Source: Aestuariivirga litoralis | Lineage (GTDB): Bacteria; Pseudomonadota; Alphaproteobacteria; Rhizobiales; Aestuariivirgaceae | Length of the DNA stretch: 64,000 nucleotides | Assembly: GCF_003234965.1 (NCBI RefSeq) | Contig: NZ_QKVK01000004.1 | Coordinates: forward strand, 1 to 64,000 | Direction: 5' to 3' | In this document: piece after piece, positions 1-64,000 of the stretch | How positions within the stretch are numbered: the first letter of the stretch is position 1 | How the letters are laid out: every line of letters starts with the position of its first letter | Notes under the pieces: generated by a model | What the model was told of the DNA's origin: nothing | The model's database searches: none | The model's input: the letters and a program-made list of their open reading frames with translations, nothing else | Program-made: the position numbers and the translations under genes

Positions 1-85
1 CGCCATGGAAGAGAAGCTGCGCTTCGCCATCCGTGAAGGCGGCCGCACCGTCGGCGCCGGCGTCGTCGCGAAGATCACCGACTAA
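1..85 (+). CDS. tuf: elongation factor Tu, C-terminal end (partial)
   Basis: Only the last 27 codons are present; the reading frame starts at base 2 and stops at TAA 83-85. The visible peptide (MEEKLRFAIREGG, then TVGAGVVAKITD) is the hallmark C-terminus of EF-Tu domain 3, the GTPase that delivers aminoacyl-tRNA to the ribosome. The order tuf, tRNA-Trp, secE, nusG is a common bacterial arrangement and supports the call. Nothing can be said about the rest of the gene, which lies left of the window. Confidence 0.95.
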   Translation, partial: AMEEKLRFAIREGGRTVGAGVVAKITD

Positions 86-98
86 GACTTTAAATGGT

Positions 99-130
99 GC
101 GGCGGGCTCCTTAACTGAGGGGTTCGCCGC
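99..130 (+). terminator. weak hairpin between tuf and tRNA-Trp
   Basis: Six-base arms GCGGCG (99-104) and CGCCGC (125-130) enclose a loop in which CTCC and GGGG can also pair. There is no T-run after it, so it is at best a partial terminator or a processing structure ahead of the tRNA. Confidence 0.3.
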
Positions 131-135
131 GCTCT

Positions 136-211
<76 letters not shown>

Positions 212-229
212 TTTTCTAAGGAAGCACAC

Positions 230-427
230 GTGGCAAAGACCAATCCGTTCGAGTTTCTCCAGGAGGTCCGCGAGGAGGCCAACAAGGTCACCTGGCCGAC
301 GCGCCGCGAGATCATGATCTCGACCGTCATGGTCTTCATCATGGTTTTCGTTGCTTCCATCTTCTTCCTCATCGTCGACTCCGTGCTGCACCGTGGCGTG
401 CAGTGGGTCCTCGGTATCGCGGGTTAA
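230..427 (+). CDS. secE: preprotein translocase subunit SecE
   Basis: This 65-residue protein is the short form of SecE, which clamps the SecY channel in the inner membrane. The cytoplasmic amphipathic part carries the conserved EVREEANKVTWPTRRE stretch (residues 12-27), followed by one membrane segment at about residues 30-50. The start is GTG at 230, with an AAGGAAG ribosome-binding site just upstream. It directly precedes nusG with 9 bases between them, as in most bacteria. Confidence 0.95.
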   Translation: MAKTNPFEFLQEVREEANKVTWPTRREIMISTVMVFIMVFVASIFFLIVDSVLHRGVQWVLGIAG

Positions 428-436
428 AGGGCGGAC

Positions 437-970
437 ATGGCTAAGCGCTGGTACATCGTTCACGCCTACTCGAATTTCGAGAAGAAGGTCGCGGACTCGA
501 TCAAGGAACAATCGGTCCAAAAGGGCCTGGGCGAGCTTTTCGAGCAGGTGCTGGTCCCGACCGAAGAGGTCGTGGAAGTGCGCCGCGGCCGCAAGATCAA
601 GTCGGAGCGCCGCTTCTTCCCCGGCTACGTGCTGGTGAAGATGGAGCTCACCGACCAGGCCTTCCACCTGATCAAGAACACACCGAAGGTCACGGGCTTC
701 CTGGGCTCTGACTCGAAGCCGATCCCGATCTCGGACGCCGAGGCTTCGCGCATCCTGAACCAGGTGGCGGAGGGCGTCGAGCGTCCGAAGTCCACGCTTA
801 CCTTCGAAGTCGGCGAGCAGGTTCGCGTCGCCGATGGTCCTTTCGCCTCCTTCTCCGGCCAGGTGGAGGAAGTGGATGAAGAACGGTCGCGGCTCAAGGT
901 CGCCGTGTCCATCTTCGGCAGGCCCACGCCTGTCGAACTCGAGTACGGGCAGGTGGAAAAGCTCCGCTAA
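437..970 (+). CDS. nusG: transcription termination/antitermination protein NusG
   Basis: This 177-residue NusG starts with the typical KRWYIVHAYSNFEKKV of the NGN domain (to about residue 110), which binds the RNA polymerase clamp. The C-terminal KOW domain (about 120-177) includes VGEQVRVADGPFASFSG. The family couples RNA polymerase to Rho or to the ribosome through S10. Length and position (secE-nusG-rplK) are standard, and no residue loss is visible. Confidence 0.97.
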   Translation: MAKRWYIVHAYSNFEKKVADSIKEQSVQKGLGELFEQVLVPTEEVVEVRRGRKIKSERRFFPGYVLVKMELTDQAFHLIKNTPKVTGFLGSDSKPIPISDAEASRILNQVAEGVERPKSTLTFEVGEQVRVADGPFASFSGQVEEVDEERSRLKVAVSIFGRPTPVELEYGQVEKLR

Positions 971-1050
971 CCCGTGAAACCCGGTGGGAGGCCCTCAACA
1001 AGCCGGACCACTAACCTCAATCAGCCGGATCGTCCGGCGAGGGAAAGAAA

Positions 1051-1482
1051 ATGGCAAAGAAAGTCGTCGGCTACATCAAGCTGCAGGTGCCGGCAGGTCA
1101 GGCGAACCCGTCTCCGCCGATCGGCCCCGCTCTCGGTCAGCGTGGTCTCAACATCATGGAATTCTGCAAGGCTTTCAACGCCGCCACGCAGAAGATGGAA
1201 CCCGGCATGCCGGTTCCGGTCGTCATCACGGCCTTCCAGGACAAGTCCTTCACCTTCGAGATGAAGTCGCCGCCCGCGACCTACTTCCTGAAGAAGATCG
1301 CCGGCCTCAAGTCCGGCTCGAAGGAGCCCGGCAAGGGCGCCTTCGTCGGCAAGGTGTCGATGGCCCAGTGCCGCGAGATCGCCGAGCAGAAGCTCAAGGG
1401 CATGAATGCCCGCGACCTCGACGCCGCTGCGCGTGAAATTGCCGGCTCCGCCCGGTCCATGGGCCTCCAGGTGACGGAGTAA
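1051..1482 (+). CDS. rplK: 50S ribosomal protein L11
   Basis: This 143-residue L11 carries the signature [19 protein letters not shown] near residue 22 and the C-terminal 23S rRNA-binding half ending [13 protein letters not shown]. It sits at the base of the ribosomal stalk, in the GTPase-associated centre. GGGAAAGAAA precedes the ATG. Only 5 bases separate it from rplA, so the two are translated from one message; in other bacteria L1 represses this pair. Confidence 0.97.
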
Positions 1483-1487
1483 GAGAT

Positions 1488-2192
1488 ATGGCAAAGCTCG
1501 CTAAGCGCATCGCCAAGAACAACGAAGGCATCGACCGTCAGAAGGTCTATGGCCTCGATGAAGCCGTCAAGCTCATCAAGGGCCGCGCCAACGCCAAGTT
1601 CAACGAAACCGTCGAGATCGCCATGAACCTCGGCGTCGACCCGCGCCACTCGGACCAGATGGTCCGCGGCGTGGTCAACCTGCCGAACGGCACCGGCCGC
1701 AACCTGCGCGTCGGCGTCTTCGCCAAGGGTGCGAAGGCCGAGGAAGCGAAGAAGGCCGGGGCTGACGTCGTCGGCGCCGAAGAGCTCTTCGAGATCGTCA
1801 ACAAGGGCACGATCGACTTCGACCGCTGCATCGCCACGCCGGACATGATGGGCCTCGTCGGCCGTCTTGGTAAGGTTCTCGGCCCGCGCGGCATGATGCC
1901 GAACCCCAAGGTCGGCACGGTCACCATGGACGTCGCCGGTGCGGTCAAGGCCGCCAAGGGCGGCGCGGTGGAGTTCCGCGTCGAAAAGGCCGGCATCGTG
2001 CAGGGTGGCGTCGGCAAGGCGTCCTTCTCGGACGAGCAGCTCAGCCAGAACATCAAGGCCTTCGTCGATGCGGTCATCAAGGCCAAGCCGCCGGCGGCCA
2101 AGGGCACCTATGTCAAGAAATTGTCCATTTCTTCGTCCATGGGTCCCGGCCTCAAGCTGGATCTGGGCTCCGTCACCGGCGGTGGCGCGTAA
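1488..2192 (+). CDS. rplA: 50S ribosomal protein L1
   Basis: This 234-residue protein of standard length has the L1 motifs [14 protein letters not shown] and [22 protein letters not shown]1 forms the mobile stalk that helps release deacylated tRNA, and in many bacteria it represses translation of the rplK-rplA message. The gene follows rplK by 5 bases and is followed by a strong hairpin at 2208, which marks the end of this part of the operon. Confidence 0.97.
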
Positions 2193-2207
2193 GGCTTGAA
2201 CGAGTTT

Positions 2208-2263
2208 CCCTGCTGAAATCAGCAATGATTTCAGCAGGGTGCCCGAAGTTCCTCGAACTTCGG
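2208..2263 (+). terminator. two adjacent hairpins after rplA
   Basis: The first hairpin is a perfect 14-bp inverted repeat: CCCTGCTGAAATCA (2208-2221), loop GCAA, then TGATTTCAGCAGGG (2226-2239). The second has CCGAAGTT (2243-2250) and AACTTCGG (2256-2263), with one more possible C-G pair inside. Neither is followed by a proper T-run, so this may be a partial terminator, a 3'-end stabiliser or an RNase III site between rplKA and rplJL rather than a full stop. Confidence 0.7.
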
Positions 2264-2534
2264 TTTACCTGTCCGAGATTGCAGGCGCGGGGGAATCCCT
2301 CCCGCTTAAAAGCCCAGCCTGCATGAGATGGGTGTCAAAACGGAATTCGGATCCCTACTTAAGGGTTCCAAGTCGGTTTGGACCTCATGGACCCAGTCCC
2401 GGAAATGCCCGGGCAGGGGGACAGGCACGTAAGCGCCGCTCAGGCGCCCGCTGCCGTCGTGTGGTGTGCGTCTTGAGCGGTTGGTCCAACGGCGGGCGGG
2501 TCTCAAAGCCTTCTCGCCATAAAGGAGAGAGCAA
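2264..2534 (+). promoter_or_regulatory. L10-type ribosomal protein leader
   Basis: The 340-base gap before rplJ is long and structured. The core has GCAGGC (2281-2286) pairing with GCCTGC (2317-2322), enclosing an inner GCGGG/CCCGC hairpin (2287-2291 with 2301-2305) and an unpaired A-rich bulge; ATGAGATGG follows. This pattern matches my memory of the L10 leader, where the L10-(L12) complex binds a kink-turn and represses rplJL translation. Further potential stems lie at 2350-2520. The rplJ ribosome-binding site AAGGAGAG (2522-2529) ends the region. Confidence 0.65.
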
Positions 2535-3056
2535 GTGGAAAGAGCTGAAAAGAAAGAGCTCGTCGCAACGCTCAACCAGGTGTTCAAGACCACCGGTGTG
2601 ATCGTTGTGGCCCACAACAAGGGCCTCACTGTGAACCAGGTCAACGACCTGCGTAACAAGATGGCCCAGGCGGGGGCGACCGTGAAGGTCGCCAAGAACC
2701 GTCTTGCCAAGCTTGCTCTTGATGGCACTGACGCAGCCGGGATCAAGGACCTCTTCGTGGGTCCGACCATGGTGGCTTACGCCGCCGATCCCGTCTCGGC
2801 ACCCAAGGTCGCCTCGGCCTTCGCCAAGGGGAACGACAAGTTCGTCGTCCTCGGCGGTGCGCTGGGCAAGACCGTCATGGATGCCAACGCGGTCAAGGCA
2901 CTCGCCGAACTGCCCTCGCTCGACGAGCTCCGGGGCAAGCTCATTGGCCTCATCCAGGCGCCCGCCACCAAGATTGCTGGTGTGCTTCAGGCTCCTGCCG
3001 GCCAGCTGGCGCGTGTCTTCAACGCCTATGCCACCAAGGATCAGGCCGCTGGCTAA
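2535..3056 (+). CDS. rplJ: 50S ribosomal protein L10
   Basis: This 173-residue L10 begins with the family pattern [16 protein letters not shown] and has the conserved [12 protein letters not shown] region. L10 anchors the L7/L12 dimers to the ribosomal stalk. The start is GTG at 2535, five bases after a strong AAGGAGAG. In other bacteria L10 bound to L12 represses its own message through the upstream leader, and such a leader is visible here. The C-terminal helix (about 140-173) is the L12-binding part. Confidence 0.96.
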
Positions 3057-3108
3057 GACGCCACGCCTTAACCACTACCCAACCAACCGACGATAGAAAG
3101 ATACTCAA

Positions 3109-3483
3109 ATGGCTGATCTCGCCAAGATTGTTGAAGACCTCTCGGCTCTGTCCGTTCTGGAAGCCGCTGAACTGTCCAAGATGCTCGAAGAGAAGTGGGG
3201 CGTTTCCGCCGCCGCTCCGGTGGCCGTTGCCGCCGCTCCGGGCGCTGCCGCTGCCGCTCCGGCCGAAGAGAAGACGGAGTTCACCGTCGTTCTCGCCTCG
3301 GCTGGCGACAAGAAGATCGAAGTCATCAAGGAAGTCCGCGCCATCACCGGCCTGGGCCTGAAGGAAGCCAAGGACCTCGTCGAAGGCGCCCCGAAGACCG
3401 TCAAGGAAGGCGTGAACAAGGCCGATTCCGAAGCGATGAAGAAGAAGCTTGAGGCCGTTGGCGCCAAGGTCGAGCTGAAGTAA
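3109..3483 (+). CDS. rplL: 50S ribosomal protein L7/L12
   Basis: This 124-residue stalk protein has an N-terminal dimerisation domain (1-33), an Ala/Pro-rich hinge (about 36-56, [19 protein letters not shown]) and the C-terminal factor-binding domain with [20 protein letters not shown]. It recruits the translational GTPases. It follows rplJ by 52 bases. Two hairpins follow before rpoB, which would let L12 be made in excess over RNA polymerase, as is known for this operon in enterobacteria. Confidence 0.97.
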
Positions 3484-3490
3484 CGATTTT

Positions 3491-3529
3491 CCGGTGGCGC
3501 CGCGCTTGAACAGAGCAGGGCGCCACCGG
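3491..3529 (+). terminator. hairpin directly after rplL (attenuator-like)
   Basis: A perfect 11-bp inverted repeat, CCGGTGGCGCC (3491-3501) and GGCGCCACCGG (3519-3529), with a 17-base loop, starts 7 bases after the rplL stop. No T-run follows. In enterobacteria a partial attenuator lies here and lowers rpoBC relative to rplL transcription; this is the likely counterpart. Confidence 0.55.
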
Positions 3530-3548
3530 GCCAGTACTGCGCCGTCCG

Positions 3549-3598
3549 CGACGGCTTGCCGGACTTCCTTTCGAAAAAGGGGGTTCGGCAAGCTGTCG
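3549..3598 (+). promoter_or_regulatory. 23-pair stem between rplL and rpoB, likely RNase III site
   Basis: Bases 3549-3571 pair without interruption with 3576-3598 around a CGAA tetraloop. I count 23 consecutive pairs, four of them G-U in RNA. In Escherichia coli a long stem in the same gap is cut by RNase III to separate the rplJL and rpoBC messages. Position and perfect pairing make the same role likely here, but the cutting itself is inference. Confidence 0.65.
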
Positions 3599-3632
3599 AA
3601 TTTGCATGTTTTTGAACCGTCAAGGGGACCCC

Positions 3633-7736
<4,104 letters not shown>

Positions 7737-7744
7737 AGATCAAA

Positions 7745-7768
7745 CGGCGGGGGGCACGCCTCCCGCCG
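7745..7768 (+). promoter_or_regulatory. hairpin between rpoB and rpoC
   Basis: CGGCGGG (7745-7751) pairs with CCCGCCG (7762-7768), and three more pairs extend the stem inward to a CACG loop. It starts 8 bases after the rpoB stop. There is no T-run; probably an RNA-stability or processing element. Confidence 0.4.
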
Positions 7769-7834
7769 ACTGCCTCATTCGAATTCGAACACCCAGCGGG
7801 CACGGCCGCCTGCGCAAAATGGAGAATATGACCG

Positions 7835-12001
<4,167 letters not shown>

Positions 12002-12022
12002 GCCGGCAGACATGCGAAACAC

Positions 12023-12054
12023 AAAGGCCCGGAGCAATCCGGGCCTTTTTCTTT
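12023..12054 (+). terminator. rho-independent terminator of the rpoBC operon
   Basis: AAAGGCCCGGA (12023-12033), loop GCAA, TCCGGGCCTTT (12038-12048), then TTCTTT. An 11-bp stem with a T-rich tail is the best canonical terminator in the window. Confidence 0.9.
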
Positions 12055-12210
12055 GCGAGAGTGCCGCCCACCCGTCTTCGCAATCGATAAAGGTGAAAAG
12101 AAGAACCTTCAGTTGTAACAAGTGGCAGGTCGCCGGCGAAGTCCTCTGTGTCGGGCAAGCCTGCCCGTCGACCCGAACGTCCAGTTCATCCCAAATCAGA
12201 GGACATCAGC

Positions 12211-12498
12211 ATGAAGAAGCTACTCGCATCACTCGCCCTCACCTGCGCTGCCGTCACCGCCATCGCCAGCGCCTCTCATGCCGATACGAACCCGGCCTTG
12301 GCGAACTCGCAGTATTGCCGTGACTACGCGGAGGACGTCATCTGCATGGGCCCGGAAATGATGGCGATGCGGGCGAAGATCATGGCCATGACCAAGGAAA
12401 AGGCGATGGAACTCCGCTCCGCCTATTGCCGCAACAAGGCGGTCACCGGTGATCCGATCTGCGACCCGAAGATGATGACCGACACGACCGGATACTGA
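12211..12498 (+). CDS. small exported Cys/Met-rich protein, unknown function
   Basis: This 95-residue protein has a clear Sec signal peptide (MKKLLASLALTCAAVTAIAS, cleavage likely after SHA at residue 24). The mature part of about 71 residues has four cysteines, well placed for two disulfides, and nine methionines, most in the stretch MGPEMMAMRAKIMAMTKEKAM. I do not recognise the family. Met-rich periplasmic segments often bind copper, but that is only a suggestion. AGAGGA (12198-12203) precedes the ATG. The gene stands alone between the rpoC terminator and a tandem repeat. Confidence 0.75.
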   Translation: MKKLLASLALTCAAVTAIASASHADTNPALANSQYCRDYAEDVICMGPEMMAMRAKIMAMTKEKAMELRSAYCRNKAVTGDPICDPKMMTDTTGY

Positions 12499-12526
12499 CA
12501 CCTAAGCAGAGAGCGGGGTTTCCTCG

Positions 12527-12660
12527 TCCTCTCCCGCGTCAGCGGGAGAGGAGGGGGCCCCGACGCAGTCGGGGTAGGTGAGGGGAAGCGAGTTCCTCTC
12601 CCGCGTCAGCGGGAGAGGAGGGGGCCCCGACGCAGTCGGGGTAGGTGAGGGGAAGCGAGT
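12527..12660. repeat. perfect tandem duplication of a 67-bp double-hairpin unit
   Basis: Bases 12527-12593 and 12594-12660 are identical 67-bp copies head to tail. Each copy has two inverted repeats: CTCTCCCGC/GCGGGAGAG and CCCCGAC/GTCGGGG, and ends GGTGAGGGGAAGCGAGT. The GC-rich double-hairpin layout resembles dispersed intergenic repeats of alphaproteobacteria. The lack of any mismatch suggests recent duplication by slippage or recombination. It lies between the small exported protein gene and gltA. Confidence 0.9.
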
Positions 12661-12716
12661 CCCCCGCCACCGTGCCCATTTCCTCTCATCTCTCCCGCGT
12701 CTGCCGGAGAATCAAC

Positions 12717-12742
12717 AATGCCCGGGCTCTCACCCGGGCATT
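12717..12742 (-). terminator. hairpin terminator of gltA
   Basis: AATGCCCGGG (12717-12726) and CCCGGGCATT (12733-12742) form a 10-bp stem with a 6-base loop, 24 bases past the gltA stop on the minus strand. The tail on that strand is GTTGATTCT, only moderately T-rich. The core is like other ATGCCCGGG hairpins in this window. Confidence 0.7.
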
Positions 12743-12766
12743 CCGATCATCAGCAGGCTGATGAAA

Positions 12767-14068
12767 TCACTTCCCCCGCTGCGTCACGGGAACATAGTCC
12801 CGGCGCGGTGCGCCGGTGTAGAGCTGGCGCGGGCGGCCGATCTTCTGGTTCGGGTCCTCGATCATTTCCTTCCACTGCGAGATCCAGCCCACGGTGCGGG
12901 CGAGCGCGAAGAGCACGGTGAACATCGAGGTGGGGAAGCCGAGCGCGCGCAGGATGATGCCGGAATAGAAATCGACATTCGGGTAGAGCTTGCGCTCGAT
13001 GAAATAGGGGTCGGAGAGTGCGGCCTGCTCCAGCACGCGCGCCACTTCGAGGAGCGGGTCGTCCTTGATGCCGAGTTCGGTCAAAACCTCATGCGCCGTC
13101 TTCTGCATGATCTTGGCGCGCGGGTCATAGTTCTTGTAGACGCGGTGGCCGAAGCCCATCAGCCGGATGTGGGACGTCTTGTCCTTCACCTTGGCGATGA
13201 ATTCCGGCACCTTGGCCGGGTCGCCGATTTCCTTCAGCATTTCCAGTGCGGCCTCGTTGGCGCCGCCATGGGCCGGGCCCCACAGGCAGGCGATGCCCGC
13301 CGCGATGCAGGCGAAGGGGTTCGCACCCGAGGATCCCGCGAGGCGCACGGTGGAGGTCGAGGCATTCTGCTCATGGTCGGCATGGAGGATGAAGATCCGG
13401 TCCATGGCGCGCGCCAGGATCGGGTTCACCACATATTCCTCGCAGGGGACGGCGAAGCACATGCGCAGGAAGTTGGCGGAATAGGACAGCGAGTTCTGCG
13501 GGTAAACGAAGGGCTGGCCGATATGGTACTTGTAGGCCATGGCGGCGATCGTCGGCAGCTTGGCGATCATCCGGTGCGAGGCGATCTCACGCTGGCGGGC
13601 GTCGTTGATGTCGGTCGAGTCGTGGTAGAAGGCCGACATGGCGCCGACCACCGCCACCATCACCGCCATCGGGTGCGCGTCGCGGCGGAAGCCCTGGAAG
13701 AACCGGGTCATCTGCTCGTGCACCATGGTGTGGTAGGTGATGTTCTTGTCGAACTCCTTCCGCTGCGAGGGGGTGGGAAGCTCGCCGTAATAGAGCAGGT
13801 AGCAGGTTTCGAGGAAGTCGCCGTGCTCGGCCAGCTGCTCGATCGGGTAGCCGCGGTAGAGCAGCACGCCCTCGTCGCCGTCGATATAGGTGATCTTCGA
13901 TTCGCAGGAGGCGGTGGAGGTGAAGCCGGGGTCGAAGGTGAAGGCGCCGGTCTGGGCATAGAGCTTGGTGATGTCGACGACGTCCGGTCCGATGGTGCCG
14001 GACTTGACCGGCATGTCGACCGACTTTCCTTTGAGCTCGAGAACTGCCTTCTTCGGATCGTCAGCCAT
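12767..14068 (-). CDS. gltA: citrate synthase
   Basis: This 433-residue type II citrate synthase condenses oxaloacetate and acetyl-CoA at the entry to the TCA cycle. The active-site signatures are present: [14 protein letters not shown] and [18 protein letters not shown] for the first histidine region, and [15 protein letters not shown] for the second. I start at MADDPKKAV (14068), which has GGGAG six bases upstream; the frame is open for 11 more codons but without a site. It is a single gene with its own terminator. A possible promoter lies at 14104-14132, and the 310-base gap to gltX is rich in TTGCA elements. Confidence 0.96.
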
Positions 14069-14382
14069 TGTGGGCTCCCATATCTGCCTTTTTCTCGTCA
14101 CGAACTATTGCACCGCACCATAGAAAGGTCAACGACACTGACCTGATGCTTTGGTCGAGCGCCCGCATGGCTGTCCGTCGTCCCTTGCCATGCTCGGGCA
14201 ACATGCATTTTGGCATCCGCTGCAACATGCTTCTGTTGCACTCCGAAAAGCATCCGCCGTGCAACGGCGACAACCGTTTTGCACATCGAACGACAACCAA
14301 TCTGCAACGCCAAAGTTGCGCGACGGCGACGGATCCAGAACTCGTCCCTCCCCCTTGCGGGGAGGGGAAGGGGTGGGGGTCG
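14069..14382. other. intergenic region gltA-gltX with clustered TTGCA/TGCAA elements
   Basis: I find no gene here. TTGCA or its complement TGCAA occurs at 14108, 14221, 14236, 14260, 14279 and 14303. The 9-mer GCAACATGC is repeated at 14198 and 14222, and GCATCCGC at 14213 and 14250. The right end (14346-14366) is a CCCTCCCC/GGGGAGGG hairpin, probably the gltX terminator. The AT content is higher than in the flanking genes. This looks like a regulator-binding promoter region for gltA. Confidence 0.55.
14104..14132 (-). promoter_or_regulatory. probable gltA promoter
   Basis: On the minus strand TTGACC (14132-14127) and AATAGT (14109-14104) are 17 bases apart, a good sigma-70-type spacing. The start codon is 36 bases further downstream. 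A TTGCA element overlaps the -10 side. Confidence 0.5.
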
Positions 14383-15804
14383 TCAGGCCGCCTGGTCACT
14401 CAACCTTGCCAGCGATTCCTCACGCCCCAGCACCTCGAGCACGTCGAAGATGCCGGGCGAGGTCGCGGTGCCGGTCAGCGCGGCGCGCAGCGGCTGGGCC
14501 ACCTTTCCGAGCTTCAGCCCCGCTGTTTCGGCATGGGATTTCACTGCCGTTTCAAGGTCATGCGCCTGCCAGTTCGCAATGTGAGTCAAGACGGGGATGA
14601 TGCCTGCCAGGACGTCCCTGCCGCCATCGGCGATGATCTGGCGCGCCTTGTCGTCCATCGGCAGCGGCCGCTCGGCAAACAGGAACTGGGCGCCATTCTT
14701 CAATTCCACCAATGTCTTGGCGCGTTCCTTCAAGCCAGGAAGTGCGCGCAGCAGCTTGGCCATCATGGCGTCGTCGATCTTGGCCTTCATGGCCGGCCCG
14801 CCCTCGGCATGCGGAAGGAAATCGATGAACGACATCAACAGCTTGTCATCCGCCATGTGGCGGATGTAGTGGCCGTTCAGGTTCTCCAGCTTGGCGAAGT
14901 CGAAGCGCGCGGCCGACTTGCCGATGGCGTCGAGGTCGAACCATTCGACCAGCTGCTCGGTGGAGAAGATCTCGTCGTCGCCATGGCTCCAGCTCAGGCG
15001 CGCCAGATAATTCCTCATCGCTTCAGGGAGATAGCCCATGGCGCGATAGGCCTCGACGCCGAGTGCCCCATGGCGCTTCGAGAGCTTCGCGCCATCCGGC
15101 CCATGGATCAGCGGGATGTGGCTCATGTGCGGCACCCGCCAGCCCATCGCCTTGTAGATCTGGGTCTGCCGGGCGGCATTGGTCAGGTGGTCCACGCCGC
15201 GAATGATGTGGGTGACGCCCATGTCATGGTCATCCACCACGACCGACAGGTTGTAGGTCGGATTGCCATCCGAGCGCAGGATGATCAGATCGTCCAAGTC
15301 CTTGTTCGGAATGACGACTCTGCCCTGCACCGCATCCTCGATCACGGTCTCGCCCTGCTGCGGGGCCTTGAAGCGGATGGCCGGCTTCACCCCCGCCGGC
15401 GCTTCCGAGGGGTCGCGGTCGCGCCAGGTCCCGTCATAGCGGATCGGCCGCTTCTCGGCCTCGGCCTTTGCCCGCATCGCCTCCAGGTCCTCCGGCGTGC
15501 AGTAGCAGCGGTAGGCCTTGCCCTGGGCCAGCAGTTCCTCCGCCACCTGCCGGTGCCGCTCGGCCCGGCCATACTGGGAGACCGGCTCTCCCGCCCAGTC
15601 CAGCCCCAGCCAGGTCAGCCCCTCGATGATCGCGTCGATGGCGTCCGCCGTCGACCGCTCACGGTCCGTATCCTCAATCCGCAGCAGCATTTTTCCGCCC
15701 GTGTGCCGCGCATAGGCCCAGTTGAACAGCGCCGTCCGCCCGCCACCGATATGCAGGTAGCCGGTGGGCGAGGGGGCGAAGCGGGTGACGACTGGCGATG
15801 ACAT
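14383..15804 (-). CDS. gltX: glutamyl-tRNA synthetase
   Basis: This 473-residue class I synthetase charges tRNA with glutamate. The HIGH-type motif reads [16 protein letters not shown] near residue 14, and the KMSKS-type motif is KLSKRHG. I start at [15 protein letters not shown] (15804), since the N-terminus of this family begins right before RFAPSPTG; the frame stays open further upstream, over the start region of comEC. GGAG lies ten bases before it. Alphaproteobacteria often carry two gltX copies with different tRNA specificity; I cannot tell which this is. It is divergent from comEC. Confidence 0.94.
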
Positions 15805-15901
15805 GGACGCCGTTCTCCGTATTGACTGACGTAAGGGAAGGTGGTTGCGTGATGCGAGCCGCCAGTTAGCACACCCGCGGGCGGTCTCAAAGGGGAGTGC
15901 C

Positions 15902-18076
15902 ATGTCGCTGGCCATGATGGACCAGGCGGGAGCGGAAGACGCGCCCCGCAAGGTCTGGCTGGCAGACGTTTGCAGGCGTGCCATCGCCGCCCAGCGCGGC
16001 CGTAGCGTCCTGTGGGCGGCGCCCGCGCTCAGCGTCGGCATCGGCGTCTATTTCGTCCTCCCGGAGGAGCCAGGCACCCTGCTGCTGCTGTCGCTCGGTC
16101 TGGCCGGCGCCATGCTCATCTGGCTCGGCCGGGCCAGCGGCCCCGTGCTGCTGGCAGGACTTGCGCTGGGGGGCTTCGCACTTGCCGGGCTGCAGTCCTG
16201 GCAGGTGGCAACGCCGCTGCTCGCCGCCGCCACCGGCGAGGTGACGGTGACGGGGCGGGCCGTCACCGTCGCGCGCAGCGCCCGCTCCCGGCTGGTGCTG
16301 GTTCTGGCACCCGAGGAGATCGAAGGCCTCGCACCCGGAAAGATGCCCCGCCTGATCCGCCTCTCGGTGCCGGAGAAGGCCGGGGCACCACCCCCGGGCG
16401 CCCGCCTGCGCTTCAGGGCCCGGCTGGCGCCGCTGCCGTCCCCCGTGGCGCCCGGCGCCTTCGATTACGGCCGCAGCCTGTGGCTTTCGGGCATCGGCGG
16501 CACCGGGCGGGTGACGTCGCAGGCCATCACCGTGCTGGACGGTCCGCAGCTGATTGCACCGCTCGACGGCTGGCTTGCCGGGCTCCGCGCGGCCATGGGG
16601 GCGCGCATCCACGCCGCCCTGGCCGAACCCTATGCCTCCTTCGCCGAGGCCCTGATCACCGGTGAGCGCAGCACCATTCCGCCGGAGATCAACAAGAGCC
16701 TGCTGGTCTCCGGGCTGTTCCACATCCTGTCGATTTCCGGGCTCCACATGTGGCTGGTGGCGGGTGGCGTGTTCTGGGCGGTGCGAGCGGCCCTGGCGCT
16801 CGTTCCCGGCCTTGCGCTGCGTTTCCCCATCCGCAAATGGGCGGCAGCGGCAGCCCTGATGATGGGGCTGTTCTACATGCTGCTGGCAGAGGGCGGCGTT
16901 GCCACCGCGCGAAGCTTCATCATGGTCGCCATCGTGTTCTTCGCCATCATCGTCGACCGTCCGGCCGTGTCGGTCCGCAACCTCGCCCTGGCCGCCCTGG
17001 TGATCCTCGTGCTGGATCCTGAAGCCGCCATCGAGGCGAGCTTCCAGATGTCCTTTCTCGCCGTGCTGGGCCTCGTCGCCTTCTATGAATTCTGGGCCCG
17101 CTGGAAGGCCGGGCAGGGCGAGGAGGGGCCTGCGCCGCACTGGGCGTGGCGCGTGGTGCGCTGGGCGGCGGCGGCCTTCCTCGCCAGCCTCGTCACCTCG
17201 CTGATCGCCGGGTTTTCCTCGTCACTTCCGGCGGCCTATCACTTCGGCCGCATATCGCCCTATGGCGTGCTGGCCAATGGCCTGGCGATCCCGGTGGTCG
17301 GCGTGCTGGTCATGCCCTTCGCGCTGCTTGCCGCCGTGCTGATGCCCTTCGGTCTGGAGCAGCTGCCGCTCGCCGTGATGGGCAAGGGGCTGGAGCTGGT
17401 GATCGTGATTTCCAATGCCGTCGCTGGCTTGCCCGGCGCCAACGAGGTCATCGCCCGTCCACCCCTCACGGCCATGACCGTGGTGGTCTGCGGCCTGCTG
17501 CTGCTCTGCCTGCTGGCCGGGCCGCTGCGCCTTGCCGGCCTTGCCGTGATGGCGGCGGGTGGCCTCCTCATGCTCTCGGCGCCCCCGCCGCCCGACCTCC
17601 TGATCGAGGCGACCGGCGCCAACGTGGCGCTGCGTGACGGAACCGGCCACATCGTGCCGGCACGGCCGCGCCGCGCCCGCTTTGCGGTGGAGAAATGGCT
17701 GCAGGCCAATGGCGAGGAGGCGAGCCCTGGCGAGGCCGCCAAACGGCCGGGCTGGCAATGCGCCGATGGGCGCTGCACCGCCGAACTGCGGGGCCGGGTG
17801 ATCGTCTATCTCACCGGGAGCGAGGGAAAGCCTCCGGCTTGCCGCGGTGCAGACGTGGTTATCGCCGATTTTCCGCTGCGCGGCGCCTGCCGCCGCGTGC
17901 CGCTCAGGATCGACCGTTTCGACCTGTGGCGGCACGGTGCCCACGCCGTCTTCCTCTCCGGCCCAGCACCCGTGGTGAAGACGGCCAGGGGAGAGCAGGG
18001 CCGCCGGCCCTGGGTGGTGGTCCCCGAACCCCGCCGATTGACGGCGCCCGCGGTTGGAGGCAAGAGCGGCACATGA
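15902..18076 (+). CDS. comEC: ComEC/Rec2-family DNA-uptake membrane protein
   Basis: This 724-residue multi-pass membrane protein carries the competence motif [20 protein letters not shown] (about residues 270-290) and a long run of hydrophobic segments up to about residue 560. The family forms the inner-membrane channel for single-stranded DNA in transformation. The C-terminal soluble part (about 565-724) lacks an HxHxDH motif, so the metallo-beta-lactamase domain of classical ComEC is degenerate or replaced. I start at ATG 15902, just after AAAGGGGAG. Its stop overlaps the next gene start (ATGA). Confidence 0.88.
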
Positions 18077-18357
18077 GCAAGCCCCGGCACCTCACCATGA
18101 GCGAGATCCGCAAGGAGATCGACCGTATCGACGAGAGCCTCATCAAGATCCTGGCCGAGCGCCAGCGCTGGGTGGAAAAGGCCGTGGTGGTGAAGAAGCG
18201 TGACGGGCTTCCGGCGCGTGACGATGCCCGCGTACGCCAGGTGATCGACCATGTGCGCGTGCTGGCGCGCGCCCACAATGTCGATCCGGCACTGGTCGAG
18301 ACCATGTGGACCGAGATGGTCGAGTGGTTCATCGCATACGAGGAACGCTCGATCTGA
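18073..18357 (+). CDS. AroQ-class chorismate mutase (PchB-like)
   Basis: This 94-residue all-helical protein matches the AroQ class: EIRKEIDRIDESLIKILAER, then AVVVKKRDGLPARDDARV, then a helix with DPALVETMWTEMVEWF. The conserved arginine and lysine residues that hold chorismate are there. The family converts chorismate to prephenate, or in PchB-type members splits isochorismate; the short single-domain form and KKRDGLPARD resemble PchB. The ATG overlaps the comEC stop, with GGAGG 12 bases upstream, so it is translationally coupled to comEC, an unusual partner. A second in-frame ATG lies at 18097. Confidence 0.82.
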   Translation: MSKPRHLTMSEIRKEIDRIDESLIKILAERQRWVEKAVVVKKRDGLPARDDARVRQVIDHVRVLARAHNVDPALVETMWTEMVEWFIAYEERSI

Positions 18358-18399
18358 GGGTCGACGCCGGGCCGCGGCGCTGGCTAGAATGCGGGCATC

Positions 18400-20346
18400 A
18401 TGATGTTCCCGCACCTGTTCTCGCCCTTCACCCTCAAGTCCACCGAGATCCGCAACCGCATCTTCTCGACCGGGCATGACACCTACCTTCCCGAGGGCGG
18501 CCTCCCGTCGGACTCGCTCATCGCCTATCAGCGCGCCCGCGCCAGGGGCGGGGCGGGGCTGATCGTCATCCAGGTCGTCGGCGTGCACGAGACATCGCGC
18601 TACACGGAAGCCCTGCTGATGGGCACCTCCGACGACTGCATCAAGCCCTTCACGCGCCTTGTCGATGCCATCCACGAGCAGGGCACCAAGGTCTTCGTCC
18701 AGCTCTTCCATCCTGGCCGCGAGCTGCTCGGCCGGCCCAACGGCGTGGTGCAGCCGGCCTTCGCACCGTCGCATTCGCCCTCGGAGCGTTTCAAGGTCAT
18801 CCCGCGGGAGATGTCGCAATCGATGATCGGAGAGATCGTCGATGGTTTCGCCCAGGCGGCGCGGCGCATGGCGGCGGCCGGCGCCGACGGCGTCGAGATC
18901 GTGGCCAGCCACGGCTACCTGCCGGCCCAGTTCATGAACCCCCGCGTCAACCACCGCGAGGACCAGTATGGCGGCTCCTTCGACAACCGGCTCCGCTTCA
19001 CCCGCGAGGCGATCGCCGCCATCCGCCAGCAGGTTCCGGGCGAATTCATTGTCGGCATGCGCATGTCGGGCGACGAGCACGACGAAGACGGCCTGGTGGA
19101 GGACGATTCGGTCGCCATCGCCCGGGCGCTGGCCCCGGAGCTCGACTACCTGAATGTCATAGCCGGCACCTCCGCCACGGCCTCCGGCGCGGCGCACATC
19201 GTGCCATCCATGGCAAATTCAACGGCTTACGTGGCGCCTTTCGCCCAAAAGGTGAAGCAATCCACCGGCAAGGCGGTGTTCGTCGCGGGCCGCATCAACC
19301 AGCCGCAGATTGCCGAGCAGGTACTGGCCTCGGGCGCTGCCGACATGTGCGGCATGACCCGCGCCATGATCGCCGATCCGGAGATGGCCAACAAGGCCAG
19401 GGCCGGCAAGGTGGACGACATCCGCGCCTGCATCGGCTGCAACCAGGCCTGCATCGGGCACTTCCAGCTCGGCCTGTCGATCTCCTGCATCCAGCACCCC
19501 GAAACGGGCCGCGAGCTGGACTATGGCGAGAAGCCCCGCGCCGCCGTCCGGCGCAAGGTTCTCGTCGTCGGCGGCGGCCCGGCCGGCCTCAAGGCCGCGG
19601 CGGTCGCAGCCGAGCGCGGCCACGATGTTCAATTGCATGAGCGCGAGGCACAGACCGGCGGACAGGCCCGCCTGGCCCAGCTGCTGCCCAAGCGGGCGGA
19701 ATTCGGCGGCATCGCCACCAACCTGACGGCGGAGGCCGAACGCCACGGCGCCATCCTGCACCGGCGCAGCGAGGTGACGCGCGATCTGCTCCTCGCTGAG
19801 AAGCCGGACGTGGTGATCCTCGCAACGGGGTCGCGCCCGCATGCCCCGCCGCTCGAGGGCGAGGCGGCCCAGCTCGTGCACGTGGTGGATATCCTCGCCG
19901 GCCGCGCCAGCACCGGCCAGAAGGTCGTGGTCTATGACTGGATGGGCGACTGGGGCGGCTCCGGCATCGCCGAGAAGCTGGCCGCCGAGGGGGCGAACGT
20001 CCGGCTCGCGGTCAACCACCATTGCGCGTCCGCCTCGATCCAGACCTATGTCCGCTTCGAGCAGGTGGCGCGCCTGCACAAACTGGGCGTCGAGGTCCAC
20101 CCGTGGCTGCGCCTTTACGGTGCTGACGGGCGCACCGCCTACTTCATCCACACCCCCTCGCGCGAGGCGGTGGTGATGGAGGACGTCGACACCATCGTCC
20201 TCAACACGCCCAACCTGCAGGACGACGGCCTGGTCGCGGTGCTCGATGAGCTTGGCATTCCCTACCATCTGGCCGGCGACGCCCTGAGCCCGCGCACCGC
20301 GGAGGAAGCCGTCTACGAAGGCATGCTGGCGGGGCTCGCCGTCTGA
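18400..20346 (+). CDS. Old-Yellow-Enzyme-type NADH:flavin oxidoreductase with FAD/NAD domain
   Basis: This 648-residue protein has the three-part layout of 2,4-dienoyl-CoA reductase and trimethylamine dehydrogenase: an FMN-binding TIM barrel (1-340), an iron-sulfur motif CIGCNQACIG with a further Cys 11 residues on (about 346-365), and an FAD/NAD(P) domain starting VLVVGGGPAGLKAAAVAAERG near residue 387. Relatives reduce enoyl-CoAs or demethylate N-methyl amino acids such as dimethylglycine or N-methylproline. The substrate cannot be read from sequence. It lies 42 bases after the chorismate mutase gene and may be cotranscribed. Confidence 0.88.
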   Translation: MMFPHLFSPFTLKSTEIRNRIFSTGHDTYLPEGGLPSDSLIAYQRARARGGAGLIVIQVVGVHETSRYTEALLMGTSDDCIKPFTRLVDAIHEQGTKVFVQLFHPGRELLGRPNGVVQPAFAPSHSPSERFKVIPREMSQSMIGEIVDGFAQAARRMAAAGADGVEIVASHGYLPAQFMNPRVNHREDQYGGSFDNRLRFTREAIAAIRQQVPGEFIVGMRMSGDEHDEDGLVEDDSVAIARALAPELDYLNVIAGTSATASGAAHIVPSMANSTAYVAPFAQKVKQSTGKAVFVAGRINQPQIAEQVLASGAADMCGMTRAMIADPEMANKARAGKVDDIRACIGCNQACIGHFQLGLSISCIQHPETGRELDYGEKPRAAVRRKVLVVGGGPAGLKAAAVAAERGHDVQLHEREAQTGGQARLAQLLPKRAEFGGIATNLTAEAERHGAILHRRSEVTRDLLLAEKPDVVILATGSRPHAPPLEGEAAQLVHVVDILAGRASTGQKVVVYDWMGDWGGSGIAEKLAAEGANVRLAVNHHCASASIQTYVRFEQVARLHKLGVEVHPWLRLYGADGRTAYFIHTPSREAVVMEDVDTIVLNTPNLQDDGLVAVLDELGIPYHLAGDALSPRTAEEAVYEGMLAGLAV

Positions 20347-20681
20347 GCTGCGCTGTGGCGCGGATGCAACAGCGGCCCGATTTGTGAACGCTGTCCAATT
20401 CCGCCAGAATCTCAACCTTTTATCCGCCCAAATTGCCCCCTAGCGTGCAGCCTGTGCGGGGGAAGAGATTCCCGTGCACGGCCGACAGGGGCTCAGGGCA
20501 GGAGCGACGCATCACCATCGCGCGGGGTTTGACCGGGCGAGGGGGCGTCCTGCGTTCACGGGGTCTTTCGGCATGTCCGCGTAACGTTGAAGAGAAAGTG
20601 GCGTCGACGAGAATGGGTCATCCCGCAAACACCTTGAACTTCGCACCCGCGAAGCATGGCTGGGGGGCCTAGGGAATCGTG
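20347..20681. other. 335-base intergenic region before the ExoR-like gene
   Basis: I see no convincing gene. A short open frame at 20433-20672 has no ribosome-binding site and no recognisable protein features. Close to the downstream gene is a small inverted repeat, CTTCGC (20639-20644) and GCGAAG (20649-20654). The region probably holds the promoter and 5' leader of the Sel1-repeat gene. Confidence 0.5.
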
Positions 20682-21599
20682 ATGTCCATGCGGGCTCCGA
20701 GCGGAGTGTGGCGGATGCATGCCGGCATCCGGCACGTCATCCTGGCAGCCGTCTCGATGCTCATGATGCTCGCTCCCGCCACCGCGGCGGATGACGACGA
20801 GAAGGGCCCACTCGCCGAATTCTATTCCTATCTTCCCGCCGCGCCGGACATCCACCTTCCGGAATTCTCCATTCCGTTCTGGACCGACGACCTCAAGAAG
20901 GCCAAGCGCGCCTACAAGAACGGCGACTATGAACGCGCCCTCAAGCTGTTCCGCCGCGCCTCGGACGATGGCAACATCGTCGCCGACTGGTATCTCGGCC
21001 ACATGTACAGCCAGGGTGTGGGCGTGCCGCGCAATGATGCGATGGCCTACAGCTACTATTCCCGCGTTGCCGAGCACTACGACCCCGAGGAGACGGACCC
21101 CAACCGCCTGCGCATCACCGTGGACGCCATGGTCCGCCTGGCTGATTACCAGCGGCGTGGCGCCGTCAATGCCGGCCTCCAGCCAGATCCCAAGGCCGCC
21201 GCCCAGAGTTACCTCAAGATCGCCACGGCCTATGGCCACCCGGCCGCGCAATATGCGCTGGGGGTGATGAGCATCAAGGGCGAGGGCGTGAAGAAGAACC
21301 CGCAGCAGGGCCTGAAGTGGCTGATGGCCGCGGCCCGCAAACGTTATGCGCCCGCCGAGGCCTATCTCGGTGATCTCTACTGGTCAGGCCAGATCGTCAA
21401 CGCCGACCGCACCCGTGCCGTGATGTGGTACATCCTTGCCCGCGAGTCCGCCCGGCCCGATGAGAACCCGGAAATCTTCTCCCGTGCCGAGCAGATCGAA
21501 GCCAGCGTCGGCGCCGACGAGCGCATCGAGGCGGAAGCCCGCGCCCGGGTCTGGGAGGAACGCTACCCAGCCGGCAAGGTGAAGGCGGCGGGGGATTAG
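20682..21599 (+). CDS. exported Sel1-repeat protein, ExoR-like
   Basis: This 305-residue protein has a signal peptide (cleavage likely after PATAA near residue 36) followed by Sel1-type repeats: AKRAYKNGDYERALKLFRRA, AQYALGVMSIKGEGVKKNPQ and AEAYLGDLYWSGQIVNADR. The layout and wording resemble ExoR of rhizobia, a periplasmic protein that inhibits the ExoS/ChvG sensor kinase and so restrains exopolysaccharide synthesis and promotes motility. ExoR itself is somewhat shorter, so orthology is likely but not certain. I start at 20682 behind AGGGA; GTG 20679 is an alternative. It converges with the next gene. Confidence 0.7.
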   Translation: MSMRAPSGVWRMHAGIRHVILAAVSMLMMLAPATAADDDEKGPLAEFYSYLPAAPDIHLPEFSIPFWTDDLKKAKRAYKNGDYERALKLFRRASDDGNIVADWYLGHMYSQGVGVPRNDAMAYSYYSRVAEHYDPEETDPNRLRITVDAMVRLADYQRRGAVNAGLQPDPKAAAQSYLKIATAYGHPAAQYALGVMSIKGEGVKKNPQQGLKWLMAAARKRYAPAEAYLGDLYWSGQIVNADRTRAVMWYILARESARPDENPEIFSRAEQIEASVGADERIEAEARARVWEERYPAGKVKAAGD

Positions 21600-22162
21600 C
21601 CCGGCGTGTTCGGTGCCGCGTCGAGGCAAGTCTGCATGAAATCCGGGACCGCCATGTTGACGCCCGGCAGCGAATACCAGGACGCGGTTCCGGGGCGGGT
21701 TTGCACCATGTAGGCCCAGTGGCCGACCTGGGCGGAGGATGAACCCGTCGACATCTGGTTGGCCATGGTCCACTGCCGTGCCTTCATGACCATGTTGCCG
21801 ACGCCGATGGTGGTCTCGGACCCGTCAGCATAGGGATAGTCGGTGAAGGTGAGGTAGATCTTTCCCTCCGGCGTCACCGATCCCACCAGCGACTTGCAGC
21901 TGATGGCATTGTCGCCCAGCTTCGCCGCGGTGCGGCCCCAGAAATAGCCGTTGCGGTATCCGGTGATGGTGTAGACCGTCTGGTCCTGGACGGGGATCAG
22001 CCGGTTCTGTGCGGGTACATAGACATAGGCGGGAAGGCCGCTGGTCGGCACATACCAGGTGGTGCCGTTGAGCCAGTTCCAGTCGCGCACGGTGGCTGCC
22101 GAAGCGGGCAGGGCTGCCGCTGCCAGTGCGAGGGTTGCTGCAAGAAGATGTGTCTTCGTCAT
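21596..22162 (-). CDS. exported protein of unknown function
   Basis: This 188-residue protein has a clean signal peptide (MTKTHLLAATLALAAAALPA, cleavage after ASA near residue 22). The mature part is rich in aromatic and small residues (DWNWLNGTTWYVPTSGLPAY, GYRNGYFWGRTAAKLG), suggesting a beta-rich fold, and has two cysteines that could form a disulfide. The repeated use of W/Y with G/T resembles lipocalin-like or similar secreted beta barrels, but I do not recognise a family. The stop codon overlaps that of the convergent ExoR-like gene. Confidence 0.7.
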   Translation of the reverse strand: MTKTHLLAATLALAAAALPASAATVRDWNWLNGTTWYVPTSGLPAYVYVPAQNRLIPVQDQTVYTITGYRNGYFWGRTAAKLGDNAISCKSLVGSVTPEGKIYLTFTDYPYADGSETTIGVGNMVMKARQWTMANQMSTGSSSAQVGHWAYMVQTRPGTASWYSLPGVNMAVPDFMQTCLDAAPNTPG

Positions 22163-22257
22163 GTCTTGTCCCGCCCTTTGGCCTTGGTGAAGGCTTAGCG
22201 GAACCAGCGGCCTGCGCAAAGCAACCAGGGCAGGTGCCTTGCGGCGTGGTAAATGCC

Positions 22258-22638
22258 TCAGGCCGCGCGGCGCCCGGGGCGGGTCAGGATATAGGCCGCG
22301 GTGGCCGCCAGCGTCAGGGCGGCGCCAATCTCCAGCCAGGCCGGGGCCTCGGTGCCGAAATGGAGGTAGCCGAACATGGCCGTCATCATCGTCACGGCGA
22401 CGATCTTGGCACCGGTCGGGATCACGCCCTCGTCCTCCCAGTCGCGCACATAGGCGCCGGCCAGGCGATGCGAGCGGATTTTCTCCGCCATTTCGGGTGA
22501 GGAGCGCGAAAAGGCCCAGACTGCGACCAGCAGGAAGGGCGTCGTCGGCATCAGCGGCAGCACGATGCCGACGAGGCCCAGGCCCACGCAGAGCCAGCCC
22601 GTTCCCAGCAGCACGGGGCGCCTCAGGGCCTTCACCAT
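22258..22638 (-). CDS. DUF454 (YbaN-type) inner-membrane protein
   Basis: This 126-residue protein has the DUF454 layout: an N-terminal membrane segment with GWLCVGLGLVGIVLPLMPTTPF, the conserved PTTPFLLVAVWAFSRSSP, a short soluble stretch with W/D residues, and two further hydrophobic segments. The family (YbaN in Escherichia coli) is widespread and of unknown function. The start at 22638 gives the family-typical N-terminus. It is divergent from the DUF502 gene, with only a few dozen bases between the starts. Confidence 0.85.
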   Translation of the reverse strand: MVKALRRPVLLGTGWLCVGLGLVGIVLPLMPTTPFLLVAVWAFSRSSPEMAEKIRSHRLAGAYVRDWEDEGVIPTGAKIVAVTMMTAMFGYLHFGTEAPAWLEIGAALTLAATAAYILTRPGRRAA

Positions 22639-22674
22639 GCGGCACCCGCCGGTCTTGTGATCGTGGCGCGATTC

Positions 22675-23424
22675 ATGTCTATTGGCTGGCCCATGCCCGA
22701 TCCCATTGATCCCCGCCCTCAAGTGAAGGTGGTTGACGTCGAAATCAAGGCGCAGAGTTCCATTTTTGGGAAGCTGCGCGCCTATTTCTTCACCGGACTG
22801 GTGATTACCGCGCCCATCGCCATAACCGTGTGGGCGACCTATTGGTTCGTCACCATGTTCGACGCGTGGGTGAAGCCCTTCCTGCCGGAATCCTATAATC
22901 CCGATACCTATCTGCCAATCAGGGTCCCGGGCTTCGGACTGATCTTCGCCCTCATCGCCATCACCCTGATCGGCTTCATGGCGGCAAATCTCGCCGGCCG
23001 CACCATGATCGCCATCTGGGACAAGATTCTCAATTCCATGCCGGTCGTGCGCTCGATCTACAAGGGATCGAAGCAGATCTTTGAAACCCTTTTCTCGCAG
23101 AAGGGCGCTTCCTTCCGCTACGTCTGCCTGGTGGAATGGCCGCGCCGTGATGCCTGGTCAATCGCCTTCGTCTCGCGCGAGGTGGACGGGGCGCAGATCG
23201 GCCTCGCGCCGGGCCGCCAGATGTATGCGGTCTATGTCTCGACCACGCCCAATCCCACCTCGGGCTATGTGTTCTTCGTCGACACCAGCGACGTGAAGAT
23301 CATCGACATGAGTGTCGAGGACGGGCTGAAGCTCGTGATCTCCATGGGCCTCGTGTTCCCCGACAAGCCGCTGCCGCCGGACAAGGAGGCTGCGGCGGCC
23401 GTCAGCCTGCCGAAAGAAGCCTGA
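22675..23424 (+). CDS. DUF502 family membrane protein
   Basis: This protein of about 249 residues has the DUF502 pattern: a membrane segment with YFFTGLVITAPIAITVWATY, a second at about 80-100 (FGLIFALIAITLIGFMAANL), then NSMPVVRSIYKGSKQIFETL and a soluble C-terminal beta domain (TTPNPTSGYVFFVDTSDV). The family is common in proteobacteria and plants (LCV-like proteins); its role is unknown. Start choice is uncertain: GTG 22657, ATG 22675 and ATG 22693 are all possible and none has a clear ribosome-binding site. It overlaps the convergent recG by 23 bases. Confidence 0.85.
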   Translation: MSIGWPMPDPIDPRPQVKVVDVEIKAQSSIFGKLRAYFFTGLVITAPIAITVWATYWFVTMFDAWVKPFLPESYNPDTYLPIRVPGFGLIFALIAITLIGFMAANLAGRTMIAIWDKILNSMPVVRSIYKGSKQIFETLFSQKGASFRYVCLVEWPRRDAWSIAFVSREVDGAQIGLAPGRQMYAVYVSTTPNPTSGYVFFVDTSDVKIIDMSVEDGLKLVISMGLVFPDKPLPPDKEAAAAVSLPKEA

Positions 23425-25519
23425 TCGCCTCGTCGCGCTCGAAGAGGTAGAGCAGCACGCGCAGCGCCTCGCCGCGTGGTCCGGTCAGCTTCGCGTCCTT
23501 GTTCAGTACCAGCTGCGCGTCATCGCGCGCCGCCTGCAACAGGTCGCCGTCGGTCGAAAGATCCGCCATGCTGAACAGCGGCAAGCCTGACTGCCGGGTG
23601 CCCAGCATCTCGCCAGCACCCCGCAGCCGCAGGTCTTCTTCCGCGATGCGGAATCCATCCTCCGTCTCGCGCATGATGGAAAGCCGTGCCTTGGCCGTCT
23701 CGCCCAGAGGCTCCTGGTAGAGGAGCAGGCAGGAGGACTTGCCCGAGCCGCGGCCCACGCGACCCCTGAGCTGGTGCAGCTGGGCGAGGCCGAAGCGCTC
23801 CGCGTTCTCGATGACGATGGCAGTGGCCTCCGGCACGTCGACGCCGACCTCGATCACGGTGGTGGAGACGAGAAGCTGCAGCGTGCCGTCCTTGAATTCC
23901 TGCATCACGCGGTCCTTGTCCGGCCCCTTCATGCGGCCGTGGACGAGGCCCACCTGACCCTTGAAGCGTGAGGCGAGCTGCAGGAAGCGCTCCTCGGCGG
24001 CGGCGAGGTCCACCTGCTCGCTCTCCTCGACGAGGGGGCAGACCCAATAGGCGCGGTTGCCCTGCGCGATCGAGCGCGCGAGGCCGTCGATCACGTCATC
24101 CATGCGCGCCATGGGAATGACGCGGGTGTCGATGGGAAGGCGGCCCGCCGGCTTCTCGGTGAGCTTGGAGACATCCATGTCGCCATAGACGGTGAGTGCC
24201 AGGGTGCGCGGGATGGGCGTCGCCGTCATGACGAGGAGATCGGTTGCGCCGCCCGCCTTGGCCTGCAATGCGAGGCGCTGGTGGACGCCGAAGCGGTGCT
24301 GCTCATCGATGACCACCAGCCCCAGGTCCTTGAACACCACATGCTCCTGGAAAAGCGCGTGGGTGCCGACGACGAGCGCGGTTTCGCCCGCCGCGACGCG
24401 CGCGAGGATCTCGTCGCGTGTCTTGCCCTTCTCGCGGCCCGTGAGGAGCGTGACCGAGATGCCAGCCGCATCACAAAGCTTCGACAGCGTGGCATGGTGC
24501 TGGCGGGCGAGGATTTCGGTCGGCACCATAAGTGCCCCCTGCGCGCCGCTCTCGATGGCGGTTGCGAGTGCCAGCAGGGCCACCACCGTCTTGCCGGAGC
24601 CCACGTCACCCTGCAGCAGCCGCAGCATGCGGTCGCCCGAGGCCATGTCGCGGAGGATGTCGTTCACGGCCTCGGCTTGCGCATTGGTCAGGCTGTAGGG
24701 CAGGGCCTTGATGAGCCTTGAGCGGAGCTCCCCCGTGCCCGGCAGCTTGCGCCCCTGCGCCCGCTTCATGTTGGCGCGGACGAGGGTGAGGGCCAGCTGG
24801 TTTGCCAGCAACTCGTCATAGGCCAGCCGCCGCCGGTCGGGGCTTTCCAGGCCTACGGCCGTTGGGGCCAGCGGGTGATGCAGGGTCCTCAGGGCCTGCT
24901 GGAAGGAGGGCCAGCCGTGGCGTTGCAGGAAGGGCAGGTCCTGCCATTCGGGAAGCTCGGGCAGCTTTTCAAGCGCCTGGGCGATGGCCTTGGCCAGCAC
25001 CTTGGGCGACAGGCCCTCCGTCAGGGGATAGACCGGTTCGATCAGCGGCATGCGCCCGAACTCGTCCGCCGACACGATGTGATCCGGGTGTGCGATCTGC
25101 GGCTCGTCGTTGAACCAGTCGATCTTGCCGGAGATGAAGCGCGTCTCGCCCTCGGGGAGAGCCCGGCGGATCGAATCCGCATAGGCATGGAAGAACACCA
25201 GAGTCAGCGGTCCCGTTCCGTCGGAAACGTCCACCCGGTAGGGCACGCGCCTGTTGCCGGGGGGCGGCGGGCGGTGGCGCATCACGGTCGCCTCCACCGT
25301 CACCACACCGTCACGCGGAAGGCCGTTGATCTTCGGCCGGAAGCGGCGGTCGACGATGCCCGACGGCAGGTGGAACAGCAGGTCGACGATGCGCGTCGTC
25401 TCACCTGGCGTGCCGTGCGCCGGGCGCAGGAAACCTGCCAGCAGCTTGTCCAGCTTGGCGCCGATGCCCTTGAGGCCGGCGGCCCCGGCGAACAGCGGAT
25501 TGAGGAGCGGTGGGCGCAT
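23402..25519 (-). CDS. recG: ATP-dependent DNA helicase RecG
   Basis: This 705-residue RecG remodels stalled replication forks and branches Holliday junctions. An N-terminal OB/wedge domain is followed by the helicase core with Walker A GDVGSGKTVVALL, the DEAD-type box VVIDEQHRFGV, motif III VMTATPIPRTLAL and motif VI HQLRGRVGRG. The N-terminus PLFAGAAGLKGIGAKLDKLLAG contains the family helix-hairpin-like start. Length and motifs are complete. It is divergent from sdhE-mfd, a common arrangement in alphaproteobacteria. Confidence 0.96.
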   Translation of the reverse strand: MRPPLLNPLFAGAAGLKGIGAKLDKLLAGFLRPAHGTPGETTRIVDLLFHLPSGIVDRRFRPKINGLPRDGVVTVEATVMRHRPPPPGNRRVPYRVDVSDGTGPLTLVFFHAYADSIRRALPEGETRFISGKIDWFNDEPQIAHPDHIVSADEFGRMPLIEPVYPLTEGLSPKVLAKAIAQALEKLPELPEWQDLPFLQRHGWPSFQQALRTLHHPLAPTAVGLESPDRRRLAYDELLANQLALTLVRANMKRAQGRKLPGTGELRSRLIKALPYSLTNAQAEAVNDILRDMASGDRMLRLLQGDVGSGKTVVALLALATAIESGAQGALMVPTEILARQHHATLSKLCDAAGISVTLLTGREKGKTRDEILARVAAGETALVVGTHALFQEHVVFKDLGLVVIDEQHRFGVHQRLALQAKAGGATDLLVMTATPIPRTLALTVYGDMDVSKLTEKPAGRLPIDTRVIPMARMDDVIDGLARSIAQGNRAYWVCPLVEESEQVDLAAAEERFLQLASRFKGQVGLVHGRMKGPDKDRVMQEFKDGTLQLLVSTTVIEVGVDVPEATAIVIENAERFGLAQLHQLRGRVGRGSGKSSCLLLYQEPLGETAKARLSIMRETEDGFRIAEEDLRLRGAGEMLGTRQSGLPLFSMADLSTDGDLLQAARDDAQLVLNKDAKLTGPRGEALRVLLYLFERDEAIRLLSAG

Positions 25520-25580
25520 GGGCCTATTTCACCGGGAACCGGTTGCGGCGCAAGGGCGCTTGGGGCATGAGACCTTTCTG

Positions 25581-25844
25581 ATGACCGCAAGCTCCGAGAC
25601 AGAAACCCGCCGCAAGCGCCTCCTGTGGCGCGCCACCCACCGTGGCATCAAGGAGATGGACCTGATCCTCGGCGGCTTCGTGGTGCAGCACCTCGGCGGG
25701 TTTTCTGAGGACGAGATCACCGATCTCGAGCGCATCATGGAGATTCCTGACCAGGACATGCTGTCCTGGGCCACGAGGCAGGCGGAGGTTCCGCCCGAAC
25801 ACCTGTCACCACTGCTGACCCGCATCCTCGCCTACACGCCATGA
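25581..25844 (+). CDS. sdhE: succinate dehydrogenase assembly factor SdhE
   Basis: This 87-residue SdhE/CptB-type protein has the essential RGxxE motif (HRGIKEMDLILGGF, near residue 21). SdhE attaches FAD covalently to the SdhA flavoprotein of complex II. Some databases call this family antitoxin CptB, from an Escherichia coli report. The ATG at 25581 precedes TASSETETRRKRLLWRATHRG. The stop overlaps the mfd start (ATGA), so the two are translationally coupled, although the products act in different processes. Confidence 0.9.
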   Translation: MTASSETETRRKRLLWRATHRGIKEMDLILGGFVVQHLGGFSEDEITDLERIMEIPDQDMLSWATRQAEVPPEHLSPLLTRILAYTP

Positions 25845-28800
25845 TCGATGTTTCGAAGCTGACGCAGCGGCTCTCCCAGCCCGGCCGCACCGCCGTCTCC
25901 GGCGTGCCGCAGGGGCTCGATGCCATGCTGCTGCCCGAGATCGCGAAGGCGGTGGGCAAGCGCGTGGTGGTGCATGTGGCGGTGGATGACAGCCGCGCCG
26001 CCGTGCTGGCGGACCAGCTTGCCTATTTTGCACCGAAGCTTGACGTGCTGCGCTTCCCCGCCTGGGACTGCCTGCCGTACGACCGCGTCTCGCCGGTGGC
26101 CGACATCGTCGCCCGCCGCCTCGCGACGCTGGCGCGGTTGCTGGAGCCGGTGACCAAGCCGACCGTGCTCATCACCACCGTTCCTGCCATCCTGCAGCGG
26201 GTGGTGCCGCGCACGCTGATCGAGGGGCAGACGTTTGCCGCCGCCCCGGGCAACCGGGTGAATTCCGACCGGCTCATCGCCTTCCTGGCCGAAAACGGCT
26301 TCTCGCGCACTGGCACGGTGGTCGACCCCGGCGACTTCGCGGTGCGCGGCGGCATCGTCGACATCTTCCCGCCGGGTTCCGATGCGCCTGTTCGCCTCGA
26401 CTTCTTCGGCGACACGCTCGAGTCGATCCGCAGCTTCGACCCGGAGTCGCAGCGCACCACCTCGACGCTGAAGCGCTTCACCTTGAACCCCGCCAACGAG
26501 GTGCTGCTGAACGAAACCTCGATCGGCAAGTTCCGCGTCAACTACGCCCAGGCCTTCGGCGGCATCGACATCAGTGATCCGCTCTATGAGAGCGTCTCGG
26601 CGGGCCGCAAGTACCAGGGCATGGAGCACTGGCTGCCGCTGTTCCATGACGAACTCTCCACGCTGTTCGACTATCTCGAAGACCCCGTCATCACGCTCGA
26701 CCATTCGGCCGACGAGGCCGCGACGGCCCGGCAGGAGCAGGTGGCGGAGTTCTACAATGCCCGGCGCGAGGCCCTCGACAAGAAGGAGACCTATGGCGCT
26801 GCGCCCTACAAGCCGGTGAAGCCCGCCAGCCTCTACGTCACCGAAGCGCAATGGGCCGAGGCGCAGACCAATTACACCGTGCTCGCCTTCTCGCCCTTCG
26901 AGAGCCCCAATTCCATTTCCTTCGGCGGCCGTCGTGGCCGCAGCTTCGCGGCCGAGCGCGCGCAGGCCGGCGGCAATGTCTATGAGGCCGTCAAGGCCCA
27001 CGCCGACGACATCCGCCGAGGTGGGCGCCGCGTCGCCATCGCGTCCTGGACCGAGGGCTCGCGCGAGCGCATGGAGACCATCCTCAAGGACCATGACGTG
27101 GCGCCGCTCGCCGCCGCCAGGGACTGGCCGGAGTTCCTCACCTGGGACAAGGCCATCGCAGGCCTTCTGGTGCTGGGGCTGGAGGAGGGCTTCGAGACTG
27201 ATGATTTCGCCATCATCTCCGAGCAGGACATCCTCGGCGACCGCATGGTGCGCCGCGGCCGGCGCAACAAGAAGGCGTCCGACTTCATAAGCGAGCTCTC
27301 GGCCCTTTCGCCGGGCGACCTCGTGGTGCATGTCGACCATGGCATCGGCCGCTTCGAGGGGCTGAAGACCATCGAGGTGCAGGGCGCCCCGCATGATTGC
27401 CTGTTCCTCTCCTATGCCGGGGGTGACCGGCTGTTCCTGCCGGTCGAGAACATCGAGCTCCTCTCGCGCTATGGCTCGGACGAGCAGGGCGTGCAGCTCG
27501 ACAAGCTCGGCGGCGGCGCCTGGCAGGCCAAGAAGGCCAAGCTCAAGGAGCGCATCCTCAAGATCGCCGAGGGCCTGATCCGCACGGCCGCCGCGCGCGA
27601 GCTGAAGCCCGGCGACGTGCTGCCGCCGCCCGAAGGTGCCTACGAGGAATTCGCCGCCCGCTTCCCCTATGAGGAGACGGAGGACCAGCTCACCGCCATC
27701 GAGGCCGTGATCGAGGATTTCCAGAAGGGCCGCCCGATGGACCGGCTGGTCTGCGGCGACGTCGGCTTCGGCAAGACCGAGGTGGCGCTGCGCTCGGCCT
27801 TCGTCGCCGCCATGAACGGCAAGCAGGTGGCGGTGGTGGTGCCGACGACGCTGCTTGCCCGCCAGCACTTCGCCACCTTCCAGAACCGCTTCAAGGGCCT
27901 GCCCATCAACATCGCCCAGGCCTCGCGCATGGTGCCGAAGAAGGAGCTGGACCAGGTGAAGGCGGGGATCGCGAGTGGCGACATCGACATCGTCGTCGGC
28001 ACGCACGCATTGCTCGCGGACTCGATCAAGTTCCGCGATCTCGGCCTCATGATCATTGACGAGGAGCAGCATTTCGGCGTCAAGCACAAGGAGCGGCTGA
28101 AGGAGATGCGCACCAACGTGCATGTCCTCACCCTCACGGCAACACCCATCCCGCGCACGCTGCAGCTCGCCCTGTCGGGCGTGCGCGAGCTCTCGCTCAT
28201 CACCACCCCGCCGCTCGATCGTCTGGCGGTCCGCACCTACATCACGCCCTTCGACCCCGTGATCATCCGGGAGAGCCTGCTGCGCGAGCATTTCCGCGGC
28301 GGCCAGAGCTTCTATGTCGTACCGCGCGTCACCGACCTCGACGAGATCGCCGCCTTCCTGAAGGAGACGGTTCCGGAGGTGAAGTTCCGCATGGCCCATG
28401 GCCGCATGGCGCCGACCGAGCTCGAGGACATCATGACCGGCTTCTATGACCGGAAGTTCGACGTGCTTCTGTCCACCACCATCGTGGAATCGGGCCTCGA
28501 CATCTCGACCGCCAATACGCTGATCATCCACCGGGCCGACATGTTCGGCCTCGCCCAGCTCTACCAGCTGCGTGGCCGCGTGGGCCGCTCGAAGCAGCGC
28601 GCCTATGCGATCTTCACGACGCCCGCCAACAAGACGCTCACCCAGGCCGCCGACAAGCGCCTCAAGGTGCTGCAGTCGCTCGATTCACTGGGCGCAGGCT
28701 TCACGCTGGCCAGCCACGACCTTGACCTGCGCGGTGCGGGCAACCTTTTGGGTGACGAGCAGTCGGGCCACATCAAGGAAGTGGGCTACGAGCTCTACCA

Positions 28801-29314
28801 GCAGATGATCGAGGAGGCGGTGGCCAAGCTCCGCACCGGCGAGGACACGCTGGAGTCGGACGGCCAATGGTCACCGCAGATCAACATCGGTACCTCGGTC
28901 CTGATCCCCGAGACCTATGTCGAGGACCTGCAGGTGCGCCTCGGCCTCTACCGCCGTCTTGCGGACTTGCACGACCAGCAGGCCGTCGATGCCTTCGGTG
29001 CCGAACTGCGCGACCGCTTCGGGCCGGTGCCGGAGGAGGTCAATCACCTTCTCGCCGTCGTCTCGATCAAGCTCCTCTGCCGCACCGCCAATGTGCAGAG
29101 CGTGGACGCTGGCCCCAAGGGCGCCGTCATGGCCTTCCGCGGCGATGCCTTCGCCAATCCGGGCGCGCTGGTGCAGTGGATCACGGGGCAGGGCACCAAG
29201 GCCAAGCTCCGGCCCGACATGAAGCTCGTCGTGATGCGTGAATGGGAGACGCCGGAAGAGCGCCTCAAGGGCACGCGGCAATTGATGCAGACGCTGGTGA
29301 AGCTGGCGGCGTGA
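25841..29314 (+). CDS. mfd: transcription-repair coupling factor Mfd
   Basis: This 1,157-residue Mfd releases RNA polymerase stalled at DNA damage and recruits UvrA. The N-terminal UvrB-like module starts GVPQGLDAMLLPEIAKAVG; the RNA polymerase-interacting domain begins near residue 485 (PGDLVVHVDHGIGRFEGL); the translocase has Walker A GDVGFGKTEVALRS near residue 639, DEEQHFG, TATPIPRTLQL and QLRGRVGRSKQRAYA. The C-terminal autoinhibitory domain is present. The size is normal. The gene is followed by a double-hairpin repeat shared with the convergent gene. Confidence 0.97.
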   Translation: MIDVSKLTQRLSQPGRTAVSGVPQGLDAMLLPEIAKAVGKRVVVHVAVDDSRAAVLADQLAYFAPKLDVLRFPAWDCLPYDRVSPVADIVARRLATLARLLEPVTKPTVLITTVPAILQRVVPRTLIEGQTFAAAPGNRVNSDRLIAFLAENGFSRTGTVVDPGDFAVRGGIVDIFPPGSDAPVRLDFFGDTLESIRSFDPESQRTTSTLKRFTLNPANEVLLNETSIGKFRVNYAQAFGGIDISDPLYESVSAGRKYQGMEHWLPLFHDELSTLFDYLEDPVITLDHSADEAATARQEQVAEFYNARREALDKKETYGAAPYKPVKPASLYVTEAQWAEAQTNYTVLAFSPFESPNSISFGGRRGRSFAAERAQAGGNVYEAVKAHADDIRRGGRRVAIASWTEGSRERMETILKDHDVAPLAAARDWPEFLTWDKAIAGLLVLGLEEGFETDDFAIISEQDILGDRMVRRGRRNKKASDFISELSALSPGDLVVHVDHGIGRFEGLKTIEVQGAPHDCLFLSYAGGDRLFLPVENIELLSRYGSDEQGVQLDKLGGGAWQAKKAKLKERILKIAEGLIRTAAARELKPGDVLPPPEGAYEEFAARFPYEETEDQLTAIEAVIEDFQKGRPMDRLVCGDVGFGKTEVALRSAFVAAMNGKQVAVVVPTTLLARQHFATFQNRFKGLPINIAQASRMVPKKELDQVKAGIASGDIDIVVGTHALLADSIKFRDLGLMIIDEEQHFGVKHKERLKEMRTNVHVLTLTATPIPRTLQLALSGVRELSLITTPPLDRLAVRTYITPFDPVIIRESLLREHFRGGQSFYVVPRVTDLDEIAAFLKETVPEVKFRMAHGRMAPTELEDIMTGFYDRKFDVLLSTTIVESGLDISTANTLIIHRADMFGLAQLYQLRGRVGRSKQRAYAIFTTPANKTLTQAADKRLKVLQSLDSLGAGFTLASHDLDLRGAGNLLGDEQSGHIKEVGYELYQQMIEEAVAKLRTGEDTLESDGQWSPQINIGTSVLIPETYVEDLQVRLGLYRRLADLHDQQAVDAFGAELRDRFGPVPEEVNHLLAVVSIKLLCRTANVQSVDAGPKGAVMAFRGDAFANPGALVQWITGQGTKAKLRPDMKLVVMREWETPEERLKGTRQLMQTLVKLAA

Positions 29315-29342
29315 GCCGCATCTGTGCGTTCAGAGTTTCATC

Positions 29343-29410
29343 ATGCCCGGGCCCGTCCCGGGCATCCTTTGGGCTGCCATCGAAAGGATCGCCGGGACGA
29401 GCCCGGCGAT
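29343..29410. repeat. two GC-rich hairpins (intergenic repeat, likely bidirectional terminator)
   Basis: The first inverted repeat is ATGCCCGGG (29343-29351) with CCCGGGCAT (29357-29365). The second is ATCGCCGGG (29388-29396) with CCCGGCGAT (29402-29410). Between them AAAGGATC echoes GCATCCTTT. The pair sits between the convergent mfd and DsbA-family genes. Similar CCGGGC(A)T hairpins occur at 12717 and 33339; they look like a dispersed repeat family of this genome. Confidence 0.75.
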
Positions 29411-29435
29411 GATGATTGCGAGGAATGGCAGAGCC

Positions 29436-30080
29436 CTAAGCCTCGCCCACTTCCTTCGCGACCCGCGAAATGGCATCGACCAGCACGGCGGGCGACTGTG
29501 CGCCCACCAGCGCATAGCTCTGCGCCAGGATGAATGTCGGCACACCCGTCACGCCGATGTTGGTGGCGTGCTGGATCTCCGCCCTGGTCTCCTCGACGTC
29601 CTGCTCGGTGTCGAGCAGTTCGCGGATCTGCTGCGCGTTGATGCCGGCTTCGCCCGCGCAGGCGGCCAGCACGTCGCGGTCGCCCACGTCCTTGCCTTCG
29701 CTCCAGTAGGCCATGAACAGGCGCTCGACCATCTCGGTCTGGCGCTCCACCGTGTGCGACCAGCGGATCAGGCGATGGGCGTCCAGCGTGTTGGGTGTGC
29801 GGGTGATGAGGTCGAAGCGGTAGGGCACGTCCAGTTCCCGGCCAGCCTCGATCAGCGGGTCATGGATGGTCTTCAGTTTCTCCGCGCCGAACTTGTTGAG
29901 CATGTACTGGTGGCGGTCGAGACCTTCCGGCGGAATGGTGGGGTCCAGCATGTAGGGCCGCCAGCGGATGAAGACGTCCATGTCGAGGGCGGCAAGCGCC
30001 GCATCGAGGCGGCGCTTGCCGAGGAAGCACCAGGGGCAGATGACGTCGGACACGACGTCGATGGTGAAACGGTCAGCCAT
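29436..30080 (-). CDS. DsbA-family oxidoreductase (FrnE-like)
   Basis: This 214-residue thioredoxin-fold protein has the redox motif CPWC (residues 15-18: SDVICPWCFLGKRRLD) and the cis-proline loop GVTGVPTFIL near residue 180. FrnE-like members act as cytoplasmic disulfide oxidoreductases or isomerases, and this one has no signal peptide. The start at 30080 places the CxxC where the family has it. It begins 2 bases after the stop of the acyl-CoA ligase gene, so it is the last gene of that operon. Confidence 0.87.
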   Translation of the reverse strand: MADRFTIDVVSDVICPWCFLGKRRLDAALAALDMDVFIRWRPYMLDPTIPPEGLDRHQYMLNKFGAEKLKTIHDPLIEAGRELDVPYRFDLITRTPNTLDAHRLIRWSHTVERQTEMVERLFMAYWSEGKDVGDRDVLAACAGEAGINAQQIRELLDTEQDVEETRAEIQHATNIGVTGVPTFILAQSYALVGAQSPAVLVDAISRVAKEVGEA

Positions 30081-30082
30081 GC

Positions 30083-31525
30083 TCAGGGCTTCTCCAGCGC
30101 TTTCCGGTTGAGCTTGCCGTTGGCGGTTCGCGGGAGCGCGGGCACGAACCAGATCTGCTTCGGGCACTTATAGGCGGCCAGCCGCTCCCTGACAAAGCCC
30201 ATCACCGCCTCTTCGTTAACGTCCGCACCTTCGCGCGGCACCAGGAAGGCGGCGATGATCGAGGCCGTCTCCGAGACGCGCCATTCCCGCACGCCGGCCT
30301 CGGCAATCGCCCCGTGCTGCAGCAGCACCTTCTCCACCTCCAGCGGCGAGACGCGGAAGCCGCCGGCATTCATCATGTCGTCGATGCGGCCATGGCACCA
30401 GACATAGCCATCGGCGTCGAACTCCGCCGTGTCGCCCGTGGCGAACCACTCCTCCGCGAAGCGCTCCTCGCCCCAGTAGCCGAGGAACAGGCCGGGGTCG
30501 CTGCGGTGCACGGCCAGCTCGCCATCCTCGAGCACGCGCACCGCGCGGCCCTCCTGCGGCTTGCCGGGGGAGCCTGGCCTGACGGGCACCGTGGGCGAGG
30601 ACGAGATGTAGGTCGAGATCTCGCTCATCCCCAGCGCCTCGTAGAGCTCGGTTCCGGTCTGTTCGCGCCAGCCGTCGAGGATCGGACGCGCCAGCGCCTC
30701 GCCCGCCGTCAATCCGTGGCGCAGCGTCGGGGCCGGGCGAAAGCCCGCCCGCAGCAGGTGGCGGTAGATGCCCGGCACCGAGGCCATGATGGTCACGCCA
30801 TGTTCGGCGATGAGCCGCTCCCAGACGGCATCATCCTTTGTGCCGGTGTAGACCACCGACGTGCAGCCATTGGCGAAGGGGTCGAACAGCCCCGTGCCCA
30901 GCGTGTAGGTCCAGTTGAAGGCCCCGGTGTGCAGCATCACGTCCGAGGGGCCGATGCCGTACCAGCCCCGATACATCGGCCGCCGCCCCCAGATGGCGCG
31001 CTGCGCATGCAGCACGCCCTTGGGCGTGCCGGAGGTGCCGGAAGTGAAGATCATGTAGCCCGGGTCATCCGACGCCGTATCGGCGTAGCCTCCAGGCGCC
31101 GCGGTCTTGAGGCGTGCGATGTCATCCGGCGCCAGCAGCGTGATGTCCTCAAGGGCAGGGAGCGCCAGCAGGCCATCCCACGCGATGAAACGAGCGCCGC
31201 TGAAGCGCAGCAGTGCCGCGACTTCCGTCGGCGTGAGCATCGGCGAGGCGGCAATGGGAATTGCGCCCGCCGCATTGGCGGCAAGGAAGACCAGCGCATA
31301 GTCGAGCGAATTGCCCATGCGGATGAACAGGCGCTGGCCCGGCTCCAGCCCCAGCTTGCACAGCCCTGCAGCCATGCGCAGCACCAGATCCTCCAGTGCG
31401 CCATAGCTCCAGCGCCGGGTTTCTTCACCCGCAACGATCAGCGCCGTCTTTTCGGCCGCCTTGTCCGCCAGGCAGTAGCGCGCGAGGTTCAGGCGCTCCG
31501 GCGGGGGTGCGCCGGTGAAGCTCAC
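30083..31525 (-). CDS. AMP-forming acyl-CoA ligase (benzoate-CoA-ligase-like)
   Basis: This 480-residue adenylate-forming enzyme has the AMP-binding motif YMIFTSGTSGTPKGVLHAQR, the EALGMSEIS motif, the hinge GDTAEFDADGYVWCHGRIDDMMNAGGFRVSPLEVE and the C-terminal catalytic lysine in LPRTANGKLNRKAL. Such enzymes activate a carboxylic acid to its CoA thioester. The best fit is the benzoate/acetate-like branch (MNAGGFRVSPLEVE); the substrate is unknown. I start at GTG 31525, which overlaps the upstream stop (GTGA), implying coupling to the peptide-binding protein. Confidence 0.82.
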   Translation of the reverse strand: MSFTGAPPPERLNLARYCLADKAAEKTALIVAGEETRRWSYGALEDLVLRMAAGLCKLGLEPGQRLFIRMGNSLDYALVFLAANAAGAIPIAASPMLTPTEVAALLRFSGARFIAWDGLLALPALEDITLLAPDDIARLKTAAPGGYADTASDDPGYMIFTSGTSGTPKGVLHAQRAIWGRRPMYRGWYGIGPSDVMLHTGAFNWTYTLGTGLFDPFANGCTSVVYTGTKDDAVWERLIAEHGVTIMASVPGIYRHLLRAGFRPAPTLRHGLTAGEALARPILDGWREQTGTELYEALGMSEISTYISSSPTVPVRPGSPGKPQEGRAVRVLEDGELAVHRSDPGLFLGYWGEERFAEEWFATGDTAEFDADGYVWCHGRIDDMMNAGGFRVSPLEVEKVLLQHGAIAEAGVREWRVSETASIIAAFLVPREGADVNEEAVMGFVRERLAAYKCPKQIWFVPALPRTANGKLNRKALEKP

Positions 31526-33306
31526 TTGTTGCGCCAGAGCGTCGTCGCCTCGAAGCCGGTCAGCGGCTGGGCGTCCGGCCGGCCGATGGTGTTCCACCGC
31601 GCCACCCACTGGCCGCCGGCGTCATAGAGCGGCACCATGTAGAAACCTGATGTCAGCAGACGGTCCTCGGCGCGCACGGCCGCGACGAAGTCCTCGCGCG
31701 TCTTGGCGTCGAGCATGGACTGGATGGCATGGTCCACCGCCGGGTCGGCAATGCCGGGATAGTTGCGCGTGCCTTGCACGGTGCGGCCCTCCGAGCCGAA
31801 ATAGAGCACCTGCTCGTTGCCCGGCGACAGCGAGTTGAACCAGGTCGCCGGGATCATGTCATAGTCATAGGTGTTCTGCAGCGCGGTGAACTGCGCCGCG
31901 TCGATGATGCGGACAGTGGCGGTGATGCCGATGGCGGCAAGCGTGCGCTGGTAGTGCAGCGCGATCTTCTCCTGGTCGCGGTCCTTCACCAGGATGGTGA
32001 AGCTGAAGGGCTCACCCTTGGCATTGACCAGCCCCTTGTCCGACATGGTCCATCCCGCTTCCGCCAGCAGCGCCACGGCCTTGCGCAGCAGCTTCCGGTC
32101 GCGCCCGGAGCCATCGCTGACGGGTAGCCGGTAGCTGCCGTCGACGAAGTCGGGCCGGAGCTTCGCCAGTGCATCGCCAAGCACGGCCTTCTCGGCATCG
32201 TCCACGGGCTTGCCCTCGGACGAGAGTTCCGATCCGCCATAGTAGCCATAGGTGCGGTGATAGGCATTGCTGAACAGGTTGGCGTTGGCCCATTCGAAGT
32301 CGAAGGCCATGACCAGCGCCTCGCGCACGCGCGGATCCTCGAAGATCGGGCGGCGGGTGTTGAAGATGAAGCCGGAGGCAGGGGCCGGTGTCTTCTGTTC
32401 CACCTTCTCCAGCGTGATCTTGCCGTCCTTCACGGCCGGGAAATCATAGCCGGTGTTCCAGCGCTTCGGATCGGTCTCGATGCGCACGTCGGCAAGTCCG
32501 GACTTGAAGGCCTCGAAGGCGGCGTTGGCATCACGATAATAGTCGAAGCGGACGGTGTCGAAATTCCACAGGCCCTTGCCGATCGGCAGGTCCTTGCCCC
32601 AATAGTCCGGGTTCCTGCGATAGGTGATGGTTTCCCCGGCCTTGATCTTCTCCATCACATAGGGCCCGGAGCCCATGAGGGGGTCCAGCGTGGTCTGGGC
32701 GAAGTCCTTGTCCTGCCATTGTGCCCTGGGGAAGATCGGCATCAGGCCCATGATCAGCGGCAGTTCGCGGTCGCCCGCTTCCTGGTGGAAGGTGACGGTG
32801 TGCTCGTCCGGCGTCTCGGCTTTGGTGATCTTGGAATAGGAATTCTTGAAGTTCGGGCGGCCCTTGTCGCGCAGGGTCTCCATCGAGAACACCACGTCCG
32901 CCGCGGTGACGGGCGTGCCGTCGGAAAATTTCGCATCGGGCCTGATCTTGAAGGTGAATGTCTGCCGGTCGTCGGAAACGTCGATCGTCTCGGCGAGAAG
33001 GCCATAGAGCGAGAAGGGTTCGTCCCAGTTCCGGCCCAGCAGGCTCTCGAACACATAGGTGCGGGGACCCATGGCCGACTGGCCCTTCACGATGAAGGGG
33101 TTGACGCTGTCGAAGGAGCCGGTGACGGCCTGGCGCAGGTCGCCGCCCTGCGGGGCGTCCGGATTGGCATAGGGCAGGTGCTTGAAATCCGGCGGCAGCG
33201 CCGGTTCGCCCAGCATGGCGATGCCGTGCTGCGGCGCAGCTTCGGCGAGCGTGGTGAAGGCCAGGAAGGCCGTGGCGAGGAGGGCGGTGCGGCGGAGCTT
33301 GGACAT
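31522..33306 (-). CDS. family 5 extracellular solute-binding protein (peptide/YejA-like)
   Basis: This 594-residue exported protein has a signal peptide (MSKLRRTALLATAFLAFTTL, cleavage after AEA) and the SBP_bac_5 pattern: GGDLRQAVTGSFDSVNPFIV, WDEPFSLYGLLAETIDVSDD, TFKIRPDAKFSDGTPVTAADV. It is closest in wording to YejA-type binding proteins, which import oligopeptides or microcin C. The start at 33306 has GAGGGA upstream. No permease or ATPase gene lies nearby, so it is an orphan that must serve a transporter coded elsewhere. It is the first gene of a three-gene operon. Confidence 0.88.
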   Translation of the reverse strand: MSKLRRTALLATAFLAFTTLAEAAPQHGIAMLGEPALPPDFKHLPYANPDAPQGGDLRQAVTGSFDSVNPFIVKGQSAMGPRTYVFESLLGRNWDEPFSLYGLLAETIDVSDDRQTFTFKIRPDAKFSDGTPVTAADVVFSMETLRDKGRPNFKNSYSKITKAETPDEHTVTFHQEAGDRELPLIMGLMPIFPRAQWQDKDFAQTTLDPLMGSGPYVMEKIKAGETITYRRNPDYWGKDLPIGKGLWNFDTVRFDYYRDANAAFEAFKSGLADVRIETDPKRWNTGYDFPAVKDGKITLEKVEQKTPAPASGFIFNTRRPIFEDPRVREALVMAFDFEWANANLFSNAYHRTYGYYGGSELSSEGKPVDDAEKAVLGDALAKLRPDFVDGSYRLPVSDGSGRDRKLLRKAVALLAEAGWTMSDKGLVNAKGEPFSFTILVKDRDQEKIALHYQRTLAAIGITATVRIIDAAQFTALQNTYDYDMIPATWFNSLSPGNEQVLYFGSEGRTVQGTRNYPGIADPAVDHAIQSMLDAKTREDFVAAVRAEDRLLTSGFYMVPLYDAGGQWVARWNTIGRPDAQPLTGFEATTLWRNK

Positions 33307-33338
33307 GGTCCCTCGATTGCAGTGCGAATCGGGAAACA

Positions 33339-33364
33339 TCATGGCCGGGCAAGCCCGGCCATGA
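33339..33364 (-). terminator. perfect hairpin after hss
   Basis: TCATGGCCGGGC (33339-33350) and GCCCGGCCATGA (33353-33364) form a 12-base perfect inverted repeat around AA. On the minus strand it lies 26 bases past the homospermidine synthase stop and is followed by TGTTTCCC. It belongs to the same CCGGGC hairpin family as the repeats near 29343. Confidence 0.65.
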
Positions 33365-33390
33365 AAGTCTTGCTTCCATGTAACCCCTGG

Positions 33391-34821
33391 TTAGCGCACC
33401 AGGATGTTCTGGAACTGCCAGGGGTCCTTGCGGTCGAGGTCGGTGGCGAAGAGCTCCACAACGGAGTCGAGCGGCGTCCAGCTGGTATAGACGCCGCGCA
33501 CCGGGCCCAGATAGGGGGTCTGGATCTCCAGGCAGCGCTTGTAGTCCATTTCGTCGGTTTCGACGATGCCGGCCATCGGGTTCTCGATCGCCCAGATCAT
33601 GCCGGTGAGCACGGCGGAGGACACCTGCAGGCCCGTGGCGCTGTTATGGGGCGCGAGCTTGCGCGCCTCCTCGATCGACAGCTGCGAGCCGAACCAGTAG
33701 GCGTTCTTCTTGTGGCCATAGAGCAGCACGCCGAGCTCGTCGCGGCCGTCGGCGATCTGCTTCTCGTCGAGGACATAGAAGTCCTTCGGGTGCTTGCCGC
33801 CATTGCCCAGCATCTCCACCCAGGAGAGGACGGCGTCGTTCGACGGATGATAGGCATAGTGGCAGGTCGGGCGGTAGCTCACCTTGCGGCCGGAGCGCAC
33901 GGTGAAATAGTCCGAGATCGAGATCGCCTCGTTGTGGGTGACGAGGAAGCCGAAATGCGGGCCCTCGGTGGGCGTCCAGGTGCGCACGCGGGTGTCGGCT
34001 CCCGGCGTCTCGATGTAGATCGCGGCACCGCAGCCTTTCTTGTGGCGCTTGCCCTTGGGCGGCAGCTTCTTCTCGTGCGTGCCCCAGCCCAGTTCCGCCG
34101 GCTGCAGGCCTTCCGAGATGAAGCCTTCGACCGACCAGGTGTTGACGAAGGTGCCAAAGGGCTTGGGCTGCTTCGTCCGCTGGGTGTCGCGCTCGGCGAC
34201 ATGGATGCCCTTGACGCCCAGCTTCTTCATGAGCTTCGCCCAGCCGTCGCGCGTGGTGGGCTCGGCCACCTTGGTCTTGGTCGCCTTGGCGATGTCCATC
34301 AGCGCCTGCTTGACGAACCACGACACCATGCCCGGGTTGGCCCCGCAGCAGGAGACGGCGGTGGGGCCGGCACCCAGCGCGCGCTTCAGGTCCAGCATCT
34401 TCTCGCGCATCGCGTAGTTGGTGCGTTCGCCCTGCGGCATCTTGCTGTTGTAGTAGAAGCCCGGCCACGGCTCGATGACGGTGTCGATGTAGAGCGCATG
34501 CGTCTCGCGGGCGAGGCGCATGATGTCGAGGCTGTCGACGTCGACGGAGAGGTTCACGATGAAGGCGGGGCCGGGACCAGCCGTCAGCAGGGGCTTCAGC
34601 ACCTGACGGTAGTTCTTGGCAGTGATCGCCGCCTTCATGAAGGCGGCACCCTGCTTCTCGGCCAGCTGGCTGTGCGCGGCGTCGGGGTCGATGACCGTGA
34701 TCTGCTTCGGATCGCATTTGATGTGGCGAAGGATCAACGGCAGTGTGCCCCTGCCGATCGAGCCGAAGCCGATCATCACGATGGGGCCATTCCACGCGGC
34801 GTGCACGGGCCAGTTATTCAT
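33391..34821 (-). CDS. hss: homospermidine synthase
   Basis: This 476-residue enzyme makes the polyamine sym-homospermidine from putrescine (or putrescine and spermidine) in an NAD-dependent reaction. The Rossmann motif is IVMIGFGSIGRGTLPLILRH near residue 15; other family stretches are EPWPGFYYNSKMPQGERTNYA, CCGANPGMVSWFVKQAL and THNEAISISDYFTVR. The start at 34821 is preceded by GGAG. Homospermidine is the main polyamine of many rhizobia. Two small unknown genes lie upstream on the same strand. Confidence 0.94.
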   Translation of the reverse strand: MNNWPVHAAWNGPIVMIGFGSIGRGTLPLILRHIKCDPKQITVIDPDAAHSQLAEKQGAAFMKAAITAKNYRQVLKPLLTAGPGPAFIVNLSVDVDSLDIMRLARETHALYIDTVIEPWPGFYYNSKMPQGERTNYAMREKMLDLKRALGAGPTAVSCCGANPGMVSWFVKQALMDIAKATKTKVAEPTTRDGWAKLMKKLGVKGIHVAERDTQRTKQPKPFGTFVNTWSVEGFISEGLQPAELGWGTHEKKLPPKGKRHKKGCGAAIYIETPGADTRVRTWTPTEGPHFGFLVTHNEAISISDYFTVRSGRKVSYRPTCHYAYHPSNDAVLSWVEMLGNGGKHPKDFYVLDEKQIADGRDELGVLLYGHKKNAYWFGSQLSIEEARKLAPHNSATGLQVSSAVLTGMIWAIENPMAGIVETDEMDYKRCLEIQTPYLGPVRGVYTSWTPLDSVVELFATDLDRKDPWQFQNILVR

Positions 34822-34918
34822 TTCATCGGAACTCCTGTGTTTGCGGGATAGTCCTGCGCCTATAGCGGGTAGGGCTGTCATTCAAAAGGAGAATCTGCAG
34901 GCGCGAAATTGCCGCCGT

Positions 34919-35212
34919 TCAGCGCGTTCCGGCGGCGTAGCGCCAGACCTCGTAGCGGATCTTCGCCTTCTTGTAGGCGTCGAAGATCGCGATGGCATAG
35001 ACGAACAGCCCGCCCGCCAGCTTTCCAATGATGGAGACATCGGGTGCGGCGGTGATGAGGGTGAAGCCGCCCAGCAGGAACATGAAGAACAGGAAGATCA
35101 GCCCGCGCCACGGTTCGCCGTTGAACACCTGCCCGGAGCCGGGCAGCACGATGGCGAGTGCCAGCACGAGAAGCGGGTTCATCGGGCGCTTGGTCTCGGC
35201 GGGGGTGGTCAT
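34919..35212 (-). CDS. small membrane protein, TM2-like, unknown function
   Basis: This 97-residue protein has three hydrophobic segments: PLLVLALAIVLPGSGQVFNG, GLIFLFFMFLLGGFTLITA and IIGKLAGGLFVYAIAIFDAY. The pattern LPGSGQVFNGEPWRGLIF resembles TM2-type proteins, which have a glycine-rich turn between two helices. Function is unknown. Its ATG overlaps the stop of the upstream gene (ATGA), and hss starts about 100 bases downstream with its own likely promoter. Confidence 0.7.
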   Translation of the reverse strand: MTTPAETKRPMNPLLVLALAIVLPGSGQVFNGEPWRGLIFLFFMFLLGGFTLITAAPDVSIIGKLAGGLFVYAIAIFDAYKKAKIRYEVWRYAAGTR

Positions 35213-35898
35213 GACGCAGTCTCCGGATGGGCCAGCAGGTCGTCCCTGAGGTCGAGCAGATAATCGAGCAGAGGCTTTGCCGCGGCAGCTGGGAAGGGCT
35301 GGAGGCCCATCTCGCTGTCGCGGAACAGCAGGTAGGAGCCACGGCTCGCTTCCTCCGTCAGCCACACGATGCGAAGACCCTTCGGCGAGATCACCAGTTC
35401 CTTGGCGCGCGGGTCGTCGAGGATGGCGGCATGCTTCAGCAGAAGCTGCCGCGGTGGCAGCAGCTGCGGGGCATCGGTGCGCACCGTGCAATCATGCGGG
35501 AAGGCGGGGTCGGGCGCCATCTGCACCGGCAACGCGGCGTGGCGTGAGAACACCTCGACGCCGCGCGGCCGCATCATCAGGTCGAAGGTTGCCTTGACGG
35601 GCATCGGCTCGGGCAGCGAGACCAGCAGCCACAGGCTGGGCAGCTTGCGGAAATTCAGCGTGTCCGGGACCAGCTGGATGTCGAAGGTGGCGCCCCGGTA
35701 AGTGCCGCTGATGCGCGGGAAACCATCTGGCTGGAGCTTCTTCAGTCCGCCGGTGAAGAGGCACTGGACGTCGTCGAGGAAGGCGGCCCGCCGCGACGCC
35801 CGCACGCGGCCGTCGCGGATGCTCGCGGTGAGGGCGTAGAGAAAGCCCGTTCCGGCAATCGCGGCGGCCAGGGCCAGCAGCAGGTGGGTAATGCTCAC
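35209..35898 (-). CDS. membrane-anchored protein of unknown function
   Basis: This 229-residue protein has one N-terminal membrane segment (MSITHLLLALAAAIAGTGFL) and a soluble domain of mixed strands, with GTYRGATFDIQLVPDTLNF and WLTEEASRGSYLLFRDSEMG. It is probably anchored in the inner membrane. I do not recognise the family. It is translationally coupled to the small TM2-like gene downstream, and the pair forms a two-gene unit between the permease terminator and hss. Confidence 0.65.
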   Translation of the reverse strand: MSITHLLLALAAAIAGTGFLYALTASIRDGRVRASRRAAFLDDVQCLFTGGLKKLQPDGFPRISGTYRGATFDIQLVPDTLNFRKLPSLWLLVSLPEPMPVKATFDLMMRPRGVEVFSRHAALPVQMAPDPAFPHDCTVRTDAPQLLPPRQLLLKHAAILDDPRAKELVISPKGLRIVWLTEEASRGSYLLFRDSEMGLQPFPAAAAKPLLDYLLDLRDDLLAHPETAS

Positions 35899-35918
35899 AC
35901 TCGGGTCCTCTCATGGAA

Positions 35919-35946
35919 CTGGCCCGCCTCGGGGGAGGCGGGCCAG
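35919..35946 (-). terminator. terminator of the permease operon
   Basis: CTGGCCCGCCTC (35919-35930) and GAGGCGGGCCAG (35935-35946) make a perfect 12-bp stem with a GGGG loop (CCCC on the minus strand), 28 bases past the permease stop. The tail is TTCCATG, so the stop may depend on the stem strength. Confidence 0.7.
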
Positions 35947-35973
35947 CGCTGTTCGCATGTCAGCCGCGTGTTC

Positions 35974-37389
35974 TCAATAGCCGCGCGGGCGCGGCCAGGG
36001 CATGGTGAACTGGTCGCCGCGCTTCACGAAGCGGTAGCGCCAGAAGTGGAACCACAGCGAGACCACGATGTAGAAGCCCACCATGGCGATCAGCTGCGTG
36101 CCATAGCCCAGGAACACCGCGAAATAGGTCACCGCGCAGAGGCAGAGCAGCACGATGGCCGGAACCGGGTGGAACGGGTGCACGTAGCCGCGCTTGATGG
36201 TGTCGAGCGGCCACTTGCGGCGGAACAGGATCACGTTGATGGGCATGAAGGTATATTCCAGCAGGCCCGACAGGATCGAGAAGGTGATCACCTGGTCCAG
36301 CGGGGCGCCCAGCGCGAAGAGGATCGCGATGGGCACGAGGAAGATGATCGACCGGAAGGGCGTGCGGAACTTCGGATGCACCGCGCCGAACCACTGCGGC
36401 AGGTAGTGGTCGCGGCCCATGGCGAACCAGGCGCGGGAAGCGTCGTTGATGCAGCCGTTGGCCGACGCCATGGTCGAGAACATCGTTCCGATGCCGAGGA
36501 ACACCATGAGGAAGGTGGAACCCGACAGGCGCGCCGTGTCGAACAGCGGCGCCACCGAACCGTTGACGCCATCGCCGAGGAACTCCCACGGCAGCACGCC
36601 GGTGCAGACGTACCAGGTGAGGGTTGCCGCGATCAGCAGCGTGATGATGCCGGCCATGGTGCCGAAGGGCAGGGCCCGCGCCGGCGAGCGTACTTCCTCG
36701 GCGGCCTGTGTCGTTCCCTCGATGCCGAGGTAGTACCACAGGCCGAAATGCATGGCAGCGACAACACCGATCGCCCCATAGGGCAGCGACGCATCGCCGG
36801 CCATCAGTCCGGCATGGTTGAGCGCCGTCGTGCCGGTGAGGGTCGACAGGAACAGCACGATGATGGCGATGAAGGCCACCGCGGTGATGACCAGGTTGAA
36901 GGTCAGCGTCGCCAGCACGCCGCGATAGTTGAGCCAGGCGAGGAACAGGATCGTCAGCACGATGAACGGCGTCTGGTCGAGTTCGCCCGTATAGCCCGAG
37001 AGCGCGGCCACCTGGGAGACCAGGTAGCCGAGGGTGATGGCGTTGGCCGCCTCCAGCATGGTGTAGGCAAACACCAGGTAGAGGCCGACGTTGAAGGCCA
37101 TCAGCGGCCCCACGATGTGCTTGGCCTGGGTGTATTGCCCGCCCGCCGCGGCGACGGTGGACGTCACCTCGGAGTCGATCATGGCCACGCAGGTGTAGAG
37201 GAGGCCTGCGAACCAGCAGGCGATCAGGGCGGCATAGGCGCCGCCCTTGCCGACTGCGAAGTTCCAGCCCATGTATTCGCCGACGAGCACGATGCCCACG
37301 CCCAGCGCCCAGACATGGGCGGGGCCGAGAACGCGCAGCAGGCTGATCTTCTCGACCTTGCCGCCGGCAGCTTGATGTGCATTTGCCAT
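35974..37389 (-). CDS. APC-superfamily amino acid/amine permease
   Basis: This 471-residue permease has about 12 membrane segments and the APC pattern: LRVLGPAHVWALGVGIVLVG, SEVTSTVAAAGGQYTQAKHI, LGIEGTTQAAEEVRSPARAL and ASRAWFAMGRDHYLPQWFG. The EYMGWNFAVGKGGAYAAL start resembles ethanolamine permeases. It carries an amino acid or amine across the inner membrane; the substrate is unknown. Three tiny membrane protein genes lie directly upstream, each 10-12 bases apart, suggesting they are partners of this transporter. A terminator follows. Confidence 0.88.
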   Translation of the reverse strand: MANAHQAAGGKVEKISLLRVLGPAHVWALGVGIVLVGEYMGWNFAVGKGGAYAALIACWFAGLLYTCVAMIDSEVTSTVAAAGGQYTQAKHIVGPLMAFNVGLYLVFAYTMLEAANAITLGYLVSQVAALSGYTGELDQTPFIVLTILFLAWLNYRGVLATLTFNLVITAVAFIAIIVLFLSTLTGTTALNHAGLMAGDASLPYGAIGVVAAMHFGLWYYLGIEGTTQAAEEVRSPARALPFGTMAGIITLLIAATLTWYVCTGVLPWEFLGDGVNGSVAPLFDTARLSGSTFLMVFLGIGTMFSTMASANGCINDASRAWFAMGRDHYLPQWFGAVHPKFRTPFRSIIFLVPIAILFALGAPLDQVITFSILSGLLEYTFMPINVILFRRKWPLDTIKRGYVHPFHPVPAIVLLCLCAVTYFAVFLGYGTQLIAMVGFYIVVSLWFHFWRYRFVKRGDQFTMPWPRPRGY

Positions 37390-37399
37390 TGTCAGGTCC

Positions 37400-37567
37400 T
37401 CAGATCTTGTGCTGTTCGGTCATCGCCTCGAGTTCGCCCTCGCGGGACGACGTCAGCGCTTCTTCCGAATAGGACGACTCGATCCTGAACCAGTCGAGGA
37501 TGATGTAGAGGCCGAATACCGCGGACAGGATCCAGGCCGCGTATTCCATGTAATTCCAGAAACTCAT
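37400..37567 (-). CDS. 55-residue single-span membrane protein
   Basis: The short frame from ATG 37567 to TGA 37400 codes for 55 residues: MSFWNYMEYAAWILSAVFGL leads into a single membrane segment (about 8-27), followed by a charged tail (SSYSEEALTSSREGELEAM). AGGAGCG precedes the start. It lies 11 bases after the previous gene and 10 before the permease. Size, site and spacing make it real; I know of no named family. It may be a small subunit or regulator of the permease. Confidence 0.72.
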   Translation of the reverse strand: MSFWNYMEYAAWILSAVFGLYIILDWFRIESSYSEEALTSSREGELEAMTEQHKI

Positions 37568-37578
37568 GGGCGTCGCTC

Positions 37579-37974
37579 CTATTTCCTGTCGCCGAATTTC
37601 TCGGCAATCACTTCCTTGTACTCGACACCCGAGAACCGGATGATGAGGAAGAAGTAGCCAACCACCACCACGATCATGATCGCCAGTTCGAGCGGGTCGA
37701 TGGTGTAGTCGTAGCGGGCGGTGATGATGTTCTGCAGGGCCTCGTTGTCAGGGCTGTCGAAGCCGAGCGCGTTGTAGGCCGCGATCTTCTCCGGCGTGTC
37801 CTGTCCGAGGTCGGCCCAGGTGGCGGTGGGGTTGAAGGGCTTGGGGTCCTTGGCGCCGCCTGCGAGGTCCAGCCACAGGGGCAGGCGCAGCGCGCCGATG
37901 ATGAGCACCAGCAGCACGATCACGTCGATGATCTGGCCGATCTTGCTCTGGTGGGGAGGGGTGTATCTTGCCAT
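37579..37974 (-). CDS. two-span membrane protein in the permease operon
   Basis: This 131-residue protein has two hydrophobic segments, at about residues 13-38 (IDVIVLLVLIIGALRLPLWL) and 95-113 (LELAIMIVVVVGYFFLIIRF). Between them is a 55-residue loop with an aromatic and acidic stretch (TATWADLGQDTPEKIAAYNA), most likely in the periplasm. I do not recognise a family. It is the second of four tightly spaced genes ending with the APC permease. Confidence 0.75.
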   Translation of the reverse strand: MARYTPPHQSKIGQIIDVIVLLVLIIGALRLPLWLDLAGGAKDPKPFNPTATWADLGQDTPEKIAAYNALGFDSPDNEALQNIITARYDYTIDPLELAIMIVVVVGYFFLIIRFSGVEYKEVIAEKFGDRK

Positions 37975-37986
37975 GTGCCGTTCCCC

Positions 37987-38274
37987 TCAGTGCCGGTGGC
38001 CACGCATCTCGTCGAGATGCTTGATGTCGAGGCCATAGATGAAGTCCTTGTCCTCCTTGTAGTGCCTCACCATCGCGCCCATCGAGGCGGTGTTGAAGAG
38101 AAGGACGGCGGCTCCGCCGATCAGGAGGATGGTGCGCCAGGGTCCCTCGGGTGCGAGGTTCCAGGTGCCGATCATCACGAAGATGATCGCAAACCAGAGG
38201 CCGATGACGAACGCATATGCCACGAGCACATCGCGCCGGTACATCGCCTCAATGCGTTGCTTGAGGTCAGACAT
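37987..38274 (-). CDS. two-span membrane protein, first gene of the permease operon
   Basis: This 95-residue protein has an N-terminal basic helix (MSDLKQRIEAMYRRD), two membrane segments (VAYAFVIGLWFAIIFVMIGT and TILLIGGAAVLLFNTASMGA) and a charged C-terminal tail ending KHLDEMRGHRH. The short loop between the segments (NLAPEGPW) is likely outside. No family is recognised. It opens an operon of three small membrane proteins and one APC permease; the 160 bases upstream have a TTGACA on the minus strand (38398-38393) that may be its promoter. Confidence 0.75.
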   Translation of the reverse strand: MSDLKQRIEAMYRRDVLVAYAFVIGLWFAIIFVMIGTWNLAPEGPWRTILLIGGAAVLLFNTASMGAMVRHYKEDKDFIYGLDIKHLDEMRGHRH

Positions 38275-38434
38275 GCGTTTCTCCCATTGACCAGCCATTA
38301 TCCTCGCTGCGGGCTGGGCCAATCCCCTATGTGAGTCGTTATTGCTGCGAGGTAATTTTGTTATCTGGGAGGAAACTCTTCATTGCTAACGATGTCAAGC
38401 AATCACGCCGCCGAAAGTCCGCAAGTGGCCGCTT

Positions 38435-38968
38435 TCAGACCCCCGGCGGTTTGAACCCTGCCATGCGCTTGCCGATATCGTCGGCCGACAGGCCTGTGCC
38501 CAGTGCCGGAACGTTGAACTCGGGCTGGCGCAACACCCTGCTGAAGAGGCCCAGTGCCCGGGCCGGCCAGAAAATCCCGGCAGTGCTCCGCGCCGGTTCC
38601 GCGATGTTCATCTGCAGGCTGTAGGATCGCCCGTTGAAGATCACCTTCCAATCGATCGCCTCCCAGGCAATGGGGCGGGCCGAGAGCCGGCGGTCCAGCA
38701 GGCCGGCCTCCGTCATCTCGATGGCGTTGCCGGCGAGGCTGGCGATGCGCCAGCAGTGGCCCGCCATCACCACGCCGGCGAGGCTCAGCACCACCCCCAT
38801 CACCATCAGCACGATCGCCCCGCCATTCTCGGCCGGCCGCAGCAGGCCATGGCCCGCCGCCACGAAGAGCAGGCCCACCGCGATTTCCGCCACCCAGAAC
38901 AGCAGCAGCAGGCGGGCGATCAACGGGCGGTTGGGGATGAGCACGGGTGCGGGCATGGCGCGGAACAT
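38435..38968 (-). CDS. membrane protein of unknown function (STM3941-like)
   Basis: This protein of about 177 residues has two membrane segments (LIARLLLLFWVAEIAVGLLF, then GGAIVLMVMGVVLSLAGVVM) and a soluble C-terminal part with the pattern EMTEAGLLDRR followed by IAWEAIDWKVIF. That resembles STM3941-type proteins, which pair a two-helix hairpin with a PH-like domain; this is a tentative match. Starts at 38989 (TTG), 38968 and 38956 are possible, and none has a good ribosome-binding site. It is divergent from parE. Confidence 0.65.
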   Translation of the reverse strand: MFRAMPAPVLIPNRPLIARLLLLFWVAEIAVGLLFVAAGHGLLRPAENGGAIVLMVMGVVLSLAGVVMAGHCWRIASLAGNAIEMTEAGLLDRRLSARPIAWEAIDWKVIFNGRSYSLQMNIAEPARSTAGIFWPARALGLFSRVLRQPEFNVPALGTGLSADDIGKRMAGFKPPGV

Positions 38969-39030
38969 GGCCCGGGAGGGGGCGGTCAAGTCAAGTGTTG
39001 CCAGCCACCCCCCTCAGGGGATACTCACCG

Positions 39031-39046
39031 CCTGAAACGATTCAGG
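39031..39046 (+). promoter_or_regulatory. hairpin overlapping the parE ribosome-binding site
   Basis: CCTGAA (39031-39036) and TTCAGG (39041-39046) form a 6-bp stem with an ACGA loop. The second arm includes the first bases of AGGAA, the likely Shine-Dalgarno site of parE, whose ATG is at 39054. Folding could hide the site. Confidence 0.4.
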
Positions 39047-39053
39047 AACAAGA

Positions 39054-41102
39054 ATGGCCAAGCCCGGCAGCACCTCCGCCAAGTCCTCCGACTCCCTGTT
39101 CGACGATCTTCCGGCCGCACCGCGCCCGCAGTCCGCCAAGGGCCCGGCCAAGTCGCGCGGCGAGGAGAGCTATACCGCCGCCGACATCGAAGTGCTGGAG
39201 GGGCTGGAGCCCGTCCGCCGCCGCCCCGGCATGTATATCGGCGGCACCGACGAGAAGGCCTTGCACCATCTCTTCGCCGAGGTGCTCGACAACGCCATGG
39301 ACGAGGCGGTGGCAGGCCACGCCACCTTCATCGACGTCAGCTACACCGAGGACGGCTATCTCGCGGTCACCGACAATGGCCGCGGCATCCCGGTCGACCC
39401 GCATCCCAAGTTCAAGGACAAGTCCGCCCTCGAAGTCATCATGACCACGCTCCATGCGGGCGGCAAGTTCGACTCCGGCGCCTACGAAACCTCGGGCGGC
39501 CTGCACGGCGTCGGCGTCTCGGTGGTGAACGCGCTGTCGGATCACGTCATCGTCGAGGTGGCGCGCGGCCAGCAGCTCTACCGGCAGGAGTTCCGCCGCG
39601 GCAAGCCCACGGGGCCCATCCAGAACCTCGGCAAGGTCTCGGGCCGGCGCGGCACGAAGGTCTCCTTCCACCCGGACGAGCAGATCTTCGGCAAGGGCAA
39701 CACCGCCTTCCAGGCGGCGCGGCTCTACAGGATGTCGCGTTCCAAGTCCTATCTCTTCGGCGGCGTCGAGATCCGCTGGTCCTGCGATCCCTCCCTCATC
39801 AAGGACAAGGAGACGCCGGAGAAGGCGGTGCTCCACTTCCCCGGCGGGTTGAAGGACTTCCTCGCCGAGCGCATCGAGGGCAAGCACCGCGTGGCGGACG
39901 AGATCTTCTCGGGCCGCGTCGAGAAGGAAGGAAGCCACGGCACGGTCGAATGGGCGGTCGCCTGGTTCGGCGGCGATGACGGCTTCTCGTCGTCCTACTG
40001 CAACACCATCCCCACGCCCGAGGGCGGCACGCATGAGCAGGGCCTGCGAACCGCACTCACCCGCTCCATCCGCAACTATGCCGACCTCACCCAGAACAAG
40101 CGCGCGTCGATCATCACGGCGGACGACGTGATGACCTCGTCGGGCGCACTCCTCTCCGTCTTCATCCGCGAGCCGGAGTTCCAGGGCCAGACCAAGGACA
40201 AGCTGGCAACGGTGGAGGCCATGCGCATCGTCGAGACCGCGGTGCGCGATCATTTCGACCATTGGCTCACCGGCCACCCGGCCCAGGCCGACCGTCTCCT
40301 CAACTTCATCATCGAGCGCGCGGAAGAGCGCATCAAGCGCAGGCAGGAGAAGGACGTCTCGCGCAAGACCGCCGTGAGGAAGCTCCGCCTTCCCGGCAAG
40401 CTCGCCGATTGCTCGGCAACCCAGAAGGATGGTTCCGAGCTCTTCATCGTCGAAGGTGACTCGGCCGGCGGCTCCGCCAAGCAGGCGCGTAACCGCGAGA
40501 CCCAGGCCGTGCTGCCCTTGCGCGGCAAGATCCTCAACGTCGCCTCGGCGACGAAGGACAAGCTCAGCCAGAACCAGCAGCTCGCCGACCTCATCCAGGC
40601 CTTGGGCTGCGGCACGGGCTCCTCCTACCGCGAGGAGGACCTGCGCTATGACAAGATCATCATCATGACCGACGCCGACGTCGACGGCGCACACATCGCC
40701 TCGCTGCTGATGACCTTCTTCTACCGCCAGATGCCGCTGCTCATCGACGAGGGCCACCTCTATCTTGCCGTGCCGCCGCTCTACAAGCTGGCCCAGGGCC
40801 CCAAGGTCGCCTATGCGCGTGACGAGAAGCACCGCCAGGAACTGATGCGCACCGAAATGTCCGGCCGCGGCAAGGTGGAGGTGAGCCGCTTCAAGGGCCT
40901 CGGCGAAATGCTGCCCGCCCAGCTCAAGGAAACCACCATGGACCCGCGCAAGCGCCATCTCCTCCGCGTCACCCTCGAAGACGCCGCCCGCACCGCAACA
41001 GCGAAGACGGTCGAACAGCTGATGGGCAACAAGCCCGAGGAGCGGTTCAACTTCATCTCGGAGCGGGCGGAATTCGTGAGCGAAGAGGGGCTGGATATTT
41101 AG
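39054..41102 (+). CDS. parE: DNA topoisomerase IV subunit B
   Basis: This 682-residue ParE carries the GHKL ATPase (VRRRPGMYIGGTDEKALHHL, EVLDNAMDEAVAG, DNGRGIPVDPH, GGLHGVGVSVVNALS), the transducer domain and the TOPRIM domain (SELFIVEGDSAGGSAKQARN, MTDADVDGAHIASLL). With ParC it decatenates daughter chromosomes. The length and the lack of a GyrB insertion favour ParE over GyrB. An extra N-terminal tail of about 40 residues rich in S/A/P precedes the ATPase, as in other alphaproteobacterial ParE. The parC partner is not in the window. Confidence 0.94.
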   Translation: MAKPGSTSAKSSDSLFDDLPAAPRPQSAKGPAKSRGEESYTAADIEVLEGLEPVRRRPGMYIGGTDEKALHHLFAEVLDNAMDEAVAGHATFIDVSYTEDGYLAVTDNGRGIPVDPHPKFKDKSALEVIMTTLHAGGKFDSGAYETSGGLHGVGVSVVNALSDHVIVEVARGQQLYRQEFRRGKPTGPIQNLGKVSGRRGTKVSFHPDEQIFGKGNTAFQAARLYRMSRSKSYLFGGVEIRWSCDPSLIKDKETPEKAVLHFPGGLKDFLAERIEGKHRVADEIFSGRVEKEGSHGTVEWAVAWFGGDDGFSSSYCNTIPTPEGGTHEQGLRTALTRSIRNYADLTQNKRASIITADDVMTSSGALLSVFIREPEFQGQTKDKLATVEAMRIVETAVRDHFDHWLTGHPAQADRLLNFIIERAEERIKRRQEKDVSRKTAVRKLRLPGKLADCSATQKDGSELFIVEGDSAGGSAKQARNRETQAVLPLRGKILNVASATKDKLSQNQQLADLIQALGCGTGSSYREEDLRYDKIIIMTDADVDGAHIASLLMTFFYRQMPLLIDEGHLYLAVPPLYKLAQGPKVAYARDEKHRQELMRTEMSGRGKVEVSRFKGLGEMLPAQLKETTMDPRKRHLLRVTLEDAARTATAKTVEQLMGNKPEERFNFISERAEFVSEEGLDI

Positions 41103-41168
41103 GCTTTCTCGGTCCGTCCTCCCGCGTCTTCCGCGCCTGCGCCGGAATGACGACAACGGAAAGCCGTC

Positions 41169-41567
41169 TCACCCCCACCGCTCCACCCTCAATCCCTCAA
41201 CCCGCTCGAACTCCCGAGCATTCCCCGTCACCAGCACCAGTCCCTGTGATCGGGCGATGGCGGCGATCATCAGGTCGTAGGCGCCGATGGTGCGGCCCTG
41301 GCGTTCCAGCGTGGCGCGGATGTTTCCGGCCTGAACCGCCGCGCGGCTATCAAAGGGCAGGACGTCGAGGCGGGCTGCGAAGCCTTCGATGATGGCGATG
41401 CGCGCCGCCGGGTCGTCATAGCGCTCGGCACCGTAGTAGAGTTCGAACAGGGTGACGTCGGACACGGCCATGCGGCCGTCATGGGCGGTGAAGGCTTCGA
41501 CGAGGCCGGCGTTCCGCTTCTTCAGCGCGTGGATGCAGATGTCCGTATCCAGCAGATAGGCCAGCAT
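41169..41567 (-). CDS. vapC: VapC-type PIN-domain toxin
   Basis: This 132-residue PIN ribonuclease has the acidic active-site pattern: D7 in LLDTDICIH, E42 in LFELYYGAE, D98 in GAYDLMIAA, and the C-terminal VTGNAREF. VapC toxins cut tRNA or rRNA and are held in check by VapB. Its ATG overlaps the vapB stop (TGATG), the usual antitoxin-first order. Nothing is missing from the core, so it is probably active. Confidence 0.93.
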   Translation of the reverse strand: MLAYLLDTDICIHALKKRNAGLVEAFTAHDGRMAVSDVTLFELYYGAERYDDPAARIAIIEGFAARLDVLPFDSRAAVQAGNIRATLERQGRTIGAYDLMIAAIARSQGLVLVTGNAREFERVEGLRVERWG

Positions 41568-41797
41568 CAGGGATCGTCGCGGCGCTGTGGCTGCGGCTGG
41601 TTCCGATCGTTCAGGAAGTCATCGTCGATGCGCGGTCCGGCGAAGAAATCGGCCCAGCTGCCACCGGCGGGCATGATCACCCGGGCATTGCCTCGGGCAA
41701 TGATCTCCACCTGCTTCACATGCTCCGGCAGCGCCACCGCCTTTGGCAGGCGGACGGCCTGGCTCCTGTTGGACTTGAACACGCGCGACTGGCTCAT
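41567..41797 (-). CDS. vapB: VapB-type antitoxin
   Basis: This 76-residue antitoxin starts with the AbrB-like DNA-binding pattern SQSRVFKSNRSQAVRLPKAV and continues KQVEIIARGNARVIMPAG. The C-terminal tail (ADFFAGPRIDDDFLNDRNQP) is the acidic/aromatic part that wraps the toxin active site. In this family VapB dimers repress their own promoter, more strongly with VapC bound. A palindromic GTATATAC lies 8 bases before the start. Confidence 0.92.
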   Translation of the reverse strand: MSQSRVFKSNRSQAVRLPKAVALPEHVKQVEIIARGNARVIMPAGGSWADFFAGPRIDDDFLNDRNQPQPQRRDDP

Positions 41798-41804
41798 GCG
41801 GAGA

Positions 41805-41825
41805 GTATATACACGGGGGATATAC
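41805..41825 (-). promoter_or_regulatory. vapBC operator/promoter palindrome
   Basis: GTATATAC (41805-41812) is an 8-bp palindrome, and GTATAT (41805-41810) with ATATAC (41820-41825) forms a larger inverted repeat spaced by 9 bases. It lies just upstream of vapB, where the VapBC complex binds in known systems. It is AT-rich in a GC-rich setting. Confidence 0.65.
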
Positions 41826-41897
41826 ATTTCAATGTGGCATGCCCCTTGAATTGTAATCAACTCCGCTACATATAAGCCTGCGAAAGCGAGGCTCGTC

Positions 41898-42911
41898 ATG
41901 GAAATCGGCATCTACACCTTTGCGGACGTTGGGCCCGGCGGCTCGCACCCGCAGCGCCTGCGCCAGCTGGTGGAGGAGATGGAGCTCGCCGACCAGGTGG
42001 GGCTCGACGTCTTCGGCCTCGGCGAGCATCACCGGCCGGACTATGCGGTCTCGGCCCCCGTCGTGGCGCTGGCCGCCGGTGCGGCGCGCACCAGCCGCAT
42101 CCGCCTCACCAGTGCGGTGACGGTCCTGAGCTCGGAGGACCCGGTGCGCGTGTTCCAGCAATTCGCGACACTCGATGGCCTCTCGAACGGCCGGGCGGAG
42201 ATCATGGCCGGGCGCGGCTCCTTCATCGAGAGCTTCCCGCTCTTCGGCTATGACCTCAACGACTATGATGCACTCTTCGCCGAGAAGCTCGAGCTTCTCC
42301 TGAAGCTCATCGACAACGAGACCGTGTCATGGTCGGGGGAGCTCCGCCCGCCACTGGACAAGGTGACGCTCTATCCGCGCCCCGAGCAGCACAGGCTGCC
42401 GCTGTGGATCGCGGTTGGCGGCACGCCGCAATCGGTGGTGCGCGCGGCGACGCTGGGGCTTCCTATGGCGCTTGCCATCATCGGCGGCGACCCGAAGCGC
42501 TTCGCGCCCTATTTCGATCTCTATCGCGAGGCATGGTCGCGCGCCAGCAGGAAGCCTGAAGACGTGAAGCTCAGCCTCAACATGCATGGCTTCGTCGCCG
42601 ACACCACCGAGGCCGCGAAGGACATCTTCTTCGAGCCGCACAATGCGGTGATGAACCGCATCGGCCGCGAGCGCGGCTGGCCGCCCTCGGGCCGGCGCGA
42701 GTTCGAGGCTGCCTGCGGCCCCAGCGGCCATTTGCTGATCGGCGAACCGGAGCGCGTGGCGGACCGCATCATCGAGTTGCACGCGCTGTTCCGCAATGAC
42801 CGCATCCTGGTGCAGATGGCGATCGGCGCCATGCCGCACAAGGACCTCATGCGCGCCATCGAACTGCTCGGCACCAAGGTTGCACCCAGAGTGAAGGAGG
42901 CCTGCCCATGA
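41898..42911 (+). CDS. LLM-class flavin-dependent oxidoreductase
   Basis: This 337-residue protein belongs to the bacterial luciferase-like monooxygenases: [20 protein letters not shown], the [20 protein letters not shown] stretch, and [20 protein letters not shown]. Members use FMNH2 or F420 to oxidise small organic molecules. Start ATG 41898. The substrate is unknown. It is translationally coupled to the pirin gene (ATGA), so the two probably act on a common compound or stress. Confidence 0.87.
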
Positions 42912-43828
42912 GCCTGCCCCATATCCCCGACCCGATGCCCGGCGATGCCGCCGCGGCGGATGCGATCGAGATGGTCATCGTGCCGCGCGCCCGCGACCTC
43001 GGCGGCTTCGAGGTGCGCCGCGCGCTGCCCTCGGCGCGCCGCCAGATGGTGGGACCCTTCATCTTCTTCGACCAGATGGGCCCGGCGCTGATGCAGCCGG
43101 GGCAGGGCATCGACGTGCGCCCGCACCCGCATATCGGGCTCTCCACCGTCACCTGGCTGTTCGACGGCTCGATCTATCACCGCGACAGCCTGGGGAGCGC
43201 TCAGCCCATCTCGCCCGGCGAACTCAACTGGATGACGGCCGGCAAGGGCATCGTGCATTCCGAGCGCACGGCACCGCCGGACCTTGCGCGCGCGCGGAAA
43301 GTTTTCGGCATCCAGAGCTGGGTGGCGCTGCCGAAGCAACATGAGGAGGCGGCCCCCGCCTTCGATCATGTCGCGGCGCACGAACTGCCGGTGATCGACG
43401 AGCGCGGCATCTCCGCCCGCATCATCGCGGGCTCGCTCTATGGTGCCACCTCGCCGGTGAAGACCCATTCCGAACTCTTCTATGCCGATGTGCAGATGCA
43501 GGCCGGCACCGCCGTTCCGCTGCCCGCCGACCACGAGGAGCGCGGCGTCTATGTCGCCGACGGTGAGGTGGAGGTGGCGGGGCAGGTGTTCGAGGCGGGC
43601 CGTCTCCTCGTCTTCCGCCCGGGTGATGCCATCACGCTGCGGGCCCGCACCCACGCCCGCCTGATGCTGCTGGGCGGCGAGCCGATGGACGGCCCGCGCT
43701 ATATCTGGTGGAACTTCGTGTCGTCATCGAAGGAGCGCATCGAGGCCGCCAAGGACGACTGGAAGCAGGCCCGCTTCGCCATCGTGCCGGGCGACGAGAA
43801 GGACTTCATCCCGCTGCCGGACAAGTAG
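42908..43828 (+). CDS. pirin-family protein
   Basis: This 306-residue protein has the pirin double-cupin layout. The metal-binding N-terminal motif is [21 protein letters not shown], with a later [16 protein letters not shown]; a second cupin carries [14 protein letters not shown]. Pirins bind iron, and some are quercetin 2,3-dioxygenases; others are regulators. The His residues expected for the first cupin are present. The gene overlaps the LLM oxidoreductase gene by 4 bases. Confidence 0.9.
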
Positions 43829-43831
43829 GGC

Positions 43832-44692
43832 TCAGTTCCCCAGCAGGATGTCGCGGGCTTCGCCGGCCTCGATGTTGAAGGTCGCGGTCAGCAGTTCCGC
43901 ACCCACCCGGGCGCGTGCGGTGTAGGTGCCGGGCAGCAGCGTGACATTGGCGTTGATGCCGCCACGCGTGGCGATGGGGCTGCCGGACTGGTCCTCGATC
44001 TCCCAGCGCACCGCGGCATTGGGGGCGCCGACGAAGGCGAGGCGCGCCAGGCCCGCCCTGTGCGCGATCTTCAGTGTCGCCACGCGGCCCGCCGTCACAT
44101 GCACGTCGGCCACCGCCTTGACGTTGCCGGTCGACACCTGGCTTTCCACGCGATAGGTGCCGCGCGGCAGGCGGATGATCTCGCCCGGCGTCACCGACAC
44201 GGCCATAAGTCTTCTCCCGTCCATCGAGAACACCCTTACGCGTGAGGCGACCGGCGGCACGTCGATCTTGCCCAGCATCGGCTCCACCTTCAGGCCGCCG
44301 GCATCGAGCACGAGATCGACCTTGAGGCGGGTGCCGGCCGGAATGCTCACCGTCTTCTCGATCAGCGTCGCGCCATAGGCGGCATCGACCACGTAGTCGC
44401 CCGGCGCCAGCGACACGTCGGCCGTGCCATCGGTGCCGGAAAACACCGTATCGCCATCAGGGCCGCGGATGGTCCAGGACATGCTCTGCTGCAGGGGCCC
44501 GCCATCCGGGGTGAGGCGGGCGGAAAGCTCAAGGCCCTCGCGGCCCGGTGGCACCAGCGCGATCGCCAGGCCATGTGCGGCCTCGGCCAGTGCGGGCAGG
44601 GCGGGGCAAAGGAAAAACGCCACCGCGACAACGGCGCGAAGGCCTTGTCCGCGGTGGCGCTGATGCCGTGCACGGGGTCTGCAATCGTGCAA
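43832..44692 (-). CDS. exported protein with three beta-sandwich-like repeats
   Basis: This protein of about 286 residues has a basic N-terminus and a signal peptide (AVVAVAFFLCPALPALAEA). The mature part repeats a LxPGxY unit: LAPGDYVVDAAYGATLIEKT, LPRGTYRVESQVSTGNVKAV and LLPGTYTARARVGAELLTAT. This is the pattern of small carboxypeptidase-regulatory/PEGA-like beta domains. I start at TTG 44692, behind GAGAGGA; TTG 44713 is the longer alternative. No enzymatic motif is visible. It converges with pirin. Confidence 0.65.
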   Translation of the reverse strand: MHDCRPRARHQRHRGQGLRAVVAVAFFLCPALPALAEAAHGLAIALVPPGREGLELSARLTPDGGPLQQSMSWTIRGPDGDTVFSGTDGTADVSLAPGDYVVDAAYGATLIEKTVSIPAGTRLKVDLVLDAGGLKVEPMLGKIDVPPVASRVRVFSMDGRRLMAVSVTPGEIIRLPRGTYRVESQVSTGNVKAVADVHVTAGRVATLKIAHRAGLARLAFVGAPNAAVRWEIEDQSGSPIATRGGINANVTLLPGTYTARARVGAELLTATFNIEAGEARDILLGN

Positions 44693-44759
44693 GGGCGAAG
44701 TTCCTCTCTCCAAGCCGCATCAGCTAATCATGCAGCCTGCCGGTCCGGCAATTTGCATC

Positions 44760-44774
44760 TTAATGAATGGTTAA
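44760..44774 (+). promoter_or_regulatory. CtrA-type motif TTAA-N7-TTAA
   Basis: TTAA (44760-44763), seven bases TGAATGG, TTAA (44771-44774). This is the full spacing of the alphaproteobacterial CtrA box, 47 bases before the nitroreductase gene and in the divergent gap with the exported beta-repeat protein. TTAA is rare in this GC-rich window. Confidence 0.45.
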
Positions 44775-44820
44775 TGGCGGCCCCGGCATTGCCTTTTCCG
44801 GGCACTCCCGCCAGACTGCA

Positions 44821-45417
44821 ATGATCATGCAGCAATTCAACGACAGCAGTTCCGTTCTCGCGCTTCTCGCCACCCGCAAGTCCGCATCCGCCAAGGCCAT
44901 GGCCGGGCCCGGCCCCACGGCGGAGCAGCTTGCCGAAATCCTCCGCATCGGCGTGCGCGTGCCCGATCACGGCAAGCTGGCGCCATGGCGCTTCATCCTG
45001 TGGGAGGGCGACGCCCGCGCCGCCTTCGGCGATGTCATGAAGGCGCGCTGGAAGGTCCTCCATCCCGAGCATGGCGAGCAGACGCTGGGCTTCGTGCACG
45101 GCCTGTTCCTGCGGGCGCCCACCGTGCTTGGCGTCGTCTCCGCCGCCCAGGAGCATCCCAAGATCCCGGTGTGGGAGCAGCAGCTCTCCGCCGCCGCGGT
45201 GTGCATGAACATCCTCTATGCGGCAACGGCCATGGGCATCGGCTGCCAGTGGAACACCGACTGGGTGGTCTATGATGCCGAGATCGCCGCCGCCATGGGA
45301 CTGAAGCCCGGCGAGAAACTCGCCGGCCTCATCTATTTCGGCACGCCGACAGCGCCCCTGGAGGAGCGCCCGCGCCCCGATCCGGCGGCACTCCTCACCC
45401 GCTGGCAGGCATCATGA
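44821..45417 (+). CDS. nitroreductase-family protein (YdjA-like)
   Basis: This 198-residue FMN-dependent nitroreductase-fold protein has the RKSASAKAMAGPGPTAEQLA start (R/S FMN contacts), RVPDHGKLAPWRFILWEG and a C-terminal GLIYFGTP. It is the compact YdjA-type branch. Members reduce nitro compounds, quinones or flavin-linked substrates. Two ATGs (44821, 44827) are close together; I take the first. Its stop overlaps the HAD gene start (ATGA), and a CtrA-type motif lies upstream. Confidence 0.87.
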   Translation: MIMQQFNDSSSVLALLATRKSASAKAMAGPGPTAEQLAEILRIGVRVPDHGKLAPWRFILWEGDARAAFGDVMKARWKVLHPEHGEQTLGFVHGLFLRAPTVLGVVSAAQEHPKIPVWEQQLSAAAVCMNILYAATAMGIGCQWNTDWVVYDAEIAAAMGLKPGEKLAGLIYFGTPTAPLEERPRPDPAALLTRWQAS

Positions 45418-46118
45418 AGATCCAGGGCGTCCTCTTCGACAAGGACGGCACGCTGATCGAGGTCAATGCCACCTGGGTGCCGATCTACCGCCAGATCCTG
45501 CAGGAGCTGTTCTCGACCGACCTCGCCGGCGCCGAGGCGTTGATGCAGAAGGCGGGCTATGATCCCGCCAGTGGCAAGTTCAAGGCCGGTTCGCTGCTCG
45601 CCGGCGGCACCACCCGCCAGATCGCCGCCACCTGGTGGCCCGAGCTTTCCGGCGATGCGCTGGCCGAAAAGATCCACCTTCTCGATCATGGCTACACCCA
45701 TCTGGTGCGCGACAAGCTCACGCCGCTCATGCCGCTGGAGCCTTTGCTCACCGAGCTCCGCAACATGGGCCTCAAGCTCGGCGTCGCCACCAATGACAGC
45801 CACGTCTCGGCCCGCGCCCACATGGCCCATGTCGGCGTCATCGAGCATTTCGACGACATCATCGCGGCCGATACCGTGCCGGTGGCCAAGCCCTCGGGCA
45901 ACATGATCCGCCGCTTCGCCGAGATCACCGGCCTGCCGGCCGCATCGATCGCCATGGTGGGCGACAACCACCACGACATGGAGGAGGCGCGCAACGGCGG
46001 CGCGGGGCTCGCCATTGCCGTGCTCTCGGGCAATGCCGGACGGGACGACATCGCGCACCTTGCGGACTACACCATCGACAGCGTGGCGGATCTTCCAGCA
46101 CTCCTGCGGAGCCTCTGA
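45414..46118 (+). CDS. HAD-family phosphatase (phosphoglycolate phosphatase-like)
   Basis: This 234-residue HAD hydrolase has motif I GVLFDKDGTLIEVN (nucleophile D9), motif II GVATNDS, motif III lysine in VPVAKPSG and motif IV MVGDNHHDMEEARNGG. An alpha-helical cap sits between motifs I and II (about 20-85). Members dephosphorylate small metabolites such as phosphoglycolate. The substrate is unknown. It is coupled on both sides: ATGA with the nitroreductase gene and TGATG with the flavin reductase gene. Confidence 0.88.
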   Translation: MKIQGVLFDKDGTLIEVNATWVPIYRQILQELFSTDLAGAEALMQKAGYDPASGKFKAGSLLAGGTTRQIAATWWPELSGDALAEKIHLLDHGYTHLVRDKLTPLMPLEPLLTELRNMGLKLGVATNDSHVSARAHMAHVGVIEHFDDIIAADTVPVAKPSGNMIRRFAEITGLPAASIAMVGDNHHDMEEARNGGAGLAIAVLSGNAGRDDIAHLADYTIDSVADLPALLRSL

Positions 46119-46708
46119 TGTTCTATGACGCGGTGAAGAACGATCATGGCTTCCAGTACGACCCGTTCAAGGCCATCGTCGCGCCGCGCCCCATCGGCTG
46201 GGTGTCCACGCTTTCGCCGGAGGGCCGCGCCAACCTGGCACCCTACAGCTATTTCAACGCCTTCTCGCAGTCGCCGCACTACGTGGCCTTCGGCTCGGGC
46301 CCGGTGAAGGATTCGATGCGCAACATCGAGGCGACGGGCGAGTTCGTGTTCAGCCTCGCCACCTTCGCGCTGCGCGAGCAGATGAACGCCACCTCGGCCC
46401 ATGTGTCGGTGGACGAGTTCGAGCTGGCCGGCCTCACCAAGGCGCCATGCCAGATCGTCCGGCCGCCGCGCGTCGCCGAAAGCCCGGCGGCGCTCGAATG
46501 CTGCCTGCACCGCATCGTCTCGCTGCCGGACGATGACGGCAATGCCGAGAATTTCCTCATCATCGGCCGCGTCCTCGGCATCCACATCGACGACCGCTTC
46601 ATCCATGATGGCCGGGTGGACACCGCGGCGATGCAGCCCATCGCCCGGCTCGGCTACAGCGAATACGCCACCGTCACCGAGGCATGGCGCATGCGCCGGC
46701 CGGACTAG
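46118..46708 (+). CDS. flavin reductase-like (FMN-binding split barrel) protein
   Basis: This 196-residue protein has the flavin-reductase-like split-barrel pattern: FKAIVAPRPIGWVSTLSPEG, then NLAPYSYFNAFSQSPHYVAF, and EFVFSLATFALREQMNATSA. Members bind FMN and may reduce it for a partner enzyme. It ends a three-gene coupled unit with a nitroreductase and a HAD phosphatase. The region right after it holds the DnaA-box/CtrA cluster. Confidence 0.86.
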   Translation: MFYDAVKNDHGFQYDPFKAIVAPRPIGWVSTLSPEGRANLAPYSYFNAFSQSPHYVAFGSGPVKDSMRNIEATGEFVFSLATFALREQMNATSAHVSVDEFELAGLTKAPCQIVRPPRVAESPAALECCLHRIVSLPDDDGNAENFLIIGRVLGIHIDDRFIHDGRVDTAAMQPIARLGYSEYATVTEAWRMRRPD

Positions 46709-46770
46709 CGCGGCCGCGACTCAGTTCGGCAGCCCTTTCGCGCTCCAGCCCCCCGCCGCAATTCCGCCAT

Positions 46771-46846
46771 TGTGGACAAACCTGTGCACAAGTTGCTTTT
46801 TCACGGTTGTTCAAGTGTTTACAGCCTGTGGATAAGCTGTGGACAA
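46771..46846 (+). promoter_or_regulatory. cluster of four DnaA-box-like sequences
   Basis: On the plus strand: TGTGGACAA (46771-46779), TGTGCACAA (46783-46791), TGTGGATAA (46827-46835, the reverse complement of the consensus TTATCCACA) and TGTGGACAA (46838-46846). All four point the same way, within 76 bases. One is a perfect box and the others differ by one or two bases. The cluster lies between the flavin reductase gene and the receiver-like gene. Confidence 0.6.
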
Positions 46847-46851
46847 GCCTG

Positions 46852-46867
46852 TTAACCGCTCATTAAC
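46852..46867 (+). promoter_or_regulatory. CtrA-type motif TTAA-N7-TTAAC
   Basis: TTAA (46852-46855), CCGCTCA, TTAAC (46863-46867) matches the full CtrA consensus including the final C. It is 5 bases from the last DnaA-like box and about 79 bases before the start codon of the receiver-like gene, a plausible promoter position. CtrA use is inferred. Confidence 0.55.
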
Positions 46868-46945
46868 CAGCCCGGCGCAGGTTTTCCCTTCACGGGTGAC
46901 GGGCGGTTGAGCCCCGCCCGAGGGGAGTCGGAGAGGTTTGTGGAC

Positions 46946-47311
46946 ATGACCAAGTGTCTGCTCATTGATGACGAGGGCAGGGGCCGGTATCTCGGAGAGA
47001 TGCTGTCGGGCCTTGGCCTCGACACGTCGCTCACCAGCGGCGCCGACGAGGCCATGCGCTTCTGCAACGACAATTCGCCCGACGTGGTCATGCTCTCGGC
47101 GCGTGCCAATGGCGGCGCACCGAAGGACTTCGTCAAGCGCCTGCGCATGGCAACGCGCGGCAAGCCGCCGGTCGTCTTCCTCTTTGCCGAGACGCCCGAT
47201 ACCGAGATGTTCGGCCAGTCCATCCTCGAGGGTGCGGCCGACGTGCTGATGATGCCGCTGGACCGCGACCTCCTGCACTTCAAGCTCCGCCAGGCCGGCA
47301 TCGCCGTCTGA
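46946..47311 (+). CDS. receiver-like protein lacking the phosphorylated aspartate
   Basis: This 121-residue stand-alone receiver (CheY) fold starts KCLLIDDEGRGRYLGEMLSG, keeping the acidic pair at residues 8-9. At the phospho-acceptor position the family has D in a DLVLLD-type strand, but here it reads SPDVVMLSARANGG, with serine. The conserved T/S (LFAETPD) and K (VLMMPLD) are also changed. It therefore cannot be phosphorylated in the usual way and is a pseudo-receiver. I start at ATG 46946, behind GAGAGG. The promoter has DnaA-like boxes and a CtrA motif, suggesting cell-cycle expression. Confidence 0.75.
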   Translation: MTKCLLIDDEGRGRYLGEMLSGLGLDTSLTSGADEAMRFCNDNSPDVVMLSARANGGAPKDFVKRLRMATRGKPPVVFLFAETPDTEMFGQSILEGAADVLMMPLDRDLLHFKLRQAGIAV

Positions 47312-47343
47312 TTTCCGTCGCAATGGCCTGAGAGAGGGGAGAC

Positions 47344-48561
47344 ATGAACAACGCCTCCCTCTGGGTTCTCCTCGCCAGCGTCGCCATGCTGTGCCTCGGG
47401 CATGGGCTCAACGGGTCGCTGGTGTCGCTCTCGGCCGACCAGGCCGCCTTCTCCACCTCCACCACCGGCATCGTCATGGCGGGCTATTCGGCGGGCATGC
47501 TGCTCTCCACCTTCGCCGCGCCGCGCCTCGTCAAGAGTGTCGGCCATGTGCGCACCTTCGCGGGACTGGCCTCCATCGTCTCCACCGTGGTGCTGCTGTT
47601 CCCGCTGTTCGTCAACCCGGTCTTCTGGTTCGTGCTGCGCGTGCTCACCGGGCTCTGCGTCTCGGGCATGTACATCGTCTGCGAAAGCTGGCTCAACGCC
47701 GCGTCCTCCAACCGCAACCGCGGCCAGACCCTGTCCTTCTACATGATCGTCACCTATGGCGCGCTGGGTGCGGGGCAGCTCCTGCTCAACATCACCGATC
47801 CCTCGGGCTACGTGCGCTTCATCGTCGTCTCGTGCCTGCTCTCCCTGTCGCTGGTGCCGCTCATCCTCGTGCCCTCGGAACAGCCGAGCGTCGAGGGTGC
47901 GAAAAGCGTGAAGATCGCCGACATCTGGCAGGCCTCGCCGCTGGCCGTGGTCGGCGTCATCGCCTGCGGCCTGGGGCAGAGCGCCTTCTTCGCGCTCGGC
48001 GTCATCTTCGGGCTCGCCATGGGCCTGCCGCTGGTCTGGGTGTCGATCATGATGGCGCTGCCCCCCGTCGGCGTCATCCTCTCGCAGTATCCGATCGGCT
48101 GGGTGTCGGACCGCATCGACCGGCGCACCATCATCATGCTGCTCAGCCTCGCCGCGGCCATCGTGCCGGCCATCATCCTGGCAGGCGGATACTATGTCAG
48201 CTGGTTCATGCTCATCGCGCTGATGACGCTGTTCGGCATCGTCTCGCTGCCGGTCTATTCGCTGGTCATCGCGCACGCCAATGACCACCTCCGCAAGGAG
48301 CAGGTGCTGGGCGCTTCGGCCAAGCTGGTGCTGCTCTATGGCGCGGGTTCGATCCTGGGCCCCATCCTCGCCGGTTCGCTGATGAGCGAGATCGGCCGGG
48401 CCGGCTTCCTCATCTTCATGATCGTGGTCAATGGTGCGCTCGCGGGCTTCGCCTTCTGGCGCAACTGGCGCCATCCGGACCACATCAAGGCCCATGGCCG
48501 CGACGTGATGTCGGTGAGCCCGGTGTCCACCCCCGCCAACGCCCCGCTGCTGCAGGACTGA
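47344..48561 (+). CDS. major facilitator superfamily transporter
   Basis: This 405-residue protein has about 12 membrane segments. The MFS loop motif after TM2 is GYSAGMLLSTFAAPRLVKSV, and RVLTGLCVSGMYIVCESWLN is the TM4-TM5 region of the YcaD-like drug/metabolite branch. IGWVSDRIDRRTIIMLLSLA is the mid-protein repeat of the motif. The substrate is unknown. It follows the pseudo-receiver gene by 32 bases and might be cotranscribed with it. Confidence 0.87.
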   Translation: MNNASLWVLLASVAMLCLGHGLNGSLVSLSADQAAFSTSTTGIVMAGYSAGMLLSTFAAPRLVKSVGHVRTFAGLASIVSTVVLLFPLFVNPVFWFVLRVLTGLCVSGMYIVCESWLNAASSNRNRGQTLSFYMIVTYGALGAGQLLLNITDPSGYVRFIVVSCLLSLSLVPLILVPSEQPSVEGAKSVKIADIWQASPLAVVGVIACGLGQSAFFALGVIFGLAMGLPLVWVSIMMALPPVGVILSQYPIGWVSDRIDRRTIIMLLSLAAAIVPAIILAGGYYVSWFMLIALMTLFGIVSLPVYSLVIAHANDHLRKEQVLGASAKLVLLYGAGSILGPILAGSLMSEIGRAGFLIFMIVVNGALAGFAFWRNWRHPDHIKAHGRDVMSVSPVSTPANAPLLQD

Positions 48562-48564
48562 CCG

Positions 48565-48608
48565 GGAGCGGGGAGGGGCCTGTCACGGGTCATCCTCCCA
48601 CACGCTCC
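48565..48608 (+). terminator. possible terminator after the MFS gene
   Basis: GGAGCG (48565-48570) pairs with CGCTCC (48603-48608), and GGGAGG (48571-48576) with CCTCCC (48594-48599) just inside. The stem is interrupted and there is no T-run, so support is weak. Confidence 0.3.
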
Positions 48609-48671
48609 GATCGGTATGGTGAACCAAAAATTAAGCCTCCGCCGCCATCATCATCGCCGGAGACTCACAGC

Positions 48672-49844
48672 ATGCAGCACGCCACCAAGCAGGAACCCAC
48701 CTTCGGCCTCGACATCCAGGTCTTCATGGATGTCATCGCCTGTGGCGATGCCGCGCGGCGCACCACGCTGGCGCTGCAGATCGCCCGGTTCCTCGGTGAT
48801 GCCGCCACCTCGCCGGGCGAGCGCGAGCAGGTGCTGCCGGTGGCCCGCCGCCTCGTGGCGGACGCCGATGCCGGGGTCCGCCGCAGCTTTATCGACGCGC
48901 TGACGGTGCTTCGGGTGCTCGATGCCGACCTGCTCTTCACCATTGCCTCCGACGAGGAGGAGATCGCCCTGCCATTCCTCGCGGCCACGCCGGCGCTCGA
49001 CGGGCTGCGCATGCTGGCGGTGTTGCGTGCCGGCGGTGAAACCCGCCAGGCCGTCATCGCCATGCGCCCCGGCCTTCCGGCCGAAGCGGTGGACTTCATC
49101 ACCCGCGAGGCCTCGCTCGCCGTCAACGCGCTGCTGCTCGAGAACGCGGATGTCACGCTGGGCGCTGCCCATTTCCGCACCCTCTACCAGCGCTTCGGTG
49201 GCGAGAAGGCCATGCTGGACCTGCTGCTGGCCCGCCCGGACCTGCCGCCCGTGATCCGCATCGTGCAGGCCCGCCGCGCCGCCGCCAGCATCCACGCGCT
49301 GCTCACCGAGCGCCACTGGCTGCCCTCCGCGCTATCCGCCGAACTCGTGGCCGACGCAGAGGAGAACGCCACGCTCGACGTGCTGCGCCAGGCCGGCCCC
49401 CATGACCTGCCGCCGGCCATCGCCTTCCTCATCGACAACCAGTTGCTCACGCCCTCGCTCATCGTGCATGCCGCCTGCCAGGGCGCCATGCCGGTGGTCA
49501 TCGAGTGCCTCGCCCAGCTCTCCGGACTGCCGCCGCGCAAGGTGGAGGAACAGGTCTACCAGCGCGGCCGGCTGCGCGCACTGCATGCCCGCTGCGGGTT
49601 GCCGGACAGCTGCTACTGGACGCTGCAGGCCGCCTGCGACGTGGCCGCCGACGAGCGCGAGGACGGCCTCAACCATTCGGCCGACGAGTTCGGCGCCCAT
49701 ATCATCGAGACGCTGCTCACCCGCTATGCCGCCATGCCGCCCGCCGAGCAGCCACGCAACCTCGCCTTCCTCGGCCGCTATGCGGCAGAACGCACGCGCC
49801 ACCTCGCCACCCGGCTGAAGGCCGACCTGCAGCAGGCGGCCTGA
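48672..49844 (+). CDS. DUF2336 family protein
   Basis: This 390-residue, mostly helical soluble protein matches the DUF2336 family of alphaproteobacteria: GVRRSFIDALTVLRVLDADL, AVDFITREASLAVNALLLEN, and DLPPAIAFLIDNQLLTPSLI with the following VECLAQLSGLPPRKVEEQVY. The repeated helical pairs look HEAT-like, hinting at a protein-binding scaffold. The function is not known. It has no signal peptide and no membrane segment. It sits alone between an MFS transporter and the convergent nadK. Confidence 0.75.
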   Translation: MQHATKQEPTFGLDIQVFMDVIACGDAARRTTLALQIARFLGDAATSPGEREQVLPVARRLVADADAGVRRSFIDALTVLRVLDADLLFTIASDEEEIALPFLAATPALDGLRMLAVLRAGGETRQAVIAMRPGLPAEAVDFITREASLAVNALLLENADVTLGAAHFRTLYQRFGGEKAMLDLLLARPDLPPVIRIVQARRAAASIHALLTERHWLPSALSAELVADAEENATLDVLRQAGPHDLPPAIAFLIDNQLLTPSLIVHAACQGAMPVVIECLAQLSGLPPRKVEEQVYQRGRLRALHARCGLPDSCYWTLQAACDVAADEREDGLNHSADEFGAHIIETLLTRYAAMPPAEQPRNLAFLGRYAAERTRHLATRLKADLQQAA

Positions 49845-49850
49845 GGGCGC

Positions 49851-50618
49851 CTAGAACCTGAACTGCTCGCGCAGCACGCGCTCGGCCAGGCTGTGGCCAG
49901 GGTCGAACAGGATGCGCGCGGCGCGGCTCGTGTCCTGCGCCACCTCCACCTGCCGCACGTGGCGCACTTCGACGTGGTCGGCCACCGCCGCCACCGGCCG
50001 CTTGTCGCCTTCCATGATGGAGATCGTCACCTTGGCCGCCGATGGCAGGATCGCTCCACGCCAGCCGCGCGGCCGGAAGGCGCTGATCGGGGTCAGCGCC
50101 AGGAGGTCCGAATTGATCGGCAGGATTGGTCCGTGGGCGGAGAGATTATAGGCCGTGCTGCCGGCTGGTGTCGCCACGAGGATGCCGTCGCAGGTCAGTT
50201 CCTCGAGCCGGGGCCTGTCGTCGATGGCGATCATCAGCTTCGCCGCCTGGTGGCGCTGGCGCAGCAGGGAGACCTCGTTGAAGGCGATCGCCCGGTGGGT
50301 CTTGCCGGTCTCGTCCACCGCCGTCATGGCGAGCGGGTGGATGGTGGTGAGCTCCGCCGCCGCCAGCCGCTCGGCCAGGCCGTCGGCCGCGTAGTCGTTC
50401 ATCAGGAAGCCCACCGTGCCGCGGTTCATGCCGTAGATCGGAATGCCGGTGGACACGAAGCGGTGCAGCGCCTGCAGCATCAGCCCGTCGCCGCCCAGCG
50501 CCACCACGCAGTCGGCCTGCGAGGGGTCGGCATTGCCGTGCCGCCGGGTCAGGGTCTGGATGGCCTCGCGGGCCTCGGGCGAGTCCGACGCGAGGAAGGC
50601 GATCGAGCGGAAGGTCAT
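49851..50618 (-). CDS. nadK: NAD kinase
   Basis: This 255-residue NAD kinase has the catalytic [15 protein letters not shown] near residue 37, [13 protein letters not shown], the NE motif in [10 protein letters not shown], and [20 protein letters not shown]. It phosphorylates NAD to NADP. The start [16 protein letters not shown] at 50618 is typical in length for rhizobial NadK; the open frame runs further upstream without support. It is divergent from the DUF1636-cobU pair, with 81 bases between the starts. Confidence 0.94.
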
Positions 50619-50699
50619 GCCGTTTTCAACGCGTTGACAGGTCAGCAGATTGCCTACATTGAAGCCCCGTCCCTTGGCAACCCTGAGAAATCCCGCTCC

Positions 50700-51071
50700 A
50701 TGCGCGACATCGTGATGTGTTCGACCTGCAAGTTCTCGGCGACCGAGAAGCTGGCCCCCGACGGTCGCACCGGCGGCGAGACGCTGATCGGCCATGTCCG
50801 GGACGCGATCTCCGCCCGCGGCCTCGAGCTTCGCGTGGTCACCCAGGCCTGCCTGTGGAACTGCACCAAGCACTGCAGCGTCGTCCTGCGCGACCACGAC
50901 CGCTTCACCTATTTCACCGGCAACCACGAGCCGACGCGCGAGCAGGCCGAGGCCATCCTGGACTGGTTCGCGCTCCATGAGCAGTCGGAGACGGGCGAGG
51001 TGCCCTTCCGCCAGTGGCCGGACCGCATGCGCGGCCACTTCATCGCCCGCATCCCGAAGGCTCCCGCATGA
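50700..51071 (+). CDS. DUF1636 family cysteine-rich protein
   Basis: This 123-residue protein starts [14 protein letters not shown] and has the motif [14 protein letters not shown], giving C7, C10 and a C-x3-C-x3-C group (about 51-59). The layout is like a thioredoxin-fold 2Fe-2S ferredoxin (DUF1636). The family often lies near cobalamin genes, but its role is not known. Its stop overlaps cobU (ATGA), so here it is coupled to adenosylcobinamide kinase. TTGACA (50634-50639) upstream may be the -35 of its promoter. Confidence 0.78.
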
Positions 51072-51571
51072 GCCGGCTGACCCTCGTCCTCGGCGGCGCC
51101 CGCTCCGGCAAGAGCCGCTTCGCCGAAAGCCTCGCCCGCCAGCACGGCGGCCCCCGCACCTACATCGCCACGGCGGAGCCCTTCGACGACGAGATGCGCC
51201 AGCGCATCGCCCGCCACCGCGACCAGCGGGCAGGGGACGGCTGGCAGACCCTCGAGGCCCCTCTGGACCCCGCCGCCGTCCTCCCCCGCGAGGGGCTGGT
51301 GCTACTCGACTGCGTCACCGTCTGGCTCGGGAACCTCATGCACCATGGCCGCGACCTCAAGGCGGAGGTGACGAAACTTTGTGCAGCGCTCGAGGCCTGC
51401 CCTGCGGAGGTCATCCTGGTCTCGAACGAGGTCGGCCTCTCGATCGTCCCGGAGAATGCCATGGCGCGGCGCTTCCGCGACGAGCAGGGCCTCGCCAACC
51501 AGGCGCTGGCGGCGATCGCTGACAATGTCTTTTTCATCGCCGCCGGGTTGCCCCTGAAGCTCAAGGGCTAG
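51068..51571 (+). CDS. cobU: adenosylcobinamide kinase/guanylyltransferase
   Basis: This 167-residue CobU (CobP) phosphorylates adenosylcobinamide and then transfers GMP to give AdoCbi-GDP, in the nucleotide-loop branch of cobalamin synthesis. The P-loop is [17 protein letters not shown] at residues 6-22, and the family also has [12 protein letters not shown] and [19 protein letters not shown]. Length is normal. It converges with cobD with overlapping stops (CTAG) and is coupled to the DUF1636 gene upstream. Confidence 0.94.
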
Positions 51572-52536
51572 ACAACGGCGACAACGCAAAATGCAACGAA
51601 CAGCAACATCAAGAACAACATCCACATGGCGCGCGACAACACGCGCAAGCCACGCTTGATGTCATCGCGCGTGATGTCGTCCCGGCCCTCGCCCATGTAG
51701 GGCAGGTCCACCATCTCGCCGTCATAGCTGCGGGGGCCCCCGAAGCGCACGCCGAGGGCAGCCGCCATGGCGGCCTCCGGCCAGCCGGCATTGGGCGAGC
51801 CATGTTTCGGCGCATCCCGTTGCATCACCTCGACAATCTGCCTGAACCGCGCCGGCTCGGCGGCGGCGAAGAGATAGCCCGTGAGGCGCGAGGCGGGCAG
51901 GTTCACAAGGTCGTCCAACCGTGCCGCCGCCCAGCCAAACCACTGATACTTCTCGCTTTTGTGGCCGATCATCGAGTCCGCGGTGTTGATCGCCTTGTAC
52001 ATGACGATGCCGGGCAGCCCCAGCAGCGCATACCACAGCACCGGCGCCACGATGCCGTCGGACGTGTTCTCGGCCAGACTTTCGAGCGCCGCCTTGGAGA
52101 CCCCGGCCTCGTCGAGCTGCGTCGGGTCCCGCCCGACGATCAGGCTCACCTTCTGGCGCCCCTCGGCAAGCGAGCGGCCGAGCCCGTCATAGACAGCAAG
52201 CACATGATCTTTCAGCGATTTCTGCGCGATCAGCGTGGTCGCCAGCAACGCCTCCGCGAGCCAGCCCAGCGGCCAATGGGTGAGAAAACGCGCCACGTAA
52301 TAGGAGGGGATGAAGGCCGCCGCCAGCAGGATGAGCACGGCCACGGCCCCGCGGAGCCGCCCTTCCTGCGGCGAAACACCCTTTACATTCAACTGCTTGT
52401 CGAGCCAGTCGATGAGCTTGCCGATCCACACCACCGGGTGGCTGATGCGGTCGAAGACCGGCTGCGGGTAGCCCGCGAAGCGTTCGATCAGCAGCGCCCA
52501 GGCGGCGCGCCCGAAGACCAGCACCGGCCAATCCAT
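51568..52536 (-). CDS. cobD: adenosylcobinamide-phosphate synthase CobD/CbiB
   Basis: This 322-residue membrane protein attaches aminopropanol (phosphate) to adenosylcobyric acid. The family signature is HPVVWIGKLIDWLDKQLN near residue 32, followed by SLAENTSDGIVAPVLWYALL and YKAINTADSMIGHKSEKYQW. Several membrane segments are visible. Its start overlaps the cobQ stop (TGATG), so it is translated after CobQ, the next step in order. The stop overlaps the convergent cobU. Confidence 0.93.
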   Translation of the reverse strand: MDWPVLVFGRAAWALLIERFAGYPQPVFDRISHPVVWIGKLIDWLDKQLNVKGVSPQEGRLRGAVAVLILLAAAFIPSYYVARFLTHWPLGWLAEALLATTLIAQKSLKDHVLAVYDGLGRSLAEGRQKVSLIVGRDPTQLDEAGVSKAALESLAENTSDGIVAPVLWYALLGLPGIVMYKAINTADSMIGHKSEKYQWFGWAAARLDDLVNLPASRLTGYLFAAAEPARFRQIVEVMQRDAPKHGSPNAGWPEAAMAAALGVRFGGPRSYDGEMVDLPYMGEGRDDITRDDIKRGLRVLSRAMWMLFLMLLFVAFCVVAVV

Positions 52537-53996
52537 CAGAATTCCCTCGCCAGCGACAGGATCAGGTCGAGGTCGAGATGGGCCTCGAGATGCGCGGCGA
52601 GCTGGTCCAGAACCCGCTCCACCGTCTCCTCGAAGCGCAGCTCGCTGGCCTGAACACCGAGCGATTCCAGGAACTTGGAACGAAACGCATCGCTTCCGAA
52701 GCAGCCATGGAGATAGCTCCCCATCACTTGGCCCGAGGCGCTGATCGCCCCGTCCGGCCGTCCCCCCAGCAGGGCGAAGGGCCGGGCGCAATCGGCCCCG
52801 GCTGTCTTGCCGAGGTGGATCTCATAACCTTCCAGCGCCGCCCCCGTCGGCACATGGGTGCCGCCGATGCGGGTCAGCGTCTTGTCGGACAGCAGCGTGG
52901 TCTCGACGTCGAGCAGGCCCAGTCCCGGAACGAGTCCGGCTTCCGCTTCAAGGCCTTGCGGGTCGGCAATGGTTTTGCCCAGCATCTGGTAGCCGCCGCA
53001 CAGGCCCAGCACCAGACCGCCGCGGCGCACATGGGCCAGGAGGTCGATGTCCCAGCCCTCCTTGCGCAGCGCTGCCAGGTCCGAAACCGTTGATTTCGAA
53101 CCGGGAATGATCACCAGCCGGCTGTCCGCCGGGATCGGCTCGCCCGGCTGCACGAAGGTCAGCGTCACACCGGCTTCGAGGCGTAAGGGATCGAGGTCAT
53201 CGAAATTGGCGATGCGGGGCAGGCGGAGAACGGAAATTCTCACGCCTTTCTGTGTAGTTGTGAGCGCATCCTCCAGCGCCACTGCATCTTCGGCCGGAAG
53301 GCTCCGTGCCCCCTCGAAGTGTGGCACGATACCCACACAGGGGGTTCCGGTGCGCTGTTCGAGGAAGCTCCGGCCTTCCGAAAACAGTTCCGGATCGCCG
53401 TGGAACTTATTGATCAGGAAGGCTTTCAGCCGTGCGCGATCTTCCGGCGGCAGGATGTCGAAGGTGCCGGCGATGGAGGCGATGACGCCGCCCCGATGAA
53501 TGTCGCCGATCAGCACGGCGGGCAGGTCGGCGGCCTCGGCGAAGCCCATGTTGGCGAGGTCGCCATTGCGGAGGTTGATCTCGCCCGGGCTTCCGGCCCC
53601 TTCGACCAGCACCAGGTCCGCCTGCGCCGCCACCTTATAGAAGCTCTCAAGACACGCGTCCATGTACCTCATCCGGCTGCGGAAATATTCCCGCGCCGTC
53701 ATCGAGGCCTGGCGTTTGCCCTGCACGATCACCTGCGCCCCCGTGGTGGTCTCGGGCTTGAGCAGGATGGGGTTCATGTGCACCGAGGGCGGCACCCGCG
53801 CGGCGCGCGCCTGCAGCGCCTGGGCCCGGCCGATCTCGCCGCCATCCGCCGTCACCGCGGCGTTGTTGGACATGTTCTGCGGCTTGAAGGGCTGGACGCG
53901 TAAGCCCCTGTTTGCAAAGGCTCTTGCCAGCCCCGCCACGATCAGCGACTTGCCGACGTCCGAGCCCGTGCCCATGAACATGATGGCCCGCGTCAT
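52536..53996 (-). CDS. cobQ: cobyric acid synthase
   Basis: This 486-residue CobQ (CbiP) amidates four side chains of adenosylcobyrinic acid a,c-diamide with glutamine. The N-terminal dethiobiotin-synthetase-like part has the P-loop FMGTGSDVGKSLIVAGLA and FKPQNMSNNAAVTADGGEIG. The C-terminal glutaminase-like part has LCGGYQMLGKTIADPQGLE with the nucleophile Cys. The size is normal. It is coupled to cobB upstream (ATGA) and cobD downstream. Confidence 0.96.
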   Translation of the reverse strand: MTRAIMFMGTGSDVGKSLIVAGLARAFANRGLRVQPFKPQNMSNNAAVTADGGEIGRAQALQARAARVPPSVHMNPILLKPETTTGAQVIVQGKRQASMTAREYFRSRMRYMDACLESFYKVAAQADLVLVEGAGSPGEINLRNGDLANMGFAEAADLPAVLIGDIHRGGVIASIAGTFDILPPEDRARLKAFLINKFHGDPELFSEGRSFLEQRTGTPCVGIVPHFEGARSLPAEDAVALEDALTTTQKGVRISVLRLPRIANFDDLDPLRLEAGVTLTFVQPGEPIPADSRLVIIPGSKSTVSDLAALRKEGWDIDLLAHVRRGGLVLGLCGGYQMLGKTIADPQGLEAEAGLVPGLGLLDVETTLLSDKTLTRIGGTHVPTGAALEGYEIHLGKTAGADCARPFALLGGRPDGAISASGQVMGSYLHGCFGSDAFRSKFLESLGVQASELRFEETVERVLDQLAAHLEAHLDLDLILSLAREF

Positions 53997-55267
53997 GGCG
54001 CGCCCGCGATCACATGGGCATAGCTGCCCATCACCTTGCCTCGCCGCAAGCCCATGTTCTCCAACGGGTTTCCGGCTGCGTCCCGCGCTCCGAACAAGCG
54101 GTCCGCTTGGCCCTCGCTCACCAGCGTCGAATAGTGGAACTCATGCGCCATCAGCTTCGCGGACCAAGGTCCGTCCGTCAGCGGCTCCAGCTGCCGGTAT
54201 CCGAGATGCAGCTTGCGCTTCGCGAAGCTGGTCACCAACGGCAGCAGCCCCGCCATGCCATGCGCCATCCCCTTGGAATCGATCAGGCTTTCGCCCAGCA
54301 CCATGTAGCCGCCGCACTCGCCATAAACGGTTCCCGAGTGGCTCCGGAGTCCGTCGAGGAACCGCCGGTTTCCAGCGATCCGCCCGGCATGCAGCTCCGG
54401 GTATCCGCCCGGCAGGAACACCGCCTCCGCCTCGGGGTCGGGAGCCTCATCAGCCAATGGCGAGAAGAAGGAAAGGCTCGCACCCTGGCGGCGCCAGCCA
54501 TCCAGCAAGTGTCTGTAAATAAACGAGAAAGCGTCATCCCGCGCCACCGCCACGGACTGCGCCAGGGGCGGCAGAACCGGGGCACCTTCGCTGCCATGGA
54601 GGGGCCGCGCGAGGTCGAGGATGCGCTCCAGTGCCGGTTTGTGGTTCACCCGCAGGGCGGCCGCCTCGATGAAGGCGTCCAGGTCCTTGTTTTCCTGCGC
54701 CTGCACAAGCCCCAGGTGGCGCGACGGCCAGGCCAGCGTCTCGTCATTGCGCAGCGCCATCAGCACCTGCTCGCCCAGCGCCTCGCGCAGCAGCAGCTCG
54801 TGGCGCTCGCTGGCGGTGCGGTTCAGGATCACGCCCGCGAGCTCCAAGTCCTTGTTATAGCTGTAAAAACCATGCACAAGCGCGGCCGCCGACTGGGCCT
54901 GGTGGCGGCAGTCGAGGGTGAAGATCACGGGAAGGCCAAGCATCACCGCAAGGTCGGCGGTCGAGCCCTTCGCCCCGCGCGGCCCGTCGAACAGGCCCAT
55001 CACGCCCTCGATGATCACGAGGTCCGCATCGCGCGCCAGTGCGCCCGCCAAGCCCTTGATCTGGCTGGCATTCATCGCCCAGGGGTCGAGGTTGTAGCAG
55101 GCCCTGCCGGTGGCGGCCTCGTGGAAGCGCGGGTCGATGTAGTCGGGGCCTACCTTGGCCGCCGCCACGCGCACGCCCGCATTGCGGAAGGCCCTCAGAA
55201 GTCCAAGCGTAATCAATGTCTTGCCGCTGCCGGAAGAGGGCGCGGCGACGACGATGGCCTTAGCCAA
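53993..55267 (-). CDS. cobB: cobyrinic/hydrogenobyrinic acid a,c-diamide synthase
   Basis: This 424-residue CobB (CbiA) amidates side chains a and c of the corrin. The P-loop is VVAAPSSGSGKTLITLGLLR at residues 6-25, then KVGPDYIDPRFHEAATGRAC; the glutaminase-type cysteine lies in YGECGGYMVLGESLIDSKGM. I choose TTG 55267 as the start because GGGAGAA lies 7 bases upstream and MAKAIVVAAPSSGSGKT is the family start; no ATG is closer. It overlaps the cobA stop. Confidence 0.9.
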   Translation of the reverse strand: MAKAIVVAAPSSGSGKTLITLGLLRAFRNAGVRVAAAKVGPDYIDPRFHEAATGRACYNLDPWAMNASQIKGLAGALARDADLVIIEGVMGLFDGPRGAKGSTADLAVMLGLPVIFTLDCRHQAQSAAALVHGFYSYNKDLELAGVILNRTASERHELLLREALGEQVLMALRNDETLAWPSRHLGLVQAQENKDLDAFIEAAALRVNHKPALERILDLARPLHGSEGAPVLPPLAQSVAVARDDAFSFIYRHLLDGWRRQGASLSFFSPLADEAPDPEAEAVFLPGGYPELHAGRIAGNRRFLDGLRSHSGTVYGECGGYMVLGESLIDSKGMAHGMAGLLPLVTSFAKRKLHLGYRQLEPLTDGPWSAKLMAHEFHYSTLVSEGQADRLFGARDAAGNPLENMGLRRGKVMGSYAHVIAGAP

Positions 55268-56093
55268 CCGGGTTCTCCCGCAGGGGTCCCTTGTACCAGT
55301 CCAAGAGGCTCCGCCAGTCGGCGGCCTTGCCGACGACCACGATGGCCGGCGTCGGCGGTTCATTGGCTTCCACGAAGGCGCCGGCCCCGCCCAGCGTGGT
55401 CGAGGCCACTTCCTGATGCGGCATGGAGGCATTGGACACGATGGTGACGGGGTCATCCGCGGCCCGCCCGCCCGCCATCAGCGCCGCGGCGATCTCGCCC
55501 AGGTGCTTCACCGCCATGTACATGACGATGACCGGCGAGGCCAGCGCCACGGCCTGCCAGTTTACGTTGGCCGGCATGTTGCCGGTGGCGTCATGGCCGG
55601 TCAGGAAAATGACGGAATGATTTGTATCACGGTGGGTTGCGGGCATTCCCGCATAGGCGAGGCCACCGATGCCGGCGGTGATTCCGGGCACGATGCGGAA
55701 GGGGATTCCGGTGGTTGCGAGGTGCTGGCACTCCTCGCCGCCACGGCCGAACATGAAGGGGTCGCCGCCCTTCAGCCGCAGCACGCGCTTGCCCGACTGG
55801 GCGAGTTCGATCAGGCGCAGCGTGATGTCCTTCTGGGTGGGGGACGGCTTGCCGCCGCGCTTGCCCGCATATTCCAGTTCGGCGCCGACCTTCACCCAGC
55901 GCAGGATGTCCGGGTTCACCAGCGCGTCATAGACGACGACGTCGCAATTCTGCAGCGCGTGGAAGCACATGAGCGACATCAGGCCGGGTGCTCCGGGGCC
56001 TGCACCGACGAGCCAAACCCAGCCCGGCTCGAAGCTCGGGAAGGTCTCGGCATCCAGCCGGGCGAAGCCCGTCTGTTGCTCAGGTGAGCTCAC
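55260..56093 (-). CDS. cobA: uroporphyrinogen-III C-methyltransferase
   Basis: This 277-residue SUMT makes precorrin-2, the branch point to cobalamin. The SAM-binding start reads WVWLVGAGPGAPGLMSLMCF, with VVYDALV, KRVLRLKGGDPFMFGRGGEE and FRIVPGITAGIGGLAYAGMP after it. It is CobA-length, with no CysG-type reductase domain. I start at GTG 56093, which has AAAAGGA upstream; ATG 56129 would add 12 residues but lies in a CCATGG shared with a frame on the other strand. It is divergent from cbiD. Confidence 0.92.
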   Translation of the reverse strand: MSSPEQQTGFARLDAETFPSFEPGWVWLVGAGPGAPGLMSLMCFHALQNCDVVVYDALVNPDILRWVKVGAELEYAGKRGGKPSPTQKDITLRLIELAQSGKRVLRLKGGDPFMFGRGGEECQHLATTGIPFRIVPGITAGIGGLAYAGMPATHRDTNHSVIFLTGHDATGNMPANVNWQAVALASPVIVMYMAVKHLGEIAAALMAGGRAADDPVTIVSNASMPHQEVASTTLGGAGAFVEANEPPTPAIVVVGKAADWRSLLDWYKGPLRENPVG

Positions 56094-56151
56094 CCAGTCG
56101 CCGATCCTTTTCGTTGGTCCAAGTCCCATGGCCGCCTTATACAGTGGGCTG
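56094..56151. promoter_or_regulatory. divergent promoter region cobA/cbiD
   Basis: This 58-base gap must hold both divergent promoters if the chosen starts are right. It includes the palindrome CCATGG (56126-56131), in which both strands read ATG in the respective gene frames. I see no cobalamin riboswitch; the region is too short for one. Confidence 0.45.
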
Positions 56152-57198
56152 ATGCGAGTAGAGAAGCCCGAAGGCGAGTTAAGGCGCGGCTGGACGACGG
56201 GCGCATGCGCAACGGCGGCAGTGAAGGCGGCATTTGCGGCATTGCGCACCGGAGAATTCCCCGATCCCGTGTCGATCACGTTGCCCAAGGGCGAAACCCC
56301 AGCCTTTCCATTGGCTTTGGAGGAGAAGGGCGCGGGCTGGGCGCGCGCCGGAATCATCAAGGATGCGGGCGATGACCCGGACGTGACCCATGGCGCCATG
56401 GTGGTGGCCACGGTGCGCGAAGGCGGCGAGGGCATCCGATTCAAGGCAGGTCCCGGCGTCGGCATGGTGACGAGGGGCGGTCTTCCCATCCCGCCGGGTG
56501 AGCCCGCCATCAACCCCGTGCCGCGCCAGATGATGCGGGACGTGATCGCCGAACTGGGCGGAACGGGCGTCGAAATCGAGATTTCGATCCCCGGCGGCGA
56601 GGCTCTCGCGCTCAAGACCTGGAACCCGCGGCTCGGCATCGTCGGCGGGCTGTCGATCCTCGGCACCACCGGCATCGTGAACCCCTTTTCCTGTGCGGCC
56701 TGGATCGCCTCCATCCACCGCGGCATCGACGTGGCCCGCGCCATGGGGCTCGGCCATGTGGCGGGCTGCACCGGCTCCACCTCGGAGGACGCCGTTCGCA
56801 GTCGCTACGAGCTGCCGCTGGAGGCCATGCTGGACATGGGGGACTTCGCCGGGGGGCTGCTCAAGTATCTCCGCACCCATCCGGTGGCGCGCGTCACCAT
56901 CGGCGGCGGCTTTGGCAAGATCAGCAAGCTGGGGCAGGGTGCGCTCGACCTCCATTCCGGCCGCTCGCAGGTCGATCTCGACTGGTTGGCAGACCAGTGC
57001 CCGGAACTGCCGCGTGACAAGGTCCTTGCTGCAAACACGGCGCAGGAAGTGCTGGAAATGGCCGATGGCGTCGATCTCGCCGCCCGCGTGGCAAGGGCCG
57101 GACTGGCCACCGTGCGTGACGTTCTGAAAGATGCGCCGGTGGTGGCAGACGTCATGATCGTCTCGCGCCGGGGCGAGATCATTGCCCATGCCGCGTGA
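56152..57198 (+). CDS. cbiD: cobalt-precorrin-5B C1-methyltransferase CbiD
   Basis: This 348-residue CbiD has the signature RRGWTTGACATAAVKAAFAA near residue 11 and GGGFGKISKLGQGALDLHSG near residue 246. It methylates C1 with ring contraction deacylation in the anaerobic-type corrin pathway; aerobic producers use CobF for this step. I start at ATG 56152; an in-frame ATG at 56128 and an open frame back to 55969 exist, but they run into cobA. It overlaps cobK by 11 bases. Confidence 0.92.
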   Translation: MRVEKPEGELRRGWTTGACATAAVKAAFAALRTGEFPDPVSITLPKGETPAFPLALEEKGAGWARAGIIKDAGDDPDVTHGAMVVATVREGGEGIRFKAGPGVGMVTRGGLPIPPGEPAINPVPRQMMRDVIAELGGTGVEIEISIPGGEALALKTWNPRLGIVGGLSILGTTGIVNPFSCAAWIASIHRGIDVARAMGLGHVAGCTGSTSEDAVRSRYELPLEAMLDMGDFAGGLLKYLRTHPVARVTIGGGFGKISKLGQGALDLHSGRSQVDLDWLADQCPELPRDKVLAANTAQEVLEMADGVDLAARVARAGLATVRDVLKDAPVVADVMIVSRRGEIIAHAA

Positions 57199-57931
57199 CC
57201 GCTTGCTGATCCTCGGCGGCACACGGGACGCTCGCGAGATCGCTGATGTGCTGGTGGCGTCGGGCCGTAACGTCGTCACCTCGCTCGCAGGCGTTACGGC
57301 CCAGCCGCTGCTGCCTGCAGGCGAAGTGCGCGTTGGTGGTTTCGGCGGAGTGGCCGGATTGAAATCCTATCTTGAAACCGCGCAGATAGCGCTGGTCATT
57401 GATGCGACACATCCGTTTGCGGCGCGCATGTCGGCCCAGGCTGTCGCGGCCTGCGACGACTGCAGGGTACCGCTGCTGCGCTTCGAGCGTCCGCCATGGA
57501 CGGCGCGCGCAGGCGATGACTGGAGGATCGTCGACTCGGCCACGCAAGCGGCCTCTGTCCTTCCGCGCGGGGCGCGCGTCCTGCTCACAACCGGTCGCAA
57601 GGATCTCGACCCCTTCTTTGCGCGCAGCGACATTTCGGGAATTGCCAGGATGATCGAGGAGCCTCCACTAAACCCTCCATCCAACTGGAAGATCCTGCGT
57701 GAGCGGCCGCCCTTCACCGTGCCGGACGAAATGGCCCTGATCAGCGACAACGCCATCACTCATCTGGTCACCAAGAACGCCGGCGGTCGTGCCACCGAAG
57801 CAAAACTGCATGCGGCGCGGGAGCTGCGCATTCCCGTGGTGATGATCGCCCGGCCGGTCAAGCCGGATGCCCCTTGCGTGGCCGCAATGGACAACCTTCT
57901 GGCGGTTGTGGAGGGGGTGCTTTGTCCTTGA
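57188..57931 (+). CDS. cobK: precorrin-6A reductase
   Basis: This 247-residue CobK (CbiJ) reduces precorrin-6A with NADPH. Signatures are RLLILGGTRDAREIADVLVA at the N-terminus, VIDATHPFAARMSAQAVAAC, and the C-terminal DNAITHLVTKNAGGRATEAK. The ATG at 57188 lies inside the end of cbiD, so the two are coupled. It is the last cob gene on this side, and a 120-base gap follows before aapJ. Confidence 0.95.
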   Translation: MPRDRLLILGGTRDAREIADVLVASGRNVVTSLAGVTAQPLLPAGEVRVGGFGGVAGLKSYLETAQIALVIDATHPFAARMSAQAVAACDDCRVPLLRFERPPWTARAGDDWRIVDSATQAASVLPRGARVLLTTGRKDLDPFFARSDISGIARMIEEPPLNPPSNWKILRERPPFTVPDEMALISDNAITHLVTKNAGGRATEAKLHAARELRIPVVMIARPVKPDAPCVAAMDNLLAVVEGVLCP

Positions 57932-58053
57932 CCTGCTACCCGTTTTCCGATTGTTTTGTCACGCAACCGGGGGACTGATTTGCCCCTCGGATGAAGACAT
58001 TCGCCGCGTGGATGGCGCATCCTGTCCTGCACAGGTCACAAAGAGGAATCTCG

Positions 58054-59100
58054 ATGAAGAACAAGCTCATAACCCTCATGCTCGGCGCAGCGGCAAGCGT
58101 GGCGATCGCCGGGGCTGCCACTGCCGGCACACTGGATGATGTGCGTCAGCACGGCTTCGTGCAGTGCGGCGTCAGCCAGGGCCTGATGGGCTTCTCGGTG
58201 CCCGACGCGCAGAACAACTGGACCGGCATGGATGTCGACTTCTGCCGCGCGATTGCCGCTGCGGTGCTGGGCGACGCCACCAAGGTGAAGTTCACGCCGC
58301 TCACCGCCAAGGAGCGCTTCACTGCGCTGCAATCGGGTGAAATCGACGTTCTGTCACGCAACACCACCTGGACGATGAGCCGTGACACGTCGCTTGGCCT
58401 CAAGTTCGCGGGCATCATGTATTATGACGGCCAGGGCTTCATCGTGAACTCCAAGAAGCATGCCAACGTGAAGTCGGTGAACGATCTCGCGGGCGCCACG
58501 ATCTGCACACAGTCGGGCACCACGACGGAGCTCAACATCGCGGACTATTTCAAGTCCCAGAAGCTCGACTACAAGCTGCTGACCTTCGAGAAGAACGACG
58601 AGGCGATCGCCGCCTATCAGGACGGCCGCTGCGACGCCTACTCGACCGACCAGTCCGGCCTCTATGCCCAGCGCCTCAAGATGCAGGTGCCGGACGACAA
58701 CCTCGTACTGCCGGAAATCATTTCGAAAGAACCACTTGGCCCCGTCGTGCGGCAGGGTGACGACGCCTGGTTCAATGTCGTGAAGTGGGTCTATTTCGCG
58801 CTGGTGAATGCCGAGGAACTGGGCCTCACCTCGCAGAACGTCGAGGACATGAAGAAGACCTCGACCAACCCGGAAATACAGCGCCTGCTGGGCGTTGCCT
58901 CGTCCGACGGCAAGGCGGCGGGCTTCGGCATCGGCATGGGCCTCGACGAGGGCTGGGCCGAGGCTGCGATCAAGCAGGTGGGCAATTACGGCGAGATCTT
59001 CGACCGCAATGTCGGCCAGGGCTCGCCGCTCAAGATCGAGCGGGGCAAGAATGCCCTGTGGAAGGATGGCGGGCTGCAATACGCTCCGCCGGTTCGCTGA
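58054..59100 (+). CDS. aapJ: general L-amino acid ABC transporter, binding protein AapJ
   Basis: This 348-residue periplasmic binding protein has a signal peptide (KNKLITLMLGAAASVAIAGA, cleavage near ATA) and the AapJ pattern: TLDDVRQHGFVQCGVSQGLM, WTGMDVDFCRAIAAAVLGD, and GQGFIVNSKKHANVKSVNDL. It captures L-amino acids for the AapQMP channel. AAGAGGAA lies upstream of ATG 58054. A strong hairpin follows its stop, which usually allows binding protein to exceed permease. Confidence 0.93.
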   Translation: MKNKLITLMLGAAASVAIAGAATAGTLDDVRQHGFVQCGVSQGLMGFSVPDAQNNWTGMDVDFCRAIAAAVLGDATKVKFTPLTAKERFTALQSGEIDVLSRNTTWTMSRDTSLGLKFAGIMYYDGQGFIVNSKKHANVKSVNDLAGATICTQSGTTTELNIADYFKSQKLDYKLLTFEKNDEAIAAYQDGRCDAYSTDQSGLYAQRLKMQVPDDNLVLPEIISKEPLGPVVRQGDDAWFNVVKWVYFALVNAEELGLTSQNVEDMKKTSTNPEIQRLLGVASSDGKAAGFGIGMGLDEGWAEAAIKQVGNYGEIFDRNVGQGSPLKIERGKNALWKDGGLQYAPPVR

Positions 59101-59117
59101 GCGATATCAACGACTTG

Positions 59118-59144
59118 GAAACCCGGGGCCAGGCCCCGGGTTTC
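59118..59144 (+). terminator. 12-bp hairpin between aapJ and aapQ
   Basis: GAAACCCGGGGC (59118-59129), loop CAG, GCCCCGGGTTTC (59133-59144), then GTGTTT. It starts 17 bases after the aapJ stop. A partial terminator or 3'-end stabiliser between binding protein and permease genes is a common way to make more of the binding protein. Confidence 0.7.
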
Positions 59145-59173
59145 GTGTTTCCGGCAACTGAGGCGGCGTTCCC

Positions 59174-60352
59174 ATGAGCCTTGAGGCGACCGCGCGGCCG
59201 CGACGCCGGCCCGTCTGGAGCAGCGCCCGCTGGCGCGGCCTTGCGCTGCAAGCCCTTGTTTTAATTGCGCTTGCAGCGTTTTTCTATGACCTGGCTTTGA
59301 ATACCGCGGCCAACATGGCCACCCGGCACATTGTTTCGGGTTTCGACTTCCTGTGGCGCAAGGCCGGCTTCGAGGTGTCGTTCTCGCTGATCCCCTATTC
59401 CGGCGAGGACAGTTATGCCCGGGCCTTAATGGTGGGGTTTTTCAATACCTTGTTGGTTTCGGCCTGTGGCATCGTGCTGGCCACGATGCTGGGGCTGGTG
59501 ATCGGGCTGATGCGCCTGTCGCGCAACTGGCTGGCGGCGCGGATCGCCACGGCCTACATCGAAGTGATGCGCAACGTGCCGTTATTGCTGCAGCTTTTCA
59601 TCTGGTACCGGCTGGTGCTGACGCCGCTGCCGCAGGCCCGCGACGCCATCACCCTCGGTTCGGCATCGCTTTCCAACAAGGGACTGACCTTGCCGGCACC
59701 GGTTTTCGGTGATGGAGCATGGTGGTCTTGGGTTGGTTTTGGTGTTGCCGCCGTTGCATTCTGGTTGCTGTCCGGTTGGAACAGGAGACAACGCGAAGCA
59801 ACCGGAAAGAGCATGCCGGTCTGGTGGCTCGGGGCGCTGCTTTTGGTTGCGCTGCCGGTGCTGTTCCTGTTCGCCGCGGGATGGCCGCTCAGCTTCGAGC
59901 ACCCAGTGCGCAGCAATTTCGGGTTCCGGGGCGGCATGACGCTGGTGCCCGAATTCATGGCACTGCTGCTAGCCCTGTCCATCTATACGGCAGCCTTCAT
60001 CGCGGAGGCGGTGCGCGCCGGGGTGATGGCGGTGTCGCGGGGGCAGGGCGAGGCGGCGGCGGCGCTGGGGCTGAAGCCGCGGCTCGCGATGCGCCTCGTC
60101 GTCCTGCCGCAGGCGCTGCGGGTGATCATCCCGCCGCTGACCAGCCAGTACCTGAACCTGACCAAGAACTCCTCCCTCGCGGTGGCGATCGGCTACCCGG
60201 ACCTGGTGTCGACGGGCGGCACCATCCTCGGCCAGACGGGGCAGGCAATCGAGGTGGTGACGATCTGGATGGTCGTCTACCTGAGCCTCAGCCTTCTCAC
60301 CTCGGCCTTCATGAACTGGTTCAACGCCCGCCACCGGCTGGTGGGGAGGTGA
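59174..60352 (+). CDS. aapQ: amino acid ABC transporter permease AapQ
   Basis: This 392-residue permease has the AapQ layout: an N-terminal span, a large periplasmic insertion (GFDFLWRKAGFEVSFSLIPY), and the C-terminal HisM-type domain with the EAA loop QGEAAAALGLKPRLAMRLVV, which contacts AapP. Its N-terminal half has more AT-rich, TTN-rich codons than the neighbours (such as 59255-59300 and 59700-59790), which may reflect relaxed or foreign codon use. The stop is 4 bases before aapM. Confidence 0.93.
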   Translation: MSLEATARPRRRPVWSSARWRGLALQALVLIALAAFFYDLALNTAANMATRHIVSGFDFLWRKAGFEVSFSLIPYSGEDSYARALMVGFFNTLLVSACGIVLATMLGLVIGLMRLSRNWLAARIATAYIEVMRNVPLLLQLFIWYRLVLTPLPQARDAITLGSASLSNKGLTLPAPVFGDGAWWSWVGFGVAAVAFWLLSGWNRRQREATGKSMPVWWLGALLLVALPVLFLFAAGWPLSFEHPVRSNFGFRGGMTLVPEFMALLLALSIYTAAFIAEAVRAGVMAVSRGQGEAAAALGLKPRLAMRLVVLPQALRVIIPPLTSQYLNLTKNSSLAVAIGYPDLVSTGGTILGQTGQAIEVVTIWMVVYLSLSLLTSAFMNWFNARHRLVGR

Positions 60353-60356
60353 GGCG

Positions 60357-61478
60357 GTGAGCGTGGCCTTCGTCAGGGATCGCGACGCGCCGCTGCGGCC
60401 CCCGCCACCGGGCACGGCGGGCGCCCTGGGCTGGCTGCGGGCGAACCTGTTTGCAGGCCCGGGCAACAGCCTGCTGACCCTGCTGCTGGGCCTGGCACTG
60501 GGCTGGCTGGCCTGGTCGGTGCTCGACTGGGCGGTGCTGCGCGCGGTGTGGACCGGCAGCGGCCGCGAGGCCTGCGCCATCCCTGACGCCGGCGCCTGCT
60601 GGCCCTTCGTGTGGGAGAAGTTCCCGCAATGGATCTTCGGCTTCTACCCCCTGGACGAGCGCTGGCGGCCGCTGGCGGTGATGGCGATCGGCGCGGCTGC
60701 CCTGGCGCCCATGATGGTGCCGGGCGCCCCGGGCAAGCAGGCCAATGCGCTGTTCCTGCTGATCGCCTATCCGGCCATCGCCTATGTGCTGCTGGCGGGC
60801 GGCGCTTTCGGCCTCGAGCCGGTGGAAACCTCGAGCTGGGGCGGGCTGTTGGTGACCCTGGTGGTGGCGGTGACCGGCATCGTGATCTCGCTGCCGCTGG
60901 GCATCCTGCTGGCGCTGGGGCGGCGCTCGGAGCTGCCCGTGGTGCGGACCGCGTCCATCGTCTTCATCGAATTGTGGCGCGGTGTGCCGCTGGTCACCGT
61001 GCTGTTCATGGCGAGCGTGATGCTGCCGCTGTTCCTGCCCGGCGGCGTGACCCTCGACAAGCTGATGCGGGCGATCATTGGCCTCTCGCTCTTCGCCTCG
61101 GCCTACATAGCGGAAGCGGTGCGCGGCGGGCTGCAGGCGGTGGCCAAGGGCCAGACCGAGGCGGGGCTTGCGCTGGGCCTGAGCCGGGGCCAGGTGACCC
61201 GCAAGATCGTGCTGCCGCAGGCTCTGCGCATCTCGATCCCCAACATCGTCGGCATCTTCATCGGGCTGTTCAAGGACACGACGCTGGTGCTGGTGGTCTC
61301 GATCTATGACTTCCTCGGCATCATCAATGCCGGGCTGCAGGACGCGAAATGGGCCGCGCCGCAGACGGCCAATACCGGCTATTTCGTTGCGGCCCTGGTC
61401 TACTTCGCCTTCTGCTTCGCCATGTCGCGCTATGCGCTGTTCACCGAGGCCCGGCTGGAACAGGCGGGGAAACGCTGA
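60357..61478 (+). CDS. aapM: amino acid ABC transporter permease AapM
   Basis: This 373-residue permease pairs with AapQ. The C-terminal half has the EAA loop [20 protein letters not shown] and [20 protein letters not shown]; the N-terminal part has extra spans and the periplasmic stretch [20 protein letters not shown], typical of AapM. The start is GTG 60357, and the stop overlaps the aapP start (TGATG), giving near-equal synthesis with the ATPase. Confidence 0.93.
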
Positions 61479-62215
61479 TGGCGCGGCAGGCGGTGCAGTT
61501 CATCGGCGTGAACAAGTGGTTCGGCAGCTTCCACGTGCTGCGCGACATCAACCTCGACGTCGAACAAGGCGAGCGCATCGTGATCTGCGGTCCCTCGGGT
61601 TCCGGCAAGTCGACGCTCATCCGCTGCATCAACCGGCTGGAGCAGCACCAGGAAGGCCGCATCATCGTCGACGGCGTGGAGATCAACGACGATGTGCACG
61701 CCATCGAGGAGGTGCGGCGCGAGGTGGGCATGGTGTTCCAGCACTTCAACCTCTTCCCGCACCTCACCGTGCTGGAAAACTGCACGCTGGCCCCCATCTG
61801 GGTGCGCGGCATGCCGAAGCGCGAGGCGGAAGCCCTTGCCATGAAATTCCTCGAACGGGTGCGCATCCCCGAGCAGGCGAAGAAATATCCGGGGCAATTG
61901 TCGGGCGGCCAGCAGCAGCGCGTGGCCATTGCCCGCGCCCTGTGCATGACGCCCAAGATCATGCTGTTCGACGAGCCCACCTCGGCCCTCGACCCCGAGA
62001 TGGTGAAGGAGGTGCTCGACACCATGGTGGCGCTGGCGGCGGAGGGCATGACCATGCTGGTGGTCACCCACGAGATGGGCTTTGCCCGCCAGGTGGCGGA
62101 CCGGGTGATCTTCATGGACCAGGGCCAGATTGTCGAAATCAATGCGCCGGACGAGTTTTTCGGCCATCCCCGCAACGAGCGCACGCGGCTGTTCCTTGCC
62201 CAGATCCTGCGCTAG
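61478..62215 (+). CDS. aapP: amino acid ABC transporter ATPase AapP
   Basis: This 245-residue ATPase has Walker [20 protein letters not shown], the Q-loop [19 protein letters not shown], the signature [16 protein letters not shown], Walker [15 protein letters not shown] and the switch His in [13 protein letters not shown]. It powers the AapQM channel. The ATG is coupled to aapM. It matches the polar amino acid import branch. Confidence 0.96.
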
Positions 62216-62242
62216 TTTCGGGCCCACAACGGAGGAATCGGA

Positions 62243-63250
62243 ATGAAAGCTCTTCTTGCCGCAGCGGTGCTGTGCCTGGGCCTGGCGACGGCGGCACAGG
62301 CCGCGACGCTGGATGATGTGAAGGCGCGCGGCACGCTGACCTGCGGCGTCAACCCCAACCTCCAGGGCTTCGGCGCCAAGGCGGCGGATGGCAGCTATGC
62401 CGGCTTCGACGTGGACTTCTGCCGCGCCGTGGCCACCGCCACCCTGGGAGACCCCGCCAAGGTGACCTATGTTCCGCTCGACGCCAAGTCGCGTTTCGAG
62501 GCGCTGAAGGCCGGCAAGGTGGATGTGCTGGCCCGCAACTCCACTTGGACCATGGACCGCGAGACGGCCATGCCGCTGCGCTTCACCGGCATTTCCTATC
62601 ATGACGGGCAGGGCTTCATCGTGAAGAAGCTGCTGGGCGTCACCTCCGCCCTGCAGCTTTCGGGTGCTGCGATCTGCTTCCAGACCGGCACCACCACGGA
62701 GAGCAACGTCGAGGACTTCTTCCGCGAAAAGGAGATGACCTTCGTGCCGGTGCGCCTCGACAACCTCGATGACCTCATCAAGGCCTTCGACGAGGGCAAG
62801 TGCGACACCTTCACCACCGACATGTCGTCGCTCTATGCGGTGCGGCTGCGGCTGAAGGAGCCTGATGCCGCCATGGTGCTGCAGGACGTGATCTCGAAGG
62901 AGCCGCTGGGGCCCGTCATCCGCCAGGGCGACGAGCAGTGGTTCAACATCGTGCGCTGGACACTGTTCGCGCTGGTCAATGCGGAGGAACTGGGCGTCAC
63001 CAGCGCCAATGTCGACGACATGAAAGCCAAGTCGAAGAACGCCGCGGTGCAGCGCCTTCTCGGCGTCACCGGCAGCGACGGCCCGAGCACCGGGCTCGAC
63101 GCCGACTGGGCCGCCCGCACCATCAAGGCGGTGGGCAATTACGGCGAGATCTTCGACCGCAACCTGGGCCCCGGCACGCCGCTGGCCATCAACCGCGGCA
63201 TCAACGCCCTGTGGAACGCAGGCGGCCTGCTCTATGCGCCGCCGATGTGA
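62243..63250 (+). CDS. second AapJ-type amino acid binding protein
   Basis: This 335-residue binding protein has a signal peptide (KALLAAAVLCLGLATAAQAA) and is clearly a paralogue of AapJ: TLDDVKARGTLTCGVNPNLQ, FDVDFCRAVATATLGD, GQGFIVKKLLGVTSALQLSG, AVGNYGEIFDRNLGPGTPLA. It lies 27 bases after aapP in the same operon. Two binding proteins for one channel would widen the range of amino acids taken up. Several ligand-side residues differ between the two, so specificity probably differs. Confidence 0.9.
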   Translation: MKALLAAAVLCLGLATAAQAATLDDVKARGTLTCGVNPNLQGFGAKAADGSYAGFDVDFCRAVATATLGDPAKVTYVPLDAKSRFEALKAGKVDVLARNSTWTMDRETAMPLRFTGISYHDGQGFIVKKLLGVTSALQLSGAAICFQTGTTTESNVEDFFREKEMTFVPVRLDNLDDLIKAFDEGKCDTFTTDMSSLYAVRLRLKEPDAAMVLQDVISKEPLGPVIRQGDEQWFNIVRWTLFALVNAEELGVTSANVDDMKAKSKNAAVQRLLGVTGSDGPSTGLDADWAARTIKAVGNYGEIFDRNLGPGTPLAINRGINALWNAGGLLYAPPM

Positions 63251-63303
63251 GAGCGGACGCTGAAGGATGGTGCACGGTATGCGGACGAGACGGAGCCTGA
63301 ACG

Positions 63304-64000
63304 ATGCAGCGTGATCGCAATCGCATTGCTGTTCTCGCCCTGGCAGCGGTTGTCGCCTGCTTCGCGGGCGCCGCCGCGCTGGCGGGAGGCCTGTCGGACA
63401 GGAAGCCGCATGACGGCGTTGCCGCAGCCCATGGCATGCCTGTGCAGGGGATCGACGTGTCCTACTTCCAGGGGGACATCAACTGGAAGAAGGTCGACGC
63501 CGCGGGCATTCGGTTCGCCTATATCAAGGCAACGGAAGGGGCCGACCGCCTCGACCCGAAATTTCACGACAACTGGCGCGGTGCGCGCAAGGCGGGCATC
63601 GTGCGGGGCGCCTACCATGTGATGTACTGGTGCAGCCCGGCGCGCGACCAGGCGGCGTGGTTCGCGGCACAGGTGCCGGCCGACCGGGGCACGCTGCCGC
63701 CAGTGCTGGACGTGGAGTGGAACGGCCACTCCAAGACCTGCCCGCACCAGATTGCCCGCAAGGAGGCCCTGGCCAAGATGAAGGTGATGCTGGCGGCGAT
63801 GGAAGCGCACAGTGGCAAGCGCCCGATCATCTACACCGATCCCAAGTTCCACCGCGACGTGCTGCAGGGCGCCTTCACCGACTATCAGTTCTGGCTGCGC
63901 TCGACGGCGGCCAAGCCCGCGGCGAAATATCCCGGGCGTGACTGGTCGTTCTGGCAGTTCACCACGACCGGGCGGGTGCCCGGCGTCACCGGTCCTGTCG
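63304..64000 (+). CDS. GH25 (lysozyme-type) family protein, 3' end outside window
   Basis: The first 232 codons are present. After an N-terminal segment (RIAVLALAAVVACFAGAAAL) with a possible lipobox VVAC (Cys19), the GH25 domain starts VQGIDVSYFQGDINWKKV; the catalytic acid lies in PVLDVEWNGH, and YIKATEGADRLDPKF and GAYHVMYW are family positions. GH25 enzymes cut the glycan strand of peptidoglycan. GGAG is 8 bases before ATG 63304. The C-terminus is cut off by the window edge. Confidence 0.87.
   Translation, partial: MQRDRNRIAVLALAAVVACFAGAAALAGGLSDRKPHDGVAAAHGMPVQGIDVSYFQGDINWKKVDAAGIRFAYIKATEGADRLDPKFHDNWRGARKAGIVRGAYHVMYWCSPARDQAAWFAAQVPADRGTLPPVLDVEWNGHSKTCPHQIARKEALAKMKVMLAAMEAHSGKRPIIYTDPKFHRDVLQGAFTDYQFWLRSTAAKPAAKYPGRDWSFWQFTTTGRVPGVTGPV

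Follow-up and report, generated by a model that had tools for sequence, protein, structure and literature searches.

A conserved cassette of an APC permease and small membrane proteins as a probable methylamine uptake system linked to the N-methylglutamate pathway

In the window, by which we mean the whole stretch of 64,000 nucleotides analysed here, the order A-B-C-APC-hairpin-X-Y describes a conserved gene unit that is probably a mobile, co-regulated cassette that takes up methylamine (methylammonium) and supplies it to the N-methylglutamate (NMG) pathway of methylamine catabolism. We propose that the APC-superfamily permease at the core of the cassette would provide the transport path and that A, B and C would be small membrane proteins produced alongside it as its own subunits or stabilisers. 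X and Y, from the same operon behind the hairpin and probably produced at a lower level, may serve as accessory or assembly factors, and the cassette as a whole would fill the job of an Amt-type transporter in sister genomes.

Results

Six genes around an APC permease form a conserved unit

All features described here lie on the minus strand. The cassette begins with A (37987..38274; 95 aa, two predicted spans), followed by B (37579..37974; 131 aa, two predicted spans flanking a loop of about 60 residues), C (37400..37567; 55 aa, one predicted span) and the permease (35974..37389; 471 aa), with gaps of 12, 11 and 10 bases for A-B, B-C and C-APC, respectively; spans were assigned by hydropathy. 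These coordinates and gaps agree with a preliminary description of this DNA, which had reported membrane protein genes of 95, 131 and 55 residues, 10-12 bases apart, ahead of an APC permease. The same description had these genes share a terminator. A hairpin with a 13-bp stem does follow the permease (35918..35947), but two genes of the same conserved unit lie beyond it: X (35209..35898; 229 aa, an N-terminal span and then a soluble domain) and Y (34919..35212; 97 aa, two hydrophobic segments). An operator- or promoter-like element is located at 38352..38377, 78 nt before A. The two additional genes, a probable substrate class (methylated amines) and a common upstream element go beyond what had been described before.

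All 80 named loci, which are those kept of 225 relatives reported, have A, B and C in this order, and because their reading frames are retained in dozens of genomes, we regard all three as real genes. Among 61 related genomes, the permease subfamily is found in 23, and B is present in all of them. Conversely, the permease accompanies B in 23 of the 25 B-positive relatives, the remaining two having a contig that ends inside the cassette, so that the small genes are not, as the preliminary description had allowed for, found mostly without the permease. Ten further regions, nine from a phylum sample and one from a class sample, all contain A-B-C-APC. This inseparability of the genes fits a multi-component transporter built around the APC permease, as had been suggested, while the fixed ratio previously read from even spacing finds little backing. 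Over the 80 loci, the A-B gap varies from -11 to 14 and the B-C gap from 1 to 30, and the C-APC gap, at a median of 10, reaches 118 in outliers (the low extreme of -24, at L122, is a misplaced start). Such ranges contradict even spacing as a rule, and we dropped it as evidence.

Small proteins, hairpin and the genes behind it

None of the window's A, B and C reaches the cut-off of any Pfam or NCBIfam model, consistent with the earlier statement that they belong to no recognised family; for C, the family scan covered the window's single protein. For 41 rows of B and 21 of A, Pfam returned scattered weak matches only, the best being FixQ for B (E 8e-4, 4 of 41 rows) and DUF4153 for A (E 9e-4, 9 of 21 rows), both of which were set aside as span-composition matches. 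The tails of the three proteins are conserved. That of A, which is probably cytosolic, reads FIYGLDIKHLD in the window, that of B follows EY+EVI-EKF, and that of C is the near-invariant LTSSREGE, within which LTSSREG is invariant in 20 aligned rows, with LISSREG in Aminobacter and LTSSQEG at L138.

The hairpin between APC and X is kept as a structure, since z was < -2 for 69 of the 85 distinct spacers with a length of 25-140 nt as compared to 1 of 84 coding controls, and it is a probable intercistronic attenuator or mRNA stabiliser. Behind it, Y shows weak similarity to DUF6677/DUF5683, and the membrane-anchored domain of X is probably cytosolic. For X, 6t84 was the sole Foldseek match below 1e-3 (E 2.5e-4), yet the Foldseek alignment had TM-scores of 0.38/0.46 and an rmsd of 12.5; the structure comparison with 6t84 gave a Z of 11.5, which clearly exceeds that of most rows, with an rmsd of 3.7 across 156 residues. 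Chains 7tm3_4, 9i78_4 and 6w6l_7 in this comparison are presumably CCDC47, the listing itself naming translocons only. The predicted fold of the soluble domain of X may resemble TtfA, which PMC6593404 describes as an accessory factor complexed with the MmpL3 transporter.

For co-folding we used a relative, L053, in which A-B-C-APC lie in one frame (the window's genes are not all in frame). The resulting single chain, with intervening stop codons read as glycine and 68 alignment rows from named loci, reached a pLDDT of 50 and a pTM of 0.34 and was poor even for the permease, and we therefore treat it as neutral on contact between A, B or C and the permease. It is possible, but less likely than not, that A, B and C are transient regulators, sensors or insertion or stability factors instead of subunits, a reading with which methylamine as cargo is compatible. 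The near-invariant tail of C and the possibly TtfA-like predicted fold of X would suit such factors, and the co-fold gives no support to stable contact. On the other hand, strict co-occurrence, close spacing and a hairpin that comes only after APC suggest that A, B and C are made with the permease, and they are putative physical subunits of it.

The cassette is associated with methylamine catabolism

Methylamine is a widespread nitrogen compound of soils and the sea. The fetched flanks of 43 of the 80 loci contain gmaS/mgsABC and those of 52 any methylated-amine gene; the flanks of 28 loci have none, in some cases owing to a short contig, and all of these counts rest on identity and score limits of our choosing. 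On S. meliloti pSymB and P. aminophilus pAMI6 the cassette lies beside gmaS-mgsABC, and in some loci it also adjoins dmmDABC. In the window's genome, XRE-mgsABC-gmaS-mgd is located on another contig (L135).

Co-occurrence points in the same direction. Across the phylum sample, gmaS is present in 14 of 14 cassette genomes as compared to 35 of 384 others (Fisher 3e-14, kinship ignored, 8 of the 14 cassette-positive genomes being from one genus). Among the relatives, gmaS was found in 23 of 25 B-positive genomes and in 12 of 36 others when counted at the family cut-off, by which a split gene in G018 is a miss within the 23 of 25. It is absent from two of 41 B-positive genomes: G040, which is 100% complete but in which the cassette runs off the contig and no subfamily permease was found, and G131, which is 82% complete. 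According to the abstract of a study on M. universalis, amino-acid permeases are induced, which need not be the cassette permease (PMC5023235).

Within the window's genus, the cassette and an Amt transporter replace each other: Amt is present in none of 23 cassette genomes but in five of six gmaS genomes without the cassette (Fisher 5e-5, kinship ignored). The replacing Amt scores 203 bits on PF00909; it sits between parE and HSS, the homospermidine-synthase-like neighbour of the cassette, in G005 and G023 and adjoins HSS in G009 and G010. An Amt fragment is present in G008, which belongs to the genus and is without gmaS. This exchange is not a strict one, as the two systems occur together in G037 and G400. 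It points to a small ammonium-like cation, and Amt recurs in methylamine clusters (PMC7574528).

The permease and its likely cargo

In Pfam, the permease matches AA_permease_2 with 109.5 bits (cut-off 27) and a second APC model, AA_permease, with 92.2 bits (cut-off 24.6); Pfam matches of the permease are to AA_permease models only, with none to PF00909 (Amt/MEP). A PDB sequence search placed GkApcT, a bacterial CAT-type APC protein, at most about 4 bits below the best matches (69-73 bits). Aligned with GkApcT, the TM1 ligand stretch of the permease is one residue shorter and reads V36-G37-E38, and Asp237 of GkApcT corresponds to the invariant E224. In GkApcT, Thr43 and Gly44 of TM1 touch the substrate carboxylate (PMC5803215), and these features of the permease suit an amine without a carboxylate.

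We regard it as unlikely that the permease carries dimethylamine or gamma-glutamylmethylamide/N-methylglutamate, by uptake or by overflow exchange, in place of methylamine. In favour of these cargoes, APC permeases often carry amino acids, TmoP, the TMAO permease of methylated-amine clusters, is said to be an APC protein, and dmmDABC adjoins some cassettes; both the exchange with Amt and the altered TM1 site speak against them, although dimethylamine is compatible with either observation. Methylamine is the cargo that we prefer.

Downstream of Y and outside the cassette lies a gene (33391..34881) with Pfam Sacchrp_dh domains, which we take to be HSS. It adjoins the window's cassette and those of 14 of 24 related loci (match > 300 bits), and the best NCBIfam match of the permease is TIGR00908, an ethanolamine permease, as might be expected of a polyamine or ethanolamine transporter tied to HSS. 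Such a transporter is very improbable. The permease scores 188.9 bits against a TIGR00908 cut-off of 381.75, about half, and we rejected the ethanolamine permease identity on this ground. HSS is present in 11 of 11 cassette-negative genus genomes examined and near the cassette in 3 of the 80 named loci, all matching contigs of the window's genus, and the cassette tree conflicts with the core-gene tree (L026 and L027 are long-branched in the APC tree and unsure in placement), with identities contrasting as well. HSS, which is there with or without the cassette, was accordingly rejected as a cassette member, and its adjacency looks coincidental.

A common element precedes the cassette, Amt and mgsA

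A dyad and 8-mer survey of 95 distinct upstream sequences yielded a motif, GTTTCCTnnnAGAnAACAAArTTGC, which the window's element fits with one mismatch and which has no other match in the window at three mismatches or fewer. All 23 genus loci have the motif upstream of A, at a distance of 44-82 nt (22 fetched plus the window; L024, at a contig end, and L027, from another family, were excluded). By coordinates, the sites at the divergent genes of L026 and L041 are situated 69 and 75 nt upstream of A.

We then scored regions with a matrix built on 27 seed sites. These came from a training set of 76 loci, four named loci that match genus contigs having been withheld, and a locus was skipped if its site deviated from the seed expression. 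The threshold of 13 bits was set after viewing the scores in the window's genome, and the highest score in 15 random 20-kb sequences without dinucleotide structure was 11.3 bits. The motif was found before Amt in three of three cases and upstream of mgsA in 10 of 13 scanned NMG clusters from the genus: six of the seven clusters without the cassette have the mgsA site (L144 scores 11.4 bits), as do four of the six with it (L025 and L029 have none). In the window's genome, the scores are 26.7 bits before A, 15.4 before mgsA and 16.8 before XRE. The strict 25-base pattern, with three mismatches allowed, has no match in L135, so the mgsA and XRE sites are weaker versions. Seven sites in 725 kb fall in the unassigned class, four of which lie 47-68 nt before an XRE start (L026, L135, L144 and L145). 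Outside the genus, a site was found in a single NMG region out of three (L148), where it is on the opposite strand. The cassette may be co-regulated through this element.

Discussion

In the accessible text of open-licence PMC literature, including PMC4543880, PMC5023235, PMC5520151, PMC13390433, PMC8292978, PMC8235418, PMC5017803, PMC7574528 and PMC6794327, we found no description of the cassette, and the term 'amino acid permease' is absent from the available main text of the P. aminophilus methylotrophy paper (PMC4543880). As far as the text of this literature, including PMC7574528, could be searched, Amt is the only methylamine-entry transporter named for NMG-pathway bacteria. The cassette is a concrete second candidate for methylamine entry in Paracoccus, Aminobacter, Sinorhizobium and many Rhodobacterales, and A, B, C and X, four groups without a convincing curated family, gain a testable role. 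Should A, B and C prove to be subunits, the cassette would be a rare native example in bacteria of an APC transporter that has small membrane proteins of its own as partners. A bolder model, which we advance tentatively and consider doubtful, is a heteromeric APC amine importer, swapped with Amt, in which the permease would work only within an A-B-C complex, X and Y would be cytosolic or assembly modules, and the C tail and X domain would gate flux by pathway load, so that methylamine import would be coupled to a sensor.

Several known systems resemble the cassette in part. Amt/MEP proteins, which transport ammonium and methylammonium, have the same apparent role in NMG clusters but belong to an unrelated family (PF00909), and the Amt loci L167, L168 and L173 have no A-B-C-X-Y genes alongside. 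TmoP and APC2, the latter presumably TmoP-like, are likewise APC-type permeases of methylated-amine islands, of about 600 aa; BLASTP against P. aminophilus APC2 was not significant (E 0.13), and TmoP identity was rejected. In SLC7/SLC3-type transporters, the partner is a glycosidase-like heavy chain, and Pfam scans of the window's A, B, C, X and Y, as well as of the alignments built for A, B, X and Y, gave no match of this kind. As PMC5803215 describes, light chains of the SLC7 type form pairs with SLC3 heavy chains and GkApcT was crystallised with MgtS, so the earlier statement that APC permeases normally work alone needs qualifying. As may hold for the cassette permease, SLC7 is an APC transporter that needs a partner, there one large heavy chain (PMC5803215). 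GkApcT-MgtS (PDB 5OQT/6F34) likewise combines an APC fold with one small membrane protein packed on the transporter (PMC5803215). MgtS, however, is a single-span E. coli protein acquired with the expressed GkApcT, whereas the cassette co-encodes three inseparable small proteins next to a permease whose TM1 ligand site is altered relative to that of GkApcT.

Gene content and integrity of the cassette

The APC permease gene (AA_permease_2; 35974-37389, minus strand) is preceded on the same strand by three genes for small membrane proteins, here called A (37987-38274; two hydrophobic spans), B (37579-37974; two spans flanking a loop of about 60 residues) and C (37400-37567; one hydrophobic span), and the gene set stands as the preliminary description had it, with spacings of 12, 11 and 10 bases in the window. 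Directly downstream of the permease gene, also on the minus strand, lie X (35209-35898; one N-terminal span) and Y (34919-35212; two spans; 4-base overlap with X), and beyond Y comes HSS (33391-34881), a homospermidine-synthase-like gene. No curated-family match reaching the cut-off was obtained for the window's A, B, C or X, and Y shows a weak likeness to DUF6677/DUF5683. Between parE and the cassette sits Z184 (38435-38989, minus strand), a fast-diverging membrane protein detected in only part of the genus loci, and a 132-aa ORF at 41169-41567 (minus strand) looks by eye like a VapC/PIN-type toxin.

B was present in 25 of 61 related genomes. The order A-B-C-APC was kept in 23 of 24 fetched loci (window apart), one of which has its permease cut by the contig end (L025), while in the remaining locus (L024) the contig ends before C. 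Wherever the contig extends far enough, X and Y come next. Permeases of the subfamily (E up to 1e-60) were found in 23/61 relatives, every one B-positive, and the two B-positive relatives without it (G012 and G040) are both cut by contig ends. In G040, a genome rated 100% complete, A and B lie at a contig end (L024, C9:1-510), and neither the subfamily permease nor gmaS, a gene of the N-methylglutamate (NMG) pathway of methylamine catabolism, was found.

Among named genomes a scan gave 225 relatives, of which the best 80, from Rhodobacterales, Paracoccus, Aminobacter, Rhizobiaceae and others, were retained. Among these best 80 of 225, A, B and C occur in order in all 80 loci; 74 have a complete permease ORF (>440 aa), 76 have X and 74 have Y. 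The six loci without a permease ORF comprise four contig-end cuts (L060, L061, L070, L086), a broken frame (L114) and a start misplaced in ORF drawing (L122). The permease appeared in 22 plasmid records, and all six examined, including Sinorhizobium meliloti pSymB, P. aminophilus pAMI6 and Paraburkholderia caribensis, carry A-B-C-APC-X-Y. B was found in 6/385 genomes of a class sample and 14/398 of a phylum sample, and A-B-C-APC in all ten further regions (nine of the phylum sample and G400 of the class sample). Across these samples the small genes are thus nowhere seen on their own except at contig ends, and the possibility that they mostly lack the permease, raised in the preliminary description as counter-evidence, did not materialise. 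In a distant lineage (f64; L138, L139, L164, L165) B carries some 30 inserted residues, and C of L138 reads TSSQEG instead of TSSREG.

Movement of the cassette

In G018, G028 and G031, parE is 93-96% and HSS 91-93% identical to the window, against just 65-66% for APC, 42-45% for B and 42-43% for X, whereas G034 is more distant in the core (parE 88%, HSS 76%) and nearer in the cassette (APC 86%, A 86%). The trees are in line with this: the APC tree groups the window with G001, G011, G034, G016 and G037, the last from another family (support 100/100, with long branches for G016 and G037), and sets G018, G028 and G031 apart, while the parE tree joins these three to the window (98/95). Judged from such sequence comparisons, the cassette is a unit that moves as a whole, and from the contrast between core and cassette identity we place one exchange boundary between Z184 and A and the other between Y and HSS. 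The HSS gene itself belongs to the genus; a search of 25 genus members found it in 23, and all 11 that lack the cassette have it.

Linkage to methylated-amine catabolism

On S. meliloti pSymB the cassette is flanked by dmmDABC/purU/XRE on one side and by gmaS-mgsABC on the other, beyond which come sarcosine-oxidase-like (mgd) genes; in P. aminophilus mgsABC-gmaS adjoins the cassette. We use the labels dmm, mgs and mgd for the annotated products, in line with the literature on the P. aminophilus operon. The authors of that work name the mgsABC-gmaS operon pAMI6p108-105 (PMC4543880). Among the best 80 of 225 named loci, the fetched flank holds gmaS/mgsABC in 43 and any methylated-amine gene in 52; the 28 with none include three from the window's genus. 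Within the genus, the cassette takes one of two positions: next to parE/HSS, where the window has it, or divergent from mgsABC-gmaS (L025, L026, L029, L036, L041, L042), and the window's own genome carries XRE-mgsABC-gmaS-mgd on contig C26 (L135).

Counted over whole genomes, gmaS scored over the cut-off in 23/25 B-positive versus 12/36 B-negative relatives (the G018 gene is split), and in the phylum sample it was present in 14/14 cassette genomes versus 35/384 others; over 41 distinct B-positive genomes, gmaS exceeded the cut-off in 38, was split in one and was not found in two (G040, G131). The cassette is strongly linked to methylated-amine catabolism. A 1.9-Mb genome from another class of the phylum holds the cassette with diverged gmaS-mgd genes (L157, G725:C28).

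A shared upstream element

A weight matrix was built from 27 training sites upstream of A (seed expression in 76 loci; four loci matching genus contigs left out), with the consensus TGTTTCCTnnnnGAAAAnAAAATTnC. It matched the window clearly only once, at 38352 (26.7 bits; next best 9.4), a distance of 78 nt before A, and also gave matches before XRE (16.8) and mgsA (15.4) in the NMG cluster of the same genome; the top score among 15 random sequences of 20 kb was 11.3. At a threshold of 13 bits, chosen after the window and control scores were seen, sites of at least this score precede A in 23/23 genus loci, Amt (an ammonium/methylammonium transporter gene) in 3/3 and mgsA in 10 of the 13 genus NMG clusters scanned; across 725 kb seven other matches remain, and four of these precede an XRE match by 47-68 nt. 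A lone site before HSS (L172:7825-7850, plus strand; 17.3 bits) in G019, a genome without cassette, Amt or gmaS over the cut-off, may mark where a transporter has been lost.

Amt in place of the cassette

gmaS occurs in 29 of 37 genus genomes (28 over the cut-off, G018 split). None of the 23 with the cassette carries an Amt of the query subfamily; five of the six without it do, and G035 (74% complete) has neither. In none of the eight genus genomes lacking gmaS does the cassette occur; an Amt fragment was seen in one of these, G008 (82% complete). By its domain match (PF00909, 203 bits), the protein that takes the cassette's place is a true Amt; in G005 and G023 its gene lies between parE and HSS, and in G009 and G010 it adjoins HSS. 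At L169-L171 and L175-L178 parE stands beside HSS with neither cassette nor Amt, and in two of the genomes behind these loci (G012, G016) the cassette is instead located at the NMG cluster. A query with AmtB of E. coli gave no Amt within the loci it was run on, and Amt is therefore not a usual cassette neighbour there. Beyond the genus, cassette and Amt coexist in G037 and G400; in L165 Amt lies between cassette and gmaS.

Hairpin between APC and X

Scoring spacers of 25-140 nt (shorter and longer ones dropped), we found a strong APC-X hairpin (z below -2) in 69 of 85 distinct spacers, versus 1/84 equal-length control stretches inside X. A T run follows it in some loci, for example L053, and is absent in others, the window's included. 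The hairpin probably serves to separate A-B-C-APC from X-Y, by attenuation or by stabilising the transcript.

Permease site, X fold and proposed mechanism

The predicted fold of X has pLDDT 95.4 and pTM 0.90; its domain resembles translocon chains, which we take to be CCDC47, at Z 9.2-11.4, and TtfA at Z 11.5 (rmsd 3.7 over 156), yet Foldseek TM for TtfA is 0.38/0.46. TtfA is presented in PMC6593404 as an accessory factor complexed with the transporter MmpL3.

For GkApcT, a bacterial APC transporter of known structure, the published account describes the substrate carboxylate touching the Thr43 and Gly44 amides in TM1, and Asp237 close to the side chain of the arginine ligand (PMC5803215). In a profile alignment, the window permease is one residue shorter in this TM1 stretch (V36-G37-E38), and its E224 lines up with Asp237; the glutamates E38, E113 and E224 are the same in all 18 permease sequences compared. 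The altered TM1 site together with E224 fits a cationic amine without a carboxylate. Methylamine is the likely substrate.

Beyond a methylated-amine regulon, we infer the following steps: methylammonium would enter the cell via APC, A-B-C would stabilise or gate APC, X-Y would serve as assisting proteins, and GmaS would trap methylamine inside. A, B and C are plausible candidate subunits of the APC transporter. In GkApcT-MgtS and SLC7/SLC3, APC proteins can take partners, and because these systems already pair APC with partners, the cassette is not a wholly new kind of system.
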